A stretch of 64,000 nt of DNA from NCBI RefSeq assembly GCF_029892605.1, contig NZ_JARXWF010000008.1:64001-128000 (forward strand), written 5' to 3'. Within the stretch, counting starts at the first letter, position 1; each line of letters starts with the position of its first letter. The stretch comes from Parabacteroides sp. PM6-13 (GTDB taxonomy: Bacteria > Bacteroidota > Bacteroidia > Bacteroidales > Tannerellaceae). The translations under genes were made by a program, and so were the position numbers. Below are positions 1 to 64,000 of the stretch, one piece after another. The notes below the pieces were generated by a model. The model did no database searches. It was given only the letters and a program-made list of their open reading frames with translations, and was not told where the DNA came from.

Positions 1-300
1 GTAGGAATAAACACCGATTTTGTGGAGGCATTGCCCACTATATTGATGAAACCGCTGAGCGGAAGCGGAGCGCGGGGCATGATGATCGACGCGATGAGTA
101 CCTACGGAGCCGACTCGTTTGTGGGTCGCCTGGCATCGGTGGTGCAGGGATCAACGGATACGACACTCTATGTGGTGGCCTTGTATTACGGGAGTGTAGC
201 GATAAAGAATACGCGTTACACGGTTCCCTATTCATTATTAGCCGATCTGGCGGGAGCTATTGCCGCGATCGCCTTAACCTATTTGTTTTTCAATTCATAA
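1..300 (+). CDS. Nucleoside-recognition / spore maturation-like membrane protein, C-terminal part
   Basis: The frame is open from base 1, so the gene begins upstream of the window; the last 99 residues are present. The sequence GSGARGMMIDAM, followed by a region ending in a hydrophobic segment (LLADLAGAIAAIALTYLFF), is typical of the C-terminal half of SpmA/SpmB-like nucleoside-recognition (GATE domain) proteins, which Bacteroidota often carry as one fused inner-membrane protein. The substrate is not known, and the spore name is historical because these bacteria do not sporulate. The gene is followed by an AT-rich direct-repeat spacer and then ybeY on the same strand. The family call is by recognition of the motif and topology only. 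Confidence 0.7.
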   Translation, partial: VGINTDFVEALPTILMKPLSGSGARGMMIDAMSTYGADSFVGRLASVVQGSTDTTLYVVALYYGSVAIKNTRYTVPYSLLADLAGAIAAIALTYLFFNS

Positions 301-325
301 TTCATAATTGATAATTCATAATTAA
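291..325. repeat. Short tandem AT-rich repeat (TTCATAA/TTGATAA units)
   Basis: About four back-to-back copies of a 7-8 nt unit (ATTCATA/ATTGATA) fill the gap between the first gene and ybeY. A very similar array lies at 4945-4982, also just before an ATG. It is probably slippage-prone spacer DNA; no hairpin or promoter box is evident. Confidence 0.6.
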
Positions 326-327
326 AT

Positions 328-744
328 ATGATTTGTTATTACGCAGAAGATATCGCCTTTCCACCAATCAAAAGGAGGAAAGTTAGCCAATGGATCAAAG
401 CTGTCGCGGCCACCTATGAACAAGCGGTGGGCGACATCAGTTATATCTTTTGCAGCGACGAGAAGATATTGGAGGTTAATCGCCAATATCTTGAGCATGA
501 TTACTTTACAGACATTATCACCTTCGACTATACAGAAGGGAAACGCATTTCCGGCGATCTGTTCATCAGCCTGGAAACCGTGAAGACCAATGCGGAGAAA
601 TTCGGCACAACATACGAGGAAGAGCTTCACCGCACCATCATTCATGGCATCCTGCACCTCTGCGGCATCGACGATAAAGGGCCGGGAGAACGGGAAATCA
701 TGGAAGAGAATGAGAACAAAGCGTTAGCATTATTTGAGTTTTAA
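328..744 (+). CDS. ybeY: Endoribonuclease YbeY (rRNA maturation RNase)
   Basis: YbeY is a small zinc-dependent single-strand endoribonuclease involved in 16S rRNA 3'-end processing and 70S quality control. The protein is 138 residues, normal for the family. The metal motif is visible as HGILH (His106, His110), but the third ligand of the usual HxxxHxxxxxH pattern falls on Asp116 instead of His; I recall this as common in Bacteroidota homologues rather than a sign of inactivation. The gene lies 23 nt before mnmG on the same strand, so RNA-maturation functions are probably co-transcribed. ATG at 328 is chosen because it directly follows the repeat spacer and matches the usual N-terminus. Confidence 0.92.
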   Translation: MICYYAEDIAFPPIKRRKVSQWIKAVAATYEQAVGDISYIFCSDEKILEVNRQYLEHDYFTDIITFDYTEGKRISGDLFISLETVKTNAEKFGTTYEEELHRTIIHGILHLCGIDDKGPGEREIMEENENKALALFEF

Positions 745-767
745 GTGAAAGAAAGGATGCATAAAGC

Positions 768-2645
768 ATGAATTTTAAATATGATGTAATTGTTGTAGGT
801 GCAGGACATGCAGGCTGTGAAGCGGCTTGTGCGGCTGCCAACCTGGGGTCGAATACGCTGTTGATCACCATGGACATGAATAAGATTGCCCAGATGAGTT
901 GTAATCCGGCCGTTGGTGGGATTGCCAAGGGGCAGATTGTCCGCGAGATCGATGCACTGGGCGGTATGATGGGTATTGTAACCGACAAGACAGCGATCCA
1001 GTTCCGGATGCTCAACCGCAGCAAAGGGCCGGCTATGTGGAGCCCCCGTGCGCAGAGCGATCGTGCCCGTTTCATCGACTGTTGGCGGGAAATTCTCGAA
1101 AATCAACCCAATCTATCGATCTGGCAGGACAGGGTAGATAGCCTTCTATTCGATGGCGATCGCGTTTGCGGCGTAAAGACGGAGATGGAGGTGGAATTCC
1201 ATGCCGGAGCTGTCATCCTTACCAACGGCACATTCCTGAACGGACTGATGCATATCGGGCGGACACAGATCCGGGGCGGACGCATATCGGAACCGGCATC
1301 GACCGGTATCACCGAACAATTGGTTTCCCTCGGTTTCACCGCAGAACGGATGAAAACGGGAACGCCGGTGCGCATCGACGGAAGAAGCGTGCGGTTCGAT
1401 GAAATGGAGGAACAACCGGGAGAGAATGACTTCCATAAATTCTCCTTTCTGACCTCTCCGCAGCGAACCTTACAGCAATTAAGCTGCTGGACCACCTTCA
1501 CCAACGAAACAACACACGAAATCCTCCGCGAAGGATTGCCGGATTCACCGCTCTATAACGGACAAATACAAAGCATAGGGCCGCGTTATTGCCCCAGCAT
1601 AGAGACCAAGATCGTCACCTTTGCCGATAAACCCCAACACCAGCTCTTCCTGGAACCGGAAGGAGAACGCACACAGGAATACTACCTGAACGGCTTCTCC
1701 TCTTCCCTACCCCTGGATATTCAGTTGCGCGCCTTGCGGTCGGTTCCCGCCTTCCGCGATATACGCATCTACCGTCCCGGCTATGCCATCGAATATGATT
1801 TCTTTGATCCGACCCAGTTACACCACACGTTGGAGACTAAACGGATGAAAGGACTCTTCTTTGCCGGGCAGATCAACGGAACCACAGGCTACGAAGAAGC
1901 AGGCGGACAAGGGCTGATTGCTGGCATCAACGCGCATATTTCATGCCATGGCGGCGAACCATTTGTACTGGGAAGAGACGAAGCCTACATTGGTGTGTTG
2001 ATTGACGACCTGGTAACCAAAGGGGTCGACGAGCCTTACCGTATGTTTACCTCCCGGGCCGAATACCGTATCCTGTTGCGTCAGGATGATGCCGATATGC
2101 GTTTGACTGAAAAATCGTTCCACATCGGATTGGCAAAACAGGAACGTATGGATCTCTTGAACGAGAAGCGCGAGAGCCGCGATGCCATTATCCGGTTTAT
2201 GGAGAACTACTCCATCAAGGCAAATATCATCAACCCCGATCTGGAAAGAATAGGGACTACTCCCCTCGCCCGCGGTTGCAAGTTGATCGAACTCGAGGCA
2301 CGTCCGCAATTAAACATCGAAAAACTGACGGCCATCGTTCCGGCTTTGCAAGAAGAGCTCGACAAGGTGCCGCTCTCCCGAAAAGAGGAAATTATCGAAG
2401 CAGCAGAGATTCTGATGAAATACAGTGGCTATATCAAACGTGAACGCATCATTGCCGATAAGATCAACCGGCTGGAGAATATCCGCATCAAAGGGAAGTT
2501 CGATTACAATAGCTTGCAATCCCTTTCCACCGAGGCGCGACAAAAGCTGACAAAGATCGACCCGGACACCATCGCCCAGGCAAGTCGCATCCCCGGCATA
2601 TCGCCAAGCGATATCAATATATTATTGGTTCTTTTGGGAAGATAA
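768..2645 (+). CDS. mnmG: tRNA uridine-5-carboxymethylaminomethyl(34) synthesis enzyme MnmG (GidA)
   Basis: MnmG is the FAD-dependent partner of MnmE that installs the cmnm5 group on U34 of several tRNAs. The protein has 625 residues, full length. The dinucleotide-binding motif GAGHAG is at residues 11-16, followed by the SCNPAVGG segment near residue 44; the conserved GLFFAGQINGTTGYEEA block and a helical C-terminal MnmE/tRNA-binding region ending in DINILLVLLGR are also present. It sits between ybeY and a parS site. In many bacteria gidA lies close to the replication origin, which fits the parS and the DnaA-box cluster at 19.1-19.5 kb. Confidence 0.97.
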   Translation: MNFKYDVIVVGAGHAGCEAACAAANLGSNTLLITMDMNKIAQMSCNPAVGGIAKGQIVREIDALGGMMGIVTDKTAIQFRMLNRSKGPAMWSPRAQSDRARFIDCWREILENQPNLSIWQDRVDSLLFDGDRVCGVKTEMEVEFHAGAVILTNGTFLNGLMHIGRTQIRGGRISEPASTGITEQLVSLGFTAERMKTGTPVRIDGRSVRFDEMEEQPGENDFHKFSFLTSPQRTLQQLSCWTTFTNETTHEILREGLPDSPLYNGQIQSIGPRYCPSIETKIVTFADKPQHQLFLEPEGERTQEYYLNGFSSSLPLDIQLRALRSVPAFRDIRIYRPGYAIEYDFFDPTQLHHTLETKRMKGLFFAGQINGTTGYEEAGGQGLIAGINAHISCHGGEPFVLGRDEAYIGVLIDDLVTKGVDEPYRMFTSRAEYRILLRQDDADMRLTEKSFHIGLAKQERMDLLNEKRESRDAIIRFMENYSIKANIINPDLERIGTTPLARGCKLIELEARPQLNIEKLTAIVPALQEELDKVPLSRKEEIIEAAEILMKYSGYIKRERIIADKINRLENIRIKGKFDYNSLQSLSTEARQKLTKIDPDTIAQASRIPGISPSDINILLVLLGR

Positions 2646-2652
2646 TTACAAT

Positions 2653-2668
2653 TGTTCCACGTGAAACA
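2653..2668. promoter_or_regulatory. parS: parS centromere site (ParB/Spo0J binding)
   Basis: The 16-mer TGTTCCACGTGAAACA in the 31-bp mnmG-uvrC gap matches the parS consensus TGTTnCACGTGAAACA at every position. Three further bases on each side continue the palindrome. Chromosomal parS sites bind ParB, which spreads and recruits SMC, and are generally clustered around oriC. No parA or parB is in the window. I found no second copy by eye. Confidence 0.85.
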
Positions 2669-2676
2669 ATTCGATC

Positions 2677-4485
2677 ATGAGCGTATACAAAAGTGAACAT
2701 ATTGCCAATATACTTTCCGTCATTCCGGAGACGCCGGGTTGCTACCAATATTTCGACGAGCGGGGAACTATTATCTATATCGGGAAAGCGAAGAACCTGA
2801 AGAAAAGGGTACATTCCTATTTCAATAAAGAATCGGAATACCCCAAGACCCGCGTCTTAGTGAAGCAGATTCGCGACATCAAATACATCGTGGTCAGTTC
2901 CGAAGAGGAGGCGCTTCTGTTGGAAAACAACCTGATCAAGCAATACCGTCCGCGCTACAACGTCATGCTGAAGGATGACAAGACCTACCCTTCCATCGTG
3001 ATCCGCAACGAATACTTCTCACGAGTCTTCACGACAAGGAATATCATCAAAGACGGTTCGCAGTATTTCGGACCATACACCTCCGCCTATACGGCAAAAA
3101 TGCTGGTATCGATGCTGAAGGATATCTACCCTTTGCGCATTTGCCACCTCCCGCTCACGCCGGAAACTATCGCTCAAAAGAAATACAAAGTCTGCCTGCA
3201 ATATCACATCAAACGCTGCAAAGGACCCTGTGAAGGATTACAAAGCCTGGAAGACTACCAACAAAACATCACGGAGATTCGGGAAATCCTAAAAGGAAAT
3301 GTAACCACCATCAGCAAGCTTTTCTACGAACAAATGCAGCTGTATGCCTCTGAACTACGGTTTGAAGAGGCACAAGCCATGAAAGAAAAGTATGAAATAT
3401 TGGAAAACTACCGCACCAAATCGACGGTCGTAACCCCTACCCTCACCAATATCGACGTATTCTCTTTCGCCGAACAAGACAATTCGGCCTACATCAACTA
3501 CCTGCATATCGGCGACGGCGCCATTGTACAGGCCTATACGTTTGAGTATAAAAAGAAATTAGACGAGACTCCAGCCGATCTGTTAGCCCTTGGCATCGTA
3601 GAAATGCGCGAACGTTTCAAGAGCACGGCACGGGAAATCATCGTTCCTTTCGAGCCGGGAATCGAACTGGAGAAGGTTAGTTTCACTATTCCGCAGCGGG
3701 GCGATAAGAAGAAACTGCTCGGACTGTCGGAGATGAACGTCAAACAGTATAAGGTTGACCGTCTGAAACAGGCGGAAAAACTAAATCCGGAGCAGCGAAA
3801 CACCCGTCTTTTGAAGGAGATTCAGGAGTCGTTGCATCTGGAAAAACTACCGGCACGCATCGAATGTTTCGACAACTCCAATATCCAGGGAAGCGATGCC
3901 GTAGCCGCCTGTGTGGTGTTTATCATGGGCAAACCGGCCAAGAAGGAATACCGCAAATACATCATTAAAACAGTAGAAGGACCCGACGATTACGCTTCGA
4001 TGAAAGAGGTGGTGAGAAGGCGTTACAGTCGCGCCCTGAACGAAGAGACACCCCTACCCGACCTGATTATTACCGATGGCGGCAAAGGGCAAATGGAGGT
4101 GGTTCGCTCCGTTATTGAGGACGAATTGGAGCTTACAATACCGATTGCGGGACTGGCGAAAGACCGCAAACACCGCACCTCCGACCTGCTCTTCGGCACA
4201 CCCCCCGAAAGCATGGGACTGGCACGTCAGAGCCCACTTTTCCGCCTGTTGGAGATGATGCAAAACGAAGTACACCGCTTTGCCATCACCTTCCATAAAG
4301 ACAAGCGCAGCAAAGGGCAGACACGATCGGAATTAGACCAGGTGAAAGGGGTTGGAGAAAAGACAAAAGAGGCCTTATTGCGCCACTTCAAGAGTGTGAA
4401 ACGAATCCGGGAAGCCGAGCTGGAAGAACTGACAAAGGTAGTCGGCCCCGCCAAAGCAGCCTTGATAAAAGAGGCATTATCATAG
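2677..4485 (+). CDS. uvrC: Excinuclease ABC subunit C
   Basis: UvrC makes the dual incision in nucleotide excision repair on DNA handed over by UvrAB. The 602 residues carry, in order, an N-terminal GIY-YIG nuclease domain (PGCYQYF... IIYIGKAKNL, about residues 15-95), a UVR helical hairpin near residue 230 (RFEEAQAMKEKYE), the RNase H-like endonuclease core (IECFDNSN... LIITDGGKGQ), and a C-terminal helix-hairpin-helix (VKGVGEKTKEALL). All family domains are present and the length is normal. It follows the parS site and precedes dtd by 9 nt, consistent with one operon. Confidence 0.97.
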   Translation: MSVYKSEHIANILSVIPETPGCYQYFDERGTIIYIGKAKNLKKRVHSYFNKESEYPKTRVLVKQIRDIKYIVVSSEEEALLLENNLIKQYRPRYNVMLKDDKTYPSIVIRNEYFSRVFTTRNIIKDGSQYFGPYTSAYTAKMLVSMLKDIYPLRICHLPLTPETIAQKKYKVCLQYHIKRCKGPCEGLQSLEDYQQNITEIREILKGNVTTISKLFYEQMQLYASELRFEEAQAMKEKYEILENYRTKSTVVTPTLTNIDVFSFAEQDNSAYINYLHIGDGAIVQAYTFEYKKKLDETPADLLALGIVEMRERFKSTAREIIVPFEPGIELEKVSFTIPQRGDKKKLLGLSEMNVKQYKVDRLKQAEKLNPEQRNTRLLKEIQESLHLEKLPARIECFDNSNIQGSDAVAACVVFIMGKPAKKEYRKYIIKTVEGPDDYASMKEVVRRRYSRALNEETPLPDLIITDGGKGQMEVVRSVIEDELELTIPIAGLAKDRKHRTSDLLFGTPPESMGLARQSPLFRLLEMMQNEVHRFAITFHKDKRSKGQTRSELDQVKGVGEKTKEALLRHFKSVKRIREAELEELTKVVGPAKAALIKEALS

Positions 4486-4494
4486 AGAGAAAAG

Positions 4495-4947
4495 ATGAAA
4501 ACAGTTATCCAACGCGTAAAGTATGCCTCCGTCACGATCGGAGACGTGGAAAAGTCCCGTATCGGACATGGGTTATTGGTGTTGATAGGGATAGAAGACC
4601 GTGATAGCCAGGAAGATATAGAATGGCTGACCAAAAAAATAGCCAACTTGCGGATCTTCGATGATGAAGCGGGCGTTATGAACCGTTCCGTTATGGATAT
4701 CGATGGGGAAATCATGGTTGTCAGCCAGTTTACCCTGCAAGCATCCACCAAAAAGGGCAATCGTCCCTCCTATATCCGTGCCTCCCGACCGGAGGTCGCC
4801 ATACCGCTGTATGAGGCGTTTTGCCGCACGATCTCCTCCCTCACCGGGAAAGAGGTCGCCACGGGCGAGTTTGGCGCGGATATGCAGATAGAATTGCTCA
4901 ACGACGGGCCGGTAACTATTGTTATTGATACGAAAACGAATGATTAA
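4495..4947 (+). CDS. dtd: D-aminoacyl-tRNA deacylase
   Basis: Dtd hydrolyses D-aminoacyl-tRNA (and Gly-tRNA-Ala), keeping D-residues out of proteins. At 150 residues it is full length. The two signature motifs are present: SQFTLQ at residues 77-82 and GPVT at 138-141, the latter forming the cross-subunit cis-Gly-Pro chirality filter. It starts 9 nt after uvrC and is followed by a short AT-rich tandem repeat and the MazG-like gene. Confidence 0.96.
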   Translation: MKTVIQRVKYASVTIGDVEKSRIGHGLLVLIGIEDRDSQEDIEWLTKKIANLRIFDDEAGVMNRSVMDIDGEIMVVSQFTLQASTKKGNRPSYIRASRPEVAIPLYEAFCRTISSLTGKEVATGEFGADMQIELLNDGPVTIVIDTKTND

Positions 4948-4982
4948 TTGATAATTGATAATTGATAATTGATAGTTGATAA
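4945..4982. repeat. Tandem TTGATAA-type repeat between dtd and the MazG gene
   Basis: The unit AATTGATA is repeated about four times directly downstream of the dtd stop, ending in TAGTTGATA and the next start codon. It resembles the array at 291-325. The array includes an in-frame TTG, but ATG at 4982 is the likelier start for the next gene. Confidence 0.6.
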
Positions 4983-5311
4983 TGGGAGTAACGATACAGG
5001 AGGCACAAGAGCGTGTGGATCAATGGATAAAGGAGTACGGGGTGCGGTATTTCAATGAGTTGACCAATATGGCTCTATTGACCGAGGAGGTGGGCGAACT
5101 GGCTCGGATTATAGCCCGGACATACGGGGAGCAATCCTTCAAAGAGAGTGATAAAAACAGGGATTTAGGCGATGAGATGGCTGATGTACTCTGGGTTTTG
5201 TTGTGTCTGGCCAACCAGACCGGCGTAGACTTGACCGAGGCTTTCGAAAAGAACCTTGCCAAGAAGACATCCCGCGATAATGAACGACATAAAAACAACG
5301 ATAAACTATAA
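4982..5311 (+). CDS. MazG-like nucleotide pyrophosphohydrolase
   Basis: This is a small all-alpha NTP pyrophosphohydrolase that probably cleaves (d)NTPs, including damaged or non-canonical ones, to NMP and PPi. The 109 residues contain the MazG-type metal motifs EEVGELARI near residue 30 and GDEMADVLW near residue 60 (the ExxE...ExxD pattern). Single-domain versions of this length (iMazG-like) are common in Bacteroidota. ATG at 4982 is used; an in-frame TTG two codons earlier lies in the repeat. The stop is 4 nt before the deoC ATG. Confidence 0.88.
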   Translation: MGVTIQEAQERVDQWIKEYGVRYFNELTNMALLTEEVGELARIIARTYGEQSFKESDKNRDLGDEMADVLWVLLCLANQTGVDLTEAFEKNLAKKTSRDNERHKNNDKL

Positions 5312-5315
5312 GATC

Positions 5316-6185
5316 ATGGCAGAAACGAATAAATTCCAGGAGGCGTTCGACCGCTTCGAACCGACCCAACCGGATGCAAAAATCACAGAAATAGTAGCCA
5401 ATATCCTCGAAAAGAACTTCGAAAAGAACTTCACGCCGGAGGTATTGAAACGCATCCACGGATGCATCGACCTCACCTCGCTTACCGCGGTAGACACCCG
5501 GGAAAGTATCTGGGCAATGGTCGACCAGGTAAACGATTTCGAAGGGACAAACCCTGAGATACCGAACGTAGCAGCGATTTGTACCTATCCCCTATTCGTC
5601 GATACCGTGAAGCAGGCACTCACCGCCCAAGAGGTGAAAATAGCCTCCGTAGCGGCCGGATTTCCTTCATCGCAGACCTTTATAGAGGTAAAAATAGCCG
5701 AAACGGCCATGGCGGTGATGCAGGGAGCCGAAGAGATCGACGTAGTACTCAATTTGGGCTATTTTATGGAGGAAAACTTCGATGAAATGACCGAAGAGCT
5801 GCAAGAGATCAAAGATAGCTGCAGAGAGGCGCAATTGAAGGTTATTTTAGAAACAGGTGCTTTGGGCAGTGCCACCAATATCCAGAAAGCCGCGATCCTG
5901 GCCATCTATTCCGGTGCCGATTTCATCAAAACCTCCACCGGGAAAGAGTATCCGGGCGCTTCCCACGTGGCCTTTTACACCATGTGCCAGGTGATCCGCC
6001 AATACTACGCCATCACCCAAAAGCGCATAGGAATCAAGGCTGCCGGAGGCATCCGCACCTCGGAAGAGGCCGTGAAATACTACACCATTGCCCAAGAGGT
6101 ACTGGGCGAAGAATGGCTCACCCCTACCCTGTTCCGCATTGGCGCCAGTAGCTTAGTTGGGGATATACAGAAAAGGCTTGGTTGA
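5316..6185 (+). CDS. deoC: Deoxyribose-phosphate aldolase
   Basis: DeoC is a class I aldolase that splits 2-deoxyribose-5-phosphate into glyceraldehyde-3-phosphate and acetaldehyde in deoxynucleoside catabolism. From ATG 5316 the protein has 289 residues, about 30 more than E. coli DeoC because of an N-terminal extension. The Schiff-base lysine lies in IKTSTGK (Lys205), the second active-site lysine in KAAGGIRT (Lys241), and the acidic proton relay in IDVVLN (Asp142). An earlier in-frame start inside the MazG gene is unlikely. The gene ends 4 nt before the converging polyprenyl synthetase. Confidence 0.95.
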   Translation: MAETNKFQEAFDRFEPTQPDAKITEIVANILEKNFEKNFTPEVLKRIHGCIDLTSLTAVDTRESIWAMVDQVNDFEGTNPEIPNVAAICTYPLFVDTVKQALTAQEVKIASVAAGFPSSQTFIEVKIAETAMAVMQGAEEIDVVLNLGYFMEENFDEMTEELQEIKDSCREAQLKVILETGALGSATNIQKAAILAIYSGADFIKTSTGKEYPGASHVAFYTMCQVIRQYYAITQKRIGIKAAGGIRTSEEAVKYYTIAQEVLGEEWLTPTLFRIGASSLVGDIQKRLG

Positions 6186-6189
6186 GCCT

Positions 6190-7164
6190 TTATTTTGTAC
6201 GGGAAATAATGTAATCGGCTAATTGGAGTAAGGAGGCACGTCCTTCGTTATCAGGGAGTTGCAGGATCAGTTCGATCGCTTTCGCGTGGTACGCCTGCAT
6301 ACGCTCCCTGGCGTACTCAATACCCCCACTCGCTTTGGCCCAGTCGAGCAGGAATTGGATGTTTTCCGGACTGAAATCTCTTTGGATAAGCATCTGGCAG
6401 GCTTTCTCAGCCTCCTCTCTCCTACCCGTCCGCAACGCATATAACAATGGCAGCGTTACCTTTCCTTCGCGGATATCGTTGCCGGTCGGTTTGCCTATAT
6501 TTGATTCAGTGAAATAGTCGAAAATATCGTCTTTGATCTGGAAACAATAGCCTAAGTTCTCCCCGATCTCCCGGCTGATCCGGCTGAATTCGTCGGAGGC
6601 ATTGGCTGATATCGCCCCGATCTCCGTGCAGGCCGCCAGTAAAGAGGCGGTTTTCTTGCGGATCACCTCCATATAAACGGCTTCGTCTAATATGATTTCT
6701 TCGGCCACTTCCAATTGTTTCAACTCACCTTCCGACAGCTCCCTGCCTATGGTAGAGATGATGTTTACAATGCGCAGATTGCCCGCCATAATCGAACGCA
6801 AGAGCGCGGTCGACAACACGTAATCGCCCACCAAAACAGCTACCCGATTATCGAAAATAGCATTCAGTGAAGGCGCTCCGCGGCGTTGTTTCGTTTCGTC
6901 AATGACATCGTCGTGAATAAGCGTGGCCGTATGGAGCAACTCAAGAAAAACGGCCGAATTAACCGTTTCATCATTGATATTTCCACACGTTTTAGCGGTG
7001 AGGAATACAAGCAAAGGACGGATATGTTTCCCATTTTTCTGAAGAATAACATCGGTCGCTTGTTGCAGATAAGGTACCGCACTTCGCAAAGAAGCAGCAA
7101 ATTCGGCTTGGAATTGCATTAATTCTTTTACAACCGGTTGTTCTATGTTTTTCAGATCGCTCAT
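6190..7164 (-). CDS. Polyprenyl (all-trans) diphosphate synthase
   Basis: This is a trans-isoprenyl diphosphate synthase that elongates farnesyl/geranyl diphosphate with IPP, probably making the octaprenyl/solanesyl side chain of menaquinone. The 324 residues contain both aspartate motifs, LIHDDVIDE (first) and FQIKDDIFDYF (second), and the GKHIRPLL segment near the N-terminus. ATG at 7164 is preferred because a -7 box (TACTTTTG on the minus strand, + coordinates 7201-7208) lies about 37 nt upstream, so a longer open frame would begin upstream of the transcript. It converges on deoC and is divergent from polA. Product chain length cannot be read from the sequence by eye. Confidence 0.93.
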   Translation of the reverse strand: MSDLKNIEQPVVKELMQFQAEFAASLRSAVPYLQQATDVILQKNGKHIRPLLVFLTAKTCGNINDETVNSAVFLELLHTATLIHDDVIDETKQRRGAPSLNAIFDNRVAVLVGDYVLSTALLRSIMAGNLRIVNIISTIGRELSEGELKQLEVAEEIILDEAVYMEVIRKKTASLLAACTEIGAISANASDEFSRISREIGENLGYCFQIKDDIFDYFTESNIGKPTGNDIREGKVTLPLLYALRTGRREEAEKACQMLIQRDFSPENIQFLLDWAKASGGIEYARERMQAYHAKAIELILQLPDNEGRASLLQLADYIISRTK

Positions 7165-7200
7165 ATAAAGGGAACAAATGATGCCCATTAAAAGATTCCG

Positions 7201-7208
7201 CAAAAGTA
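7201..7208 (-). promoter_or_regulatory. Bacteroidota -7 box for the polyprenyl synthase
   Basis: Minus-strand TACTTTTG matches TAnnTTTG and would start transcription near 7197, giving a leader of about 33 nt. No clear -33 TTTG was found at the ideal distance. Confidence 0.6.
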
Positions 7209-7280
7209 ACAAAAACTATTGAGTGAGCGAGTTTTTTCGTACATTTACCCTGATTTCTACCACAAAAAACGTATTATACG

Positions 7281-10046
7281 ATGAAACTATTCCTGATTGA
7301 TGCCTACGCGCTCATCTATCGCTCCTACTATGCATTCATAAAGAATCCCCGGATCAACTCCAAAGGCATGAATACCTCCGCCATTTTCGGCTTTGTCAAC
7401 AGCCTCGAAGACGTGTTGAAACGGGAGAATCCAACCCATATTGCCGTTGCGTTCGATCCTCCGGGACCCACCTTCCGCCACGAAGCCTACGAAGCCTATA
7501 AAGCTCAGCGCGAGGAGACACCGGAAGATATACGCGCATCGGTTCCGATCATCAAAGAGATCATCCGGGCGTATAATATTCCCATTCTGGAAGTCCTTGG
7601 CTATGAGGCTGATGATGTAATCGGAACCATTGCCAAACAGGCCGCCGGCGAAGATTTTGAAGTCTATATGATGACCCCGGATAAAGACTACGGACAATTG
7701 GTTGCCGACCATATCTATATGTATCGCCCGAAATTCGGCGGCGATTACGAGGTGATGGGTGTCGATGAAGTATTGGCGAAATACAGCCTCACCTCCACCG
7801 AGCAGGTGATCGACCTCTTGGCCTTGATGGGCGACAGCTCCGATAATATTCCGGGATGCCCGGGCGTCGGTGAGAAAACGGCGCAAAAATTATTGAGCGA
7901 ATTCGGCACGATCGAAAACCTGTTGGACAATACCGACAAACTAAAAGGGGCACTTCAGAAAAAAGTTCAAGAGAACGTCGAGCAAATTCGCTTCTCGAAA
8001 TTTTTGGCTACCATCAAAACGGATGTGCCGATTCGCTTCGATGGCAACCAATGCGAGCGCGAAAAACCCGACAAAGAGAAATTGACAACAATTTACACCG
8101 ATTTAGAATTTAGAGCATTTATTAACAAATTGACCGAAGAGGCGCCAAAACCGAAAAAAGAGGGCCCGATTCAGGGCGATTTGTTTGGCTTATTTGCGCC
8201 CGAAGGGACGGAAGCGCCAAAAAATGAAAATCTCGCGGGGTCAAAATCGATCCCGCACAACTACTATATTGCTGATAATGAAGCGGAAATTAGTAAATTA
8301 ATCGCTCTTTTGGAGAGTCAGGAAAAATTTGCTTTTGACACGGAAACAGACGGAATTGATCCGCTTCGTGCCGAATTGGTCGGTTTGTCGTTTGCCGTCA
8401 AAGAAAAAGAGGCCTGGTATGTTCCTGTTCCCAAAAATCGGGAAGAGGCGACCCAAATCGTGAAGCGCTTCTCCCCTGCCCTCGAAAATGTTAAAATCGG
8501 AAAGATCGGGCAAAATATAAAATTCGACATGTTGGTGCTCCGGAAATACGACGTGAAAGTTTCCGGCCCATTATTCGATACGATGATCGCCCATTACCTG
8601 CTCAACCCCGAATTGCGTCATAATATGGATTACCTCGCCGAGACCTATCTCGGATATAAAACCATACCCATCGAGGAGCTCATCGGGCCGAAAGGGAAAA
8701 ATCAGAAAAGTATGCGCGACGTGCCAACGGAGCAAATCGCGGAATACGCCGCCGAAGATGCCGATATCACCCTGCAGCTGAAGAATTATTTCGAACCGCT
8801 GTTGAAAAAAGAGGGTTTGGAAGCGCTTTTCTACGAGATGGAAATGCCACTCGTCGCCGTATTGGCCGATATGGAGGCCACCGGCGTGACCTTAGACACG
8901 AACGCATTGCGCCAATCGTCGATCGAACTGACCGCTTCGTTAGAAAAATTAGAGCGTGAGATCCACGAAATGGCAGGCATCTCTTTCAATATAAATTCGA
9001 CAAAACAGGTGGGAGAAGTCTTGTTCGAGAGACTGAAAATCGACGAGAAAGCCAAGAAAACCAAGACGGGCAACTATAGTACCAGCGAAGATGTGTTGGA
9101 AAAGCTGCGCAACAAACATCCGATCATCGGTAAACTATTGGAATACCGGGGATTGAAAAAGCTCCTGAGCACCTATATCGATGCGCTGCCGGAGCTGATT
9201 CATCCAGTGACAGGCAAGATACATACCTCGTATAATCAGGCTGTTACGGCTACGGGACGTCTGAGTTCGACCAATCCGAATTTGCAGAATATCCCCGTTC
9301 GGGAAGCATTAGGACGGGAGATTCGCCGCGCTTTCACCGCCGACAATGCCGATTCCCTCTTCTTTTCGGCCGACTATTCGCAGATCGAACTACGCATCAT
9401 GGCGCATCTGAGCGAAGATGTCAATATGATCGACGCCTTCCGATCGGGCGAAGATATTCATGCGGCTACGGCAGCTAAGATCTACAATGTGCCGGCTAAT
9501 GAGGTAACCAGCGATATGCGTCGCAAGGCGAAAACAGCCAATTTCGGCATCATCTACGGCATTTCGGTGTTCGGCCTGGCCGATCGCCTTAACATTCCAC
9601 GCGGTGAAGCCAAAGAGCTGATTGAGGGCTATTTCCGCACCTATCCAAGGGTGCAGGCCTATATGGACGAAAGCATCCAGGTGGCCAAAGAAAAGGGCTA
9701 TGTAGAGACCCTGTTCAAACGCAAACGTTTCCTGCCAGATATCAACTCGGGCAACGCCATCGTGCGCGGTTATGCCGAACGAAATGCCATCAACGCCCCT
9801 ATCCAGGGCAGCGCCGCCGACATTATCAAGGTAGCTATGATCCGGATATTCAAGCGTTTCGAAGAGGAAAAACTACAGAGTAAGATGATCTTGCAGGTGC
9901 ATGACGAACTCAACTTCAATGCCTGCAAAGAAGAGTTCGACAGAGTCAAACAGATTGTGCTCGAAGAGATGGAAAACGCTATCAGTCTGCGTGTTCCGTT
10001 GATTGCTGATTGCGGTGTTGGTAATAACTGGTTGGAGGCTCATTGA
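7281..10046 (+). CDS. polA: DNA polymerase I
   Basis: Pol I does Okazaki-fragment maturation and repair synthesis. The 921 residues contain an N-terminal 5' nuclease (FLIDAYALIYRSYYAF, DPPGPTFRH, HhH at CPGVGEKTAQKLL), a 3'-5' proofreading domain that looks intact (FDTETDGID, GQNIKFDMLVL and YAAEDADITL carry the acidic ligands), and an A-family polymerase with motif A SADYSQIELRI, motif B RRKAKTANFGIIYG and motif C QVHDEL. It is divergent from the polyprenyl synthase across a 116-bp gap. TACATTTA near 7240 is a weak match to the -7 box. The stop is 1 nt before the next gene's ATG, so the downstream lipoprotein is probably co-transcribed. Confidence 0.98.
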   Translation: MKLFLIDAYALIYRSYYAFIKNPRINSKGMNTSAIFGFVNSLEDVLKRENPTHIAVAFDPPGPTFRHEAYEAYKAQREETPEDIRASVPIIKEIIRAYNIPILEVLGYEADDVIGTIAKQAAGEDFEVYMMTPDKDYGQLVADHIYMYRPKFGGDYEVMGVDEVLAKYSLTSTEQVIDLLALMGDSSDNIPGCPGVGEKTAQKLLSEFGTIENLLDNTDKLKGALQKKVQENVEQIRFSKFLATIKTDVPIRFDGNQCEREKPDKEKLTTIYTDLEFRAFINKLTEEAPKPKKEGPIQGDLFGLFAPEGTEAPKNENLAGSKSIPHNYYIADNEAEISKLIALLESQEKFAFDTETDGIDPLRAELVGLSFAVKEKEAWYVPVPKNREEATQIVKRFSPALENVKIGKIGQNIKFDMLVLRKYDVKVSGPLFDTMIAHYLLNPELRHNMDYLAETYLGYKTIPIEELIGPKGKNQKSMRDVPTEQIAEYAAEDADITLQLKNYFEPLLKKEGLEALFYEMEMPLVAVLADMEATGVTLDTNALRQSSIELTASLEKLEREIHEMAGISFNINSTKQVGEVLFERLKIDEKAKKTKTGNYSTSEDVLEKLRNKHPIIGKLLEYRGLKKLLSTYIDALPELIHPVTGKIHTSYNQAVTATGRLSSTNPNLQNIPVREALGREIRRAFTADNADSLFFSADYSQIELRIMAHLSEDVNMIDAFRSGEDIHAATAAKIYNVPANEVTSDMRRKAKTANFGIIYGISVFGLADRLNIPRGEAKELIEGYFRTYPRVQAYMDESIQVAKEKGYVETLFKRKRFLPDINSGNAIVRGYAERNAINAPIQGSAADIIKVAMIRIFKRFEEEKLQSKMILQVHDELNFNACKEEFDRVKQIVLEEMENAISLRVPLIADCGVGNNWLEAH

Positions 10047-10047
10047 T

Positions 10048-11052
10048 ATGCGAAATCGAAATACAATTATCCCGTTCGTATGCTTGTTTCTCCTCCTGAT
10101 CGGATGCAAACCCAAGGAGCTGGAACGCATCTCTTTGGAGGCTATTCCCCTGCAGGCATTGACTATGGAGCGACTGGTGCGCGTACCCGGGCAATTCCCT
10201 CCCCGCCCCTCGATGTTGACCGACGATATCATCCTCCTCACCCACCCTATAAGTTCCTCATTTATGGGTGTTTATCAACTGGGAGACTCGGCAGTGAGCC
10301 GGCATAAACTAAAGAAAAAAGGTGATCATATTCCGGTTCCCAACAGCCAAATCGACACCACTTTCCAATTGTTCAACCAACACACCCTGGCGACCTACCA
10401 GGTGCAAAACGGAACACTTACCTTAACCGATTTTGTTCGTTTCACCTTTGCCCGAGATAAGTCACCCGAACAGGTAGTGACGCTCAACGACGACCTCTAC
10501 GCCTGCCTTGGAAGCTATCTGGGGGGACTGTTTGGCCTCTGCAAACGCAAAAAGAAAGAGATGAGATATACCGGCGCGTTCCCGACAGAGGACATGGCAC
10601 TGCGCCGCCTGCTTCATAGTAACTCTTCCGGACGCATGGATAAACAAGGGGATCAAATCGTTTATGCCAACCGTTCAGTAGGTTATATAGCCGCCTTTAC
10701 CTACTCTTTTGGGCGACTCAGAAAGCAATGGGACAAGCAACTGACCGACTATGTGTATCAAACAAAGGAGGGACATATCACCTTCGATCCCGACGAGCAT
10801 CGCTCCGGATTCAGTGATATCCACATCACCGACCGGCATATCTACACCCTTTACTGGGGGCAGACCCGGTCGATGGGGCTGGAAGTGCCCAATTCTATTG
10901 TTGTATTCAACCGCGACGGAGAGCCAGTCAGCCGTTTTAGCCTGCCCGATCAGATGACATTCATCGCCGTCGACAGCCGGGAAGAGTACCTCTATGCCAC
11001 CTATTCGCCCCTGATGAACGAGTGTTATCTGGTGCGCTTCAAATTGCCCTAA
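10048..11052 (+). CDS. TolB-like six-bladed propeller lipoprotein (BF3164-like)
   Basis: A Bacteroidota-specific secreted protein of unknown function; I place it near the BF3164/TolB_like family from its overall pattern. From ATG 10048 there are 334 residues: a signal peptide with lipobox LLLIGC and mature Cys at residue 20, then repeated beta-strand blocks. The C-terminal blocks NSIVVFNRDGEPVSRF and YLYATYSP are nearly repeated in the converging gene at 11074-12120, so the two are paralogues. The start is directly after the polA stop. The protein probably sits in the outer membrane or periplasm; its ligand is unknown. Confidence 0.72.
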   Translation: MRNRNTIIPFVCLFLLLIGCKPKELERISLEAIPLQALTMERLVRVPGQFPPRPSMLTDDIILLTHPISSSFMGVYQLGDSAVSRHKLKKKGDHIPVPNSQIDTTFQLFNQHTLATYQVQNGTLTLTDFVRFTFARDKSPEQVVTLNDDLYACLGSYLGGLFGLCKRKKKEMRYTGAFPTEDMALRRLLHSNSSGRMDKQGDQIVYANRSVGYIAAFTYSFGRLRKQWDKQLTDYVYQTKEGHITFDPDEHRSGFSDIHITDRHIYTLYWGQTRSMGLEVPNSIVVFNRDGEPVSRFSLPDQMTFIAVDSREEYLYATYSPLMNECYLVRFKLP

Positions 11053-11073
11053 AACGGCTCCTCTCCTACTCTT

Positions 11074-12120
11074 TCAAGGCAAGGCCGGCAGGCGGAAGCG
11101 AACGATATACACCTCCCCCATTTCTGCCGTATAAGTAGCATAGGCATTGGCCCCTTTGCTATCGAACTTCATGTAACTGATCGCCTCCGGAAGGATGTAT
11201 CGGGCAATGGGTTCGCCTTTGTCACGACTGAAAACAACAATGGAATTGGTCGACGTTTCATCCGAAAAATCATCATATCCATTGTATAACGTATAGATAT
11301 AATCACCGGCAAAATAGGCTTCAATGAAGCCGGTCTTATGGTTAGGATCGAATACAAGTTCCCCACCCTTCTCCTTATAGAGAAAGTCGCTCACCTGCGT
11401 TTCCCACAGTTTGGTGAGCTTTTTGTTGATATACCGGTAGGAAGATATATATCCAAACTGGTAAGATGCGTACGCTATCTGATTGCCTGAAATATCGATT
11501 CGTCCCTCATAATAAGGCAGATAAGAAATCGGTGTATATTCTTGTGCCACAGGATAATTGCCCGCAAACTTCAACATCCGGGTCGGCTCATGCCATACTC
11601 CCCACAACCCATTCTGAAAGAAACCGATAAAGGCGAAATTCTCCTCATCAAGCCGCACCGCTCCCTTGGGGGAATGCTCTCCCATGCGCATACGCACATA
11701 GTTCGGCAGGCTCAGATTTCCATCCTTCACCTCATATTCGTAAAAGATATTGGTGGTAGGATGCAAAAAGGAAAAGGAGGTATTCAGGAAAGAATAACGG
11801 GGAATACTGTATGTATCGGTCTTTTTGCGGATATCTGTCCGGGTAACCGGTTCACCCGCAAGCGAATAGAAACGCAACAGCGAGGCGTTCTGGCTGTAGA
11901 GAAGGGCGATCAGCGTATCGCCCACCAGTTGGAAATCCGGAGCCGTTAATTCGTATTTTTCTCCTTCGATCCGGGTGATTGTCTCCATAGGAAGCGTTAT
12001 TGTCGGCACCTCCTCCAGCGAAACAACCCTTCTTTTCGACGCTTTCTCACTCCCATCACAGGCGGTTTGCAACAAAAAGAAAGCGATAAAGATGATATGT
12101 AGCCAATAGGTTTTCATCAT
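11074..12120 (-). CDS. TolB-like six-bladed propeller lipoprotein, paralogue of the 10048 gene
   Basis: 348 residues with a signal peptide and lipobox (LLQTAC). It shares with its convergent neighbour the early SLEEVPTITLPMETI block, a middle ISGNQIAYASYQFGYI block (YANRSVGYIAAFTYSF in the partner) and the C-terminal TNSIVVFSRDKGEPIARY and AYATYT blocks, so one arose from the other or they share a recent ancestor. It lies 17 nt downstream of the 13361-12138 lipoprotein gene on the same strand, which suggests a two-gene operon. Function unknown. Confidence 0.72.
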   Translation of the reverse strand: MMKTYWLHIIFIAFFLLQTACDGSEKASKRRVVSLEEVPTITLPMETITRIEGEKYELTAPDFQLVGDTLIALLYSQNASLLRFYSLAGEPVTRTDIRKKTDTYSIPRYSFLNTSFSFLHPTTNIFYEYEVKDGNLSLPNYVRMRMGEHSPKGAVRLDEENFAFIGFFQNGLWGVWHEPTRMLKFAGNYPVAQEYTPISYLPYYEGRIDISGNQIAYASYQFGYISSYRYINKKLTKLWETQVSDFLYKEKGGELVFDPNHKTGFIEAYFAGDYIYTLYNGYDDFSDETSTNSIVVFSRDKGEPIARYILPEAISYMKFDSKGANAYATYTAEMGEVYIVRFRLPALP

Positions 12121-12137
12121 ATATGGTTTAAAATCCT

Positions 12138-13361
12138 CTATTTCTTTATCTTAGCATAGAGGATATAGTTGTTGTCTTCCGGATCGATTGTCTCTTGGAT
12201 CTGCGTGAGTCGAGCCCGCATTTTCTCAGAGAGTTTGTCGCCTTTCAACAGGGTTTCGATCCATTCTTCCAGGTTGCCCGGATCCATATTCAGCGCATAA
12301 TAGCCTTTGTTGAACACACCCAAAGGCCAGGCGATAGGTTCACCGCCCAAAATATCATTCTCTATACGGAAATAGGAGCCGCGCAGGGTCTCTTTATCCA
12401 CAATATAGTAGGCCGGTGTTTTCCCTTCTGTCTTATAACCGTCAGGCCCTGTGACATGTACGATCGTACTGGTGTTGCCCACAAAATGGTTCGCCCATTC
12501 GCCATAGGAATGTGGTTCCAATTTGTCTTTCTCAAAGGTGCAGGTAAAGCGTGGAATCAGCTTACCTTTCTCTGCGTCAATATGATACAAACTATCCTGA
12601 CGAGTTGGCCAGAACCAGAAACTCAGGTCCATAACGTCCGTGTTTTGCTTCGATTCGATCTCATTGCTGAAGTCAAAAGCCATTTCCAAATGCCCACAGG
12701 GGATTTCATGTAATAGCTCACCTTGTAGGTTCTGCACCCAGGCTACCGATGGAACCCCAGGGAATGGCAATACAGCCACGGTTACCCGATCGCCTTCTAC
12801 CCTAAATACCCCTTTATTCGAGCGGTAAGGCAATGGGATTGGATCTAATACATTCCCTTGTAAATCATACACTAAGATGGCGTTTGTCTGCCACGGCATC
12901 AGGTAAACGCGCTGGTTCTTTTCATCCAGTTGCATGGCGTAGATCATCTGATATTCGCCTGCCCCCTGCCCGATCGCACCTATATCGGAAATAAAATTCC
13001 CTTTTTTGTCAAACAATTTGCAGGGAATCCGCACCCGGGCATTGTAATCGCCCTGCTGGCTCATCCCGCTTTTCACCAGGATATACTTATCAGATATCTC
13101 CACCGGAGAGGGATAAATCAACGCCTCATCTCTACTATCCAACTTCAGAATTTCGATATCTTCCATGAAATGACTAATAGGGAAAATCACCGTATCCTTC
13201 AATAAGGCTGGGTCCAATACTATGAGCTCCTCCCCTCCTACCAATACCTTTTCGGCCACCACGGGCGATTCATTCAGATAAGTACCTCGCTTAGCCTGAT
13301 TACAAGAGGATAATATCCCCATCAGTAATGCGAAACATAAAAAGATCTTCTTTGCATCCAT
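12138..13361 (-). CDS. Six-bladed beta-propeller lipoprotein (DUF5128/DUF4934-like)
   Basis: 407 residues with a type II signal peptide (LMGILSSC, mature Cys near residue 20). The body has the pattern of Bacteroidota 6-bladed propeller proteins: an N-terminal ISHFMEDIEILKLDS strand, then KLFDKKGNFISDIGAIGQGAGEY, a typical propeller blade with GxGxGEY, and IYHIDAEKG-like strands later. Such lipoproteins are often secreted or surface-exposed and near regulatory or transport genes, but no substrate is known. It is the first gene of the minus-strand pair with the 11074-12120 gene. Upstream lies the long palindrome at 13520-13724. Confidence 0.8.
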   Translation of the reverse strand: MDAKKIFLCFALLMGILSSCNQAKRGTYLNESPVVAEKVLVGGEELIVLDPALLKDTVIFPISHFMEDIEILKLDSRDEALIYPSPVEISDKYILVKSGMSQQGDYNARVRIPCKLFDKKGNFISDIGAIGQGAGEYQMIYAMQLDEKNQRVYLMPWQTNAILVYDLQGNVLDPIPLPYRSNKGVFRVEGDRVTVAVLPFPGVPSVAWVQNLQGELLHEIPCGHLEMAFDFSNEIESKQNTDVMDLSFWFWPTRQDSLYHIDAEKGKLIPRFTCTFEKDKLEPHSYGEWANHFVGNTSTIVHVTGPDGYKTEGKTPAYYIVDKETLRGSYFRIENDILGGEPIAWPLGVFNKGYYALNMDPGNLEEWIETLLKGDKLSEKMRARLTQIQETIDPEDNNYILYAKIKK

Positions 13362-13519
13362 CGTATTCGTTGTTTAGTGAATATTCATACCAGTAAAAGT
13401 GTTGCAATATACAAATAATTAACAAAATACGATTGTTGCGTAAATAAATATCTGAACCGGGATTTCGCTGATAGCAGATGGGAAGCGTATTCAAGTTTGG
13501 GAAGATTTGAAGGTGGGGA

Positions 13520-13724
13520 TCGCGCCGCAAGCGCGAGATTATGCATAACCGTATGCAAGCGTAGCGCAGCTTACGGTATAGCGACTACCTGTCAATCAAG
13601 CGCCGCAGGTGCGAGATCTGCCATAATCCCGCCCCATGCGGGGCTTTTTATATAGAGGATTCACTACCGTAAGCTGCGCTACGCTTGCATACGGTTATGC
13701 ATAATATCACGCCTGCGGCGTGCA
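13520..13724. repeat. Long inverted repeat with perfect 41-bp arms
   Basis: The 41 bases at 13538-13578 are the exact reverse complement of those at 13665-13705. Pairing continues outward with a few mismatches (CGCCGCAAGCG at the left against CGCCTGCGGCG at the right), so the arms reach about 60 bp. The 86-nt loop contains the small terminator at 13631-13649. The arms carry GTAGCGCAGCTTACGG-type sequence, unlike the GCCGCGTAGCGG core of the repeats near 48 kb. Perfect identity suggests a recent insertion or active homogenisation. Confidence 0.9.
13631..13649 (+). terminator. Small intrinsic terminator inside the palindrome loop
   Basis: GCCCC, loop ATGC, GGGGC, then five T. No + strand gene ends nearby, so it is probably part of the repeat element. 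Confidence 0.55.
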
Positions 13725-13890
13725 TCCCCGCAATCTTCACATCTTCTCCCTCCTTTCTCCCTTTTCCTTTCTCCTTTCTCCTTCAAATCTTCTCCCATTT
13801 GAAGATCCGCATCCATCAAAAATCAATCAAACCAATCACATCCGAGAAATCAAAAAATCAGCGTAATCAAGGTTCAGACGAATTATCATT

Positions 13891-14018
13891 TTGTCAAAAT
13901 CGCCCGACTATTTTTCCAAAAACGTAGGGGTATTTAAAATTAGTCAGGCGAGTAACACTTTTTAACGTATCATATTGTAAAGCAAAATGCGGTTTTTGCT
14001 ATCAATTTGATAATTTGG
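13891..14018 (+). repeat. Dispersed intergenic repeat, copy A
   Basis: This copy shares an exact 22-nt core beginning GAGTAACACTTTTTAACG (13950-13971) with copies at 47744-47765 and 63226-63247. Copy A and copy C are also alike on both sides: CCCGA(C/G)TATTTTTCC, AAACGTAGGGGTATTT and, after the core, ATATTGTAAAGCAAAATG. All three copies are in spacers and in the same orientation. It has no coding potential. Confidence 0.85.
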
Positions 14019-14026
14019 AAATGGGG

Positions 14027-16078
14027 CTAAAACTTCCACCTCACCTGCACATTCATATCTGTTTTATGGGCACCTTCGATCTCTTCCAGGCCGGTTCCTA
14101 TGAGCGTGCGGTCGTTATAGTAGGTATGCCCAATTTTGGTGGAGAGGGAAAGTGGTTCGAGGATATCCCAGCGAAAGGTAAGGGCCAGGCGTAGACCACG
14201 CCCGTAGAAGGTAGGCATATAGAAGGCATACAAGAGGTTACGCTCATACGAGCTGATGCGGGTAGAATGATCATCGGTATGAAACCAAGCCAGGTAGATA
14301 TCGGCTTGCAGCGGAAACCGCAAAGGCTTATAGGCCATACTCTGGGCTATCATACAGCCTTTGTTAGCAGTTTGTTCTTTATACCAAACACCATCCACCG
14401 AACTCTTTCCACGGAAAACCGTACCGATGGGGTAGGTGCCTTGCAGGCGCAGGCGTTGTTGGTTGTAAGGAATAATAACCGTATGGTTTTCATCGCCTGA
14501 ATGGTTTTTCTCTTTTTGTTTGTATTTATAGCGGATATAAAGATCTACGCCTTTTGGCGAGGTATAGGTTGCTTGTAGCATATATTCTTTTCCGGTAGAA
14601 GGTGCATCGATCCCATATTTCAACCAAGGGAAACGAAAGAAGTCGGCATAGGCAGCCAGTTTCCAAAAGGGTAGGGGGGTCAGTTCAATTCCCATATAGA
14701 TACCCTCTTCGTTCTGTACCGATGATGACTGGGCAAACGCATTGGCAAACAAGGCCTGGTAGCGCCGGTCGTAATAGCGGTATAATACCAAAAAGGAAAT
14801 ATAGGAAACAGGCTTGATTTGTAAAGCATTCAGGGTAGCCAAAGCTTTGTTTTTCGAAATAGCCGTCTCGCCATAGAATGTCAGAAACCGGTTTTTCCAC
14901 AAATAATCCACGCTCAGGTTCCCATTCCTGTTTCCCCGAAAATAGAAAAGATTGTAGGGTAGGGGGTTAGGTTGTATTTCATAACGTCCGAAAGAGTAGG
15001 AGAGAGCTGTCAAACCGAGGCAGAGATTGGGCGTTGCATAACGGATATTGCCACCAAATGTCTGCAGGGGAACGGTGCGTCGCTTCTCCCAATCGCCTAC
15101 GGTGCGATGCAGTCCGTCGGTTTTCAGGGTGGTGAATGTCAACGAATCCAATCCCGCATCCACCTTACGATAGGAATAGAAAAGGCTTAGTTCTAAATTC
15201 TTATGACGAAGTGTTGCCCCTATTCCCCGAAAGAAATCCGTTTCATTGGTTGAATAATGCCGTCGGAAGCCATAGGTACGCCGGGCAGCCTGGGAAACCA
15301 TCGCACTCCTTCCGGGCATAAAATCGTTGCTGATCACCAATCCTTGTCCGAAAGAGACCTTATAATCACCTAAGGCAAGGGTTTTCAACACGCCTATATT
15401 CTTCTGCAAATAATGGAAGGAATAATAATCATACCCTTTATTATATCCGTTCCAGAAAGCCTCGCCCGCGTCCTTTTCGGCAACCAAACCCGCCTGTATG
15501 CGCCGGTCGAATGAATAATCATAGCGGATAGAATGATAGAAGGGCTCGCCTACATAACGCCGGTTCGGATATTGTTGCAAAACAGAGTCCGGTTGATCCA
15601 GATAACCTCTCTTCTGTTGAAAACCTCTATCATACCTGATTTGTAATTCATTACGTCCTCTTTTCAACAGGTTTTTAACCGTTATTGGCAAGTTTTCAAC
15701 AGCCTGACCAGAAACATATATAAAGGGAAGTATCAACGAAATAGTATGGAAATCAAGAGTTGGTATATTCTTCAGTTCATAAAGGGAGAGGAGAGGGCCA
15801 TAGCGTTCCCGATAAGCCAGTATATTTTCAATCTGTTCCTCCGAGAAAAAAGGAATTTTCCACAACTCTTCTGCACTTACCCGGTTGATATCAAAAGGAT
15901 TATCTACCAAAATAGAAAGTTCGGAAAAGAGTGTTTCTACCTGCCGGGTATCCTCCGCCTCTTCGGCTAATTGGTCGATATATTCCATCCATTTATCGGA
16001 ACGAAAAAAGGAGTCCTGCGCATAAACAGAGGAAGATATGAAAAGAAGAAGTAGGATAAGTACATAATTGGTTTTCAT
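14027..16078 (-). CDS. Secreted helix-hairpin-helix protein with predicted outer-membrane barrel
   Basis: 683 residues from ATG 16078. The N-terminus is a signal peptide (MKTNYVLILLLLFISSSVYAQ). It is followed at about residues 55-125 by ComEA-like helix-hairpin-helix units (NPFDINRVSAEELWKIP, YELKNIP), after which more than 500 residues of alternating aromatic beta-strands run to a final VQVRWKF, as in an outer-membrane barrel. HhH units normally bind DNA backbones, but here the protein is exported. It lies 22 nt downstream of the PorV/PorQ-like gene on the same strand, so the two are likely an operon. Function unknown; DNA uptake or a structural role are both speculative. Confidence 0.75.
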   Translation of the reverse strand: MKTNYVLILLLLFISSSVYAQDSFFRSDKWMEYIDQLAEEAEDTRQVETLFSELSILVDNPFDINRVSAEELWKIPFFSEEQIENILAYRERYGPLLSLYELKNIPTLDFHTISLILPFIYVSGQAVENLPITVKNLLKRGRNELQIRYDRGFQQKRGYLDQPDSVLQQYPNRRYVGEPFYHSIRYDYSFDRRIQAGLVAEKDAGEAFWNGYNKGYDYYSFHYLQKNIGVLKTLALGDYKVSFGQGLVISNDFMPGRSAMVSQAARRTYGFRRHYSTNETDFFRGIGATLRHKNLELSLFYSYRKVDAGLDSLTFTTLKTDGLHRTVGDWEKRRTVPLQTFGGNIRYATPNLCLGLTALSYSFGRYEIQPNPLPYNLFYFRGNRNGNLSVDYLWKNRFLTFYGETAISKNKALATLNALQIKPVSYISFLVLYRYYDRRYQALFANAFAQSSSVQNEEGIYMGIELTPLPFWKLAAYADFFRFPWLKYGIDAPSTGKEYMLQATYTSPKGVDLYIRYKYKQKEKNHSGDENHTVIIPYNQQRLRLQGTYPIGTVFRGKSSVDGVWYKEQTANKGCMIAQSMAYKPLRFPLQADIYLAWFHTDDHSTRISSYERNLLYAFYMPTFYGRGLRLALTFRWDILEPLSLSTKIGHTYYNDRTLIGTGLEEIEGAHKTDMNVQVRWKF

Positions 16079-16100
16079 AGTCGGTTGGTTTTCAAGGTGA

Positions 16101-16907
16101 TTAGAAATAAAAAGAGAGGCCAACGCCGGTGCTCATGCCCAACACAGGATGGCTGATAGCCGCCAGATCCAACGAAAAAGAGGAGAAATCATAGCCTATA
16201 CCGAAGGTTGGATAGAAAGGTTCACCTGCTACTCCACAGCGAAGGTGAAAAGAATCGAACACCGTATACTCCAATCCGACGTTCAACGCAAACGATGCCT
16301 CTTTGCGCATCCCCCCGGAGACCATTATCAACAGGTTGTTAATAACTTCCCATTCCAGTCCGATCTGCATAAAATGATTTGTAAAAAACTTAGTATCAAC
16401 CTCTTTATCTTTCATACGCACATGAGGCCAATTCATTATGAACAAACCTATCAACAAGTTATCAAACGGCTGATATAAACAACCTATATCGGCGGAAAGC
16501 ATGGCCGGTGTCTCTTCAAACAGTTCAGTTTGTAATAGGATATACTGAAAAGCAATGCCTACATACCAACGTTCAGCAAGCTGTTTGCCAGTGGAAAAGC
16601 GAAACAGGGTCTGTCGATATGCCTCATAGCCAAAAGAAGAAAAATAGAAACCGACCGGTAAGACAGGATTAGGATACAGAAAATAGCCGGTTATCGTACC
16701 CAGTTCTTTCAATTGGTATCGGTTAAAATATTGAAAATGAATTGTTTTATTCGGCTGTAATGCCACCAGGGAAGGATTGAACAAAGAGGATTGTGTCACC
16801 ATATTCCCACCCATCGCCATACTCCGCATATCCGGCATGCGCAAATAATCCGAAGCATACAAACAAACACAACAGGGCATCAAGAAAAAGAGGAGATACT
16901 TTTTCAT
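16101..16907 (-). CDS. PorV/PorQ-like outer-membrane protein
   Basis: 268 residues with a signal peptide (MKKYLLFFLMPCCVCLYA). The mature N-terminus (MRSMAMGGNMVTQ... FNPSLVA) has the shape of PorV/PorQ/UPF0164 family barrels, and the chain ends in LSFYF, a typical barrel terminus with C-terminal aromatic residue. A minus-strand -7 box at 16933-16940 gives a short leader. It is the first gene of a probable pair with the secreted HhH protein. A link to type IX secretion is possible from the family but not shown here. Confidence 0.65.
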   Translation of the reverse strand: MKKYLLFFLMPCCVCLYASDYLRMPDMRSMAMGGNMVTQSSLFNPSLVALQPNKTIHFQYFNRYQLKELGTITGYFLYPNPVLPVGFYFSSFGYEAYRQTLFRFSTGKQLAERWYVGIAFQYILLQTELFEETPAMLSADIGCLYQPFDNLLIGLFIMNWPHVRMKDKEVDTKFFTNHFMQIGLEWEVINNLLIMVSGGMRKEASFALNVGLEYTVFDSFHLRCGVAGEPFYPTFGIGYDFSSFSLDLAAISHPVLGMSTGVGLSFYF

Positions 16908-16932
16908 AATCCATAGGTTTTGGGGTTGTAGA

Positions 16933-16940
16933 CAAATATA
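16933..16940 (-). promoter_or_regulatory. -7 box for the PorV/PorQ-like operon
   Basis: Minus-strand TATATTTG fits TAnnTTTG and lies 26 nt before the ATG at 16907. Confidence 0.6.
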
Positions 16941-16999
16941 GGAAAAATAACCATAGAAAGGAGAAGAGGGTAGGGGAAAATTTAGTAATCAGGGTAGTA

Positions 17000-17007
17000 T
17001 ATATTTG
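17000..17007 (+). promoter_or_regulatory. -7 box for the KilA-N gene
   Basis: TATATTTG fits TAnnTTTG; the ATG follows 58 nt downstream. Confidence 0.55.
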
Positions 17008-17065
17008 CTATTTTCACTGAATAAAATTATTTTTATCTATCAATAACCCCTTAAAACTATGTAAC

Positions 17066-17869
17066 ATGGCAAAGATTACAGTAAAAGATACGGAGATTAC
17101 GATTCTTACTTTCGAAGAAAAGGACTATATTTCGTTGACGGATATGGTAAGAAACATAACAAATGGACTATCATTAATTGAAAAATGGTTAAGAAATAAG
17201 AATACCATTGAGTTTTTGGGAATTTGGGAGGAAATGTACAATCCAGATTTTAATTCCCCCGAATTCGAGGGAATTAAAAATGAGGCAGGATTAAACAGGT
17301 TTGTTCTTTCAGTACGACAATGGACCGAAAGAACAGGTTCGAAAGGTATTATCGCAAAAGCTGGACGATATGGAGGAACTTATGCCCATAAAGATATTGC
17401 TTTTGAGTTTGCAATGTGGGTTTCCCCTCAATTTAAGTTGTATCTAATGAAAGAATTCCAACGCTTAAAGGAACAGGAACAAGTTCAAATCGGATGGTCA
17501 GCTAAACGGGAATTATCTAAAATAAATTATCATATTCATACGGATGCTATCCGACAGCATTTACTCCCTCCTGAATTGACTCCGCAGCAGGTATCTTATG
17601 TGTATGCAAATGAAGCAGATGTATTGAATATGGCCTTATTTGGTATGACTGCTAAACAATGGCGAGAAGAACATCCTGACTTAAAAGGAAATATCCGGGA
17701 TTATGCACGTATTAATGAGTTGATTTGTCTTTCTAACTTAGAAAATATAAACGCCGTTTTTATCAACGAAGGGCTTTCTCAATCGGATAGATTGTATAAA
17801 CTGAATAAAATTGCCATTGATCAAATGAGTATTCTTGAAGGGGTGAAAACTCGGAAATACTTGAAATGA
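17066..17869 (+). CDS. KilA-N domain protein
   Basis: 267 residues. The KilA-N fold is visible at about residues 5-140: YISLTDMVRN near the start, IEKWLRNKNTIEFLGIWEE, then the hallmark GRYGGTYAHKDIAFEFAMWVSPQFKLYLMKEFQRL. KilA-N is a DNA-binding domain of phages, nucleocytoplasmic DNA viruses and scattered bacterial genes. The C-terminal half (to residue 267) is helical with no further domain I recognise. The coding sequence is clearly more AT-rich than its neighbours and uses fewer GC-ending codons, which suggests transfer, but no integrase, att site or other phage gene is adjacent. The role in the host is unknown. Confidence 0.88.
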   Translation: MAKITVKDTEITILTFEEKDYISLTDMVRNITNGLSLIEKWLRNKNTIEFLGIWEEMYNPDFNSPEFEGIKNEAGLNRFVLSVRQWTERTGSKGIIAKAGRYGGTYAHKDIAFEFAMWVSPQFKLYLMKEFQRLKEQEQVQIGWSAKRELSKINYHIHTDAIRQHLLPPELTPQQVSYVYANEADVLNMALFGMTAKQWREEHPDLKGNIRDYARINELICLSNLENINAVFINEGLSQSDRLYKLNKIAIDQMSILEGVKTRKYLK

Positions 17870-17925
17870 CTTCCGAGCATACTACTAATAAAAGTGAAAT
17901 TCATCGCTCGAAACAGAAAATCATA

Positions 17926-17933
17926 TAACTTTG
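17926..17933 (+). promoter_or_regulatory. -7 box immediately before the DUF4294 gene
   Basis: TAACTTTG fits TAnnTTTG and is only 3 nt from the ATG at 17937. With the usual spacing the transcript would begin at or next to the start codon (leaderless). Confidence 0.65.
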
Positions 17934-17936
17934 TAT

Positions 17937-18542
17937 ATGATGAAGTCAGGAAGAATACTAATCCTCTTTTTATTCGTAATTTGTTGTTTCTCAGTGAAAG
18001 CACAACAGCCTATTACGAATATTATACCCGAAGGTTACCAGCGCGCTACGCTCGAAGGTACTGATACCATAGCCGTCGTGCCTCTTCGGACCATCATCGT
18101 ATATCCTGAAATCAAATTCAAAAATGAAAAGGAAAAACACGAATATACCAAACTGGTCAGGGATGTAAAGAAGACATTACCTTTTGCCAAACTGGTGTAT
18201 GATATACTGATCGAAACATACGAATACATGGAAACTCTGCCGGATGAGAAGTCCAAACAGGCACATCTCGAAAAGATGGAAAAAGAGCTTTTCAAACAAT
18301 ACAAACCGGAACTGAAAAAGATGACCCTTACACAGGGAAAACTACTGATCCGCCTGATCGACCGCGAATGTAACCAATCGAGCTACAATATGGTCAAAGC
18401 TTTTTTGGGTAGTTTCCGAGCCGGGTTCTGGAACTTCTTCGCCGGTATGTTTGGCGCCAGCCTGAAAACTGATTATGATCCGAAAGGAAAAGATGCCATG
18501 ACCGAAAGGGTAGTGGTCTTGGTCGAGAACGGATTAATCTGA
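17937..18542 (+). CDS. DUF4294 family exported protein
   Basis: 201 residues with a cleavable signal peptide (MMKSGRILILFLFVICCFSVKAQ). The body (DTIAVVPLRTIIVYPEIKFKNEKEKHEYTKLVRDVKKTLPFAK) is recognisable as DUF4294, a Bacteroidota periplasmic family of unknown function that is rich in charged helices. The frame also opens with TTG at 17931 and ATG at 17937/17940; the -7 box at 17926-17933 makes the two ATGs the only plausible starts. The 3' end overlaps the converging SpoU methyltransferase by 9 nt. Confidence 0.85.
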   Translation: MMKSGRILILFLFVICCFSVKAQQPITNIIPEGYQRATLEGTDTIAVVPLRTIIVYPEIKFKNEKEKHEYTKLVRDVKKTLPFAKLVYDILIETYEYMETLPDEKSKQAHLEKMEKELFKQYKPELKKMTLTQGKLLIRLIDRECNQSSYNMVKAFLGSFRAGFWNFFAGMFGASLKTDYDPKGKDAMTERVVVLVENGLI

Positions 18543-19067
18543 CAACTGTTTGAAGAAATCCCATATAACAATGCCTGCCGTGACCGACACATTGAGGGAA
18601 TGTTTGGTGCCATACTGTGGTATTTCAATACATTGATCACAGTTATCAACCACTTCCTGTTGCACTCCTTTCACTTCATTGCCTAAGATCACCGCATACT
18701 TCTTGTTCTTATCCAACAGGAGCTTATCAAGCATCACACTTCCTTCCGCCTGTTCGATGGCACAGACAACGTATCCGGCTGATTTTAAGTTATCAACAAC
18801 TTTTAAAGTATCTTGGAAATAGACCCAATTAACTGTATCTTCGGCACCTAAAGCTGTTTTATGTATCTCGGGATGGGGGGGCGTAGCAGTGATGCCACAG
18901 AGATAAATAGCCTCTACCCGAAACGCGTCCGACGTACGAAATACGGAACCCACATTATGCAGGCTTCTCACCTGATCTAAGACAACAACAAGGGGTATCT
19001 TCTGACTCTCTTTAAATTCACTAGGAGTGAGCCTATTTAGTTCCGTAATTTTTCGTTTGCGCATCAT
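18534..19067 (-). CDS. SpoU/TrmH family RNA 2'-O-methyltransferase
   Basis: 177 residues of a SPOUT (knotted) SAM-dependent methyltransferase acting on tRNA or rRNA ribose. The three SpoU motifs are visible: LDQVRSLHNVGSVFRTSDAF (motif 1), YAVILGNEVKGV (motif 2) and IPQYGTKHSLNVSVTAGIVIWDF (motif 3, catalytic loop). There is no extra N-terminal substrate domain, so it resembles small TrmL/TrmH-like enzymes; the target nucleotide cannot be told. A minus-strand -7 box lies at 19085-19092, facing the candidate origin spacer. Confidence 0.92.
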   Translation of the reverse strand: MMRKRKITELNRLTPSEFKESQKIPLVVVLDQVRSLHNVGSVFRTSDAFRVEAIYLCGITATPPHPEIHKTALGAEDTVNWVYFQDTLKVVDNLKSAGYVVCAIEQAEGSVMLDKLLLDKNKKYAVILGNEVKGVQQEVVDNCDQCIEIPQYGTKHSLNVSVTAGIVIWDFFKQLSD

Positions 19068-19084
19068 GAATCACTTTTAAGTAG

Positions 19085-19092
19085 CAAAATTA
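19085..19092 (-). promoter_or_regulatory. -7 box for the SpoU methyltransferase
   Basis: Minus-strand TAATTTTG matches TAnnTTTG, 17 nt before the ATG at 19067. Confidence 0.55.
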
Positions 19093-19573
19093 AACAAATC
19101 CGGTGAATAGCCTGTTGATAACTATAGGATAAGTAGTGGACAAAAAAGAAAAACTATTCCTTGTGTTATTCGGAAACTTAGTTATGCAGCTATAGTATTC
19201 ATACGTCCAAGTTATTTATTCACTATTTTATGGCGTTCTTTCAACACCGATCATAAACAGCTACAACCGGAAAAAGATAAAAAAAATATCTACAGCCGTT
19301 TTTATGAACAGCCTGTTGATAACAATATAAATAGTCAAGATAATCAGGACAATAGGATGTTTACACCTGTTCATAAACTGTAAGTTATTCTATGGTCTAC
19401 GTTTAATAAGTTATCCACCAAGAAACGGAGCTAAAAAGTATGAACCGTTTCAACAGGCTAACATCATATTCATATTTTTTTTGAAAAAAAGAAAAAGAAT
19501 AAAGATGATATCATGTGGAAAAACTCTTCCGAATTTGTTTCCGTGAGATAGATACAAATTGGCGGGTAGAGGT

Positions 19574-19581
19574 TATCTTTG
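19574..19581 (+). promoter_or_regulatory. -7 box for nadA
   Basis: TATCTTTG matches TAnnTTTG and gives a leader of about 30 nt to the ATG at 19616. Confidence 0.6.
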
Positions 19582-19615
19582 CAGCAGATTTGAAACCGAT
19601 AAAATGAATTGAATT

Positions 19616-20599
19616 ATGAACGATCAACCAGCAGGGTTTGTAAACAGACCGGTACCGAAGGATATCCATTTGAGAGAAGCAATCGACCAATTGCGGAAAG
19701 AGAAGAAAGCGGTCATTCTTGCCCATTACTACCAGACGGGAGATATACAGGATATAGCAGATTTTGTGGGTGACAGCCTGGCGTTGGCGCAGTGGGCTTC
19801 CAAGACAGATGCGGATATCATTGTGTTGTGTGGCGTTCATTTTATGGGTGAAACGGCGAAGATCCTGTGTCCCGATAAGAAGGTTTTGGTGCCCGATCTG
19901 AATGCCGGTTGTTCGTTGGCAGATAGTTGTCCGGCGCCCGCGTTTGCGGAGTTTGTTAAGAATCATCCGGACCATACGGTGATCTCTTATGTCAATACAA
20001 CAGCCGCGGTGAAGGCGGTGACTGATGTAGTAGTGACTTCGACCAATGCGAAACAGATTGTCGATAGTTTCCCGAAAGAGACAAAGATTATATTTGGTCC
20101 CGACAGGAATTTAGGCAATTATATCAATAGCATCACCGGACGAGAGATGCTTCTGTGGGATGGTGCCTGTCATGTGCATGAGAAGTTTTCTTTGGAGAAG
20201 ATATTGGAACTGAAGAAACAATACCCCGACGCGGAGATCATTACCCATCCTGAATGTAAACAACCGATTATTGAGGTCTCCGACTTCGTAGGATCGACAG
20301 CCGCCTTGATTAAACATACCTCTCAGTCGGATAAAAAACAATTCATTGTAGCGACGGAAAGTGGCGTAATTCATGATATGCGCAAGAAGAATCCCGATAA
20401 GGAGTTTATTCCCGCTCCGCCCAACGATAGTACCTGTGCCTGTAACGAATGTGAGTTTATGCGCCTGAATACGATGGAAAAGCTTTATAACTGTCTCCGT
20501 TACGAACTGCCTGAGATCTATGTCGATCGGAAGGTACAGGAAAAAGCAATCAAGCCTATCCGACGGATGTTGGAGATATCCGAACAGTTAGGCTTGTAA
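19616..20599 (+). CDS. nadA: Quinolinate synthase A
   Basis: NadA condenses iminoaspartate with dihydroxyacetone phosphate to quinolinate in NAD synthesis, using a [4Fe-4S] cluster. The 327 residues contain the family motifs ILAHYYQ near residue 35, the cluster cysteine in DLNAGCSLAD (Cys99), a second in WDGACHVHEK (Cys185) and the third within the C-terminal STCACNECEFM block. HPEC and RMLEISE also fit. It is a stand-alone gene; nadB and nadC are not in the window. It is the first + strand gene after the candidate origin spacer. Confidence 0.96.
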   Translation: MNDQPAGFVNRPVPKDIHLREAIDQLRKEKKAVILAHYYQTGDIQDIADFVGDSLALAQWASKTDADIIVLCGVHFMGETAKILCPDKKVLVPDLNAGCSLADSCPAPAFAEFVKNHPDHTVISYVNTTAAVKAVTDVVVTSTNAKQIVDSFPKETKIIFGPDRNLGNYINSITGREMLLWDGACHVHEKFSLEKILELKKQYPDAEIITHPECKQPIIEVSDFVGSTAALIKHTSQSDKKQFIVATESGVIHDMRKKNPDKEFIPAPPNDSTCACNECEFMRLNTMEKLYNCLRYELPEIYVDRKVQEKAIKPIRRMLEISEQLGL

Positions 20600-20623
20600 T
20601 GATATAAAAAGAGAGTATTTTGA

Positions 20624-21340
20624 TTAGTTGATAGCCCGAACACCGCCGCCTGAACTCTTTTTCTTGTCGACGGTTTTCGGGTTTCCTTTGTAGGTTACAT
20701 CCCCTCCGCTGCTTGCTTTGGCTTTCAGTTCTTCTGTCACATGCAGGATTACATCGCTGCCGGAGGAAGCTGATGCTTCCGCTTTCTTTACGACCATATT
20801 TCTCATATTGATATCACTCCCACTGGATGCTTTTGCCAGGGCGTAAACAGCTGTTCCTGTTAGTTTGATATCACTACCCGATGAAGCCGAGCAATCCAGG
20901 CTTTGTGCGTTCAGTTCGATCTTTATATCCGCGCCGCTACTGGCAGAGAGCTTTATATCATGGGCCGATAAAGGGGTTGTACTATATACATCCGCGCCCG
21001 ATGATGCCTTGATAGCTGTCAGGTTATTGGCTGAAACATATACTTTCATCCACATCGTATTGGGGCGTTTATTAATGATATTACCATCAAAAGATATTTT
21101 CAATGTATTATTTTTCACCTCTGTCAGGATACGGGAAAGATATTCAGGAAAATTGGTTTCTACCGTTATCTCAGACGAATTTCCTTCGGTGATATAGAGG
21201 TCGATCCCACAGCAAACAGTGATCCCATCAAAACTTCCGATACTGCGGTTTTCGCTTTTATTTTGTCCGTAACTCAATGTGTTTATAAGAAGTAAAAATA
21301 GTAAGGTAGTAATCATTTTCGTATTCATATACTTTATCAT
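20624..21340 (-). CDS. Head-GIN domain exported protein (DUF2807)
   Basis: 238 residues. After a signal peptide (ITTLLFLLLINTLSYGQ) comes IGSFDGITVCCGIDLYITEGNSSEI, the start of a DUF2807 head-GIN domain. The rest is a beta-helix built from repeated (A/S)SSG(A/S)D turns, seen about seven times (for example KASSGADVYS, SASSGADIKI, SASSGSDIKL), spaced 20-25 residues apart. It ends in a basic KKSSGGGVRAIN tail. It is probably periplasmic or surface located; function unknown. ATG at 21328 (MNTK) is an alternative start. Confidence 0.88.
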   Translation of the reverse strand: MIKYMNTKMITTLLFLLLINTLSYGQNKSENRSIGSFDGITVCCGIDLYITEGNSSEITVETNFPEYLSRILTEVKNNTLKISFDGNIINKRPNTMWMKVYVSANNLTAIKASSGADVYSTTPLSAHDIKLSASSGADIKIELNAQSLDCSASSGSDIKLTGTAVYALAKASSGSDINMRNMVVKKAEASASSGSDVILHVTEELKAKASSGGDVTYKGNPKTVDKKKSSGGGVRAIN

Positions 21341-21553
21341 TTTTTTGATTGATATTTTCTTATTAGACGATTCATTTCTATAAAAGTTGCATAGGAATGG
21401 AGTTATTTTCTAAAAAAGAGTGTAAGCGGATGTCCTACCCCAAATGACTTATGTCTGCCCCGTGTCTGTAGGTTTTTTCATGACAATTCAGTATATTTAC
21501 AGCCAATTTTGTGATACCATAGTAAAAAAAAAGAGCAGAAAGCAGACGATCAT

Positions 21554-24277
21554 ATGAGAGAAGAGGATATGGATGAAAAGCAAGAACTAAATGAAAATGA
21601 AAACCCTGTAGAGGATAATCAGGATCTGCAAGGATCCGAAACGACAGACGAGCAGGGACATTCCGATTATAAATTGCCTGATAAGCCAAACCGGACGGTG
21701 CATCTCCTGTCGGGAATGTATCAGAATTGGTTCCTGGATTACGCCTCTTATGTAATCCTGGAGCGTGCCGTGCCGCATATCAACGATGGGTTGAAGCCCG
21801 TGCAGCGCCGTATCCTGCATTCGATGAAACGCTTAGATGACGGGCGCTACAATAAAGTGGCGAACATTGTGGGGCATACTATGCAGTTTCACCCACATGG
21901 CGACGCATCGATCGGTGATGCCCTGGTGCAGCTGGGACAAAAAGACCTATTGGTCGATTGCCAGGGAAACTGGGGGAATATCCTGACGGGTGACGGGGCA
22001 GCTGCTCCGCGTTATATCGAAGCGCGCCTGACCAAGTTCGCGTTGGAAACGGTTTTCAACCCCAAAACAACTGCCTGGCAAAGCTCATACGATGGACGTA
22101 ACAAAGAGCCGATCACGCTTCCGGTGAAATTTCCTTTGTTATTGGCACAGGGCGTAGAAGGGATTGCCGTTGGGCTCTCTTCGAAAATATTACCGCATAA
22201 CTTCAACGAACTACTCGACGCCTGCGTCTCTTACCTCAAAGAGGAAGAATTCACCCTCTATCCCGACTTCCTGACCGGAGGACAGATCGACGTAACCAAA
22301 TACAACGACGGCGAACGGGGTGGCTCGGTCAAGGTACGTGCCAAGATAAGCAAGCTCGATAATAAAACATTGGTCATTACAGAGATTCCTTTCGGGAAGA
22401 CCACTTCGACCTTGATTGAATCGATCCTGAAGGCCAATGAAAAGAATAAGATCAAGATCCGTAAAGTAGACGATAATACAGCGCAGAACGTAGAGATCTT
22501 GGTGCATCTGGCACCTGGTGTATCTTCGGATAAGACGATCGACGCGTTGTATGCTTTCACCGACTGTGAAACCAGCATATCGCCTAACTGTTGCGTGATT
22601 CGCGACAATAAGCCCTACTTCCTAACTGTCAGCGATGTGTTGCGTAACTCAGCCGATCATACGTTGGGGCTACTGCGTTCCGAACTGGAGATACAAAAAG
22701 CCGAATTGCAAGAATCGCTGTTTCTCGCCTCGCTGGAGCAGATCTTCATTGAAGAGAGAATATATAAAGACGCGAGCTTCGAAAATGCCAAGAATATGGA
22801 CGAAGCAATCCTCCATATCGATTCGCGCCTGGAACCGTTCAAGCCGAAATTGATCCGGGAGGTAACCCGCGATGATATCCTTCATCTGATGGAGATCAAG
22901 ATGGCTCGTATCCTCAAATTCAATGCGAAAAAGAACGAAGAGCAGATTGCCCAGATCCTGGAAGAGATCAAAAAGATCGATTTCAACCTGGAGCATATCG
23001 TTCAATATACCATCGACTGGTTCACCATGCTGAAAGAAAAGTATGGCAAGAACTATCCGCGGCATACGGAGATTCGTAACTTCGACACGATCGAAGCTAC
23101 CAAGGTGGTGGAAGCCACCGAAAAGCTCTATATCAACCGGGCGGAAGGATTTATCGGTATGTCATTGAAAAAGGATGAACTGATCTGTAATTGCTCGACG
23201 ATTGACGATATTATCATATTCTATCGCAGTGGTGTGTACAAGATTGTCAAGGTGAGCGACAAGATGTTTGTTGGGAAAGATATCCTTTATGTCGATGTAT
23301 TCAAGAAAAACGACAAGCGTACGATCTACAACGTGATCTACCGAGACGGGAAAGAGGGATTCAATTACATCAAACGTTTCTCCGTAACAGGTGTCAGCCG
23401 CGACAAAGAATACGACGTAACACAGGGAACAAAAGGTTCTCGTATCCTCTATTTCAGTGCCAACCCGAATGGCGAAGCAGAGACGATAAAATATATCCTC
23501 AAACCCAAACCCCGCTTGAAAACACTGCAGTATGAAAAAGACTTCAGTGAAATATTGATCAAAGGACGTGCTTCGATGGGAAATATCCTGACGAAGTTCG
23601 AGATACATAAGATATCTCTGAAGCAGAAAGGAGGCTCTACCTTGGGTGGCCGCGAGGTATGGTTCGATTGGGATGTATTGCGCCTCAATTACGATGGACG
23701 TGGCGACCATTTGGGCGAGTTCCAGAGCGACGACCGCATCCTGGTAATCTTGCGCAATGGTGATTTCTACACAACTAATTTCGACGTAAGCAACCATTAC
23801 GAAGATAATATTCTGATCATTGAGAAATATGACGCCCATAAGGTGTGGACATGTGCCCTCTACGATGCCGATCAGGGCTTCCGTTACCTCAAACGTTTCC
23901 AACTGGAGGCAACACCGCGTAAACAGAATTTCATCGGAGAGAACCCGGAAAGCCGTCTGTTCCTATTGACCGACGAGGTCTATCCGCGCATCGAGGTGAT
24001 CTTCGGGGGTAATGACGATTTCCGCGAACCGTTGGTGATCGATGCCGAAGAGTTTATCGGCGTGAAAGGATTCAAGGCGAAAGGAAAGCGTATCACTACC
24101 TTCGAAGTGAAGACGATCAACGAATTGGAACCTACCCGATTCCCTGATCCGGAAACACAAGCGGAAGAGTCACAAACGGTAGAAACCGATGAGGAAGATG
24201 AACCGGAAGAAGAACGCAAAAGTAATACCGATATTATCGACGAGATCACAGGGCAGATGAAGTTATTCGACGACTAA
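21554..24277 (+). CDS. parC: DNA topoisomerase IV subunit A (Bacteroidota ParC type)
   Basis: This is the breakage-reunion subunit of a type IIA topoisomerase. The 907 residues begin with an acidic, low-complexity N-terminal stretch of about 45 residues, then the QRRILHSM and HPHGDASIGDALV blocks and the catalytic tyrosine in AAPRYIEARLTKFA. The coiled-coil tower and a C-terminal region without the GyrA GQRGGRG-type box follow; that, and the length, favour ParC over GyrA. The acidic tail (TDEEDEPEEER) is typical of Bacteroidota versions. ATG at 21554 is given; ATG 21569 has the better Shine-Dalgarno-like GAGAAGAGG and is equally possible. The DUF3316 gene follows after 5 nt. Confidence 0.9.
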   Translation: MREEDMDEKQELNENENPVEDNQDLQGSETTDEQGHSDYKLPDKPNRTVHLLSGMYQNWFLDYASYVILERAVPHINDGLKPVQRRILHSMKRLDDGRYNKVANIVGHTMQFHPHGDASIGDALVQLGQKDLLVDCQGNWGNILTGDGAAAPRYIEARLTKFALETVFNPKTTAWQSSYDGRNKEPITLPVKFPLLLAQGVEGIAVGLSSKILPHNFNELLDACVSYLKEEEFTLYPDFLTGGQIDVTKYNDGERGGSVKVRAKISKLDNKTLVITEIPFGKTTSTLIESILKANEKNKIKIRKVDDNTAQNVEILVHLAPGVSSDKTIDALYAFTDCETSISPNCCVIRDNKPYFLTVSDVLRNSADHTLGLLRSELEIQKAELQESLFLASLEQIFIEERIYKDASFENAKNMDEAILHIDSRLEPFKPKLIREVTRDDILHLMEIKMARILKFNAKKNEEQIAQILEEIKKIDFNLEHIVQYTIDWFTMLKEKYGKNYPRHTEIRNFDTIEATKVVEATEKLYINRAEGFIGMSLKKDELICNCSTIDDIIIFYRSGVYKIVKVSDKMFVGKDILYVDVFKKNDKRTIYNVIYRDGKEGFNYIKRFSVTGVSRDKEYDVTQGTKGSRILYFSANPNGEAETIKYILKPKPRLKTLQYEKDFSEILIKGRASMGNILTKFEIHKISLKQKGGSTLGGREVWFDWDVLRLNYDGRGDHLGEFQSDDRILVILRNGDFYTTNFDVSNHYEDNILIIEKYDAHKVWTCALYDADQGFRYLKRFQLEATPRKQNFIGENPESRLFLLTDEVYPRIEVIFGGNDDFREPLVIDAEEFIGVKGFKAKGKRITTFEVKTINELEPTRFPDPETQAEESQTVETDEEDEPEEERKSNTDIIDEITGQMKLFDD

Positions 24278-24282
24278 ATGCC

Positions 24283-25140
24283 ATGAACCGCCACCTCCTT
24301 ATACTGTTCCTTTGTTGTTTGGTTTTGCCTTTGCAAGCACAATCGGATAAAGGAGGTGAGCCGTGGTCGGTCAACGAGGCAACCCTGATAGGGGCAGGAG
24401 GCTACAGACTCAAAGACACCTACCTGACTCCTGGCAAGGAGGTCGATTATGCGGGATGGGGATTGCGCATTCTGAACGAACGCATGAAGATGGTTCGTTG
24501 GGCTGATTACCGCTTTTCCCGCCAACAAATCCTCAATATCGACGTAGCCAAGACGGATAATCCGGCTGAGTCTGCGACCGATTTTGCCGGTTTTATCGAT
24601 TATAGCCTGGGTTATCATTATCATTTATATCCTTTACACAACCTGAAGATCCTGACAGGTGCCTCTGCCCGGGGTATGGCCGGTTTTATTTACAATACGC
24701 GCAATGGCAACAACCCGGCTTCTGCCAAGGTGGATATCGACCTGAATCTCTCCCTGTTGGCGATCTATCATACGCGACTGCGCAACTATCCATTTACTCT
24801 TCGCTATCAACTGGAGCTGCCGGTGGGAGGACTGATGTTTTCCCCCCATTTCGGACAGTCCTATTACGAGATATTCAACCTGAAGAACTACGACGGCATC
24901 GTCCGTTTCAATTCGTTTCATAATAAATTTGCCATCAAGAATTACCTGACGGTCGACTTCTCCACTAAGGCATTCACCGTTCGCGCGGGTTACCTCTATA
25001 ACTATTATTACACCGATGTGAATGATATACAAACGCATATTCAATCCCACTCGTTTATGATTGGCGTAGTGAAAGAATTTATCTCTTTCGGGGGCAAACG
25101 CCTGAAAGAAAAAGAACGCTACCGGAGCGCTTATTATTAA
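24283..25140 (+). CDS. DUF3316 family exported protein
   Basis: 285 residues with a signal peptide (MNRHLLILFLCCLVLPLQAQ). The body is amphipathic beta-strands with many Tyr and Asn (DYSLGYHYHLYPLHNLKILTGASARG, PVGGLMFSPHFGQSYYEIF), which fits DUF3316, a Bacteroidota family probably forming a small outer-membrane barrel. The gene is 5 nt after the topoisomerase gene and 4 nt before the S41 protease gene, so all three may share a transcript. Function unknown. Confidence 0.8.
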   Translation: MNRHLLILFLCCLVLPLQAQSDKGGEPWSVNEATLIGAGGYRLKDTYLTPGKEVDYAGWGLRILNERMKMVRWADYRFSRQQILNIDVAKTDNPAESATDFAGFIDYSLGYHYHLYPLHNLKILTGASARGMAGFIYNTRNGNNPASAKVDIDLNLSLLAIYHTRLRNYPFTLRYQLELPVGGLMFSPHFGQSYYEIFNLKNYDGIVRFNSFHNKFAIKNYLTVDFSTKAFTVRAGYLYNYYYTDVNDIQTHIQSHSFMIGVVKEFISFGGKRLKEKERYRSAYY

Positions 25141-25144
25141 CCTA

Positions 25145-26158
25145 ATGTACAGAAGAATATTCTATATAGTGCTCTATATTGGGATTCTGCTGACAGCCTG
25201 CGAAGCGGAAAGAACCGATATGCATTCTCCCCGGGAGAATTTCGAGGCGTTGTGGAAAATCATGGATGAATATTATTGCTTCTTTGATTACAAACAGATC
25301 GATTGGCAGGAGGTGTACGACCGTTACAGCCCGCAGGTTCATGAGTCGATGGATCAGTATGAGTTGTTTGATCTATTAGGAAAAATGCTCGAAGAATTGA
25401 AGGACGGACATACCAACCTGATCTCCTCTTTCAATACCTCCCGTTATTGGGCGTGGTATGAAGACTATCCGGCGAACTTTTCGAGTGATATTCTGAACAA
25501 TTACCTCGGAAAATCTAACGAATACAAGCAGGTCGGAGGCATTAAATACCGCACCTTAGATGAGGGAAGGATTGGTTATATCTATTATGGTAGCTTTGCT
25601 ACCGGGATCGGTGATAGCCAGTTAGACGATATATTCGATTATTTCAAAGCGTGTCATGGGTTGATTATCGACATACGTGATAACGGAGGCGGTACCCTTT
25701 CCAATTCCGACCGCATCGCTTCCCGCTTTCCCGATGAGAAAACCCTGGTTGGCTATATACAACACAAGACGGGTAGGGGACATGCCCGTTTTTCTGATCC
25801 CTATCCGATCTACCTCCTTCCTTCGGAACGTATTCATTGGACACGCCCGGTGGTGGTGTTGACAAACCGTCGTTGTTACAGTGCTGCCAACAATTTTGTA
25901 CAGAAAATGAGCCGGATGTCACAGGCGACCATCCTGGGCGATCGCACCGGTGGTGGCAGTGGTTTTCCTTTCCACTCGGAATTGCCCAATGGTTGGAGTA
26001 TACGTTTCTCAGCCAGTCCGATGCTCAACGAGAAGAAAGAACATACCGAGTTTGGGATAGATCCTGATATTCATGTGAGTCTGACGACAGAAGATAGTAT
26101 GAAAGGAAGGGATACACTGATAGAAAGAGCCATTCATTTTCTTCGTTTATCCGAATAA
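25145..26158 (+). CDS. S41 family peptidase, lipoprotein
   Basis: 337 residues with a lipobox (LYIGILLTAC) and mature Cys at about residue 19. A helical N-terminal domain (FEALWKIMDEYYCFFDYKQIDWQEVY) is typical of C-terminal processing protease homologues. The tail-specific protease core follows, with LIIDIRDNGGG, then the nucleophile block NRRCYSAANNFVQKM (Ser) and ILGDRTGGGSG. No PDZ domain is obvious. It is probably a periplasmic serine protease anchored to a membrane; the substrate is unknown. It overlaps no neighbour and precedes a promoter for nnrD/E. Confidence 0.88.
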   Translation: MYRRIFYIVLYIGILLTACEAERTDMHSPRENFEALWKIMDEYYCFFDYKQIDWQEVYDRYSPQVHESMDQYELFDLLGKMLEELKDGHTNLISSFNTSRYWAWYEDYPANFSSDILNNYLGKSNEYKQVGGIKYRTLDEGRIGYIYYGSFATGIGDSQLDDIFDYFKACHGLIIDIRDNGGGTLSNSDRIASRFPDEKTLVGYIQHKTGRGHARFSDPYPIYLLPSERIHWTRPVVVLTNRRCYSAANNFVQKMSRMSQATILGDRTGGGSGFPFHSELPNGWSIRFSASPMLNEKKEHTEFGIDPDIHVSLTTEDSMKGRDTLIERAIHFLRLSE

Positions 26159-26235
26159 TGGGGTGGAATATCCTCCTTATCTCTCTTTCTTGGTGAAAAC
26201 AAGAGGCGTTGGTTTTTTCGTTATTCATTTTTTTG

Positions 26236-26243
26236 TACGTTTG
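26236..26243 (+). promoter_or_regulatory. -7 box for the NAD(P)HX repair gene
   Basis: TACGTTTG matches TAnnTTTG; the ATG follows 35 nt downstream. Confidence 0.6.
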
Positions 26244-26278
26244 TAAGCAGAAACCAATCGCATCAAAAAACAGCAGTC

Positions 26279-27790
26279 ATGATAAAGATATTTACCACAC
26301 AGCAGGTAAAAGAAATCGATCAATATACAATCGAACATGAACCAATCAAATCGATAGATTTAGTAGAACGCGCCTCTACCGTCTTTGTCAATGAATTTCG
26401 TCGCTCCTTCTCCCGTCAGTCGCGGGTGATTGTCTTTGCCGGTCAGGGAAATAACGGAGCGGATGCCTTGGCTGTTGCCCGTCTGTTATCCGATGAGTCC
26501 TATCAGGTAGAGGTCTATCTGTTCAACCCAAACAAGCATCTGTCGGCGGAATGTGATCACAACCGTCATGAATTGGTTCATAACAGCGACGCTGAATTTA
26601 ATGAGATCAACGGAGAATTTGTGCCCCCGCTGTTGACACGGCGCGATATCGTGATCGACGGATTGTTTGGTTCGGGACTCAACCGTCCGTTAACCGGTGG
26701 TTTTGCTGCGGTAGTAAAGTATATCAATCAATCCGAAGCAACGGTTGTTTCGATCGATATCCCTTCCGGACTGTTTGGCGAAGACAACCGGACGAATAAT
26801 CCGGAGACGATTATCCGGGCCGATCATACCTTTACGTTTGGTTTCCCTAAACTGGCATTCCTTTTGCCGGAGAATAATGCCTATACAGGCGATTGGAAGG
26901 TATTGGATATCAATCTGCATCCTTCGGCCATTGAGCAGATGCAAACACCTTATCGGATGGTGACGGAAGCGGAAATATCGAAACTGCTTAAGCCACGCGA
27001 TCGCTTTGCCCATAAAGGCACCTTCGGACATGCATTGTTGATTGCCGGGAGCCGGGGTAAGATGGGAGCCGCTCTGTTGGCCGCTCGTGGCTGCCTGCGG
27101 GCAGGGGCCGGTTTATTGACTGTGCATATTCCCCAACGAGGCGAACAAATATTCCAAACGGCACTGCCTGAAGCCATGCTTAGCTTTGACATTCATCAGG
27201 AGCGTTTCACCAACGTCCCTGACTTGAGCAATTATGCAGCCATCGGCATTGGACCGGGTATCGGACACAGCATTGAGACGGCTGCCGCCTTCGAACGCAC
27301 GATGGACAGAGCCGACAAACCGATGGTGATCGATGCCGATGCGCTCAATCTCCTGTCAGCCAATTATGATCTCTTCCATAAGATTCCTGCCAATAGCATC
27401 CTGACTCCCCATCCGAAAGAGTTCGATCGTTTGACCGGAGAGAATGTAGGAGGATTCGAACGTCTGCACAAAGCCTCTGCTTTTGCCCGCAACCGACAGG
27501 TCTATATCGTGCTCAAAGGAGCCTACACTGCTATTTGCACGCCGGAGGGGGAGATCTTTTTCAATATCAGCGGCAACCCGGGCATGGCAACAGCCGGAAG
27601 CGGAGATGTATTGACAGGCATCCTCTTGGGATTATTGTCGCAAGGCTACAGTCCGAAAGAAGCCTCCCTCTTAGGTGTTTATTTACATGGCGTAGCAGGC
27701 GATCTCGCCGCCTCTCTTCTTTCCGAAGAAAGCATGATCGCCGGCGACATCACCGACATGCTTGGAAAAGCCTTCAAGCAATTGAAGTGA
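26279..27790 (+). CDS. nnr: Bifunctional NAD(P)HX epimerase / ADP-dependent NAD(P)HX dehydratase
   Basis: This enzyme repairs hydrated NAD(P)H: the N-terminal YjeF-type domain (about 1-215; VFAGQGNNGADALAVARLL) epimerises R- and S-NAD(P)HX, and the C-terminal carbohydrate-kinase-like domain (about 225-503) dehydrates S-NAD(P)HX using ADP. The C-terminal signature GNPGMATAGSGDVLTGI is complete, as are KGTFGHALLIAGSRGKMGAA and LTPHPKEFDRL. At 503 residues the fusion is full length. It ends 1 nt before the TSUP transporter ATG, so the two are co-transcribed. Confidence 0.95.
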   Translation: MIKIFTTQQVKEIDQYTIEHEPIKSIDLVERASTVFVNEFRRSFSRQSRVIVFAGQGNNGADALAVARLLSDESYQVEVYLFNPNKHLSAECDHNRHELVHNSDAEFNEINGEFVPPLLTRRDIVIDGLFGSGLNRPLTGGFAAVVKYINQSEATVVSIDIPSGLFGEDNRTNNPETIIRADHTFTFGFPKLAFLLPENNAYTGDWKVLDINLHPSAIEQMQTPYRMVTEAEISKLLKPRDRFAHKGTFGHALLIAGSRGKMGAALLAARGCLRAGAGLLTVHIPQRGEQIFQTALPEAMLSFDIHQERFTNVPDLSNYAAIGIGPGIGHSIETAAAFERTMDRADKPMVIDADALNLLSANYDLFHKIPANSILTPHPKEFDRLTGENVGGFERLHKASAFARNRQVYIVLKGAYTAICTPEGEIFFNISGNPGMATAGSGDVLTGILLGLLSQGYSPKEASLLGVYLHGVAGDLAASLLSEESMIAGDITDMLGKAFKQLK

Positions 27791-27791
27791 A

Positions 27792-28550
27792 ATGACTTAC
27801 CTTGAACAGTTGATTATTCTTTGTCCGTTGATATTTATCAGCGGGTTTATTGATAGCATTGCGGGAGGCGGTGGGCTTATCTCACTTCCTTCCTATCATG
27901 TGGCGGGCTTAACGCCGCATTTTGCGCTGGGGACAAATAAGTTTAGTAGCTGCATCGGTACTTTTTTCAGTACCATGCGCTTTGTGAAAAACAAAAGCTA
28001 TAACCTTACCAGCGCCATTCCTTCTGTCATTTTTGCCCTTATCGGTTCGGCCATCGGCACCAAGATTGCGGTGCATATGGAAGCAAAAGTCCTGCAGTAT
28101 GTATTGATTGCAGGGGTACCGGTGATCGCCATGATCGTGTTCAAGAAAAAGAACCTGGCGGCGATCACGCCGAAGCAGCTATCGAAAAGGCGGATCATTA
28201 TCCTCTCTTCCATTATTGGCTTTGTTATCGGAGGTTATGACGGCTTTTTCGGACCGGGCACAGGCACCTTCCTGATCCTGGCTTATACCTCTGTCCTTGG
28301 CTTCGACCTATTGACCAGCATGGGAAATGCCAAACTGGTGAACCTGACTTCCAACCTCGCCTCCCTGGCAGTATTCCTGATAGAGGGTAAAATCCTCTTT
28401 GCAGTAGGCATCCCCGCCGCCCTCTGTGCCATTGCCGGACATTATATCGGAAGCGGTCTGGCCATTAAAAACGGTCCTAAAATCGTTCGTCCGATATTGA
28501 TATTGGTTTTAACGCTTTTGATGATCAAATTGGTCTGGGATGTGATCTAA
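27792..28550 (+). CDS. TSUP family (TauE/SafE) membrane transporter
   Basis: 252 residues with about eight hydrophobic segments. The family signature GFIDSIAGGGGLISLP lies in the first helix, and the repeat signature GGYDGFFGPGTGTFLIL begins the second half, as expected for the two-fold TSUP architecture. Such proteins move sulfite, sulfonates or other small organic anions; the substrate cannot be assigned. It is translationally close to the NAD(P)HX repair gene (1-nt gap) and is followed by a tandem hairpin terminator at 28592-28637. Confidence 0.9.
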   Translation: MTYLEQLIILCPLIFISGFIDSIAGGGGLISLPSYHVAGLTPHFALGTNKFSSCIGTFFSTMRFVKNKSYNLTSAIPSVIFALIGSAIGTKIAVHMEAKVLQYVLIAGVPVIAMIVFKKKNLAAITPKQLSKRRIIILSSIIGFVIGGYDGFFGPGTGTFLILAYTSVLGFDLLTSMGNAKLVNLTSNLASLAVFLIEGKILFAVGIPAALCAIAGHYIGSGLAIKNGPKIVRPILILVLTLLMIKLVWDVI

Positions 28551-28591
28551 ATCGAGTCAACTAAAAAACGTAAACCTACCCGAAATTTTTA

Positions 28592-28637
28592 TTCTCACCC
28601 GCATGAGAAAAAATTCTCACCCGCGTGAGAATTTTTT
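28592..28637 (+). terminator. Tandem hairpin terminator (TTCTCACCCGCRTGAGAA family)
   Basis: Two near-identical 18-nt palindromes, TTCTCACCCGCATGAGAA (28592-28609) and TTCTCACCCGCGTGAGAA (28614-28631), are followed by six T. The same pair, with the second copy in reverse complement, ends the radical SAM gene at 61930-61976. Confidence 0.8.
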
Positions 28638-28741
28638 ATTGTATAGGGAATAGCTCCCGCCAAAAAACAATAACTCTTCCTTTACTGTTCTATAAATAAG
28701 AAAGATAGAATAGGTTATCACGTCTATAAAACAGGAAGAAA

Positions 28742-29125
28742 ATGGAAAAATTTATTTTGTTATACGCAGCGCTGTTTCTATTGGTGGTAGGAGGATGTTC
28801 ATGTAATAGACAGGATGAATTATCTGCTGCGCATGAGCACCAATGGGGAGGAAAGGTGTTGGATGTAGGAAAAATGACACCTGCCCATGGAAAAAAAGAG
28901 AATCGTTTCCACATGCTGGTTGTGAAAATGGAAGTGACTCATTCGGCAACGATCTATATCGATCCCGGAGAGATTGTCTATGCCGAATTGGAAGCTTTTC
29001 CGCTGGTTATCCCTGAAGTGGGAGAGGAATATGTGTTCACCTCCTCGGTGGCCACCCCTGTTTATGCCTTGAATACATATATGCTAAATACCAAAGTACT
29101 GGATCGTGTCGAAGAGATAGATTAG
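28742..29125 (+). CDS. Small hypothetical lipoprotein
   Basis: 127 residues with a lipobox (LLVVGGC) and mature Cys at about residue 19. The rest is a short beta-rich domain (FHMLVVKMEVTHSATIYIDPGEIVYAELEAF... GEEYVFTSS). I do not recognise a family. It stands alone between the TSUP terminator and the DUF4831 promoter on the same strand. It is probably an envelope protein. Confidence 0.65.
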   Translation: MEKFILLYAALFLLVVGGCSCNRQDELSAAHEHQWGGKVLDVGKMTPAHGKKENRFHMLVVKMEVTHSATIYIDPGEIVYAELEAFPLVIPEVGEEYVFTSSVATPVYALNTYMLNTKVLDRVEEID

Positions 29126-29202
29126 CGATTTGTTTTACATAGCTTAAAAGCTTTTAGACTGTAATTTGTGCTTTTGTGGTTGGTTACTAACAAAATAATA
29201 TT

Positions 29203-29210
29203 TAGTTTTG
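29203..29210 (+). promoter_or_regulatory. -7 box for the DUF4831 gene
   Basis: TAGTTTTG matches TAnnTTTG, 32 nt before the ATG. A TTTG at 29173-29176 is upstream but farther than the usual -33 spacing. Confidence 0.55.
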
Positions 29211-29242
29211 TGCGATAGTCATAGCCTAAAAGAGGAATACAT

Positions 29243-30310
29243 ATGAAAAATATATTGATCATAATAAGCTTGTTGTTACCCCTTTCTGTTATGTCGCAAA
29301 CCAAGCTTGTTAAGAAAAATGCTGTAAAAGCCAATAATTACGGCATTACCTATTCCCTGCCTCAAACGAACCTGGTCATTACCGCCGAGGTGATAAAAAT
29401 AACCTGTAAAGCAGGTCCTTACTATCAATATGCGGAAAAATACCTGGGGGTGAAAGATGTCATCACGGAAGATAGGGTGTATTATCAATTAGGGAAGATC
29501 AACCTCTCGAATGTAGGTGTGCCCGACCCCGAAAAGAGTTTCCTGTTGGAGTTCAAAGCCGGCACGGTAGCTCCGTATGCCTACCTGACGGAAGAGGGAT
29601 TACTCTGTGCCATCAACGCGGACTATGTGGCGGAAGAATCGGCACTGGAGATACTGCGCAAGAAAAAAGCGGAGCCGGTGGAGGTGGTGAATGTATCGGT
29701 CTTCTCCGAAGAGCTGCTTATGGCCGGATCGACTGCCCGCCAGGCAGAGATTGCCGCCAAAGACATCTACCGCATCCGCGAAAGCCGTTTGAATATCCTG
29801 ACGGGCGAAGCCGACAACCTGCCTCCCGACGGCACGGCGATGCAGATTGTGATCGATCAGTTAGAAGAGCGCGAGAAAGCCCTGTCGAACCTGTTTACCG
29901 GTGTTGTTACCCGCTCTACCGAACTGCATGAAGTGACTGTCGTGCCCTACGACAACCTGAATAAAGAGGTGCTTTTCCGTTTCTCTGAGAAGCTGGGTAT
30001 TGTCGATGCCGACGACCTGGGCGGCGCTCCGGTCTATATGAATCTGAAGGCCACTGAGCGTATCCCGCATATGGATCCGAAAGAGGCGGAAAAGAAACTC
30101 AAGAACGGCAAAGGGGTGATCTACAACCTGCCGGGTAAAGCCAGCGTAGAGATTTTAACCAACCAGAAAACCCTATTAAAAGCCGAAGTACAGGTCACCC
30201 AGTTCGGCAGCATAGAGAGCCTGGCTTCTGTCATGTTTGAGGATAAAAAAGCACCGGTGAAGGTGTTGTTCTATCCGGAAACAGGCGCCATTAAGCAAAT
30301 CATTCAATAA
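29243..30310 (+). CDS. DUF4831 family exported protein
   Basis: 355 residues with a signal peptide (MKNILIIISLLLPLSVMSQ). The N-terminal YGITYSLPQTNLVITAEVIKITCKAGPYYQYAEKYLGV is characteristic of DUF4831, a Bacteroidota family. A helical stretch with ELLMAGSTARQAEIAAKDIYRIRESRLNILTGEADNLPPDG is in the middle, and beta strands follow. Location is probably periplasmic. Function is unknown. The peptide transporter gene follows by 28 nt. Confidence 0.85.
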   Translation: MKNILIIISLLLPLSVMSQTKLVKKNAVKANNYGITYSLPQTNLVITAEVIKITCKAGPYYQYAEKYLGVKDVITEDRVYYQLGKINLSNVGVPDPEKSFLLEFKAGTVAPYAYLTEEGLLCAINADYVAEESALEILRKKKAEPVEVVNVSVFSEELLMAGSTARQAEIAAKDIYRIRESRLNILTGEADNLPPDGTAMQIVIDQLEEREKALSNLFTGVVTRSTELHEVTVVPYDNLNKEVLFRFSEKLGIVDADDLGGAPVYMNLKATERIPHMDPKEAEKKLKNGKGVIYNLPGKASVEILTNQKTLLKAEVQVTQFGSIESLASVMFEDKKAPVKVLFYPETGAIKQIIQ

Positions 30311-30338
30311 CTAAATACTAATTTAATACTTAAAACAC

Positions 30339-31901
30339 ATGTTCAAAAATCATCCCAAAGGTTTAATCGGAGCAGCTCTTTCTAATATGGGCGAACGCTT
30401 CGGGTTCTACATTATGATGGCAATCCTGACATTATTCATTTCGTCTAAGTTTGGATTATCAGAGACTACTACAGGTTATATTTATTCAGCATTTTATGCA
30501 TCCATTTACCTGCTTGCGTTAGTGGGTGGGATCATCGCTGATAAAACGAAAAATTACAAAGGAACGATCCTTACCGGATTGATCCTCATGGCGGTAGGTT
30601 ACCTAATCATTGCCATCCCTACTCCGACTCCTGTTCCTAACATGGGCTTATACCTGGCTCTGACATGCGGCGGACTATTGGTGATTGCTTTTGGTAACGG
30701 ATTATTCAAAGGGAATCTGCAGGCTTTGGTCGGACAGATGTATGATAACCCCAAGTATTCTGACAGAAGAGACTCCGGATTCCAGATCTTCTACATGTTT
30801 ATCAATATCGGAGGATTCTTTGCGCCATTTATCGCTATCATGGTAAGAAACTGGTGGTTGAAAGCGCATAACTTCGATTATAACGCCTCATTGCCCGAGC
30901 TTTGCCATCAATACGTTGGTGAGGGTTCTGCCATGCCGGCCGAATCGCTGACCCGTTTAACGGAATACGCGAACGCAGCTACCCTCGACGGTTCTGCAGT
31001 GACCGACTTAGGTGCGTTTGTAAACCAGTACCTGGATGTGTTTAATACCGGTTTCCAATATGCTTTTGGCGCAGCCATTGTAGCTATGTTGATTTCACTG
31101 GTTATCTTCCTGGTGAATAAGAAAACATTCCCGGATCCGGCACAAAAGAAGGCACCTGCCACAGAAGGCAGCACAATCACAAAAGAAGAGGTAACCATGA
31201 GCATCCAGGAAATCAAACAACGTATCTATGCTTTGTTTGCTGTATTTGGTGTTGTTATCTTCTTCTGGCTCTCTTTCCATCAGAATGGTTATTCGCTGAC
31301 CTACTTCGCTCGTGACTACGTGGATCTGAGCGTTATCAACATCGACTTAGGCTTTGTTGTGATCAAGGGAGCCGAGATATTCCAAAGTGTAAACCCGTTC
31401 TTTGTGGTTACGCTTACCCCGCTTGTGATGTGGCTGTTCGGTGCATTGAAGAAACGCGGCAAAGAGCCTTCCACCCCGATGAAGATTGCGATAGGGATGG
31501 GTATCGCTGCTATCGCCTATATCTTCCTGATGGTATTCTCTTTCGCTCTGCCGGCAAAAGAAACATTGTCAACAATGAGCGCTGTTGAGTTAGATGCAAT
31601 GAAAGTGACTCCATGGGTTATGATTGGTATGTACTTTATCCTGACCGTAGCGGAATTGTTTATCTCTCCGCTTGGATTGTCGTTCGTATCCAAGGTAGCT
31701 CCTCCGCATTTGCAAGGATTGATGCAAGGTTGCTGGCTGGCTGCCACTGCTATTGGTAACTCCATCCTGTTCATTGGCGGTTTGCTTTATACCTCCGTGC
31801 CTATTTGGGCTTGCTGGCTGGTGTTCGTTATTGCGACGGGACTCTCCATGCTCGTTATGCTCTCCATGGTAAAATGGCTGGAAAGAATCACGAATTCGTA
31901 A
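30339..31901 (+). CDS. POT/PTR family proton-coupled oligopeptide transporter
   Basis: 520 residues and about 14 hydrophobic segments. The POT motif is visible in helix 1 as NMGERFGFYIMMAIL (the ExxER proton-coupling element in variant form). The conserved loop DSGFQIFYMFINIGGFFAPFI follows. It imports di- and tripeptides with protons across the inner membrane. The extra loop between residues about 170 and 235 is common in Bacteroidota versions. A small unknown gene follows after 22 nt, then the biotin operon. Confidence 0.92.
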   Translation: MFKNHPKGLIGAALSNMGERFGFYIMMAILTLFISSKFGLSETTTGYIYSAFYASIYLLALVGGIIADKTKNYKGTILTGLILMAVGYLIIAIPTPTPVPNMGLYLALTCGGLLVIAFGNGLFKGNLQALVGQMYDNPKYSDRRDSGFQIFYMFINIGGFFAPFIAIMVRNWWLKAHNFDYNASLPELCHQYVGEGSAMPAESLTRLTEYANAATLDGSAVTDLGAFVNQYLDVFNTGFQYAFGAAIVAMLISLVIFLVNKKTFPDPAQKKAPATEGSTITKEEVTMSIQEIKQRIYALFAVFGVVIFFWLSFHQNGYSLTYFARDYVDLSVINIDLGFVVIKGAEIFQSVNPFFVVTLTPLVMWLFGALKKRGKEPSTPMKIAIGMGIAAIAYIFLMVFSFALPAKETLSTMSAVELDAMKVTPWVMIGMYFILTVAELFISPLGLSFVSKVAPPHLQGLMQGCWLAATAIGNSILFIGGLLYTSVPIWACWLVFVIATGLSMLVMLSMVKWLERITNS

Positions 31902-31923
31902 GACAAACGATCTTATAAACAAT

Positions 31924-32316
31924 ATGCAGCAAAAGCAATATACACCTTCCGCGCATAATGCACTCCGTTTCAAACGATGGAGCCGGAAGGGGTATGCTGC
32001 TTTTGTCAGCCTGCACCATACGGTGAATATCGGTAGGCTGGCTTCCCGGCTGGCGGATCGCTTTTATGTGAAGCAAGTCAGTCTGCATACACTCCTTACA
32101 GAAATATCCGCTTCGATAGGAGTGGCAGAAGAGAATAACCAGGAAGGAACCGATAGCCCGGAGTTTCTCTGGCAGGAATTACTTCTTTGGTTGATTGGAA
32201 AGCCGGCGGTTCAGCCGATAGCTGTTTCATCGATCATTTCATTTGATTCGTTTTCAATTAATAATAAGAAAGCGGAGAAGCTCCTTATAGGGAACTTCTC
32301 CGCTTTTTTCATGTAA
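31924..32316 (+). CDS. Small protein of unknown function upstream of bioB
   Basis: 130 residues, no signal peptide. The N-terminal 50 residues ([30 protein letters not shown]) are basic and look like a conserved block I associate with small unnamed Bacteroidota proteins; the remainder is less patterned. The last 16 codons coincide with a strong intrinsic terminator (32269-32309), so the C-terminal residues [14 protein letters not shown] are encoded by the hairpin. The stop at 32314-32316 is only 5 nt before the bioB ATG. It may be a real protein whose original end was overwritten, or its translation may help ribosomes read through the terminator into bioB. Confidence 0.6.
32269..32309 (+). 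terminator. Strong intrinsic terminator directly before bioB
   Basis: A perfect 12-bp stem (AAAGCGGAGAAG with CTTCTCCGCTTT) with a 14-nt loop ends in six T, the last three beyond the stem. It overlaps the 3' end of the upstream ORF and lies 12 nt before the bioB ATG. That leaves no room for a separate bio promoter after it. Confidence 0.85.
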
Positions 32317-32321
32317 TAAAT

Positions 32322-33302
32322 ATGATAGAAACTTGTAAACAACTCGTCCTGCATGGCGAGACGCTCTCACCCGGACAGGCCATGGCATTGGCAACATCTC
32401 CTGACAAAGAGGCGCTCTACGAAGCAGCGCATGCCATTACCCGCTCCATGATGGGCAACCGGTTCGATAGCTGCTCGATCGTAAACGCCAAAAGTGGCAA
32501 TTGCAGTGAGGATTGTAAATGGTGCGCCCAGTCGGGACATCATGCGACGAAAGTGACCTGTTACCCCCTTCTTCCCGTGGAAGAATGTGTACAGCAGGCA
32601 GTCTATAACCGGCGACAGGGCATCGGACGTTTCGGATTGGTCACTAGCGGCAAACGATTATCGCGCCGGGAAGTAAACGCCTTGGCAACGACCGTACAAG
32701 CCATCCGTAGCGCCTCTGATATCAAATGCTGCGCTTCGATGGGTCTTCTGGAGAAGGATGAATTGCAGATCCTGTTTGATAGCGGCGTAGAAAACTACCA
32801 TTGCAATATCGAAACGGCACCTTCTCACTTCGGGACTTTATGCACCACGCACACGATCGAAGACAAGATGCGCACCATCCAGGCAGCACGCGAAGTAGGT
32901 TTCCGCATCTGTTCGGGCGGGATTATCGGCATGGGGGAGACGATGGAGCAACGGATCGAGATGGCACTCTTCCTGCGGAATGCCTCGGTACGCTCCATTC
33001 CGCTCAACCTCCTGCAACCCATTCCCGGCACACCATTGGCCGATACGCCACCGCTCAGCGAGGAGGAGATCCTGACCACCATTGCTCTTTTCCGCTTTAT
33101 CAACCCCGAAGCCTACCTGCGCTTCTCGGGCGGACGGGCCTTGTTGTCGCCGGAAGTGCAACAAAAAGCCCTCTATATTGGCGTGAATGCCGCCATTACC
33201 GGCGACCTGCTGACGACGCTCGGCAGCCGGGCGGAAGAAGATAAGTGCTTATTCGCTGCCATGGACTATTCATTAACCGAAAACACCGATTGGAAAGGAT
33301 GA
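32322..33302 (+). CDS. bioB: Biotin synthase
   Basis: BioB is a radical SAM enzyme that inserts sulfur into dethiobiotin. The 326 residues carry the radical SAM motif CSEDCKWC in [18 protein letters not shown], the second-cluster cysteine region ([17 protein letters not shown]) and [12 protein letters not shown] near the end. The start ATG follows the terminator and has no clear Shine-Dalgarno. The stop overlaps the bioA start in ATGA. It is the first gene of bioB-A-F-G-C. Confidence 0.96.
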
Positions 33303-34588
33303 TGACGACCGAAGAACTCTTACATTTCGACCGGGAGCACCTCTGGCATCCCTATACCTCGACCATCGATCCCCTGCCGGTCTACCCGGTGGAACGTGCC
33401 GATGGCGTAGTTATCACGCTGAAAGACGGCACTCGTTTAGTGGACGGTATGTCGTCGTGGTGGGCAGCCGTTCACGGCTATAACCATCCGGTATTGAACG
33501 CTGCCGTAGAGCGTCAGTTGAAGAAAATGAGCCATATCATGTTCGGTGGCTTCACGCATGAGCCGGCTGTTGAATTGGCATCGAAATTGCTTCCATTGCT
33601 TCCTCCTTCACTAAACAAACTCTTTTATGCCGATAGCGGTTCGGTTGCTGTGGAGGTAGCCCTAAAGATGGCATTGCAATACCGCCAATCGCGCGGACAA
33701 AACAGGAAAAAGAAGCTGGCCACCATCCGAAATGGCTACCACGGTGACACCTGGCATGCCATGTCGGTATGCGATCCGGTCACCGGTATGCATGGTCTTT
33801 TCGGCGGAAGCCTGCCGGTTCATTACTTTGTTCCTCAGCCTTCGGTTCGTTTCCGGGAGGAGTGGAACGAGGAGGCGATTCGCCCCTTGCGGCAGCTGTT
33901 TGAGGAGAAAGGCGATGAGATCACCGCCCTGATCCTGGAACCCATCGTACAGGGCGCGGGTGGTATGTATTTCTATGCGCCTCAATACCTGATCGAAGCA
34001 CGCAAATTATGCGATAAACATGATATTCTCCTGATCTTCGACGAGATCGCCACCGGATTCGGACGCACAGGCAAACTCTTTGCCTGGGAACATGCCGGCG
34101 TGGTGCCCGACATCATGTGCATTGGCAAGGCATTGACGGGAGGATATATGACGCTTTCGGCTACCCTGACAACGACTGCTATTGCCGAAACCATCTGCTC
34201 CGGCGAGGCAGGTTGCTTTATGCACGGTCCGACCTTTATGGGCAATCCATTGGCCTGTGCCGTCGGCTCGGCCTCTCTGTCGCTCCTGTTAGATAGCAGC
34301 TGGCAGGAAAATGTACAACGAATAGAGAAACAACTGGCGGAAGAATTAATGCCTGCCCGCAAACTCTTATCGGTAGCCGAGGTGCGCGTCCTGGGCGCCA
34401 TTGGTGTGGTGGAGATGAAAGAACCGGTCGATATGGCCGTTATGCAGCGCCTCTTCGTACGGGAGGGCATCTGGGTGCGCCCTTTCGGGCGAATGGTCTA
34501 CCTCATGCCTCCGTTTATTATCACAGCGGATGAATTATCTATCCTAACCGGAGGATTACTCCGCGTCCTAAAAACAATCGAAAAATGA
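33299..34588 (+). CDS. bioA: Adenosylmethionine-8-amino-7-oxononanoate aminotransferase
   Basis: BioA is the PLP-dependent enzyme that converts KAPA to DAPA using SAM as amino donor. From ATG 33299 there are 429 residues. HLWHPYTS near the N-terminus, the phosphate-binding [13 protein letters not shown], the PLP-aspartate block [14 protein letters not shown] and the lysine in [11 protein letters not shown] are all present. The ATG overlaps the bioB stop (ATGA) and the 3' end overlaps bioF by 4 nt, so translation is coupled. Confidence 0.96.
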
Positions 34589-35811
34589 AAGATTGGCAAC
34601 GTGAACTGGATCAATTGAAAGCCAGCGGTAACCTGCGAAGCCTGCCCGATATCCACCACGACGGGAAATACATCGAGCGCAACGGCAAGCGTATGTTGAA
34701 CCTCTCCTCCAATGATTACCTGGGATTGGCTGCCCGGGAGGAATTGCGCCGGGAGTTTATGGAAGAGCGGGGTGGAGGGCTTCCTTTTTCTTCTACCTCT
34801 TCGCGCCTGTTGACGGGCAATTATGCCGTTTATTCCTCTTTGGAGAAATTATTAGCCGAACGCTTCGAACGCGAAGCGGCGCTTATCTTCAACAGCGGCT
34901 ACCATGCCAATATCGGTATCCTGCCCGCCCTGGCCGACAAAAAGACGCTGATCGTCGCCGACAAACTGGTGCATGCCAGTCTGATCGACGGGATACGCCT
35001 GAGCGGGGCACCGTTTCATCGCTTTCGGCATAACGACTATGAGCAATTAGAACGTCTTCTGGCGAAGGAGGCAACGGCGTATGAACAGGTGATCGTGGTG
35101 ACCGAAAGCGTTTTCAGCATGGATGGCGACAAAGCCGACCTGCGCCGCCTGACAGAGATAAAGAGGCGTTATCCGAATCTATTATTGTATGTCGACGAGG
35201 CACACGCTGTCGGTGTCTTCGGCGAAACAGGCTTGGGTGTGGCGGAAGAGTCCGGTTGCATCGCGGAGATCGACCTATTGGTCGGTACCTTCGGCAAGGC
35301 ATTGGCCTCGATGGGTGCCTACCTGGTGTGCGACCGGGTGATCCGCGACTATTTGGTAAACACCATGCGTCCATTGATCTTCAGCACGGCCTTGCCACCG
35401 CTGCAGATTGCCTGGACTGAATTCATCTTTGAAAAGCTCCCGGAGTTTTGGAACGAGCGCGAACAATTGGAAACGATCAGCCGCCACCTGCGTGAATCCT
35501 TATCCGGCGTAGGCGGAGAAATCAGCGAAAGTCATATCGTCCCTTATATATTGGGCGATAGCCAGGTGGCAATTGAGGCAGCTTCCCAACTGCAAGAGGG
35601 TGGCTATTACGCCTTAGCTATCCGCCCGCCCACGGTGCCACAAGGCACCTCGCGCATCCGCTTCTCGCTGACGGCCAACATATCCTTAGAGGACCTCTCC
35701 CCCTGGCCCCCTCTCCACAAGAGAGGGGGGATGAAGTTAGAGGGTTTGCTATTTGATGGTGATTACACCCCCTCTCTTGTGGAGAGGGGGCAGGGGGGAG
35801 AGGTGCTATGA
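34585..35811 (+). CDS. bioF: 8-amino-7-oxononanoate synthase, with repeat-derived C-terminus
   Basis: BioF condenses pimeloyl-ACP with alanine (PLP enzyme). The core is intact: [31 protein letters not shown] and the PLP-lysine in [13 protein letters not shown]. The family pattern runs to [15 protein letters not shown], near residue 370. There the reading frame enters a 112-bp inverted repeat (35693-35804) and continues for about 38 residues ([11 protein letters not shown]... [11 protein letters not shown]) before stopping. The total of 408 residues is longer than usual, and the normal last few residues seem replaced. The stop overlaps the bioG start (ATGA). Confidence 0.95.
35693..35804. repeat. 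112-bp inverted repeat inserted in the 3' end of bioF
   Basis: The 37-nt arms at 35693-35729 and 35768-35804 are reverse complements with two mismatches and are separated by 38 nt. The arms are runs of C and G such as CCCCCTCTCCACAAGAG. The right arm ends 3 nt before the bioG ATG and supplies a purine-rich GGGGGGAGAGG where a Shine-Dalgarno would be. In RNA the arms would form a very stable hairpin. It is a miniature palindromic element, unlike the GCCGCGTAGCGG repeats near 48 kb. Confidence 0.9.
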
Positions 35812-36458
35812 ATCAAGGAAATCCTTCCCTCCTACTCTTCTTTTCGGGCTGGTCGGCATCGCCCCGGTTGTTTGACCCGATACAGGCAGCAGCGGATCAG
35901 GATGTATGGATTGTGTATGACTACCGTGATATGCAGTGGGAAGGAGAGCTGTCGGGTTATGAAAGGATCGACCTCCTTGCCTGGTCGATGGGAGTAGGGG
36001 TGGTCGAACAACTCTTTGCCCAGGGGATATTTTCCGGGATAAAGTTCAATTCGGCTACCGCGATCAACGGAACGCCTTACCCGGTACACGACAATTATGG
36101 CATCCCGGAAGCGATCTTCCGCGGCACACTCGATCATCTAAACGAAGAGGGTCTTCGCCGCTTCAACCGCCGTATGTGTGGAAGCCGCGAAGTGTTGGCT
36201 GCGTATGAGGCAGTGCCACCCCGCCCATTGGAGGAGGTAAGGGAAGAACTGGCTGCCCTTTATACCCGGTTCAATCAACAGGAGATGGAATCTTCTTCAT
36301 TCCCTTGGCAGAAAGCCGTAATCTCCTCCCACGACCTGATCTTCCCTACGAGCAACCAAGAGGCCTGGTGGCAATCCCGTGTGCCCGTCGTCCATATCGA
36401 AGGGAGCCATTATCCGTTTCATATCTTTAATTGCTGGAAAGAGATACTTGACTTATGA
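35808..36458 (+). CDS. bioG: Pimeloyl-ACP methyl ester esterase, BioG type
   Basis: BioG demethylates pimeloyl-ACP methyl ester to release the pimelate precursor for BioF. The 216 residues show an alpha/beta hydrolase: LLLFFSGWSASP (oxyanion region), nucleophile Ser in LLAWSMGVGV, acid in ISSHDLIFP and His in IEGSHYPF. This DUF452 family replaces BioH in many Bacteroidota. It is coupled by ATGA to both bioF upstream and bioC downstream. In some relatives BioG and BioC are fused; here they are separate. Confidence 0.92.
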   Translation: MNQGNPSLLLFFSGWSASPRLFDPIQAAADQDVWIVYDYRDMQWEGELSGYERIDLLAWSMGVGVVEQLFAQGIFSGIKFNSATAINGTPYPVHDNYGIPEAIFRGTLDHLNEEGLRRFNRRMCGSREVLAAYEAVPPRPLEEVREELAALYTRFNQQEMESSSFPWQKAVISSHDLIFPTSNQEAWWQSRVPVVHIEGSHYPFHIFNCWKEILDL

Positions 36459-37207
36459 CGCAACAACAAATCGCACATCGCTTCAGCCGTGCCCTGTCGA
36501 CCTACGACCGACATGCCATCGTGCAGCAACATATCTGCCACCATCTGATCCATTTATTGGATAAGCAGGGCCGGAAAGAATTTCCCCGCCTGTTGGAAAT
36601 TGGCTGTGGTAGTGCCTATTTCACCCGCCTTCTCCACCAATATAGCCAGGTTGAGGAATGGGTGATCAACGACCTATGCCCCGACTGCGAACCGGGTATC
36701 CGTTCTCTTCTTCAAGGGGAAGAGGTGCAGTTCATGGCCGGCGACGCTTCCCATTTGTTGTTTCCGGGCAAATTCGACCTGATTGCTTCGGCATCGGCCA
36801 TCCAATGGATCGAGAATCTGCCTGCGTTTATTGAACAGATCGCCTCCCTTTTGCCATCCGGAGGCCTGTTTCTGGGCAATGTCTTTGCGCCGGACAACCT
36901 ACAGGAGATAAAAGAGTTGACAGGTCAGGGGCTCTCCTACCCGACCCTCGCCGAGTGGGAGGCGTGGCTTTCGCCCTATTTCCATATACACCACCTGCAG
37001 GAAGAGCAAAACAGACTGACTTTCCAGCATCCAACCGAGGTATTGAAACATTTGAAATACACAGGAGTCACCGCCACCAACTCCGCGCCCTGGACGCGAA
37101 AGCAACTCGAACGCTTTACAGATCAATACCTCGAACGTTTCTCTTGCCCCGAAGGGGTACCCCTGACCTACCGCCCGCTTTATATTGTCGCGGAGCGACG
37201 AAAGTAG
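36455..37207 (+). CDS. bioC: Malonyl-ACP O-methyltransferase
   Basis: BioC methylates malonyl-ACP to disguise it for fatty-acid elongation, the first step of pimelate synthesis. The 250 residues start with QIAHRFSRALSTYDRHAIVQQHI, typical of BioC, followed by SAM motif I LLEIGCGSAYFTRLL and motif LIASASAIQWIENL. It overlaps bioG by ATGA. No bioD follows: the next gene is an unrelated exporter after a 228-bp repeat-containing gap. Confidence 0.93.
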   Translation: MTQQQIAHRFSRALSTYDRHAIVQQHICHHLIHLLDKQGRKEFPRLLEIGCGSAYFTRLLHQYSQVEEWVINDLCPDCEPGIRSLLQGEEVQFMAGDASHLLFPGKFDLIASASAIQWIENLPAFIEQIASLLPSGGLFLGNVFAPDNLQEIKELTGQGLSYPTLAEWEAWLSPYFHIHHLQEEQNRLTFQHPTEVLKHLKYTGVTATNSAPWTRKQLERFTDQYLERFSCPEGVPLTYRPLYIVAERRK

Positions 37208-37258
37208 TCAGTGTTTTCTGCTTAGGGGAGTGATCCAAAAGTTTTCATCTTATATTTT

Positions 37259-37370
37259 AAACACAAAGGCACGAAGAGGTATTTGAAAGAGGGAGTTCAC
37301 AGAGGGAGAAAGCGCCAATAGCGTTTCTCTGTGTCCTCTGTATTCTACCTATTCCGTGCCTCTGTGTTGT
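37259..37370. repeat. Imperfect palindromic repeat after bioC
   Basis: Outer arms AACACAAAGGCACGAA (37259-37274) and TTCCGTGCCTCTGTGTT (37352-37368) pair with two mismatches. Inner segments CACAGAGGGAGAAAGCG and GCGTTTCTCTGTG also pair imperfectly around a CCAATA loop. It resembles a decayed miniature hairpin element; it may end bio operon transcription, but no T run follows. Confidence 0.7.
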
Positions 37371-37423
37371 GTTTTCATTTTATTACTAAAGTCTGACTAC
37401 TGGTGTATTTCCCAAATAAAGCC

Positions 37424-37431
37424 TACTTTTG
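37424..37431 (+). promoter_or_regulatory. -7 box 4 nt before the Fsr-like gene
   Basis: TACTTTTG matches TAnnTTTG; ATG is at 37436. The predicted transcript starts at or beside the start codon. Confidence 0.65.
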
Positions 37432-37435
37432 CGGC

Positions 37436-38662
37436 ATGAAAAGTAAAGCAGTGGTAGAGCGTACGGCGCCCTCTTATCCTCAAACCTATTTGAAAATTCT
37501 TTTGGCACTGAGCCTGACCCATTTAACAAACGATATGCTACAGTCGGTTGTCTCGGCAAGCTACCCGGTTATTCGTGATAACCTGGCACTTAGCTTCGGG
37601 CAGATCGGGCTTATCGCCTTCGTCTATCAGGTCTGTGCCTCTGTCTTTCAACCGGTTTTCGGCGTCCTATTCGATAAGAAACCTAGGACATGGTACCTGA
37701 CCTTAGCCACGCTCTCGACTGCGACAGGGTTAACGATATTGGCGTTCTCCCACTCGGTCTACGCCGTGATTATGGCCGTGGCCTTTGTCGGATTAGGCTC
37801 TTCCATCACCCATCCGGAAGCCTCGCGCCTGACCCATTATGCCTCCGGTGGGCGGCATGGATTGGCACAGTCGATCTTTCAGGTAGGAGGTAACTTCGGA
37901 AGCGCCATCGGTCCGCTGTTGGCGGCATTGATTATTGCCCCCTACGGACAGGAATATATGTTGGTATTCGCTGCCATCGCCGTATTTTCCATCCTGACAA
38001 AGCGCCCCATCTCGCAATGGAACCGTCGCCGCATTGCCGATATGCAGTCGAAAAAAGCATCGAAAACGGTGATCCACCGAGTACGCCTTCGGAAGAAACA
38101 GATCTATTATTCCCTGGGTATTCTCCTCGTATTGATCTTCTCTAAATATGTCTATACGGCCAGTCTTAGCAATTATTACACCTTCTACCTGATTGAGAAG
38201 TTCGATGTGACCACGCAGCACTCCCAGCTCTTCCTCTTTGCCTACCTCTTTGCCTCTGCGGTAGGTACCTTTATAGGTGGGCCGGTGGGCGACCGCTTCG
38301 GACGGAAATATGTGATCTGGTTCTCTATCCTGGGAACGGCGCCCTTCTCTCTGATGATGCCTTATGCCAACCTGTTCTGGACCTGTGTGTTGAGCATTAT
38401 CATCGGTTTTGTCCTATCGTCGGCCTTCTCGGCCATTCTGGTCTATGCTCAGGAACTGTTGCCCACCAAGGTAGGATTGATTTCCGGCTTGTTCTTTGGA
38501 CTGGCGTTCGGCATTGCCGGTATTGCTGCCGCTGTACTGGGATATGTAGCCGACCACCAGGGCATCGAAGCGGTCTATCGCTTCTGTGCCTATATGCCCC
38601 TACTGGGTTTTGTGGCTATCTTCCTGCCTAATATCAAACCGCAACGCATCAAAAAGGGGTAG
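37436..38662 (+). CDS. MFS exporter, fosmidomycin-resistance (Fsr)-like
   Basis: 408 residues and about 12 hydrophobic segments. The N-terminal LLALSLTHLTNDMLQSVVSASYPVIRDNLALSFGQIGLI is diagnostic of the Fsr subgroup. SIFQVGGNFGSAIGPLLAA and the DRFGRK loop (GGPVGDRFGRKYVIW) are also present. Fsr proteins export fosmidomycin and other compounds; the natural substrate here is unknown. ATG 37436 is chosen because the -7 box lies just upstream, which excludes the longer open frame. It is not obviously part of the bio operon. Confidence 0.9.
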   Translation: MKSKAVVERTAPSYPQTYLKILLALSLTHLTNDMLQSVVSASYPVIRDNLALSFGQIGLIAFVYQVCASVFQPVFGVLFDKKPRTWYLTLATLSTATGLTILAFSHSVYAVIMAVAFVGLGSSITHPEASRLTHYASGGRHGLAQSIFQVGGNFGSAIGPLLAALIIAPYGQEYMLVFAAIAVFSILTKRPISQWNRRRIADMQSKKASKTVIHRVRLRKKQIYYSLGILLVLIFSKYVYTASLSNYYTFYLIEKFDVTTQHSQLFLFAYLFASAVGTFIGGPVGDRFGRKYVIWFSILGTAPFSLMMPYANLFWTCVLSIIIGFVLSSAFSAILVYAQELLPTKVGLISGLFFGLAFGIAGIAAAVLGYVADHQGIEAVYRFCAYMPLLGFVAIFLPNIKPQRIKKG

Positions 38663-38691
38663 TATTAAGGATTGTTTAATAGGTATTTCAC

Positions 38692-38699
38692 TATCTTTG
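38692..38699 (+). promoter_or_regulatory. -7 box for cysS
   Basis: TATCTTTG matches TAnnTTTG; a TTG at about 38672-38674 is near the -33 position. The leader to ATG 38729 would be about 25 nt. Confidence 0.65.
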
Positions 38700-38728
38700 C
38701 ACCTCTATTAAAGCAATACAAAGTGGTT

Positions 38729-40201
38729 ATGGAACATCCGTTATTTATTTATAATACGCTGACGAGAAAGAAAGAGCAGTTTATTCCTTTGCATGAGCCG
38801 CATGTGGGTATGTATGTCTGTGGGCCTACGGTCTATGGCGATCCGCATTTGGGGCATACGCGTCCGGCTATTACCTTCGACTTGTTGTTCCGTTATCTGC
38901 AGCATCTGGGCTATAAGGTGCGCTATGTGCGTAATATCACCGATGTGGGCCACCTGGAACAGGATGCCGATGAGGGCGAAGACAAGGTAGCCAAGAAGGC
39001 GCGCCTGGAAGAGCTGGAACCGATGGAGGTGGTGCAGTATTACCTGAACCGTTATCACAAGGCGATGGATGCTCTGCGTGTATTGCCTCCCAGCATCGAA
39101 CCGCATGCGTCGGGACATATCATCGAACAGATCGAATTGGTCAGAGAGATTCTCGACAACGGCCTGGCTTACGAGAGCCAGGGATCGGTCTATTTCGATG
39201 TGGAGAAATACGATCAGAAACATCATTACGGCATCCTTTCGGGACGTAACATTGAAGATATGCTGAATACCACCCGCGCGTTGGACGGACAGGAGGAGAA
39301 GCGCAATCCGGTCGATTTTGCCCTTTGGAAAAAGGCACAGCCGGAACATATCATGCGTTGGCCGTCGCCTTGGAGCGATGGGTTTCCGGGATGGCATTGC
39401 GAATGTACGGCCATGGGACGCAAATACCTGGGCAAACATTTTGATATTCACGGTGGGGGCATGGACCTGATCTTCCCGCATCACGAATGTGAGATCGCCC
39501 AGTCGGTGGCCTCCCAGGGCGATGATATGGTGAAGTATTGGATGCATAATAATATGATCACCGTCAATGGACAGAAGATGGGTAAGTCATTGGGCAACTT
39601 CATTACATTGGAAGAGTTCTTCACCGGCAACTCGAAGATGCTGGCGCAGGCCTATTCGCCGATGACTATTCGTTTCTTTATCCTGCAGGCGCACTACCGC
39701 AGCACGGTCGATTTCAGTAACGAGGCGTTGCAGGCTTCCGAGAAGGGATTGGCGCGGTTGCTGGATGCGTATCATGCGTTGGAAAAGATACAACCGGGCA
39801 CTGAGACCACGGTGGAGGTAAGCGGTTTGCGGCAGAAATGCTTTGACGCATTGAATGATGACCTGAACTCGCCGATTGCTATTTCGCATCTTTTCGATGC
39901 GGCTCGCATGATCAATACGGTGAAAGATGGCAAAGCGACTCTGACAGAAGCAGACCTGCAGGAACTGAAAGAGGTTTTCCAACTGTTCCTGTTTGATATC
40001 CTGGGTATCGAGGACAATGCCTCGGCAGGTGGCGACAGCTATGACACCTTCAGCCAGGCAGTCGACCTCTTATTGTCTATCCGCCAACAAGCAAAAGAAA
40101 ACAAAGATTGGGCCACTTCCGACCGGATCCGCAACGAACTTACAGCCATGGGCTTTGAGATCAAGGACACGAAGGAAGGAGCCGAATGGAAACTGAAATG
40201 A
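38729..40201 (+). CDS. cysS: Cysteinyl-tRNA synthetase
   Basis: This is a class I aminoacyl-tRNA synthetase. From ATG 38729 there are 490 residues. The HIGH motif appears as HLGH in [16 protein letters not shown] as KMGKS in [12 protein letters not shown], and the zinc-binding residues as [17 protein letters not shown] and [11 protein letters not shown] 38729 is downstream of the -7 box, so an upstream in-frame start is ruled out. The thioesterase gene begins inside its 3' end, so the two are coupled. Confidence 0.97.
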
Positions 40202-40605
40202 CCATACAAGAATTTCTTCAGGGCGATCAGTTCGCTCTTTTGGCCGGCGTTGAACTGTTGGAAGTGGGCAATGGATACGCCCGGGCACGCATGGAGATCA
40301 AACCGATGCACCTGAACGGGGGTGGTGTGTGCCAGGGCGGTGCTGTCTTTACTTTGGCTGATTTGGCTTTTGCGGCAGCCACCAATAGTCATGCGCGGCT
40401 TACCTTTTCTATCTCCTCCAATATCAACTTCTTTCGTTCCGAACGCCAGGGCTTTCTCTATGCCGAAGCCCGGGAGGTGTTCGACCATAAGCGATTAGCG
40501 CATTGCGAGGTGCGTGTTACCAATGAGGCCGGCGACCTGATTGCTACCTTCAACGGCACCGGTTACCGCAAAGACGCCGTGCTTCCTTTTGAGGCTATTG
40601 AGTAA
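40186..40605 (+). CDS. PaaI-type hotdog thioesterase
   Basis: 139 residues of a single hotdog fold, probably hydrolysing acyl- or aryl-CoA thioesters. The typical block [28 protein letters not shown] contains the asparagine and acidic residues used in catalysis by the PaaI/DUF4442-like group. ATG 40186 has AAGGAAGGA 5 nt upstream and overlaps the end of cysS; ATG 40198 (ATGA overlap with the cysS stop) is an alternative. The substrate is not known. Confidence 0.9.
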
Positions 40606-40606
40606 T

Positions 40607-40795
40607 TTAAGAAGTTAAGAAGTCAGAGAAGTAAGAAGTCAGAGAAGTTAAAGAAGTTAAGAAGTAAGAAGTTAAGAAGTTAAAGAAGTTAATTTGATAT
40701 TGTCTATATTATACTTCTTAACTTCTCTGACTTCTTAACTTCTTTAACTTCTCTGACTTCTTTAACTTCTTAACTTCTTAAACTTTTCTCACTTC
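40607..40795. repeat. Giant hairpin made of GAAGTTAA/GAAGTCAGA tandem units
   Basis: The left arm (about 40607-40692) is tandem 8-9 nt units GAAGTTAA(G), GAAGTCAGA and GAAGTAA; the right arm (about 40713-40795) is their reverse complement (CTTCTTAAC, CTTCTCTGA). A 20-nt AT loop separates them. It follows the thioesterase stop directly and could terminate cysS transcription. Unit length is too short and irregular for CRISPR. No gene lies in 40606-40903. Confidence 0.85.
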
Positions 40796-40903
40796 CTTTG
40801 TCACAATAATTATCTTTACTCCGTCTACCTATTGAACTCCTTTTTTCGGGCGCGCAAACGGTAGGGACGGAGGGAATATGAACGTGTTAAAAACAAAGTA
40901 AAT

Positions 40904-41347
40904 ATGAAGAAGTATATCATCTTTTTGGTTTTATTGGCTATCACACAAGTCGGATTCGCACAACGTAGTGTGAACGACCTTTTCAAAGAATTTTCCAAAG
41001 TAAAAGAATCGGATGGAGTCAAGATCGGGAAACTGACCATGTCGCTTGCGGGCCTGTTTACCGACACCATGGGCGTGGATAGTGTCGAGGCCTATAGCTT
41101 TGATAATTGTGCCGAAGAGCTCAAGGAAAAGCTGCAGAAAGCCACCAAGGATATAAAAGACAAGGCATACGAAACGATGCTTACCTCGAACGAAGAGGGG
41201 AGCCGCGTAAAGGTATTGGTTAGGATAGAGAAGGAGATGATTCGTGAACTGGTGATTATCTCCACGGGCGAGAGCAATGCCCTGGTGAGGATCAAAGGCA
41301 TGATCAAACCTTCCGATATTGAACGTGTAACCAAACAACATAGCTAA
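40904..41347 (+). CDS. DUF4252 protein (first copy, upstream of ECF sigma)
   Basis: 147 residues with a signal peptide (MKKYIIFLVLLAITQVGFAQ). The mature part, with DLFKEFSKVKESDGVKIGKLTMSLAGLF and a C-terminal IRELVIISTGESNALVRIKGMIKPSDIERV, is a DUF4252 domain. It begins an operon: DUF4252, ECF sigma factor, membrane protein, second DUF4252. DUF4252 proteins are probably periplasmic and may act in envelope sensing, but no ligand is known. Confidence 0.85.
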   Translation: MKKYIIFLVLLAITQVGFAQRSVNDLFKEFSKVKESDGVKIGKLTMSLAGLFTDTMGVDSVEAYSFDNCAEELKEKLQKATKDIKDKAYETMLTSNEEGSRVKVLVRIEKEMIRELVIISTGESNALVRIKGMIKPSDIERVTKQHS

Positions 41348-41350
41348 AAG

Positions 41351-41860
41351 GTGACGACGGAGCGCTTCAAACAACAGTATCTGCCCCTTCATCCGAAGCT
41401 TTACCGGGTGGCCCTGGCCCTGGTCGGAAACAAAGACGACGCGGAAGACCTTCTGCAAGAGGGCTATGGCAAACTGTGGAAAAAGCGGGATGAACTGGAC
41501 CAGATACAAAATCCGGAAGCTTTTGCCGTGATGTTGATAAAGAATCTTTGTCTGGACTTTCTTCGTTCTGCCGCAGCAAACAGGCATCTGACGAGTATCG
41601 AAGAGAACATGGTGACCACCTCTGTCACACCGGAGCGAGAGATGGAAAGGCGAGAGGCATTGGAAAAGGTGAAGATATTGATCGAACAATTACCGGAAAA
41701 TCAGAAGCAGGTATTGAAATTGCGGGGATTGAGTGATTGTTCGATGGAAGAGATTGCGGAGATTACCGGCTTTAGCGCTGTGAACGTACGCACATTGCTT
41801 TCGCGGGCACGCAAGATAATACGGGAACAATACATACAATTAAACATAAACACATTATGA
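41351..41860 (+). CDS. ECF-type RNA polymerase sigma factor
   Basis: 169 residues starting with GTG at 41351, 3 nt after the DUF4252 stop. Region 2 is visible as VALALVGNKDDAEDLLQEGYGKLWKKRDEL, and region 4 as LPENQKQVLKLRGLSDCSMEEIAEITGFSAVNVRTLLSRARKII, which contains the helix-turn-helix. The next gene overlaps by ATGA and encodes a one-pass membrane protein, the likely anti-sigma factor. It probably controls an envelope response including its own operon. Confidence 0.93.
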   Translation: MTTERFKQQYLPLHPKLYRVALALVGNKDDAEDLLQEGYGKLWKKRDELDQIQNPEAFAVMLIKNLCLDFLRSAAANRHLTSIEENMVTTSVTPEREMERREALEKVKILIEQLPENQKQVLKLRGLSDCSMEEIAEITGFSAVNVRTLLSRARKIIREQYIQLNINTL

Positions 41861-42258
41861 ACGATAAACAGATGGATGAACTGATTGACCAGGCGCTTCG
41901 GGAAGAGCAGGCCTTGCCTGAAGGTCTATCGGACAGGCTGGAGAGCTATATCGATCGGCTGGATGAAGCGGAGAAGCAAGTTTCGTTGCGCAAACGATCT
42001 GTCTATTGGATGGTAGGAGTGGCTGCTTCCCTATTGATCGGCGTAGCGCTCTTTTTCCCGACTGAAACGATCGAGACGAAACCGACAACAGCCGATACCT
42101 TTAGTGATCCGGAAGAGGCGGCTGTGGTGGCCGGAGAGGCCCTGGCATTCCTCTCTCTGCAATTCAACAAAGGGGTGAATCAACTGGAAGAGGCCAAACA
42201 GGAGGTCGAAAGAGTGAATGAAATAGTAAACAAACAATTCAAAGAAATCAGTAAGTAA
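41857..42258 (+). CDS. Single-pass membrane protein, probable anti-sigma factor
   Basis: 133 residues: a cytoplasmic helical N-terminus (MDELIDQALREEQALPEGLSDRLESYIDRL), one membrane segment at about residues 49-66 (VYWMVGVAASLLIGVALFF), and a periplasmic helical tail. There is no zinc-binding anti-sigma motif or FecR domain. The position after the sigma gene with a 4-nt overlap and topology support an anti-sigma role, by inference only. It shares its last base with the ATG of the next gene. Confidence 0.65.
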   Translation: MNDKQMDELIDQALREEQALPEGLSDRLESYIDRLDEAEKQVSLRKRSVYWMVGVAASLLIGVALFFPTETIETKPTTADTFSDPEEAAVVAGEALAFLSLQFNKGVNQLEEAKQEVERVNEIVNKQFKEISK

Positions 42259-42728
42259 TGAAAGCGAAATATGTAGTAATAGCTATCATGTGCCTCCTCT
42301 TTTCACAAGCGGGCATGGCACAAACGAACAATAAATTGTTCGACAAATATGCCGATATGGATAATGTAACCTCGGTGTATATCTCCAAAGCGATGTTTCA
42401 GATGATGCCGAATATCGAAACGGCAGGGCTGAGCCTGATGAATATGAAAGGGAAAGTAGAGTCCTTACAGGTGTTGAATACCGAGCGAATGGATCTGGTT
42501 CCCCAGATGCGGAATGAGTTTGGTAAACTGATCAAAAGCAGCCATTCGGAGTTGATGCGGGTGCGTGATGGGAAAACCAAGGCTACTTTCTATGCCAATA
42601 TGCAAGGAGAAACGGTGAAAGACCTGTTGATGCTTGCCGACACCGACAGTACTTTCACCGTTATTCAGTTGGTAGGTCACTTTACCCTGCAGGATATACA
42701 GGAAATTACACAGGAATTTGCGAAGTAA
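42258..42728 (+). CDS. DUF4252 protein (second copy)
   Basis: 156 residues with a signal peptide (MKAKYVVIAIMCLLFSQAGMAQ). The body (LFDKYADMDNVTSVYISKAMFQMMPN, DLLMLADTDSTFTVIQLVGHFTLQDIQEITQEFAK) matches DUF4252 more canonically than the first copy. It starts at the last base of the membrane-protein gene (TAATG overlap). Two divergent DUF4252 proteins bracket the sigma/anti-sigma pair. Confidence 0.88.
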   Translation: MKAKYVVIAIMCLLFSQAGMAQTNNKLFDKYADMDNVTSVYISKAMFQMMPNIETAGLSLMNMKGKVESLQVLNTERMDLVPQMRNEFGKLIKSSHSELMRVRDGKTKATFYANMQGETVKDLLMLADTDSTFTVIQLVGHFTLQDIQEITQEFAK

Positions 42729-43433
42729 TCAAAAAGCACGGAAGCCGATTCGCAGGCCCGTCGTAAGCGTGACTCCCCGGTAACCCAGGCTGAACATATG
42801 ACTATCGAAGTCATAACGGTCTTTGTTTCCGGGGATGCCGTATCGGAGACCCAGACCCGCGAAGCCGTCGAGGTGGAACCGTTTGCGGGGTGTCAACTGC
42901 ACACCGAAGAGCAGATTGCTACCGATACGATGAATTTCCTGGGATACTTCGCGGTAGTCGCGCTCATAATAGGTAAGCCCATTCTCTTCAAACTTATAGA
43001 AGGCGCCACCGTAATAATGCGCTTTGAAGTAGTTATAATTAAGGCTCGCGCTGACATACAACAGTTTTACCGGCATAGGGAAGTAGTATTTATAAGCCAG
43101 ATCGATGCCCGCCCCGGTTAGTTTGGTGACATCCTGATCACTATCCAGGTAGAGGTTCGACCAGGTCGAGTAGGTATTAAAATCCTCTCCGTCGTGCGGA
43201 AGATGCATACCCGAAAGACCCACCACCAGCCAATGGTTGGGATGATGCAACTTCTTTTCCACATCGATGCGCAATCCGTTACTGAAAATATGGAGAGGGT
43301 GCACGCTAAATACCCAATTATAGGGGATATCATACCCATTCGTCTCCTTTTCCTGTGCTACACTGCCGACAGGAATCCATGCCAGGAGGCAACATAGTAC
43401 CACCAGGCTTCTCATCATTCTTTTGTTCATCAT
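42729..43433 (-). CDS. Predicted outer-membrane beta-barrel protein
   Basis: 234 residues with a signal peptide (MMRSLVVLCCLLAWIPVGSVAQ). Long amphipathic strands (NGLRIDVEKKLHHPNHWLVVGLSGM, GAGIDLAYKYYFPMPVKLLYVSASLNYNYF) end in TTGLRIGFRAF, a barrel-like C-terminus with terminal Phe. It abuts the second DUF4252 stop in a convergent arrangement. It is the third gene of a minus-strand cluster with the two LVIVD-type genes. Function unknown. Confidence 0.7.
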   Translation of the reverse strand: MMNKRMMRSLVVLCCLLAWIPVGSVAQEKETNGYDIPYNWVFSVHPLHIFSNGLRIDVEKKLHHPNHWLVVGLSGMHLPHDGEDFNTYSTWSNLYLDSDQDVTKLTGAGIDLAYKYYFPMPVKLLYVSASLNYNYFKAHYYGGAFYKFEENGLTYYERDYREVSQEIHRIGSNLLFGVQLTPRKRFHLDGFAGLGLRYGIPGNKDRYDFDSHMFSLGYRGVTLTTGLRIGFRAF

Positions 43434-43438
43434 CCTAT

Positions 43439-44230
43439 TTAGTATTTATCTTGTGGTTTAACGGCTATTTTGCTGACGAATGCCAGCTTCTCTGTGGTAT
43501 AATCAAACTGGTAAAACCCGTCGGCACCGATCAAAAACAACAGGCCGTTCATCGGGATGACATCGTAGGCATCGATACCATTGGCTTCGGGTATTTTGGA
43601 AAGATCATCCATCCATACCGGATTTTCGGGATCAGTAATGTCGAACACCTTCAATCCATTGTCGCAAACAAATAATTTGTTACCGTCGATGCCCAGCCCG
43701 CGGGGACGTGTCAAGCTGGTATTCACGTTCACCAGATCCGGATCAGACGGATTGGAGATATTGTAGATATGCATCTCATTGGCACCACGGAAGCAGAGAT
43801 TATTATCTGAGCTCAGTGTTACATAAGCATAATTGCCCGCGGCAACCACCGGGTCACAACTGGTGATATGGGACACATGCGACATAAAACTCGGGAATTC
43901 CGGGCGGGTGATATTATAAATATACATGCCCGAACGGGAGCCGATAAACAACAAGGTATCCATCGCAAACAACGTCTCCGCGTCGGACCGCAGACTTTGG
44001 TCTTTTCCTTTCAGGTAGGTGGGTTTTTTAGCGTCTGAGATATCAAATGTCTTTAGGCTATGACTATCGACCGTGTAGAGATTATCACCGTGGATGGTGA
44101 ACCGCGCCATAGAGCCTCCCTGCCCGGTATCGTTGCCCGCATAATAGCCCTCCGAATCACTGCAACCTGTCAACAACACAAAAACAAACGCTACCAAGCT
44201 ATATATATAATGCCATCTATTCTTTTTCAT
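43439..44230 (-). CDS. LVIVD repeat lipoprotein
   Basis: 263 residues from ATG 44230, with a lipobox (FVFVLLTGC). The mature protein is a propeller of LVIVD-type repeats: NLYTVDSHSLKTFDISDAKKPTYL, GMYIYNITRPEFPSFMSHV, EMHIYNISNPSDPDLVN, LKVFDITDPENPVWMDD. Each blade has the xIYNIxxPxxPx pattern. It lies 5 nt before the barrel gene and 13 nt after the next upstream gene, so the three form an operon. Likely surface-located; ligand unknown. Confidence 0.85.
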   Translation of the reverse strand: MKKNRWHYIYSLVAFVFVLLTGCSDSEGYYAGNDTGQGGSMARFTIHGDNLYTVDSHSLKTFDISDAKKPTYLKGKDQSLRSDAETLFAMDTLLFIGSRSGMYIYNITRPEFPSFMSHVSHITSCDPVVAAGNYAYVTLSSDNNLCFRGANEMHIYNISNPSDPDLVNVNTSLTRPRGLGIDGNKLFVCDNGLKVFDITDPENPVWMDDLSKIPEANGIDAYDVIPMNGLLFLIGADGFYQFDYTTEKLAFVSKIAVKPQDKY

Positions 44231-44243
44231 CTTCACTACTTTT

Positions 44244-44732
44244 TTAATTGTTTTTCTTCCATTCAATCAGAATCAAATCTTTTGGGCGATTCCCATAATA
44301 ATAATCATTTGTCGGGGAGAGAGGTTCAGGAAATATGTTTTTCTCACGGTGGGTTACTTGTTTGGCGGTCAGGTCGAAGGCTACCAGGTCGACAGCGTTA
44401 TCCAGATACAGGATATCCCCTTTGATAGCCATATCCAGGCAGCCGGGTACGCGTATAAAGCCTTCATTGACCGGGCTTGTGGGGTTGCTGTTGTTGATCA
44501 CATGTACACCTTTGTAGCGCTCGTTGATGTAAATGTAGGGATGTTTGTGGTAGATCTTGCCGGGATTGATTAGCTCCTGCGGATCGGATTGATAGACAAC
44601 AGAACGTTCCAGTTCGGCGCGTTCCATAAAGATCGGATTGTACTCTCCTCTTCTTTCCCATCCCCACCAGGAGGACGCCGTTGTCAGGAAGACAACACTA
44701 AATAACAACAACACATTCAGTACTTTTCTCAT
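44244..44732 (-). CDS. Small exported LVIVD-like protein
   Basis: 162 residues with a signal peptide (MRKVLNVLLLFSVVFLTTASS). HPYIYINERYKGVHVINNSNPTSPVNEGFIRVPGCLDMAIKGDILYLDNAVDLVAFDL is two blades of the LVIVD type, too few for a full propeller. It heads the minus-strand three-gene cluster. It may act with the next gene's propeller. No lipobox is present. Confidence 0.7.
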   Translation of the reverse strand: MRKVLNVLLLFSVVFLTTASSWWGWERRGEYNPIFMERAELERSVVYQSDPQELINPGKIYHKHPYIYINERYKGVHVINNSNPTSPVNEGFIRVPGCLDMAIKGDILYLDNAVDLVAFDLTAKQVTHREKNIFPEPLSPTNDYYYGNRPKDLILIEWKKNN

Positions 44733-44844
44733 AATGCTCCATATTAATGTTTGATAATCTTATAGATGCTGCTTTTTGAAAAAGTGCTGCATAATATTAA
44801 AAAAGTTAAAGAATTGGAGAAGTCAAAGAAGGAATGGATGGTGG

Positions 44845-44890
44845 AAGCCGCGTAGCGGTGACCTGTATACAGGTCGCCGCTACGCGGCTT
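44845..44890. repeat. Palindrome with GCCGCGTAGCGG core
   Basis: A 46-bp palindrome with only one pair mismatched (a T/G pair). Each arm carries AAGCCGCGTAGCGG, and the centre is GACCTGTATACAGGTC. The core matches that of the palindromes around the transposase at 48 kb. It lies in the 211-bp gap upstream of the LVIVD cluster and downstream of mutS. Confidence 0.88.
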
Positions 44891-44943
44891 TTACCTTCGA
44901 CGTAGATATCTCTCAATTAATTTATAAAATGCGCCGCAACAAA

Positions 44944-47559
44944 CTACTTCCCCGTGATGATCTTCCGGATCTCACTTAGTTTGTTAAGTGCTTCTAAAGG
45001 GGTGAGGTTGTTGACGTCCATGTTTTTGATTTCATCGCGCACCTGGCTGAGTATCGGGTCGTCGAGCTGGAAGAAGTTCAATTGGAATCCCTCTCCGCCG
45101 GCGGCTATCTCTTTCATCGGTTTGGCTATTCCGTTCTGGCGGTTTTCCGATTCGAGCTGTTTCAGTATTTCGTTGGAGCGTTTCACGATGCTCTTCGGCA
45201 TCCCGGCCATCCGGGCGACGTGGATACCAAAGCTGTGTTCGCTTCCTCCTTTGGTCAGTTTGCGCAGGAAGATTACCTTATTACCCACCTCTTTGACGGA
45301 TACATTGAAGTTCTTGATCCGTTTAAAGGAACGTTCCATCTCGTTCAACTCATGGTAGTGGGTGGCAAAAAGCGTTTTGGCCCGTGCTTGCGGATGTTCA
45401 TGAATGTATTCTACGATGGCCCAGGCAATGGAGATACCATCGTAGGTGCTGGTGCCGCGTCCCAATTCATCGAAGAGAACCAGGCTGCGCGGGGAGAGGT
45501 TATTCAAGATGTCCGAGGCTTCGTTCATCTCCACCATAAAGGTCGATTCGCCCAACGAGATATTATCGGACGCCCCGACGCGGGTAAAGATCTTATCCAC
45601 AATACCAATCTTCGCGCTATCGGCCGGCACGAAACAACCCACCTGTGCCATCAATACGATCAACGCCGTTTGCCGCAACAATGCCGACTTACCGGCCATA
45701 TTCGGTCCCGTAATGATCAATATCTGCTGCTTCTTGCTGTCCATATAGACATCGTTGGTGATATAAGGTTCGTCGGGTGGCAATTGTTTTTCGATCACCG
45801 GGTGACGGCCCGCCTTGATATCGATCGCATCCGATTCGTTGATCTCCGGACGGATATAGTGGTTCTGCTGAGCCGCTTTGGCAAAGGAGAGCAGACAGTC
45901 GAGCTGCCCGATCAGATTGGCATTCAATTGAATGGGCGGGATATATTCGGCCAGCGAGAGCACCAACTCATTGAAAATGCGGGATTCCAGCGCCAATATC
46001 TTTTCTTCTGCCCCGAGTATTTTCTCTTCATACTCCTTGAGCTCTTCCGTGATGTAGCGCTCGGCATTGACCAAGGTCTGTTTGCGGATCCACTCCGGCG
46101 GCACTTTGTCTTTATGGGTGTTGCGTACTTCGATATAATAACCGAAGACGTTATTGAAAGCAATTTTCAGGGTAGAGATGCCTGTGCGTTCCACTTCGCG
46201 TTGTTGCACCTTCAACAGGTAATCCTTGCCCGAATAGGCAATGCTGCGTAAATCGTCCAGTTCGGCGTTGACCCCGTGGGCAATCACGCCTCCTTTGTTC
46301 AGCAAGGCAGGCGGATCATTATTGACCTCCTCTTCGATACGCCGGCGGATGGTGTCGCATAGGTTCAGTTGTTCGCCAATCCGGGCGAGGCTCGGTTCGC
46401 CGCTCTCCATACAGACCTGTTTGATCGGCTCCAATGCACGCAAAGCCACCTTCAGTTGCACCACTTCACGCGGCGACACACGCCCTACGGCCACCTTGGA
46501 GATGATGCGTTCCAGGTCGCCAATCAGTTCCAACTGCCCTTCGATCAGTGTTTTCATCTCCGGATGACGGAAAAAATGGTCGACCACATCCTGGCGTTCG
46601 CGGATAGGACGCACATCTTTCAGCGGGAACAACAGCCAACGGCGCAACATACGCGATCCCATGGGAGAGACCGTTTTGTCGATGATGTTGAGTAGGCTCT
46701 TGCCTTCGTCGTTCATTGTGCTGACCAGTTCGAGGCTTCGCACCGTGAACTTATCGAGGCGCACATAGCGGTCTTCTTCGATACGTGCCAGAGAGGTGAT
46801 ATGCCCTATCTGTGTATGTTGTGTGGTGTCTAAGTAATGCAGGATAGCGCCGGCAGCGATCACACCCAGTTTCAGGTGATGCACCCCGAACCCTTTCAGG
46901 TTCTTGGTCTCAAAATGTTTCAATAGACGATCGTTGGCAGCATCGGCGCTGAACACCCAATCCTCCAGTTCGAACAAAAAGAAGCGGGGACCAAACGACT
47001 CTTCGAACCGCTTGCGGTTATTCCGTTCGATCAACACCTCTTTGGGCGAGAAATTATGGAGCAGTTTATCGACATAATCGGGTGTGCCTTCAGCCGTGAG
47101 AAATTCGCCGGTCGAGATATCCAGGAAAGCGATGCCGCAACTGTTTTTCTCGAAATGAACTGCCGCCAGGAAGTTATTCTCTTTGTGATTGAGGATCGTA
47201 TCGTTGATAGAAACGCCGGGCGTCACCAGCTCCGTGATGCCCCGTTTCACCAGCTTTTTGGTCATTTTGGGATCTTCCAATTGGTCGCAGATAGCCACGC
47301 GTTTGCCGGCACGCACCAGTTTGGGCAGATAGGTATCCAAAGCATGATGTGGGAAGCCCGCCATCTCGATGAACTGTCCGCCCCCATTGCTTTTCCGGGT
47401 CTGCACGATGCCCACAATCTCCGCTCCGACCACGGCATCCTCCCCATACATCTCATAGAAGTCGCCCACCCGGAACAACAGGATGGCATCAGGATGTTTC
47501 GCCTTGATTTCAAAATATTGCCGAATAAGAGGGGTATCGTTTATCTGTTGCTTTGCCAC
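44944..47559 (-). CDS. mutS: DNA mismatch repair protein MutS
   Basis: MutS binds mismatches and recruits MutL. The 871 residues are full length. The mismatch-wedge block near the N-terminus reads [17 protein letters not shown] (FYE motif), Walker A is [13 protein letters not shown], Walker B region is [16 protein letters not shown], and ATHYHEL follows. The C-terminal SSVxKL-like tail ends in [12 protein letters not shown] minus-strand -7 box lies at 47583-47590. It is the only gene on the minus strand between two repeat-rich gaps. Confidence 0.97.
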
Positions 47560-47582
47560 GTAGATCCTTTTTTATAGAAGGG

Positions 47583-47590
47583 CAAAGATA
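47583..47590 (-). promoter_or_regulatory. -7 box for mutS
   Basis: Minus-strand TATCTTTG matches TAnnTTTG, 24 nt before the ATG at 47559. Confidence 0.6.
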
Positions 47591-47714
47591 ACATCAAGCG
47601 GGCAGATTCGGAATGAAATCGGAGAATGTAGAATGTTAATAGATATTAACGCGCCCGGAATTTGAAAAAACTCCAACTTACAATTTGAAACTTCGGCAGG
47701 GATTTTTGCGCGAA

Positions 47715-47812
47715 AAGCAAGGACTATTTTAAATTAGTCCCGCGAGTAACACTTTTTAACGTATCGATTTGTAAGCAAAAGAGCCGTTTTAGTAACAATT
47801 TGTATTTTAACA
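47715..47812 (+). repeat. Dispersed intergenic repeat, copy B
   Basis: It shares the 22-nt core (47744-47765) with copies at 13950 and 63226. Before the core, GACTATTTTAAATTAGTC can form a small hairpin. After it, ATTTGTAAGCAAAA and TAACAATTTGTATTTTAA diverge from copies A and C. Confidence 0.8.
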
Positions 47813-47875
47813 TTTCCCTAAAAATGCATCAATAAGTCAGTCCGAATTGCCTTGTAGCGGTAATGTTTATCCATG

Positions 47876-48244
47876 CAACATAGCACCACTACGTGGCGCA
47901 ATTGTTGGTGTATCAGACAACCCCGCGCTTACGCACGGGGCTGGATACATACCGCCGCTACGCGGTTTTGTCCAATCCCCATGCAGTTATGATGCGCTCC
48001 TTACGCTGTTATGGATGCGATTCTTACGCTGTTATGGACAATGACTTCAATGTGGGGGGAGATCAATTCCCCTAATAATATTTTGTATTTTGTTATGCCT
48101 GTCTATTTTGTGCCGATCCGTTTATTTTGCGTCGATCCGTCTATGTTGTGCCGATAGCCGCATAGCGGCGGGATGCACACAGCCCCGTGCGTGAGCGCGG
48201 GGTCAAGCGTTTGCAATAAAAATGTGCCGCGTAGCGGTACTATG
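47876..48244. repeat. Left palindromic element of the IS200-like/RAYT unit
   Basis: It begins CAACATAGCACCACTACGTG and ends GTGCCGCGTAGCGGTACTATG-like (last 20 nt), which is its imperfect reverse complement. Inside lie CCCCGCGCTTACGCACGGGG with its counterpart CCCCGTGCGTGAGCGCGGGG, and CCGCCGCTACGCGG with CCGCATAGCGGCGG, so the palindromes are nested. The first 95 bp repeat almost exactly at 48763. Confidence 0.85.
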
Positions 48245-48302
48245 TAATAAGATATTTTATACCTTTGAAAAATCACCGAAACCAACCAAACCTAATGTGA
48301 AT

Positions 48303-48770
48303 ATGGCAAACACGTATGGTAAAATATATCTCCAGCTGGTCTTTGCTGTCAAAAAACGGGAATCATTAATCAAAGAATCTATTCGGGAAGAAATTCAGAA
48401 ATACATGACTGGTGTTATAACAAACAAAGGATGCAAATTATATGCTATCTATATAAATCCGGATCATGTCCATATGCTGGTTTGCTTGCACCCGGCCATT
48501 TCTGTATCGACTCTTGTCAGAGATATTAAGTCCAATGTTTCTAAGTTTATTAATGAAAAGAGACTTACTTCTTTCCATTTCCAATGGCAGGAAGGGTATG
48601 GTGTTTTCTCTTATTCCGCTTCCCATGTAGGGGCTGTTGTCAACTATATATTAAACCAACCCGAGCATCATAAAAAACGAGATTTCAAGGCGGAATATAT
48701 GGACCTTCTTCAAAAATTCGGAGTCGAATATGATGAACAATATCTTTTTGATTGGATTTTGTCAACATAG
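48303..48770 (+). CDS. tnpA: IS200/IS605-family (REP-associated-like) Y1 transposase
   Basis: 155 residues from ATG 48303. The HUH motif is HVH in NPDHVHMLVCL, and the nucleophilic tyrosine is in VVNYILNQPEHHKK. The N-terminal MANTYGKIYLQLVFAVKKRE is typical of the Bacteroidota IS200-like group. There is no tnpB. The gene is bracketed by related nested palindromes, the layout expected for a RAYT that mobilises REP-like hairpins. The stop codon TAG lies within the right element's terminal CATAG. The protein looks intact. Confidence 0.9.
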   Translation: MANTYGKIYLQLVFAVKKRESLIKESIREEIQKYMTGVITNKGCKLYAIYINPDHVHMLVCLHPAISVSTLVRDIKSNVSKFINEKRLTSFHFQWQEGYGVFSYSASHVGAVVNYILNQPEHHKKRDFKAEYMDLLQKFGVEYDEQYLFDWILST

Positions 48771-48974
48771 CACCACTACGTGGCGCAATGGTTTGTGCAT
48801 CAGCTAACCCCGCGCTTACGCACGGGGCTGGATACATACCGCCGCTACGCGGTTTTGTGCTGATCCGCCTATTTTGCGTCGATAGCCGCGTAGCGGCGAT
48901 CTGTTTTACAGCCCCGTGTGTAAGCGCGGGGTAATAAATTGTGTAATAATAATGTGCCGCGTAGCGGTACTATG
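48763..48974. repeat. Right palindromic element of the IS200-like/RAYT unit
   Basis: The first 95 bp (48763-48857) nearly repeat 47876-47970. The second half gives the inverted partners: CCGCGTAGCGGCG, CCCCGTGTGTAAGCGCGGGG and a terminal GTGCCGCGTAGCGGTACTAT. It is shorter than the left copy by the central 150 bp. Confidence 0.85.
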
Positions 48975-48987
48975 TAAAATGAATTTT

Positions 48988-49040
48988 TGCACTCCCATAG
49001 TGCATTTTTCTCTAATTTTTGCACTCTCACAGTGCATTTC
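48988..49040. terminator. Two tandem short hairpins
   Basis: TGCACTCCCATAGTGCA (48988-49004, followed by five T) and TGCACTCTCACAGTGCA (49020-49036) have the same 6-bp stem and are 15 nt apart. The layout is like the tandem hairpins at 28592 and 61930. Confidence 0.65.
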
Positions 49041-49106
49041 TCTCTTTTACGCTCAAAATCCCTTTTTATTACGAATGCATTGCTGCTAAGTGACAGGAAT
49101 TTTCTC

Positions 49107-49114
49107 TATTTTTG
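49107..49114 (+). promoter_or_regulatory. -7 box for the Ig-like lipoprotein operon
   Basis: TATTTTTG matches TAnnTTTG. It lies 24 nt before ATG 49139 and shows that the upstream in-frame TTG at 49112 cannot be the start. Confidence 0.65.
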
Positions 49115-49138
49115 TCCCTGCGACAAGAAATAAATAAT

Positions 49139-51046
49139 ATGAATAATCAATATACGCGTGGCAGCCTTATTTTGATCAATAGCGTACTGCTGTTGATTTT
49201 GATCTATTCGTGTGCCAGTATCGGAAGCCCTAATGGGGGGCCTTACGATGAAGAACCGCCCAAATATGTGTCGAGTACTCCCGCCCCCAATCAGACCAAC
49301 TTCAAAGGGAAGAAGATAGAGATCCTGTTCGATGAATTGGTGCAATTGGAGAAACCGGCCGAGAATGTGATTATCACACCTCCGCAGCGGCAGATGCCTG
49401 TGATACGGGCAACCGGGAAAAAGGTATCGGTGGAGCTGAAAGATACGATGCTTGAGAATACAACCTATACGCTTGACTTCACCAACTCGATTGTCGACAA
49501 CAACGAAAAAAATGTGTTGGAAAACTACACCTTTGCCTTCTCTACCGGCGATGTGATCGATACGCTGGAGATAGCCGGGATATTGCTCAACGCGGAGAAC
49601 CTCGAACCGATGCCGGGTATCACGATTGGTTTGCACAGCAACCTGGAGGATTCGGCTTTTGTGAAAGAGGTGTTTACCCGTACGTCGCGTACCAACGAGC
49701 GGGGACGGTTTACGATCCGCAATATCGCGCCGGGTACCTACCGCCTGTATGCGTTGAATGACATGAGCCGGGATTATAAGTTCGATAACCCGACTGAAGA
49801 TATTGCTTTTGAAGAGATGCCCATTACCCCGACTTTTGAGTTTGCCGAGCGGATGGATACCGTTTGGGTGGATAGTGTGACGATCGATTCGATCAATCTG
49901 GTTGGTTATACCCGCTTTCTGCCCGACGATGTGACGCTTTTCCTTTTTAAGGAGAAATTTGAACGGCAGTATATGATGCGCCCCGAAAGAGCGGAGAATC
50001 ATTTGTTTGCATTGAAATTTAACGCACCGCTCGATACCGTGCCTCTGCCTGTTCCCCTCAATTTTGAGCCGGCCGACAGTAGCTGGTTTGTGATTCAGAC
50101 AGCCGACGAAAGGCGGACAGCCAATTTCTGGATCACCGATTCGACTGTATGGGCCTTGGATACCCTGCAGATGGAATTGACCTATTCGATAAGCGATTCG
50201 TTGAATATGCTGGTGCCCAAGACCGATACGATCATGGCCACCATGCGTCGCCGTGCGAACGACAATCGCCGCTCGCGCAAGAAGGATGACGAGCCGGAAC
50301 CCATTCAATTTCTGGGTATAAATGCTTCGACATCCTCTTCCATGAACCTGCACGACACCTTGTTTGTCTCTTTCAATGAGCCGATCAAGGAATTATTGCC
50401 CGAGCTGTTTGTCTTGGAGCAGAAGGTCGATACGTTATGGGAGCCCGCCACGTTTGAGATGCGACCCGACTCCACCAACTCGCTCCGTTTCCTGATCAAG
50501 CGCAAATGGAATTACGGGGAGGAATATCGTTTGCTGGTCGATTCGGCGACGATCTTCAGCGTCTACGACCGTTGGAACGATACCTTTAGCGGCGCATTCA
50601 AATTCAAGACCAGAGAGGAATATGGCCATTTATATATCAACATACATGGTGTCGACACGACCGCTTTCGTCGAATTATTGGATAAGAGCGACCAACCGGT
50701 GCGCAAGGCGAAGGTGACCAACGGCGGTGTGCTCTTTATGGATTTGGCGCCTAATACCTACTATGCCCGTTTGGTGATCGACGCGAATGGAAACGGTCTT
50801 TGGGATACCGGTAAATATGCCGACAAACTACAGCCGGAGAAGGTCTACTATTGCCCGAAGGCGATGGAAATCATTGTCAACTGGGAGACGGAGGAAGATT
50901 GGTTTGTTCTCGATACGCCGATCGAGCAGCAGAAGCCGTTGGATATCACCAAGAACAAACCGAAAGAAAAGCAAGAACGACAACAACGAGACCATAGAAA
51001 TGAAGGAAAAAGACAATCGTCGTCGCGCAGTACGCTATCGTTCTAA
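49139..51046 (+). CDS. Ig-like (Big_5) domain lipoprotein
   Basis: 635 residues from ATG 49139. The signal peptide ends in a lipobox-like LILIYSC (mature Cys near residue 25), followed by ASIGSPNGGPYDEEPPKYVSSTPAPNQTNF, a hallmark of Bacteroidota Big_5 proteins. The first Ig-like domain covers about residues 35-130; a carboxypeptidase-regulatory-like domain follows (GRFTIRNIAPGTYRLYALND), and later domains are less clear. The protein is probably surface-exposed. Its 3' end overlaps the DUF3108 gene by 47 nt in another frame. Function unknown. Confidence 0.82.
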   Translation: MNNQYTRGSLILINSVLLLILIYSCASIGSPNGGPYDEEPPKYVSSTPAPNQTNFKGKKIEILFDELVQLEKPAENVIITPPQRQMPVIRATGKKVSVELKDTMLENTTYTLDFTNSIVDNNEKNVLENYTFAFSTGDVIDTLEIAGILLNAENLEPMPGITIGLHSNLEDSAFVKEVFTRTSRTNERGRFTIRNIAPGTYRLYALNDMSRDYKFDNPTEDIAFEEMPITPTFEFAERMDTVWVDSVTIDSINLVGYTRFLPDDVTLFLFKEKFERQYMMRPERAENHLFALKFNAPLDTVPLPVPLNFEPADSSWFVIQTADERRTANFWITDSTVWALDTLQMELTYSISDSLNMLVPKTDTIMATMRRRANDNRRSRKKDDEPEPIQFLGINASTSSSMNLHDTLFVSFNEPIKELLPELFVLEQKVDTLWEPATFEMRPDSTNSLRFLIKRKWNYGEEYRLLVDSATIFSVYDRWNDTFSGAFKFKTREEYGHLYINIHGVDTTAFVELLDKSDQPVRKAKVTNGGVLFMDLAPNTYYARLVIDANGNGLWDTGKYADKLQPEKVYYCPKAMEIIVNWETEEDWFVLDTPIEQQKPLDITKNKPKEKQERQQRDHRNEGKRQSSSRSTLSF

Positions 51047-51869
51047 AGGGACGTTCTGCCTGATTTTTCTTCTCTTTTTGAGCATCACGCATGTGGCCCG
51101 GGCACAATGTCTGCAGGGAACGACTGTTTTTAGTGCCGAAGAGAAGGTAGAGTTCGATGTCTATTTCAAATGGGGTCTCCTCATGACCAAAGGGGGTAGT
51201 GCCTCGATCACGATCAAAGAGAAGACCTACGAAGGCATGCCCTGCTGGAACAGCGAATTGCTGTTGTGGTCGACCGGCATGATCGATAAGGTATTCTCCA
51301 TCCGCGATACGATAGAAAACTACATTGGCAAGGCGGATCAACGCCTATTGTTTGCCACCAAACGCTCCGACGAAGGGGGCTATTACCAGATCGACAACCT
51401 GACCTATTCCTACCAGGGCGAAGCGACCCATGTGCATGCTTTCCGGCGCAACCGCGAGCGGGTGAAGGCCGATACGGTCTTGGTCGGGGGTAGCTGTGTG
51501 TTGGATATCTTGGGCGCGCTTATGTATGCCCGTTCCTTTGACTGGAACAAGATGGAGCTGAGCCATCGCTATCAGCTCCAAGTGGCGATGGGGAAGACAG
51601 TGATCCCGATCAGTTACCGGTATGAAGGGCAACAGATCGTGGAAAAGAATAATGTGAAATACCGCGCCCGTTATTTTATCATCGACATTTTCGACGATGC
51701 TTTTACCCAAAGCAAAGAGGCGATGGAGATATGGATTGGCGACGATGCGAACCACCTCCCTGTTAAAGTGAGGGCCAAACTGAAGCTGGGCGCCATGGAG
51801 GCCTATTATAGCTCATCTGCGAACTTGCGCTATCCGCTGGACTGTCGGGTAGAAATTCCTAAAAAATAA
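51000..51869 (+). CDS. DUF3108 family exported protein
   Basis: 289 residues from ATG 51000. A basic N-terminus precedes a signal peptide (FCLIFLLFLSITHVARAQ). The mature part (EEKVEFDVYFKWGLLMTKGGSASITIKEKTYEGMPCW... MEIWIGDDANHLPVKVRAKLKLGAMEAYY) is a typical DUF3108 domain, predicted lipid- or lipoprotein-binding beta fold. The start lies inside the upstream gene, so translation is probably coupled. The CapA-like gene follows after 17 nt. Confidence 0.85.
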   Translation: MKEKDNRRRAVRYRSKGTFCLIFLLFLSITHVARAQCLQGTTVFSAEEKVEFDVYFKWGLLMTKGGSASITIKEKTYEGMPCWNSELLLWSTGMIDKVFSIRDTIENYIGKADQRLLFATKRSDEGGYYQIDNLTYSYQGEATHVHAFRRNRERVKADTVLVGGSCVLDILGALMYARSFDWNKMELSHRYQLQVAMGKTVIPISYRYEGQQIVEKNNVKYRARYFIIDIFDDAFTQSKEAMEIWIGDDANHLPVKVRAKLKLGAMEAYYSSSANLRYPLDCRVEIPKK

Positions 51870-51886
51870 AAGAGAGGTCCCGCTCT

Positions 51887-53056
51887 ATGAGGTGGCGAAA
51901 ACAGATCATTCCGGTTATCTCAGGCTTGATGTTATGGGGTATAACCGCTTGTTCTCTATCCTCCAAAAAGGAGGAGCCTGCCGTTTTTCCGGAGGCGGTT
52001 ACGGAGGAGATCATCCCTTCTGACACACTTCGTCTATTGTTTGCCGGCGACCTACTTATTCATACGGCACTCTATCCCTCTGCCTGGTCGGAAGGGGGCG
52101 ATAGCAGCTACCGCTTTTCGCTTCCTTTCCAGGATGTCAAAGACTATATCTCTTCGGCGGATGTCAGCGTTGCCAACCTCGAGGTGCCTTTAGGTGGGAA
52201 ACCTTACAGCGGCTATCCGATGTTTTCATCCCCTTCGGAGATAGCGGACGCGGTGAAAGAGACCGGTTTCGATATCCTGTTGTTGGCCAATAACCACGCC
52301 GTCGACCGGGGCAGGAGAGGGGTGGAGCGTACGTTGGACTACCTGGATCGCCTGGGACTGACATATACCGGTGCCTTTCGTGACTCCTTGGAGCGAAGTG
52401 AAAAATATCCTTTATTGATCGATCGGAACCATATCCGCGTCGCCCTACTCAATTACACCTACGGAACCAATGGGATGCCTGTGACGCCGCCTGTCGTTGT
52501 CAACAGGATCGACACGCTTCAGATGCGCGAAGATATCCGTAAGGCGCGAGAGCAAAAGGTGGATTATATCATTGCTTGCCTGCATTGGGGGTATGAATAT
52601 CAACAAAAGGAACATGCCGAGCAGAGGGAAGTTGCCCGTTTTCTGGCCGATGAGGGGATAGATCTGATCGTAGGCGGCCACCCGCATGTGGTGCAACCCT
52701 ATAAGGAGATCACCCGAAAAACGGGAGAGGTTGTGCCGGTGATCTATTCCCTGGGCAATTTCATCTCCAACCAACAGTGGCGCTATGCCGATGGAGGCAT
52801 TGTGTTCGATGTGACGCTGATTAAAAAGAAAGATGCACCGGTGACAGCCTCTTTTGCCTACGAGCCTGTTTGGGTGAATAAGTATCCAACGAACGGAAAA
52901 GCGGTGTATCGCCTGATTCCGGTCAACCGTTTTTACCATGATCCCGGGAAATACGATCTGGACGCCGATAGACGCTACCGAATGGAGGAGTTCTACCTGG
53001 ATACCCGTCGCCTACTGCCCGATCTTCCTTATAGCGAGTATTACGGATATCCCTGA
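51887..53056 (+). CDS. CapA-family metallophosphatase-like lipoprotein
   Basis: 389 residues with a lipobox (GLMLWGITAC). The CapA/PgsA metallophosphatase-like pattern is complete: LLFAGDLLIH, VSVANLEVPLGG, ILLLANNHAVDRG, IIACLHWGYEY and IVGGHPHVVQPY, followed by YSLGNFISNQ. Relatives take part in poly-gamma-glutamate anchoring, but most Bacteroidota copies are uncharacterised. No pgsBC partner is present. It is the last gene of the 49139-53056 operon. Confidence 0.9.
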   Translation: MRWRKQIIPVISGLMLWGITACSLSSKKEEPAVFPEAVTEEIIPSDTLRLLFAGDLLIHTALYPSAWSEGGDSSYRFSLPFQDVKDYISSADVSVANLEVPLGGKPYSGYPMFSSPSEIADAVKETGFDILLLANNHAVDRGRRGVERTLDYLDRLGLTYTGAFRDSLERSEKYPLLIDRNHIRVALLNYTYGTNGMPVTPPVVVNRIDTLQMREDIRKAREQKVDYIIACLHWGYEYQQKEHAEQREVARFLADEGIDLIVGGHPHVVQPYKEITRKTGEVVPVIYSLGNFISNQQWRYADGGIVFDVTLIKKKDAPVTASFAYEPVWVNKYPTNGKAVYRLIPVNRFYHDPGKYDLDADRRYRMEEFYLDTRRLLPDLPYSEYYGYP

Positions 53057-53063
53057 TGAGGGT

Positions 53064-53336
53064 TTATTTATCATTGTAATGACTTGATACAGAAATAACC
53101 AAGACGGTAATTATTTCTTCGTTTACGGTATATACAAGCCGGTGTTTTTGTGTTATTCGCCGGGAGTAATAGCCGGCATAATTGTGTTTTAAGCGCTTAG
53201 GCTTTCCTGTCCCTGTATAGGGATGTAACATAAGCTCTTCCAAGAGCTTCGATGCTTTTTTGAAGGCTGGTGGATCAGCTTTTTGCAGTTCGGCTAAATC
53301 CTTTTTTGCGTTAGGTGAAATGATGATTTTATACAT
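53064..53336 (-). CDS. yoeB: Txe/YoeB-type toxin
   Basis: 90 residues of a RelE-fold ribosome-dependent mRNA endonuclease. The YoeB pattern is clear: KDLAELQKADPPAFKKASKLLEEL, GTGKPKRLKHNYAGYYSRRITQKHRLVY, and C-terminal SVSSHYND (His and Tyr of the active site). The ATG at 53336 overlaps the antitoxin stop by one base (TGATG). The ORF has an extra in-frame GTG codon upstream that is not needed. Confidence 0.92.
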   Translation of the reverse strand: MYKIIISPNAKKDLAELQKADPPAFKKASKLLEELMLHPYTGTGKPKRLKHNYAGYYSRRITQKHRLVYTVNEEIITVLVISVSSHYNDK

Positions 53337-53590
53337 CACAGATTTTTCAGAAACTCCTTTAGTTCTTGTACGTTCGAAAGTTCAATGCCTTTTCCTTCCC
53401 GTATTTGCTGCATTGATTCGTCGATACGTCCGAGCATTTCGGGAGTGAAGAAGTAATCATCTTCATGTATGGGTTGAAGCATATAGGATTTGTCTTTGCC
53501 GCGTTGCACAATGACCTGTTCGCCTCCATCGACACGGTCGAAATAGGCTTTTTGGTTGTCTCTGAACTCTTTACTGCTGATAATGATCAT
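53336..53590 (-). CDS. yefM: YefM/Phd-type antitoxin
   Basis: 84 residues from ATG 53590. The N-terminal MIIISSKEFRDNQKAYFDRVDGGEQVIVQRGKDKSYML is the Phd/YefM DNA-binding fold; the C-terminal helical tail (EMLGRIDESMQQIREGKG) is the toxin-binding part. It is translated just before the toxin. A palindromic operator next to the -7 box suggests the usual autorepression by the complex. Confidence 0.92.
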   Translation of the reverse strand: MIIISSKEFRDNQKAYFDRVDGGEQVIVQRGKDKSYMLQPIHEDDYFFTPEMLGRIDESMQQIREGKGIELSNVQELKEFLKNL

Positions 53591-53606
53591 AATCGTCTGT
53601 TTTGGA

Positions 53607-53629
53607 TGTACCTTATTGGTACAAATATA
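53607..53629 (-). promoter_or_regulatory. Toxin-antitoxin promoter and operator
   Basis: Minus-strand -7 box TATATTTG (53622-53629) overlaps a perfect palindrome TGTACCTTATTGGTACA (53607-53623) with 6-bp arms. The palindrome covers the expected start site, as for a YefM/YoeB autoregulation operator. Confidence 0.7.
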
Positions 53630-53726
53630 AGATATATTCCTAACTCCGGCAAACAGTTGTGTGCTTTTCTCTTGACACATATAAAAGAATTGAATATGAT
53701 TTATTAGCATTTTGAGGATTAAACTA

Positions 53727-53748
53727 TATTTTTGTTTTGTAAAACAAA
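53727..53748 (+). promoter_or_regulatory. -7 box and palindrome before the AraC gene
   Basis: TATTTTTG (53727-53734) matches TAnnTTTG. It overlaps the near-perfect palindrome TTTGTTTTGTAAAACAAA (53731-53748), which could be an autoregulatory operator. ATG follows at 53755. Confidence 0.5.
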
Positions 53749-53754
53749 TCTGCC

Positions 53755-54666
53755 ATGAGAAAACTATCTGTTGTTGAAATATCTGATCTGGCTCGGAATA
53801 CGATCTCTTTCCAGAATTATAAGAATAAGTTGGGTATAGGTGACCTGGGAAGTGGAGGTATATCTTTAGATGATATGCAGCATGTCGACCTGACATCACC
53901 CATGCGGTTGAAAGCCCTATTGCTTATTGTCATTACCCAGGGTGATGCCCGCGTCTCTTTGGATAATGTTCCGCATGAGCTGTCGGCCAATAGTTTTCTT
54001 TTTATTATGCCGTCGCATATCACGCAAATAACCTATACCAGTCCTGACCTGCGAGGGAAGCTCCTGTTGGCTGACCTGGCCTTCCTGGAAGAGTGTAAGC
54101 CGGAGACGATCAATCCCTCTCTGGTCAATTATATGCGGTTGCGTAAGAATCCTCACCTCCGGCTCGAAAAGGAGGAGGTCGATTTCCTGGATAATCACAT
54201 AGAGCTATTGAAGAGGAAGCTCTCGGAAAAGAAACACTATTTTCAGGAGGAGATTATTCATATCTCTTTTATGGCGTTGTTGTTGGAGATGGTGAATATC
54301 GTCTTAAATAGGAAGGACTATATCGTGGAAAAAAGGATTACGCGAAAAGAGGAGATCGTGAATAAATTCCTGCAACTCCTATTGAGGCATTATCAGGAGG
54401 AGCATGCCATCACCTTCTATGCCGATAAACTCTGCATCACTCCGCAGTATCTTTCCTCTGTCTTGAAAACGCTGACCGATAAGACCGCCTCGGAATGGAT
54501 CGATGAGGCCATTCTTTCCGAAGCGCGTGTGCTCTTGCGTTCGCCTAAAATGACAGTACAGGAGGTGTCGATTCAATTGAATTTCGCTGATCAGTCGACT
54601 TTTGGTAAATTTTTTAAGAAACATGTAGGTATGTCGCCTTCACAGTATAAAAAGGAAGTTTTTTAG
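53755..54666 (+). CDS. AraC-family transcriptional regulator
   Basis: 303 residues. An N-terminal cupin-like sensor region (LKALLLIVITQGDARVSLDNVPHELSANSFLFIMPSHI) is followed by a helical linker and a C-terminal AraC domain at about residues 200-300: ITFYADKLCITPQYLSSVLKTLT (first HTH) and MTVQEVSIQLNFADQSTFGKFFKKHVGMSPSQYKK (second HTH). The ligand is unknown. The adjacent toxin-antitoxin pair is divergent, so this regulator's targets are not evident from context. Confidence 0.92.
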   Translation: MRKLSVVEISDLARNTISFQNYKNKLGIGDLGSGGISLDDMQHVDLTSPMRLKALLLIVITQGDARVSLDNVPHELSANSFLFIMPSHITQITYTSPDLRGKLLLADLAFLEECKPETINPSLVNYMRLRKNPHLRLEKEEVDFLDNHIELLKRKLSEKKHYFQEEIIHISFMALLLEMVNIVLNRKDYIVEKRITRKEEIVNKFLQLLLRHYQEEHAITFYADKLCITPQYLSSVLKTLTDKTASEWIDEAILSEARVLLRSPKMTVQEVSIQLNFADQSTFGKFFKKHVGMSPSQYKKEVF

Positions 54667-54707
54667 CTATATTTGCAAATAACAAACTAACCAATCGACA
54701 ACTACCA

Positions 54708-55310
54708 ATGAATGTATGTACTTTCTTAGCCTTGGCCTGCCTATTTTTTATTTTGTTGTTTTTCCTTTGCAATGCTGTTTCACGCCGCCGTTATTACAAA
54801 TTGCGTCACGAACTGGATATGAAGGAAAAGGAGCTTGCCCATCAGCGTATTCGTGATCAGGAAGAGTTGATGAATAAATTGATTGCTTCCCGGCAGGAGT
54901 TGCATAACCGAAACGAAGAATTGCGTCGCCAGTTGAAAGAGATTCAATACCAGCCGGAAAAGGTGACCGACCTGAAAAAGGTGATGGAGATGCTGCATCC
55001 CTCGTTGTTGACCACGCAGGAAGAGGAGCAGTTTCGCCTTGGATTCAACTCGTTGTATCCGACCTTTTTGCATCGCTTGCGTGAGATACTTCCCACGATC
55101 ACCAAAGGGGAAGAGTTGTTTTGCATGCTTGTTTCGCTGAATCAGACCAATGAAGAGATTGCCCGTACGTTGGGCATCAGCCGGCCGAGTGTGATCAAGA
55201 TACGCTACCGCCTGCGGCAGAAGATCGATGATCCCCTGATCGAGAATCTTGACGAATGGATCAGGCAATTGGCACAAGACACGAAAAGACCGCAAAAGAT
55301 AGAGGCTTAA
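54708..55310 (+). CDS. Membrane-anchored coiled-coil protein with LuxR-like HTH
   Basis: 200 residues: one N-terminal membrane segment (LALACLFFILLFFLCNAV), a coiled coil at about 30-85 (KEKELAHQRIRDQEELMNKLIASRQELHNRNEELRRQL), and a C-terminal helix-turn-helix (LNQTNEEIARTLGISRPSVIKIRYRLRQKI) like the effector part of TPR/LuxR-type Bacteroidota regulators. It is shorter than those and has no sensor repeats. It may be a truncated descendant or an independent membrane-tethered regulator. It follows the AraC gene by 41 nt and precedes the carB leader promoter. Confidence 0.72.
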   Translation: MNVCTFLALACLFFILLFFLCNAVSRRRYYKLRHELDMKEKELAHQRIRDQEELMNKLIASRQELHNRNEELRRQLKEIQYQPEKVTDLKKVMEMLHPSLLTTQEEEQFRLGFNSLYPTFLHRLREILPTITKGEELFCMLVSLNQTNEEIARTLGISRPSVIKIRYRLRQKIDDPLIENLDEWIRQLAQDTKRPQKIEA

Positions 55311-55363
55311 AAGAGAAGAAGAAAAAGCCTTCCCAATTTGTGTGGAATCACAATAATAATGTG

Positions 55364-55371
55364 TACCTTTG
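55364..55371 (+). promoter_or_regulatory. -7 box for the carB leader transcript
   Basis: TACCTTTG matches TAnnTTTG; TTTG at 55337-55340 is near the -33 position. Transcription would start near 55375, before the leader ORF and 219 nt ahead of carB. Confidence 0.7.
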
Positions 55372-55392
55372 CCGAAATTTGAAAAAGAGTAA

Positions 55393-55512
55393 ATGAAATA
55401 TACGTGGCAAACGGATGACCCATATCATTTCTCCGATCATACATCGGAACATACTGCTCTTTTTTCTTTTTGTCGGAAGGAGAGATATCTGATTCTTTCA
55501 GGGCTGCGTTAG
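55393..55512 (+). CDS. Putative 39-residue leader peptide of carB
   Basis: This ORF starts with ATG about 18 nt after the predicted transcript start and ends with TAG inside the 5' arm of the terminator at 55505-55529. It has no signal peptide or family match. Arginine codons are at positions 28 (CGG), 31 (AGA) and 39 (CGT, the last). A perfect 6-bp hairpin (TCCGAT with ATCGGA, 55432-55448) precedes a U-rich tract (55458-55471, 12 of 14 bases T), about 34 nt before the terminator. The layout is that of the E. coli pyrBI leader, where UTP shortage pauses polymerase in the U tract so that a ribosome catches up and blocks the terminator. Function here is inferred. Confidence 0.55.
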   Translation: MKYTWQTDDPYHFSDHTSEHTALFSFCRKERYLILSGLR

Positions 55513-55537
55513 TTTTTCTATCTAACGCATTTTTTTT
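55505..55537 (+). terminator. Intrinsic terminator/attenuator upstream of carB
   Basis: A perfect 8-bp stem TGCGTTAG (55505-55512) with CTAACGCA (55522-55529), a 9-nt loop and eight T (55530-55537). The leader ORF stop lies in the 5' arm. The carB ATG is 56 nt beyond it, and no other -7 box is seen in between, so carB transcription probably depends on read-through. Confidence 0.85.
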
Positions 55538-55593
55538 GTCCGCCAACGACGACAGGGATAGAGGTTAACAATCTTACAAAAACAGAATATATT

Positions 55594-58500
55594 ATGTCGA
55601 AAAGTGGTATTAAAAAAGTGATCGTTCTGGGCTCCGGCGCCTTGAAGATCGGGCAAGCAGGAGAGTTTGACTATTCGGGTTCGCAGGCGTTGAAGGCCTT
55701 GCGCGAAGAAGGCATCTATACCGTGCTTATCAATCCAAACATCGCAACGATCCAAACATCGGAGGGGGTAGCCGACCAGGTCTATTTTCTGCCGATTACT
55801 CCCTATTTTGTGGAGGAGGTGATCAAGAAAGAGCGTCCCGACGGTATCCTATTGGCCTTTGGTGGGCAGACGGCGTTGAACTGCGGAACAGAAATGTACA
55901 CCAGCGGCACCTTGGAGAAGTATGGCGTGAAGGTGTTGGGTACCTCGGTGGAGGCGATCATGAACACAGAAGACCGCGACCTGTTTGTTAAGAAATTAGA
56001 TCAGAAAGATATAAAAACACCGATCAGCCAGGCGGTGGAAACCATTGCCGATGCGAAAGCAGCCGCCCTCAAAATCGGTTATCCGGTGATGATCCGTTCG
56101 GCCTATGCCCTGGGAGGTATGGGAAGCGGTATCTGCCAGAACGAAGAGGAGATGGTAGCTTTGGCGGAGAGCGCCTTTGCTTACGCGCCGCAAATCCTGG
56201 TGGAAGAGTCGTTGAAAGGCTGGAAAGAGATCGAGTTTGAGGTGATCCGCGACAAGAACGACCATTGTTTCACGGTAGTAAATATGGAGAATGTAGACCC
56301 GCTGGGTGTACATACCGGAGAGAGCATCGTGGTAGCGCCTACCTGTTCGTTGACCGACGAGGAGATAAAGAACCTACAGGAATTGTCTATCAAAGCCATC
56401 CGTCACCTGGAGATTGTCGGAGAATGTAATATCCAATATGCTTATAGTTCGGAAACGGGCGATTACCGCGTGATCGAGGTGAATGCCCGCCTGAGCCGAT
56501 CGTCGGCCTTAGCCTCCAAGGCAAGCGGTTATCCGTTGGCTTTTGTGGCAGCTAAATTGGCTTTGGGCTACGGACTGGATGAGATAGGCGAGATGGGAAC
56601 GCCCAACTCGGCTTATAAAGCGCCGGAAGTAGATTATATCATCGTGAAGATCCCGCGTTGGGACCTGACCAAATTCGTAGGCGTTAGCCGCCAGATCGGT
56701 TCCAGCATGAAGTCGGTTGGCGAGATTATGTCGATCGGTAAGAGCTTTGAAGAGATCATCCAGAAGGGATTGCGTATGATCGGGCAGGGGATGCACGGCT
56801 TTGTCGGCAACAACGACCTGGAATTCGACAACCTGGACGAAGAGCTGGCCAACCCGACCGACCTGCGTATCTTCGCCGTTGCCAAAGCCTTGGAAGCGGG
56901 ATATACGATCGATCGCATTTATGAACTGACAAAAATCAACCACTGGTTCCTGCGGAAACTGAAGAACATTGTGGATTATACCGCTGTACTGGGTGGATAC
57001 AATAAGATTGAAGAGCTGCCGGAAGATATCCTGCGCGAAGCGAAACGCCTGGGATTCTCTGACTTCCAGATTGCCCGTTACGTGGAAGATCCGGAAGGGA
57101 ATATGGAAAAAGAAAACATCCGCGTGCGCAACCAACGCAAACGCCTGGGCGTTCTGCCGAGCGTAAAACGGATCAATACCATCGCCTCCGACAACCCCGA
57201 ATTGACCAACTACCTCTACCTGACGTACGATGGCAGCGAACATGATATTCCCTATTATAAGAATGAAAAGAGCGTGATTATCCTGGGCTCGGGCGCTTAC
57301 CGCATCGGATCGTCGGTTGAATTCGACTGGTGTTCGGTGAACGCGGCACAAACGGCTCGCAAGCTGGGGTATAAGTCTATCATGGTCAACTACAACCCGG
57401 AGACGGTTTCTACCGACTACGACATGTGCGACCGCCTCTATTTCGATGAACTTTCTTACGAGCGTGTACTCGACGTGATCGACCTGGAAACCCCCAAAGG
57501 GGTTATCGTTTCGGTGGGGGGGCAGATCCCGAACAACCTGGCGATGAAACTACACCGTCAGCAGGTGCCTATCCTGGGAACCTCTCCGCTCTCTATCGAC
57601 CGGGCAGAAAACCGTCACAAGTTCTCCGGCATGCTCGACACGCTGGGTATCGACCAACCGCGTTGGGCTGAGGTGGTGAGCATGGATGAGATCGATTCGT
57701 TTATCAACGAGGTGGGCTTCCCCATCCTGATCCGTCCGTCGTATGTGCTTTCGGGAGCGGCGATGAATGTCTGCTACAGCAAGGAGCAAATGATTGAATT
57801 CCTTGGCTTGGCTGCCAAAGTATCGAAAGAATATCCGGTCGTTGTGTCGGAATTCCTGCAGGGAGCGAAAGAGATTGAGTTCGATGCCGTCGCGATGAAT
57901 GGCGAAGTGGTAGAATATGCCATCTCCGAACATATCGAGTTTGCCGGTGTACATTCCGGTGACGCTACGCTTGTTTTCCCGGCACAAAAGATCTACTTCG
58001 AAACAGCGCGCCGCGTGAAGAAGATCGCTAAAACGATTGCGAAAGAATTAAATATCAGTGGTCCGTTCAATATCCAGTTCCTGGCAAAGAACAACGATGT
58101 GAAGGTGATCGAATGTAACCTCCGTGCTTCACGTAGCTTCCCGTTCGTATCGAAAGTATTGAAACGTAACTTTATTGAAACGGCTACCCGCATCATGCTC
58201 GATGCCCCCTATAGCCGCCCCGACAAGAGCGCCTTCGATATCGACTGGATCGGTGTGAAAGCCTCTCAGTTCTCGTTTGCCCGCCTACACAAGGCAGACC
58301 CGGTATTGGGAGTAGACATGAGCTCAACCGGTGAGGTAGGCTGCCTGGGCGACGACTTCGATGAAGCATTGCTCTCCGCTATGCTTTCGGTTGGCAATGC
58401 CATCCCTAAGAAGAATATCCTGGTCTCTTCCGGAGAGGCAAAAAGCAAGGTAGACCTGTTGGAACCCTGCCGCATCCTGGCCGATAAGGGATACACGATC

Positions 58501-58812
58501 TACGGCACGCATGGCACGGCGCGTTTCCTCAACGAGAACGGCATTCCGTCGCAGGAGGTAAGCTGGCCGGACGAACAGGGCGAAAACAACATCATGGAGA
58601 TGTTCTCAGAACATATCTTCGAACTGGTGGTGAATATCCCGAAAGACCATAGCAAACGCGAATTGACCAATGGGTATAAGATCCGCCGTGCCGCGATCGA
58701 CCACAATATCCCATTGATCACCAACGCCCGCCTGGCAAGCGCCTTTATCCAGGCCTTCTGCAATCTGGAAGAATCGGATATCCAGATCAAGAGCTGGCAG
58801 GAATATAAGTAA
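55594..58812 (+). CDS. carB: Carbamoyl-phosphate synthase large subunit (eukaryote-like CarB)
   Basis: CarB makes carbamoyl phosphate for pyrimidine and arginine synthesis, with the CarA glutaminase. The 1072 residues have two ATP-grasp halves and a C-terminal MGS-like regulatory domain ([26 protein letters not shown]). The sequence resembles animal CPS I/CAD more than E. coli CarB: [27 protein letters not shown] and [23 protein letters not shown] (E. coli has [20 protein letters not shown] as I recall). carA is not adjacent. A terminator-containing leader precedes it and a strong terminator follows at 58842-58895. Confidence 0.96.
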   Translation: [1072 protein letters not shown]

Positions 58813-58841
58813 GAAGACTCCTTCTTACAGACAAAAATAGA

Positions 58842-58895
58842 AGGGACACAGGGTTTTATGTTAATATATATAAAACTCTGTGTCCCTGTTTTTTA
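58842..58895 (+). terminator. Intrinsic terminator of carB
   Basis: An 18-bp stem (AGGGACACAGGGTTTTAT, 58842-58859, with its partner 58870-58887; one G-U pair), a 10-nt AT loop, and a T-rich tail (TTTTTTA). Confidence 0.88.
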
Positions 58896-58955
58896 TATTC
58901 GTGTTAAAAGAGTAATTTCCCGCTCGTTTAGTTAAAAACCACAAGTAGTAAAGAG

Positions 58956-59840
58956 ATGAATCGAAGGAAGTTTCTCAAGACAGGCGTTACCGGCCTCGCC
59001 GGATTTTCGATTGCCAATAGCAGTATGGCTTCCCTATCGGGCTGTACGTTTACCCGTGATATCATAGTTGATAAGGTGAAGTTGGGCGAATCAGGCCTGA
59101 CCGTCTCCCGCATTGCCATGGGCACCGGTACGGTAGGGTGGAACAAACAGTCCAACCAGACACGCCTCGGTATGGACAATTTTGTCCGCCTGGCGCGCCA
59201 TGGCTATGACCGGGGCATTCGTTTTTATGATACGGCCGACACCTACGGATCCATACCCTATGTAGGCAATGCGATCAAAGGCCTTCCCCGCGAAAAGATC
59301 ATCTTGAATACAAAGATCTGGACACATCCCGACGACTCCGACAAACGGGTGCCGGTAGCCCCGGAAATCGACCGTTTCCGGAAGGAGTTCGATACGGATT
59401 ATATCGATATTCTATTGATGCATTGCATGAATAGTGGTGACTGGCCGGAGACCCGCCATCATTATATGGACGGCCTCTCGCGTGCTAAGCAGGACGGAAT
59501 TGTCAAAGCGGTAGGTATCTCTTGCCATAATCTTGACGCGATCCGCCAGGCAGCCGTAAACCCTTGGATAGATGTTATTATGGCCCGTATCAATCCTTTC
59601 GGGACCAATATGGACGGCAAACCGGAGGAGGTGAAGGAGGTATTGGCATTGGCTCGCCAAAACGGCAAAGGATTGATCGGCATGAAAATATTCGGAGAGG
59701 GCAAGCACGTCAAAGAGGAAGAACGTGAACAGTCTATCCACTTCGCCCTGACCGAAAGTCATATTCATTGCATGACACTCGGGCTCGAATCCATTGAGCA
59801 AATGGACGATGCCATCGACCGGGTGATGAAGTTCGTATAG
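58956..59840 (+). CDS. Tat-exported aldo/keto reductase
   Basis: 294 residues. The N-terminus MNRRKFLKTGVTGLAGFSIANSS is a twin-arginine signal with the RRKFLK motif. The mature part is an aldo/keto reductase barrel: FYDTADTYGS (Asp and Tyr of the catalytic tetrad), ILNTKIW (Lys) and ILLMHCM (His), then MKIFGEGKH in the C-terminal region. It has no [4Fe-4S] ferredoxin tail, unlike some Tat-AKR relatives. A periplasmic reductase; substrate unknown. It is alone on its strand between carB and the converging GNAT gene. Confidence 0.88.
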   Translation: MNRRKFLKTGVTGLAGFSIANSSMASLSGCTFTRDIIVDKVKLGESGLTVSRIAMGTGTVGWNKQSNQTRLGMDNFVRLARHGYDRGIRFYDTADTYGSIPYVGNAIKGLPREKIILNTKIWTHPDDSDKRVPVAPEIDRFRKEFDTDYIDILLMHCMNSGDWPETRHHYMDGLSRAKQDGIVKAVGISCHNLDAIRQAAVNPWIDVIMARINPFGTNMDGKPEEVKEVLALARQNGKGLIGMKIFGEGKHVKEEEREQSIHFALTESHIHCMTLGLESIEQMDDAIDRVMKFV

Positions 59841-59848
59841 GATCTTAT

Positions 59849-60136
59849 TTAATGTACAACGATCTTTTCCCATTCAGGATGTTTCTGAATGTAAGATGCC
59901 ACAAACGGGCATAACGGCACAACACGCAGGTTGTTCTCGTCGAGATACTCCAGTGTCTCTTTCACCAACTGTGTACCCACGCCCTGTCCTGCCAGTGACA
60001 TAGGCACTTCGGTATGTGTTAGGAAGACATCTCCATCGGGGATCATAACAAACTCGATCAGGGGTGTGTACCCTTTTATATTGAATTCAAACTGTTGTAA
60101 TGCATCGTTTTTAATCAATTCATACTGTTGTTCCAT
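59849..60136 (-). CDS. Small GNAT-family N-acetyltransferase (NATD1/YjdJ-like)
   Basis: 95 residues. The whole chain matches the small GNAT-like group: GYTPLIEFVMIPDGDVFLTHTEVPMSLAGQGVGTQLVKETLEYL contains the acetyl-CoA loop (QGVGTQL), and VVPLCPFVASYIQKHPEW is the hallmark C-terminus. The substrate is not known. It converges on the aldo/keto reductase with an 8-nt gap, and its 5' region faces the radical SAM gene. Confidence 0.92.
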   Translation of the reverse strand: MEQQYELIKNDALQQFEFNIKGYTPLIEFVMIPDGDVFLTHTEVPMSLAGQGVGTQLVKETLEYLDENNLRVVPLCPFVASYIQKHPEWEKIVVH

Positions 60137-60249
60137 AGCTGTTTCTTTTTTATTTTATGTTCTTTTTCTTTTTGCTTCTGTTTTTATAACAATCAAAAAG
60201 CGGTTTTGTTTTCAGGAGCGAATCATTCTTTTACCAACAAACAGTTTCC

Positions 60250-60257
60250 TACATTTG
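60250..60257 (+). promoter_or_regulatory. -7 box 4 nt before the radical SAM gene
   Basis: TACATTTG matches TAnnTTTG; ATG is at 60262, so the transcript would start at or next to the start codon. Confidence 0.65.
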
Positions 60258-60261
60258 CAGG

Positions 60262-61944
60262 ATGAAAGTAATTGTAGCCACATTAAACGCAAAATATATC
60301 CACACCTCCCTGGCGCTTCGCTGGTTGTATATTGCCAATAAAGACCGCCTGGATATCCGCTTTCGGGAGTACACCATTAAAGAGGATCCGGAGAAGATCA
60401 CCAGCGATCTCCTGGCTGCGGGATGCGATGTGATCTGTCTGAGTGTTTATATATGGAATGTCGGTCGGGTGGGGGAGATTATCCGCCGACTGAAGCAACA
60501 GAATCCTCGTCTTCTCTTCATTCTTGGTGGGCCGGAAGTGACCTACGAGCCTGAACATTTCCTGCGGGAGTGGGCGGTCGACTATGTGATCAGTGGCGAA
60601 GGCGAGTTTGTGTTGGGCGATCTGATAGCGTCTCTCGAACGGGGCGAGACCGAACTGCCTCCCGGTGTCTCCTCGCACGACCGGATAAGTACGACCGTTT
60701 GTCGGGCTGATATCACCCGCTTAGCGCAGCTACCCTCTCCCTATCAGTTGGAAGAAGATCGGGAAGAATTGAAAAACCGTTTGGTCTATGTGGAGACCTC
60801 GCGGGGATGTCCTTACCAATGCCAGTATTGCCTCTCCTCCCGTGAGCAGGGGGTGCGCTATTTTCCTTTGGATTATGTACTGGACAATCTGAAATACCTG
60901 ATTGAGGCCGGTGCGCGGCAGATCAAGTTCCTGGACCGCACCTTCAATCTGAACAAGGAGCATACGCGGGCCATTTTCGATTTCCTGATCGCTCATTGGC
61001 GGGAAGGGCTGAGCTGTCAGTTTGAAATTTATGCCGACCTATTGACCGACGAGATGATCGACTACCTGAACGATCGCTTGCCCGCGAACTATTTCCGCTT
61101 TGAGATAGGTATCCAATCGACCTACGAACCTACGAACCAGGCGGTCAAGCGCAAACAGGACTTCCCGCTTCTGGCGCATAACATCCGGCGGCTGATGGCG
61201 GGGGGTAAGATTGTACTCCATCTCGACCTGATCGCCGGCCTGCCCCATGAGACCTTCGAGCGTTTCACGCAGTCGTTCAATGAGGTGTTCGCCTTAGGAG
61301 CCAAGGAGGTACAACTGGGCTTCCTGAAAATGCTTCGAGGCACTCACCTGCGACGCGATGCCGACCGCTACGGTTATCACTATGCCGAGCAGGCACCCTA
61401 TGAGATAACGGGCAACGATGCCATCTCCGCCGAAGAGCTTCATCGCATCCATGAGGCGGAGCACGCGCTGGAGAGGTACTGGAACAGCGGCCGTTTTGCT
61501 ACGACAATGCACCGCCTCTTCGCCACCCATTGGGCAGGGCGCTATTTCCAGTTTTTTGATGAGCTGGGGCAATACGCCGCGCAACACCATCTGCCACACC
61601 GGGGATACCTATTGGAAGATCTGTTTCGTAACCTGCACCACTTCCTCTTGTCGAAAGAGATCGACCTCTACGATGCCTTACGTACCGACTACTACAGCCA
61701 TTTCACGCAGCGACCCCGTGGCTATTGGCTCCAGACAATCGATAAGCGGGAACGCAAAAAACTCCTCTACACCATTGGGCAGGACAAAGAGTTCCTACGC
61801 AAACACCACCTCACCCGTCGGATCATCGAGAAGCAAACCGCCCTCGACCCCCTCACCCCCCAGGAATACCTCCTCACCATCTTCCCCGCCGAAGGAGAGA
61901 AAACCGCCAAAAGGGAGGTGGTTTATTTTTTCTCACCCGCATGA
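60262..61944 (+). CDS. B12-binding domain radical SAM protein (DUF4080)
   Basis: 560 residues. The N-terminal cobalamin-binding-like Rossmann domain (about 1-140; VIVATLNAKYIHTSLALRWLY, LFILGGPEVTYEP) is followed by a radical SAM core with CPYQCQYC at about residue 184 and a C-terminal DUF4080 domain. Cobalamin binding is inferred from the domain, because the DxHxxG motif is not obvious. The stop codon TGA lies inside the first hairpin of the terminator at 61930-61976, so the last residues FSPA are encoded by that repeat. Target unknown. Confidence 0.92.
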   Translation: MKVIVATLNAKYIHTSLALRWLYIANKDRLDIRFREYTIKEDPEKITSDLLAAGCDVICLSVYIWNVGRVGEIIRRLKQQNPRLLFILGGPEVTYEPEHFLREWAVDYVISGEGEFVLGDLIASLERGETELPPGVSSHDRISTTVCRADITRLAQLPSPYQLEEDREELKNRLVYVETSRGCPYQCQYCLSSREQGVRYFPLDYVLDNLKYLIEAGARQIKFLDRTFNLNKEHTRAIFDFLIAHWREGLSCQFEIYADLLTDEMIDYLNDRLPANYFRFEIGIQSTYEPTNQAVKRKQDFPLLAHNIRRLMAGGKIVLHLDLIAGLPHETFERFTQSFNEVFALGAKEVQLGFLKMLRGTHLRRDADRYGYHYAEQAPYEITGNDAISAEELHRIHEAEHALERYWNSGRFATTMHRLFATHWAGRYFQFFDELGQYAAQHHLPHRGYLLEDLFRNLHHFLLSKEIDLYDALRTDYYSHFTQRPRGYWLQTIDKRERKKLLYTIGQDKEFLRKHHLTRRIIEKQTALDPLTPQEYLLTIFPAEGEKTAKREVVYFFSPA

Positions 61945-61976
61945 GAATTTTTTCTCACGCGGGTGAGAATTTTTTT
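61930..61976 (+). terminator. Tandem hairpin terminator overlapping the radical SAM stop codon
   Basis: TTCTCACCCGCATGAGAA (61930-61947) and TTCTCACGCGGGTGAGAA (61952-61969), followed by seven T. The first is identical to 28592-28609 and the second is the reverse complement of 28614-28631. The gene's TGA is within the first palindrome. Confidence 0.82.
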
Positions 61977-61996
61977 ATACGCTTTTGTAGGGCTTC

Positions 61997-62632
61997 TTAT
62001 TCGTAGTCATGTTCCCATATTTCCGGTGATGGGGTGAAGTCTTTGATAAGCTCTTTTATGTAGGTGATAGCCTCTTCGTTGGTGTCGAATATCACATAAG
62101 CGGGAATTTTCTTTGTCTCTCTTTTCCAACTCATCTCGGCAGCGGCATATTCTTTGAATGTGCTCGGGAAAACCGGAGCGTAGCTTGGATAGTAATCTTC
62201 TTCATTCATCGGTTTGTTGAATGCTACCCGCATCACAATCCCCTCTGTGGAATATTCTGTTACATAAAGCGTTTCGCCTGCCTGTTCTTCCGCAAAAACG
62301 CGTTTGTCCGTTGTCAGCCGCCCGGTGGCGGGATCGTAACGGTATCCGGATCTGACAAACACATATTTGTTATCCTTCTCATATTGATATTTCACCCAAT
62401 TTTCATAAAGATCACCCAATACCGGCGTACACAATAATTCCGAATCATGAAACCATAAGGCGGCCGCCGGGGGGATGCTATCTACCCTATACATAATTAG
62501 GAAAATCTCCTTCATAGAAGGGGGAAATGCCGACTTTTCTATTTCAGATTCAATATTTTCCAATGGGGTCAAAGTGGAGGGAGGATAGAAATATGATATA
62601 TAACCTTCAGAAGAATAATAGACCCCATTCAC
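61997..62632 (-). CDS. Hypothetical protein with lost signal peptide
   Basis: 211 residues from GTG 62632; I recognise no family. The C-terminal region is helical and acidic (EEAITYIKELIKDF). The same frame continues upstream to a stop at 62699-62701 and encodes TKCEVAIACGDEDKNEGSFEE, which resembles the end of a lipoprotein signal (AxxC then acidic residues), but there is no start codon or hydrophobic stretch. The 5' end is therefore probably truncated or interrupted, and the gene may be a pseudogene. A functional cytosolic version starting at GTG cannot be excluded. Confidence 0.55.
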   Translation of the reverse strand: MNGVYYSSEGYISYFYPPSTLTPLENIESEIEKSAFPPSMKEIFLIMYRVDSIPPAAALWFHDSELLCTPVLGDLYENWVKYQYEKDNKYVFVRSGYRYDPATGRLTTDKRVFAEEQAGETLYVTEYSTEGIVMRVAFNKPMNEEDYYPSYAPVFPSTFKEYAAAEMSWKRETKKIPAYVIFDTNEEAITYIKELIKDFTPSPEIWEHDYE

Positions 62633-62859
62633 TGTTTCTTCAAAACTCCCCTCATTCTTATCCTCATCACCGCATGCGATAGCGACTTCACATTTAGTTC
62701 ACATTTTGGCAAAATCGCTTAAAAGTATCGATGAAACCGCGTTTTTTTGATGATAAATAAAAAGGCTACTTGAATCCGGTAAATGCGTATTTGAGCTCAG
62801 GTAGTGGCATGATGAAGGTGTGTAGGGTCAGATATTCCAAGAGTGGAAGGTTTTCATAT

Positions 62860-63063
62860 AAATCCCAAAGGGATTTCCTATTCGTAACCGCGGGTGTAGC
62901 GAAGCAAACCCGTGGTAGGCAGATAGACAAGACCTACTCTCCAAGCAACCCCGAAGAGGGTTGAACCCATTCCGGGTTCGTTAGTTATTATTAGCGGAAT
63001 ACCCCCGGTCGTTCGCTTCGCTCTCTTACCGAGGGTTTCGAATAGGAAATCCCTGCGGGATTT
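62860..63063. repeat. Inverted repeat with 25-bp arms
   Basis: AAATCCCAAAGGGATTTCCT... at 62860-62884 pairs with CGAATAGGAAATCCCTGCGG... at 63039-63063, with about two mismatches. Inside, further pairs such as GTAACCGCGGGTG/CTACCCTCGG-like segments are less exact. It seems to be a third kind of palindromic element. Its left arm lies 230 nt from the truncated hypothetical gene. Confidence 0.8.
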
Positions 63064-63175
63064 AACTCATTTCAGTGTACCTTGCCACCTTCCCATCTTA
63101 CCAAATCTGAAAACGCCCCCTTTCTCCTTCAAATCTTCCAAAATTGGAAGATTTCCAATTTGACAAATTGCAAAA

Positions 63176-63298
63176 ACGCCCGAGTATTTTTCCGAAAACG
63201 TAGGGGTATTTTAAATTACCCGCAGGAGTAACACTTTTTAACGTATCATATTGTAAAGCAAAATGGCGTTTTTGCTTACACTTTGTATTTTGAGAATG
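63176..63298 (+). repeat. Dispersed intergenic repeat, copy C
   Basis: The 22-nt core is at 63226-63247. The flanks are closest to copy A: CGCCCGAGTATTTTTCC, AAACGTAGGGGTATTTT, and ATATTGTAAAGCAAAATG. The preceding TTTCTCCTTCAAATCTTCC (63121) also resembles 13775, so the A and C copies share a longer ancestral unit. Confidence 0.85.
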
Positions 63299-63611
63299 GC
63301 GCAAAAAAGGAAGGAGTTGGTAGGTTTTGAGTCAATCCGTAGGGCTATTCTTGGGCTATTTTGCAAAATATCAAATGAAGGTGTAGGAATTTTGTATTTA
63401 TTTTATAGATTTGTGGCATCAAACCATTTTATGAATTATATCCATAAACCAATGGCAGGCATTTATCGCACAAGATAAGACCGTGTCCGGACAACCTTCC
63501 TCTCCGGCCTGGTGCGTGTACCGTTACTACACGTATCCCTTTCTGTTGTTATTTATTATTATTGTTTCATGATGAAATACGCATCGGGCGTATGGTCAAA
63601 TTCGTGTATGT

Positions 63612-64000
63612 ATGGAAAATTGGAAAAAAGTTTTTGCCATTATATGGACAGGGCAGTTCCTGTCCATTCTGACGAGTATTCTTGTCAATTTCGCGGTGAT
63701 CCTCTGGATCAGTATGGAAACCGGTTCGGCTGAGATGCTGGCGTGGGCGGCTATTGCGGCGATGTTGCCGCAGGCGTTATTGGGTCCTGTGACCGGGGTG
63801 TTTATCGATCGCTGGAACCGGAAGGCGATTATGATTCTGGCGGATAGTTTTATTGCTGTCTGTACGATTATTATGTCGGTTCTCTTCTGGCTCGAGGTGG
63901 CCGAGATGTGGCATATCTTCGTATTGCTTGCTTTTCGTTCGGTAGGTTCGGCCTTCCACATGCCGGCGATGCAGGCCTCCATTCCCCTATTGGCTCCTCA
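63612..64000 (+). CDS. MFS transporter, N-terminal part
   Basis: The open frame begins with ATG 63612 and runs off the window; 129 complete codons are present. MENWKKVFAIIWTGQFLSIL starts helix 1; ITSILVNFAVILWI, MLAWAAIAAMLPQALLGPVTGVFIDRWNRK (loop 2-3 DRWNRK motif) and the next helices are typical of the macrolide-efflux/EntS-like MFS group. The substrate cannot be named. No clear Shine-Dalgarno or -7 box was found. Confidence 0.85.
   Translation, partial: MENWKKVFAIIWTGQFLSILTSILVNFAVILWISMETGSAEMLAWAAIAAMLPQALLGPVTGVFIDRWNRKAIMILADSFIAVCTIIMSVLFWLEVAEMWHIFVLLAFRSVGSAFHMPAMQASIPLLAP

Follow-up and report, generated by a model that had tools for sequence, protein, structure and literature searches.

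The carB locus and its upstream region

The window analyzed here is a stretch of 64,000 nucleotides from Parabacteroides sp. PM6-13 (contig NZ_JARXWF010000008.1, positions 64,001 to 128,000). It carries carB (55594-58812), which codes for the large subunit of carbamoyl-phosphate synthase (1072 aa; TIGR01369, 1419.7 bits). The first-pass annotation had called this gene eukaryote-like, which could not be upheld: its product is a large subunit on its own and belongs to the family usual in bacteria (TIGR01369). A terminator-like site is found downstream of carB (58842-58887). All features upstream of carB which are described below are, like carB itself, on the forward strand.

The sequence TTTG at 55337-55340 is a candidate -33 element, according to the consensus. 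It is followed by the -7 box TACCTTTG (55364-55371; Bacteroidota TAnnTTTG). Applying the -12 to -5 rule from Flavobacterium psychrophilum (PMC9723704, available to us in part), the transcription start was set 5 nt past the box, so that the predicted first transcribed bases are AATTTG (55376-55381). A leader ORF of 39 codons (55393-55512) begins with an ATG at 55393. Its translation is MKYTWQTDDPYHFSDHTSEHTALFSFCRKERYLILSGLR, with Arg at codons 28, 31, and 39, and its TAG stop codon (55510-55512) lies within the 5' arm of an intrinsic terminator (55505-55537; 8-bp stem, 9-nt loop, 8 U). The arms of the latter, TGCGTTAG and CTAACGCA, span 55505-55529 and are followed by eight T up to 55537. Within the ORF, the sequence reads as a small hairpin (55432-55448; TCCGAT-CATAC-ATCGGA, 6 bp with a 5-nt loop) and a U-rich tract (TCTTTTTTCTTTTT, 55458-55471; 12 T among 14 bases). 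The box, ORF, hairpin, U-rich tract, and terminator had been listed in the first-pass annotation, and all were confirmed base for base. An intrinsic terminator is thus located between the promoter and the pyrimidine gene carB. No Rfam family reached its gathering score in the window, which is not what would be expected for a known riboswitch or T-box.

The genome carries a second carB (G000:C3:204797 region, L139), which forms a single open frame with carA (1462 aa). This frame, as well as those at L140 and L141, apparently codes for a fused carbamoyl-phosphate synthase. In contrast, carA ends before carB at L142-L144.

Conservation upstream of carB

A total of 110 carB loci were taken, the same genome being sometimes represented twice. 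The gene start could be placed in 108 of these, the exceptions being L029 and L030 (paralogue). A leader was scored when a -7 box was located 118-146 nt upstream of a strong terminator, which itself had to be 20-110 nt upstream of carB. This applied to 46 of the 108 placed regions, representing 41 distinct leaders in which the distance from the -7 box to the terminator stem is 123-143 nt. Among the matches listed, named records with a leader are from Parabacteroides, Tannerellaceae, Bacteroides, Coprobacter, Paludibacteraceae, and other Bacteroidales, and leaders are missing in the three Massilibacteroides records and in the Prevotella records. The nearest named record among these matches is Parabacteroides sp. 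PFB2-10 (L031), whose CarB is 99% identical over the first 335 residues. That many relatives lack such a leader (it is present in 46 of the 108 placed regions) counts against the interpretation as a UTP-responsive attenuator which is developed below.

Alignment of upstream regions from other Bacteroidales, which the first-pass annotation had proposed as a check, revealed that the ORF phase, the positions of the hairpin and of the U-rich tract, and the terminator are all conserved. As judged from these alignments, the combination of -7 box, short ORF, small hairpin, U-rich tract, and terminator is a conserved element upstream of orthologous carB. Because the leaders are related by descent, the conservation counts do not represent independent events. 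Set A1 comprises 37 of the 41 distinct leaders (without L086, L002, L097, and L071). Set A3 omits L048 and L102, and set A4 omits L006, L010, L019, and L025, which have another loop length or register; L004 is present twice in it and was counted once.

In L064, L107, and L108 (Bacteroides, Phocaeicola), inspection by eye showed a short carB leader whose ORF is tiny. The box, the T run at the start, and the terminator are kept, and there is no evident hairpin or U-rich tract, which again counts against a UTP-responsive attenuator. From their sequences, these look like reduced forms. In L023, L024, and L047, the terminator is retained, the box is altered or nearer (L024), and no uORF starting with ATG is seen by eye; we refer to these as decaying or rebuilt leaders. 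In the Tannerellaceae loci L004, L014, L020, L022, L032, and L039, a ATTCTATAAAATCA stretch occurs shortly upstream of the carB ATG. It persists in the leaderless L020, L022, and L032 and has diverged in the window.

Two search strategies were rejected. In a covariance model intended to cover the whole leader (R1), RNAalifold retained only the terminator. With strict filters, R1 has matches in 21 of 295 genomes from the order, among which L118-L132, to the extent that they were read, are leaders of carB and L138 is one of pyrC, whereas the matches L133-L137 are weak and not upstream of carB. A pattern search of the strain's own genome with the box and AAATTTTG, allowing one mismatch, gave seven matches compared to two in a reversed control and was uninformative; contig C8 had none of them, as the start in the window deviates by more than one mismatch.

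The leader ORF

In 40 of the 41 distinct carB leaders, a uORF of at least 25 codons reaches the terminator, compared to an expectation of 6.2 of 41 for dinucleotide-shuffled sequences and of 12.7 with retention of the first ATG. Only L086 deviates, its short ORF beginning at a later ATG. The uORFs have 30-60 codons and start 9-25 nt past the predicted transcription start. The stop is located between -16 and +10 nt relative to the start of the stem in 35 of the 40 leaders, and the remaining five extend further into or through the terminator. Of all 40 uORFs, in contrast, 37 have stops in frame +1 and 38 in frame +2.

The 12 Parabacteroides-like uORFs (33-34 codons) show 1014, 989, and 939 changes at the three codon positions without any in-frame stop, and synonymous changes are no more common than in the wrong frames. 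The even distribution over the codon positions, together with the open frame, indicates that being translated matters and that the peptide does not. Among the Bacteroides-like uORFs (seven sequences), the third codon position varies more (117/131/194) and changes in frame 0 are milder. By these sequence comparisons, the open frame is kept everywhere and the peptide only in part of the tree. The carB leader is very probably translated, even though translation itself has not been demonstrated.

The small hairpin and the U-rich tract

Hairpin, U density, and antiterminator pairing were evaluated for 40 leaders (without L086). The best small hairpin ends 48-57 nt ahead of the terminator stem in 25 of these, and the 12-nt window which is richest in U begins 5-12 nt past the hairpin in 32. 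In the 16 distinct Parabacteroides-like leaders, the hairpin pairs form in 94.8% of the cells, compared to no more than 51% in slid versions, and in the 11 Bacteroides-like leaders they form in 87.5%; sliding by 1-3 columns results in at most 56% over both sets. Covariation is modest: three cells are changed on both sides in the Bacteroides-like set (up to two in slid versions) and none in the Parabacteroides-like set. Taken singly, the hairpins are weak, with p ≤ 0.05 for only 11 of the 40 leaders, which we count, together with the modest covariation, against a UTP-responsive attenuator.

The U density within 10-nt windows does not exceed that of shuffled sequences for carB (7.55 vs. 6.87, mean P 0.45, single leaders not being above their shuffles), for pyrB (7.38 vs. 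7.07), or for pyrC (6.20 vs. 6.02). There is thus no exceptional U tract for leaders of this type, a further point against UTP as the signal. The position of the U peak was compared to that in rotated sequences for 33 of the 41 carB leaders (without L086 and seven near-identical rows) and for 11 of the 14 pyrB leaders (without L261, L265, and L271); pyrC leaders were not included. The peak is found about 30-45 nt ahead of the stem in the Parabacteroides-like (19), Bacteroides-like (11), and pyrB (11) sets, and in each of these sets none of 1000 rotations reached it. For the three remaining carB leaders alone, 360 of 1000 rotations did so, which is not significant. It is the position of the U-rich tract, rather than its density or the energy of single hairpins, which separated leaders from shuffles.

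The predicted transcription start

A purine followed by TTT occurs near the predicted, unmapped start in 34 of the 41 carB leaders compared to 20 of 140 other promoters; for a strict form of this T run, the numbers are 31 of 41 and 8 of 140. An AATTT start is also present in the placed pyrC leaders from genus g122, and no such T run was seen by eye in the pyrB leaders. UTP-dependent slippage has been described for E. coli pyrBI and carAB P1 (PMC6245113, consulted in excerpt). The carAB P1 promoter likewise serves a carbamoyl-phosphate synthase gene and has an early T run (GUUUGC there, AAUUUG as predicted here). At carAB P1, control is at initiation (PMC6245113, same excerpt); slippage is only inferred in the present case. 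It is possible that the AAUUUG start also permits UTP-dependent slippage at initiation; this is a weaker inference, and the start is itself inferred.

The same architecture upstream of pyrB and pyrC

The architecture was searched for upstream of other genes. An initial scan of 475 distinct upstream regions returned 47 of 102 carB regions and only 3 of 373 others, two of which belong to pyrC. In a later scan of 843 regions (genes for at least 200 aa), 48 of 101 carB regions matched. For pyrC, the architecture is present in 11 of 11 genomes from genera g122 and g216 of family f107, one of these leaders (L223) having been placed only in the later scan; none was found at the other 19 pyrC loci taken from this family, of which one was unplaced in the first placement. 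For pyrB, it is present at 14 of 30 loci from family f20, L194 and L253 being counted only when a relaxed box ending in A is accepted. Terminators and peptides differ among the carB, pyrB, and pyrC leaders.

Re-labeling by eye of the 13 matches filed under "other" genes assigned five to pyrC, four to pyrB, and three to the first gene of an arginine operon, leaving L132, which is tryptophanyl-tRNA-synthetase-like and doubtful. About 4 of 649 regions from other genes thus match, the number being approximate because labels were assigned automatically and then revised by eye. None of 90 purM upstream regions shows the architecture, nor does any of the 26 pyrE regions which could be placed (30 fetched). 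An extra pyrC match from the genus of the window (L169), with an ORF of 17 codons ending 19 nt ahead of the stem, may be due to chance. Within the genome of the strain itself, no leader precedes pyrB, pyrC, or pyrE and R1 matches only carB, which speaks against a UTP-responsive attenuator. Overall, the layout, its conservation, and its use on carB, pyrB, and pyrC are features which can be read directly from the DNA, and the shared architecture on pyrB and pyrC points to pyrimidines.

Leaders with Arg-Arg precede an arginine-operon first gene in family f20 (an acetyltransferase with MNV[EK]I..ANSS, near argG). At nine of nine loci examined (L276, L277, L278, L279, L280, L285, L290, L291, and L292), this gene is preceded by a short ORF in which Arg-Arg is found close to the end, with LVRRCF in four cases (example: MKVIFSHTHFRKATDLVRRCF). 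The ORFs had been selected by script for Arg-Arg, which does not explain the likeness of the nine ends. The scan found a terminator just past the Arg-Arg ORF in L277, L278, and L285. Judged by these sequences, the arginine-operon leaders are likely to be an arginine attenuator in Bacteroidales.

Comparison with known attenuators

In E. coli, pyrimidine synthesis is known to be controlled by attenuation with ribosome coupling. Transcripts of E. coli pyrBI begin at AATTTG, and the pyrBI leader pyrL (L274) shares with the carB leader AATTTG past the promoter, a hairpin followed by a T run, an ORF which runs into the terminator (44 codons in pyrL, 39 in the carB leader), and a downstream gene from the UMP pathway. 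The distance from the first base of AATTTG to the ORF start is 17 nt here (from the predicted start) and 18 nt in pyrL; that from the hairpin to the T run is 11 nt (T6) and 10 nt (TTTTTCTTCCC), and that from the hairpin to the terminator stem is 56 nt and 38 nt, respectively. Unlike pyrL, the carB leader has a Bacteroidota promoter, precedes carB, and has no clear Shine-Dalgarno sequence by eye, and its stop codon is inside the terminator stem rather than beyond it. No sequence likeness is seen by eye, no alignment having been made. Ribosomes of Bacteroidota make little use of Shine-Dalgarno sequences. In E. coli rph-pyrE, a translated ORF stops near the terminator and UTP is the signal. An ORF stopping close to the terminator and, on our reading, UTP as the signal are common to rph-pyrE and the carB leader, but the ORF is a real enzyme gene in the former and a dedicated short leader in the latter.

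In pyrL, abundant UTP results in termination, whereas scarce UTP results in pausing, so that the ribosome blocks the terminator (PMC10135430; coupling is also described in PMC5021804; both available to us in part). According to the accessible part of PMC9291695, pausing at pyrL in vitro is insensitive to NusA, and compensatory changes in the hairpin fail to restore it. On this partial basis, the role of the hairpin is open even in pyrL, and we count this result against the corresponding interpretation of the carB leader.

The first-pass annotation knew of no such leader in Bacteroidota. This statement holds for pyrimidine leaders within the literature searched, but leader-peptide attenuation of amino-acid operons has been reported for F. 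psychrophilum (PMC9723704, in the part seen). The Flavobacterium attenuators likewise involve leader peptides in Bacteroidota but control amino-acid operons instead (PMC9723704, same part). In B. thetaiotaomicron, long 5' UTRs contain short ORFs "reminiscent of leader peptides" (PMC7366714, excerpt). Among the papers listed in searches of the open-licence literature, none is on a pyrimidine attenuator in Bacteroidota, which does not prove its absence; the text of PMC2965389 contains neither "Bacteroid-" nor "carB".

Interpretation of the carB leader

We consider it likely (probability of about 0.8) that the carB leader is a translation-coupled, UTP-sensing attenuator of the pyrBI type which sets carB expression; this assessment is based on sequence alone, without expression data. 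The first-pass annotation had arrived at the same reading, and it is supported by the conserved layout and by the pyrB and pyrC leaders with their shared architecture, although a response to UTP is itself an inference. Transcription would begin just past the -7 box, and a ribosome would begin translating the leader ORF, whose ATG is about 17 nt from the transcription start. With plentiful UTP, the polymerase would cross the U-rich tract with the ribosome lagging; the terminator would then fold, and transcription would stop before carB. When UTP is low, the polymerase would be held up in the U-rich tract once past the small hairpin, and the ribosome would advance to the stop codon in the stem. 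The stem could not fold, and carB would be transcribed. The transcription start, translation of the ORF, pausing, UTP as the signal, and read-through are each inferred.

An alternative, which the first-pass annotation had kept in reserve, is an arginine-sensing leader-peptide attenuator, in which a shortage of charged tRNA-Arg would stall ribosomes at Arg codons, so that carB is read. CarB supplies arginine too, the uORF in the window has Arg codons at 28, 31, and 39, and Arg-Arg leaders of arginine operons do exist in Bacteroidales. Nevertheless, we give this explanation hardly any credence. Conserved Arg codons would be expected, and 8 of 40 carB uORFs contain no Arg at all whereas Arg-Arg is present in all nine arginine-operon leaders; moreover, where uORFs end in MR or LR, this last Arg is encoded by terminator sequence, namely the conserved TGCGT. 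No antiterminator was detected, the score for pairing with the 5' arm of the terminator being 12.3 compared to 13.3 for shuffled sequences (0 of 40 leaders at p ≤ 0.05). By the same result, an attenuator with alternative structures of the trp/his type was rejected, as none of the 40 leaders was above its shuffles. Finally, the architecture is shared by pyrB and pyrC, two genes that function solely in the synthesis of UMP and are not used in that of arginine. The missing Arg pattern, the missing antiterminator, and the pyrB and pyrC leaders together favor pyrimidines over arginine.

Improbable in our view, if less so than arginine sensing, is a general sensor of translation, where a falling supply of ribosomes would uncouple the leader and shut off carB, with no special part for the U-rich tract or UTP. 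The Parabacteroides-like uORFs, with an unconserved peptide in a frame which is kept open, would fit this, as would a U density not exceeding that of shuffles; it would leave unaccounted for that the position of the U peak is conserved in three sets and that matches concentrate on genes of the UMP pathway, with none among the 90 purM regions. The leader might also be a stable small RNA or code for a small protein with a function of its own, the terminator being simply its end and read-through into carB being constant. A complete small transcript would indeed result from box, ORF, and terminator, a 5' UTR-derived RNA has been validated in B. thetaiotaomicron (PMC7366714, excerpt), and the more variable third codon positions suggest that the peptide may matter in the Bacteroides-like set. 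The Parabacteroides-like set shows no sign of peptide conservation, though, and the carB, pyrB, and pyrC leaders have position and pathway in common while their sequences differ, so that we regard this explanation as very improbable.

Returning to the UTP-sensing attenuator, its logic is that of pyrBI, and its origin is apparently independent, an inference drawn from the different sequence and the different phylum. A more far-reaching scenario is that Bacteroidales have independently and repeatedly (carB, pyrB, pyrC) evolved both layers of pyrBI control, namely a translated UTP attenuator and an AAUUU start which slips at high UTP (carB and some pyrC), without a repressor. We put this forward as a tentative proposal which may well not hold.

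Significance

If our reading of the carB leader is correct, the same logic, written in other sequence, acts on three genes of the UMP pathway, and polymerase and ribosome would be closely coupled in Bacteroidales too. Abundant gut bacteria would then possess, in this leader, a natural and easily scored reporter both of the coupling and of their UTP pool, for which the Arg-Arg leaders of the arginine operons offer a matched comparison within the same order.
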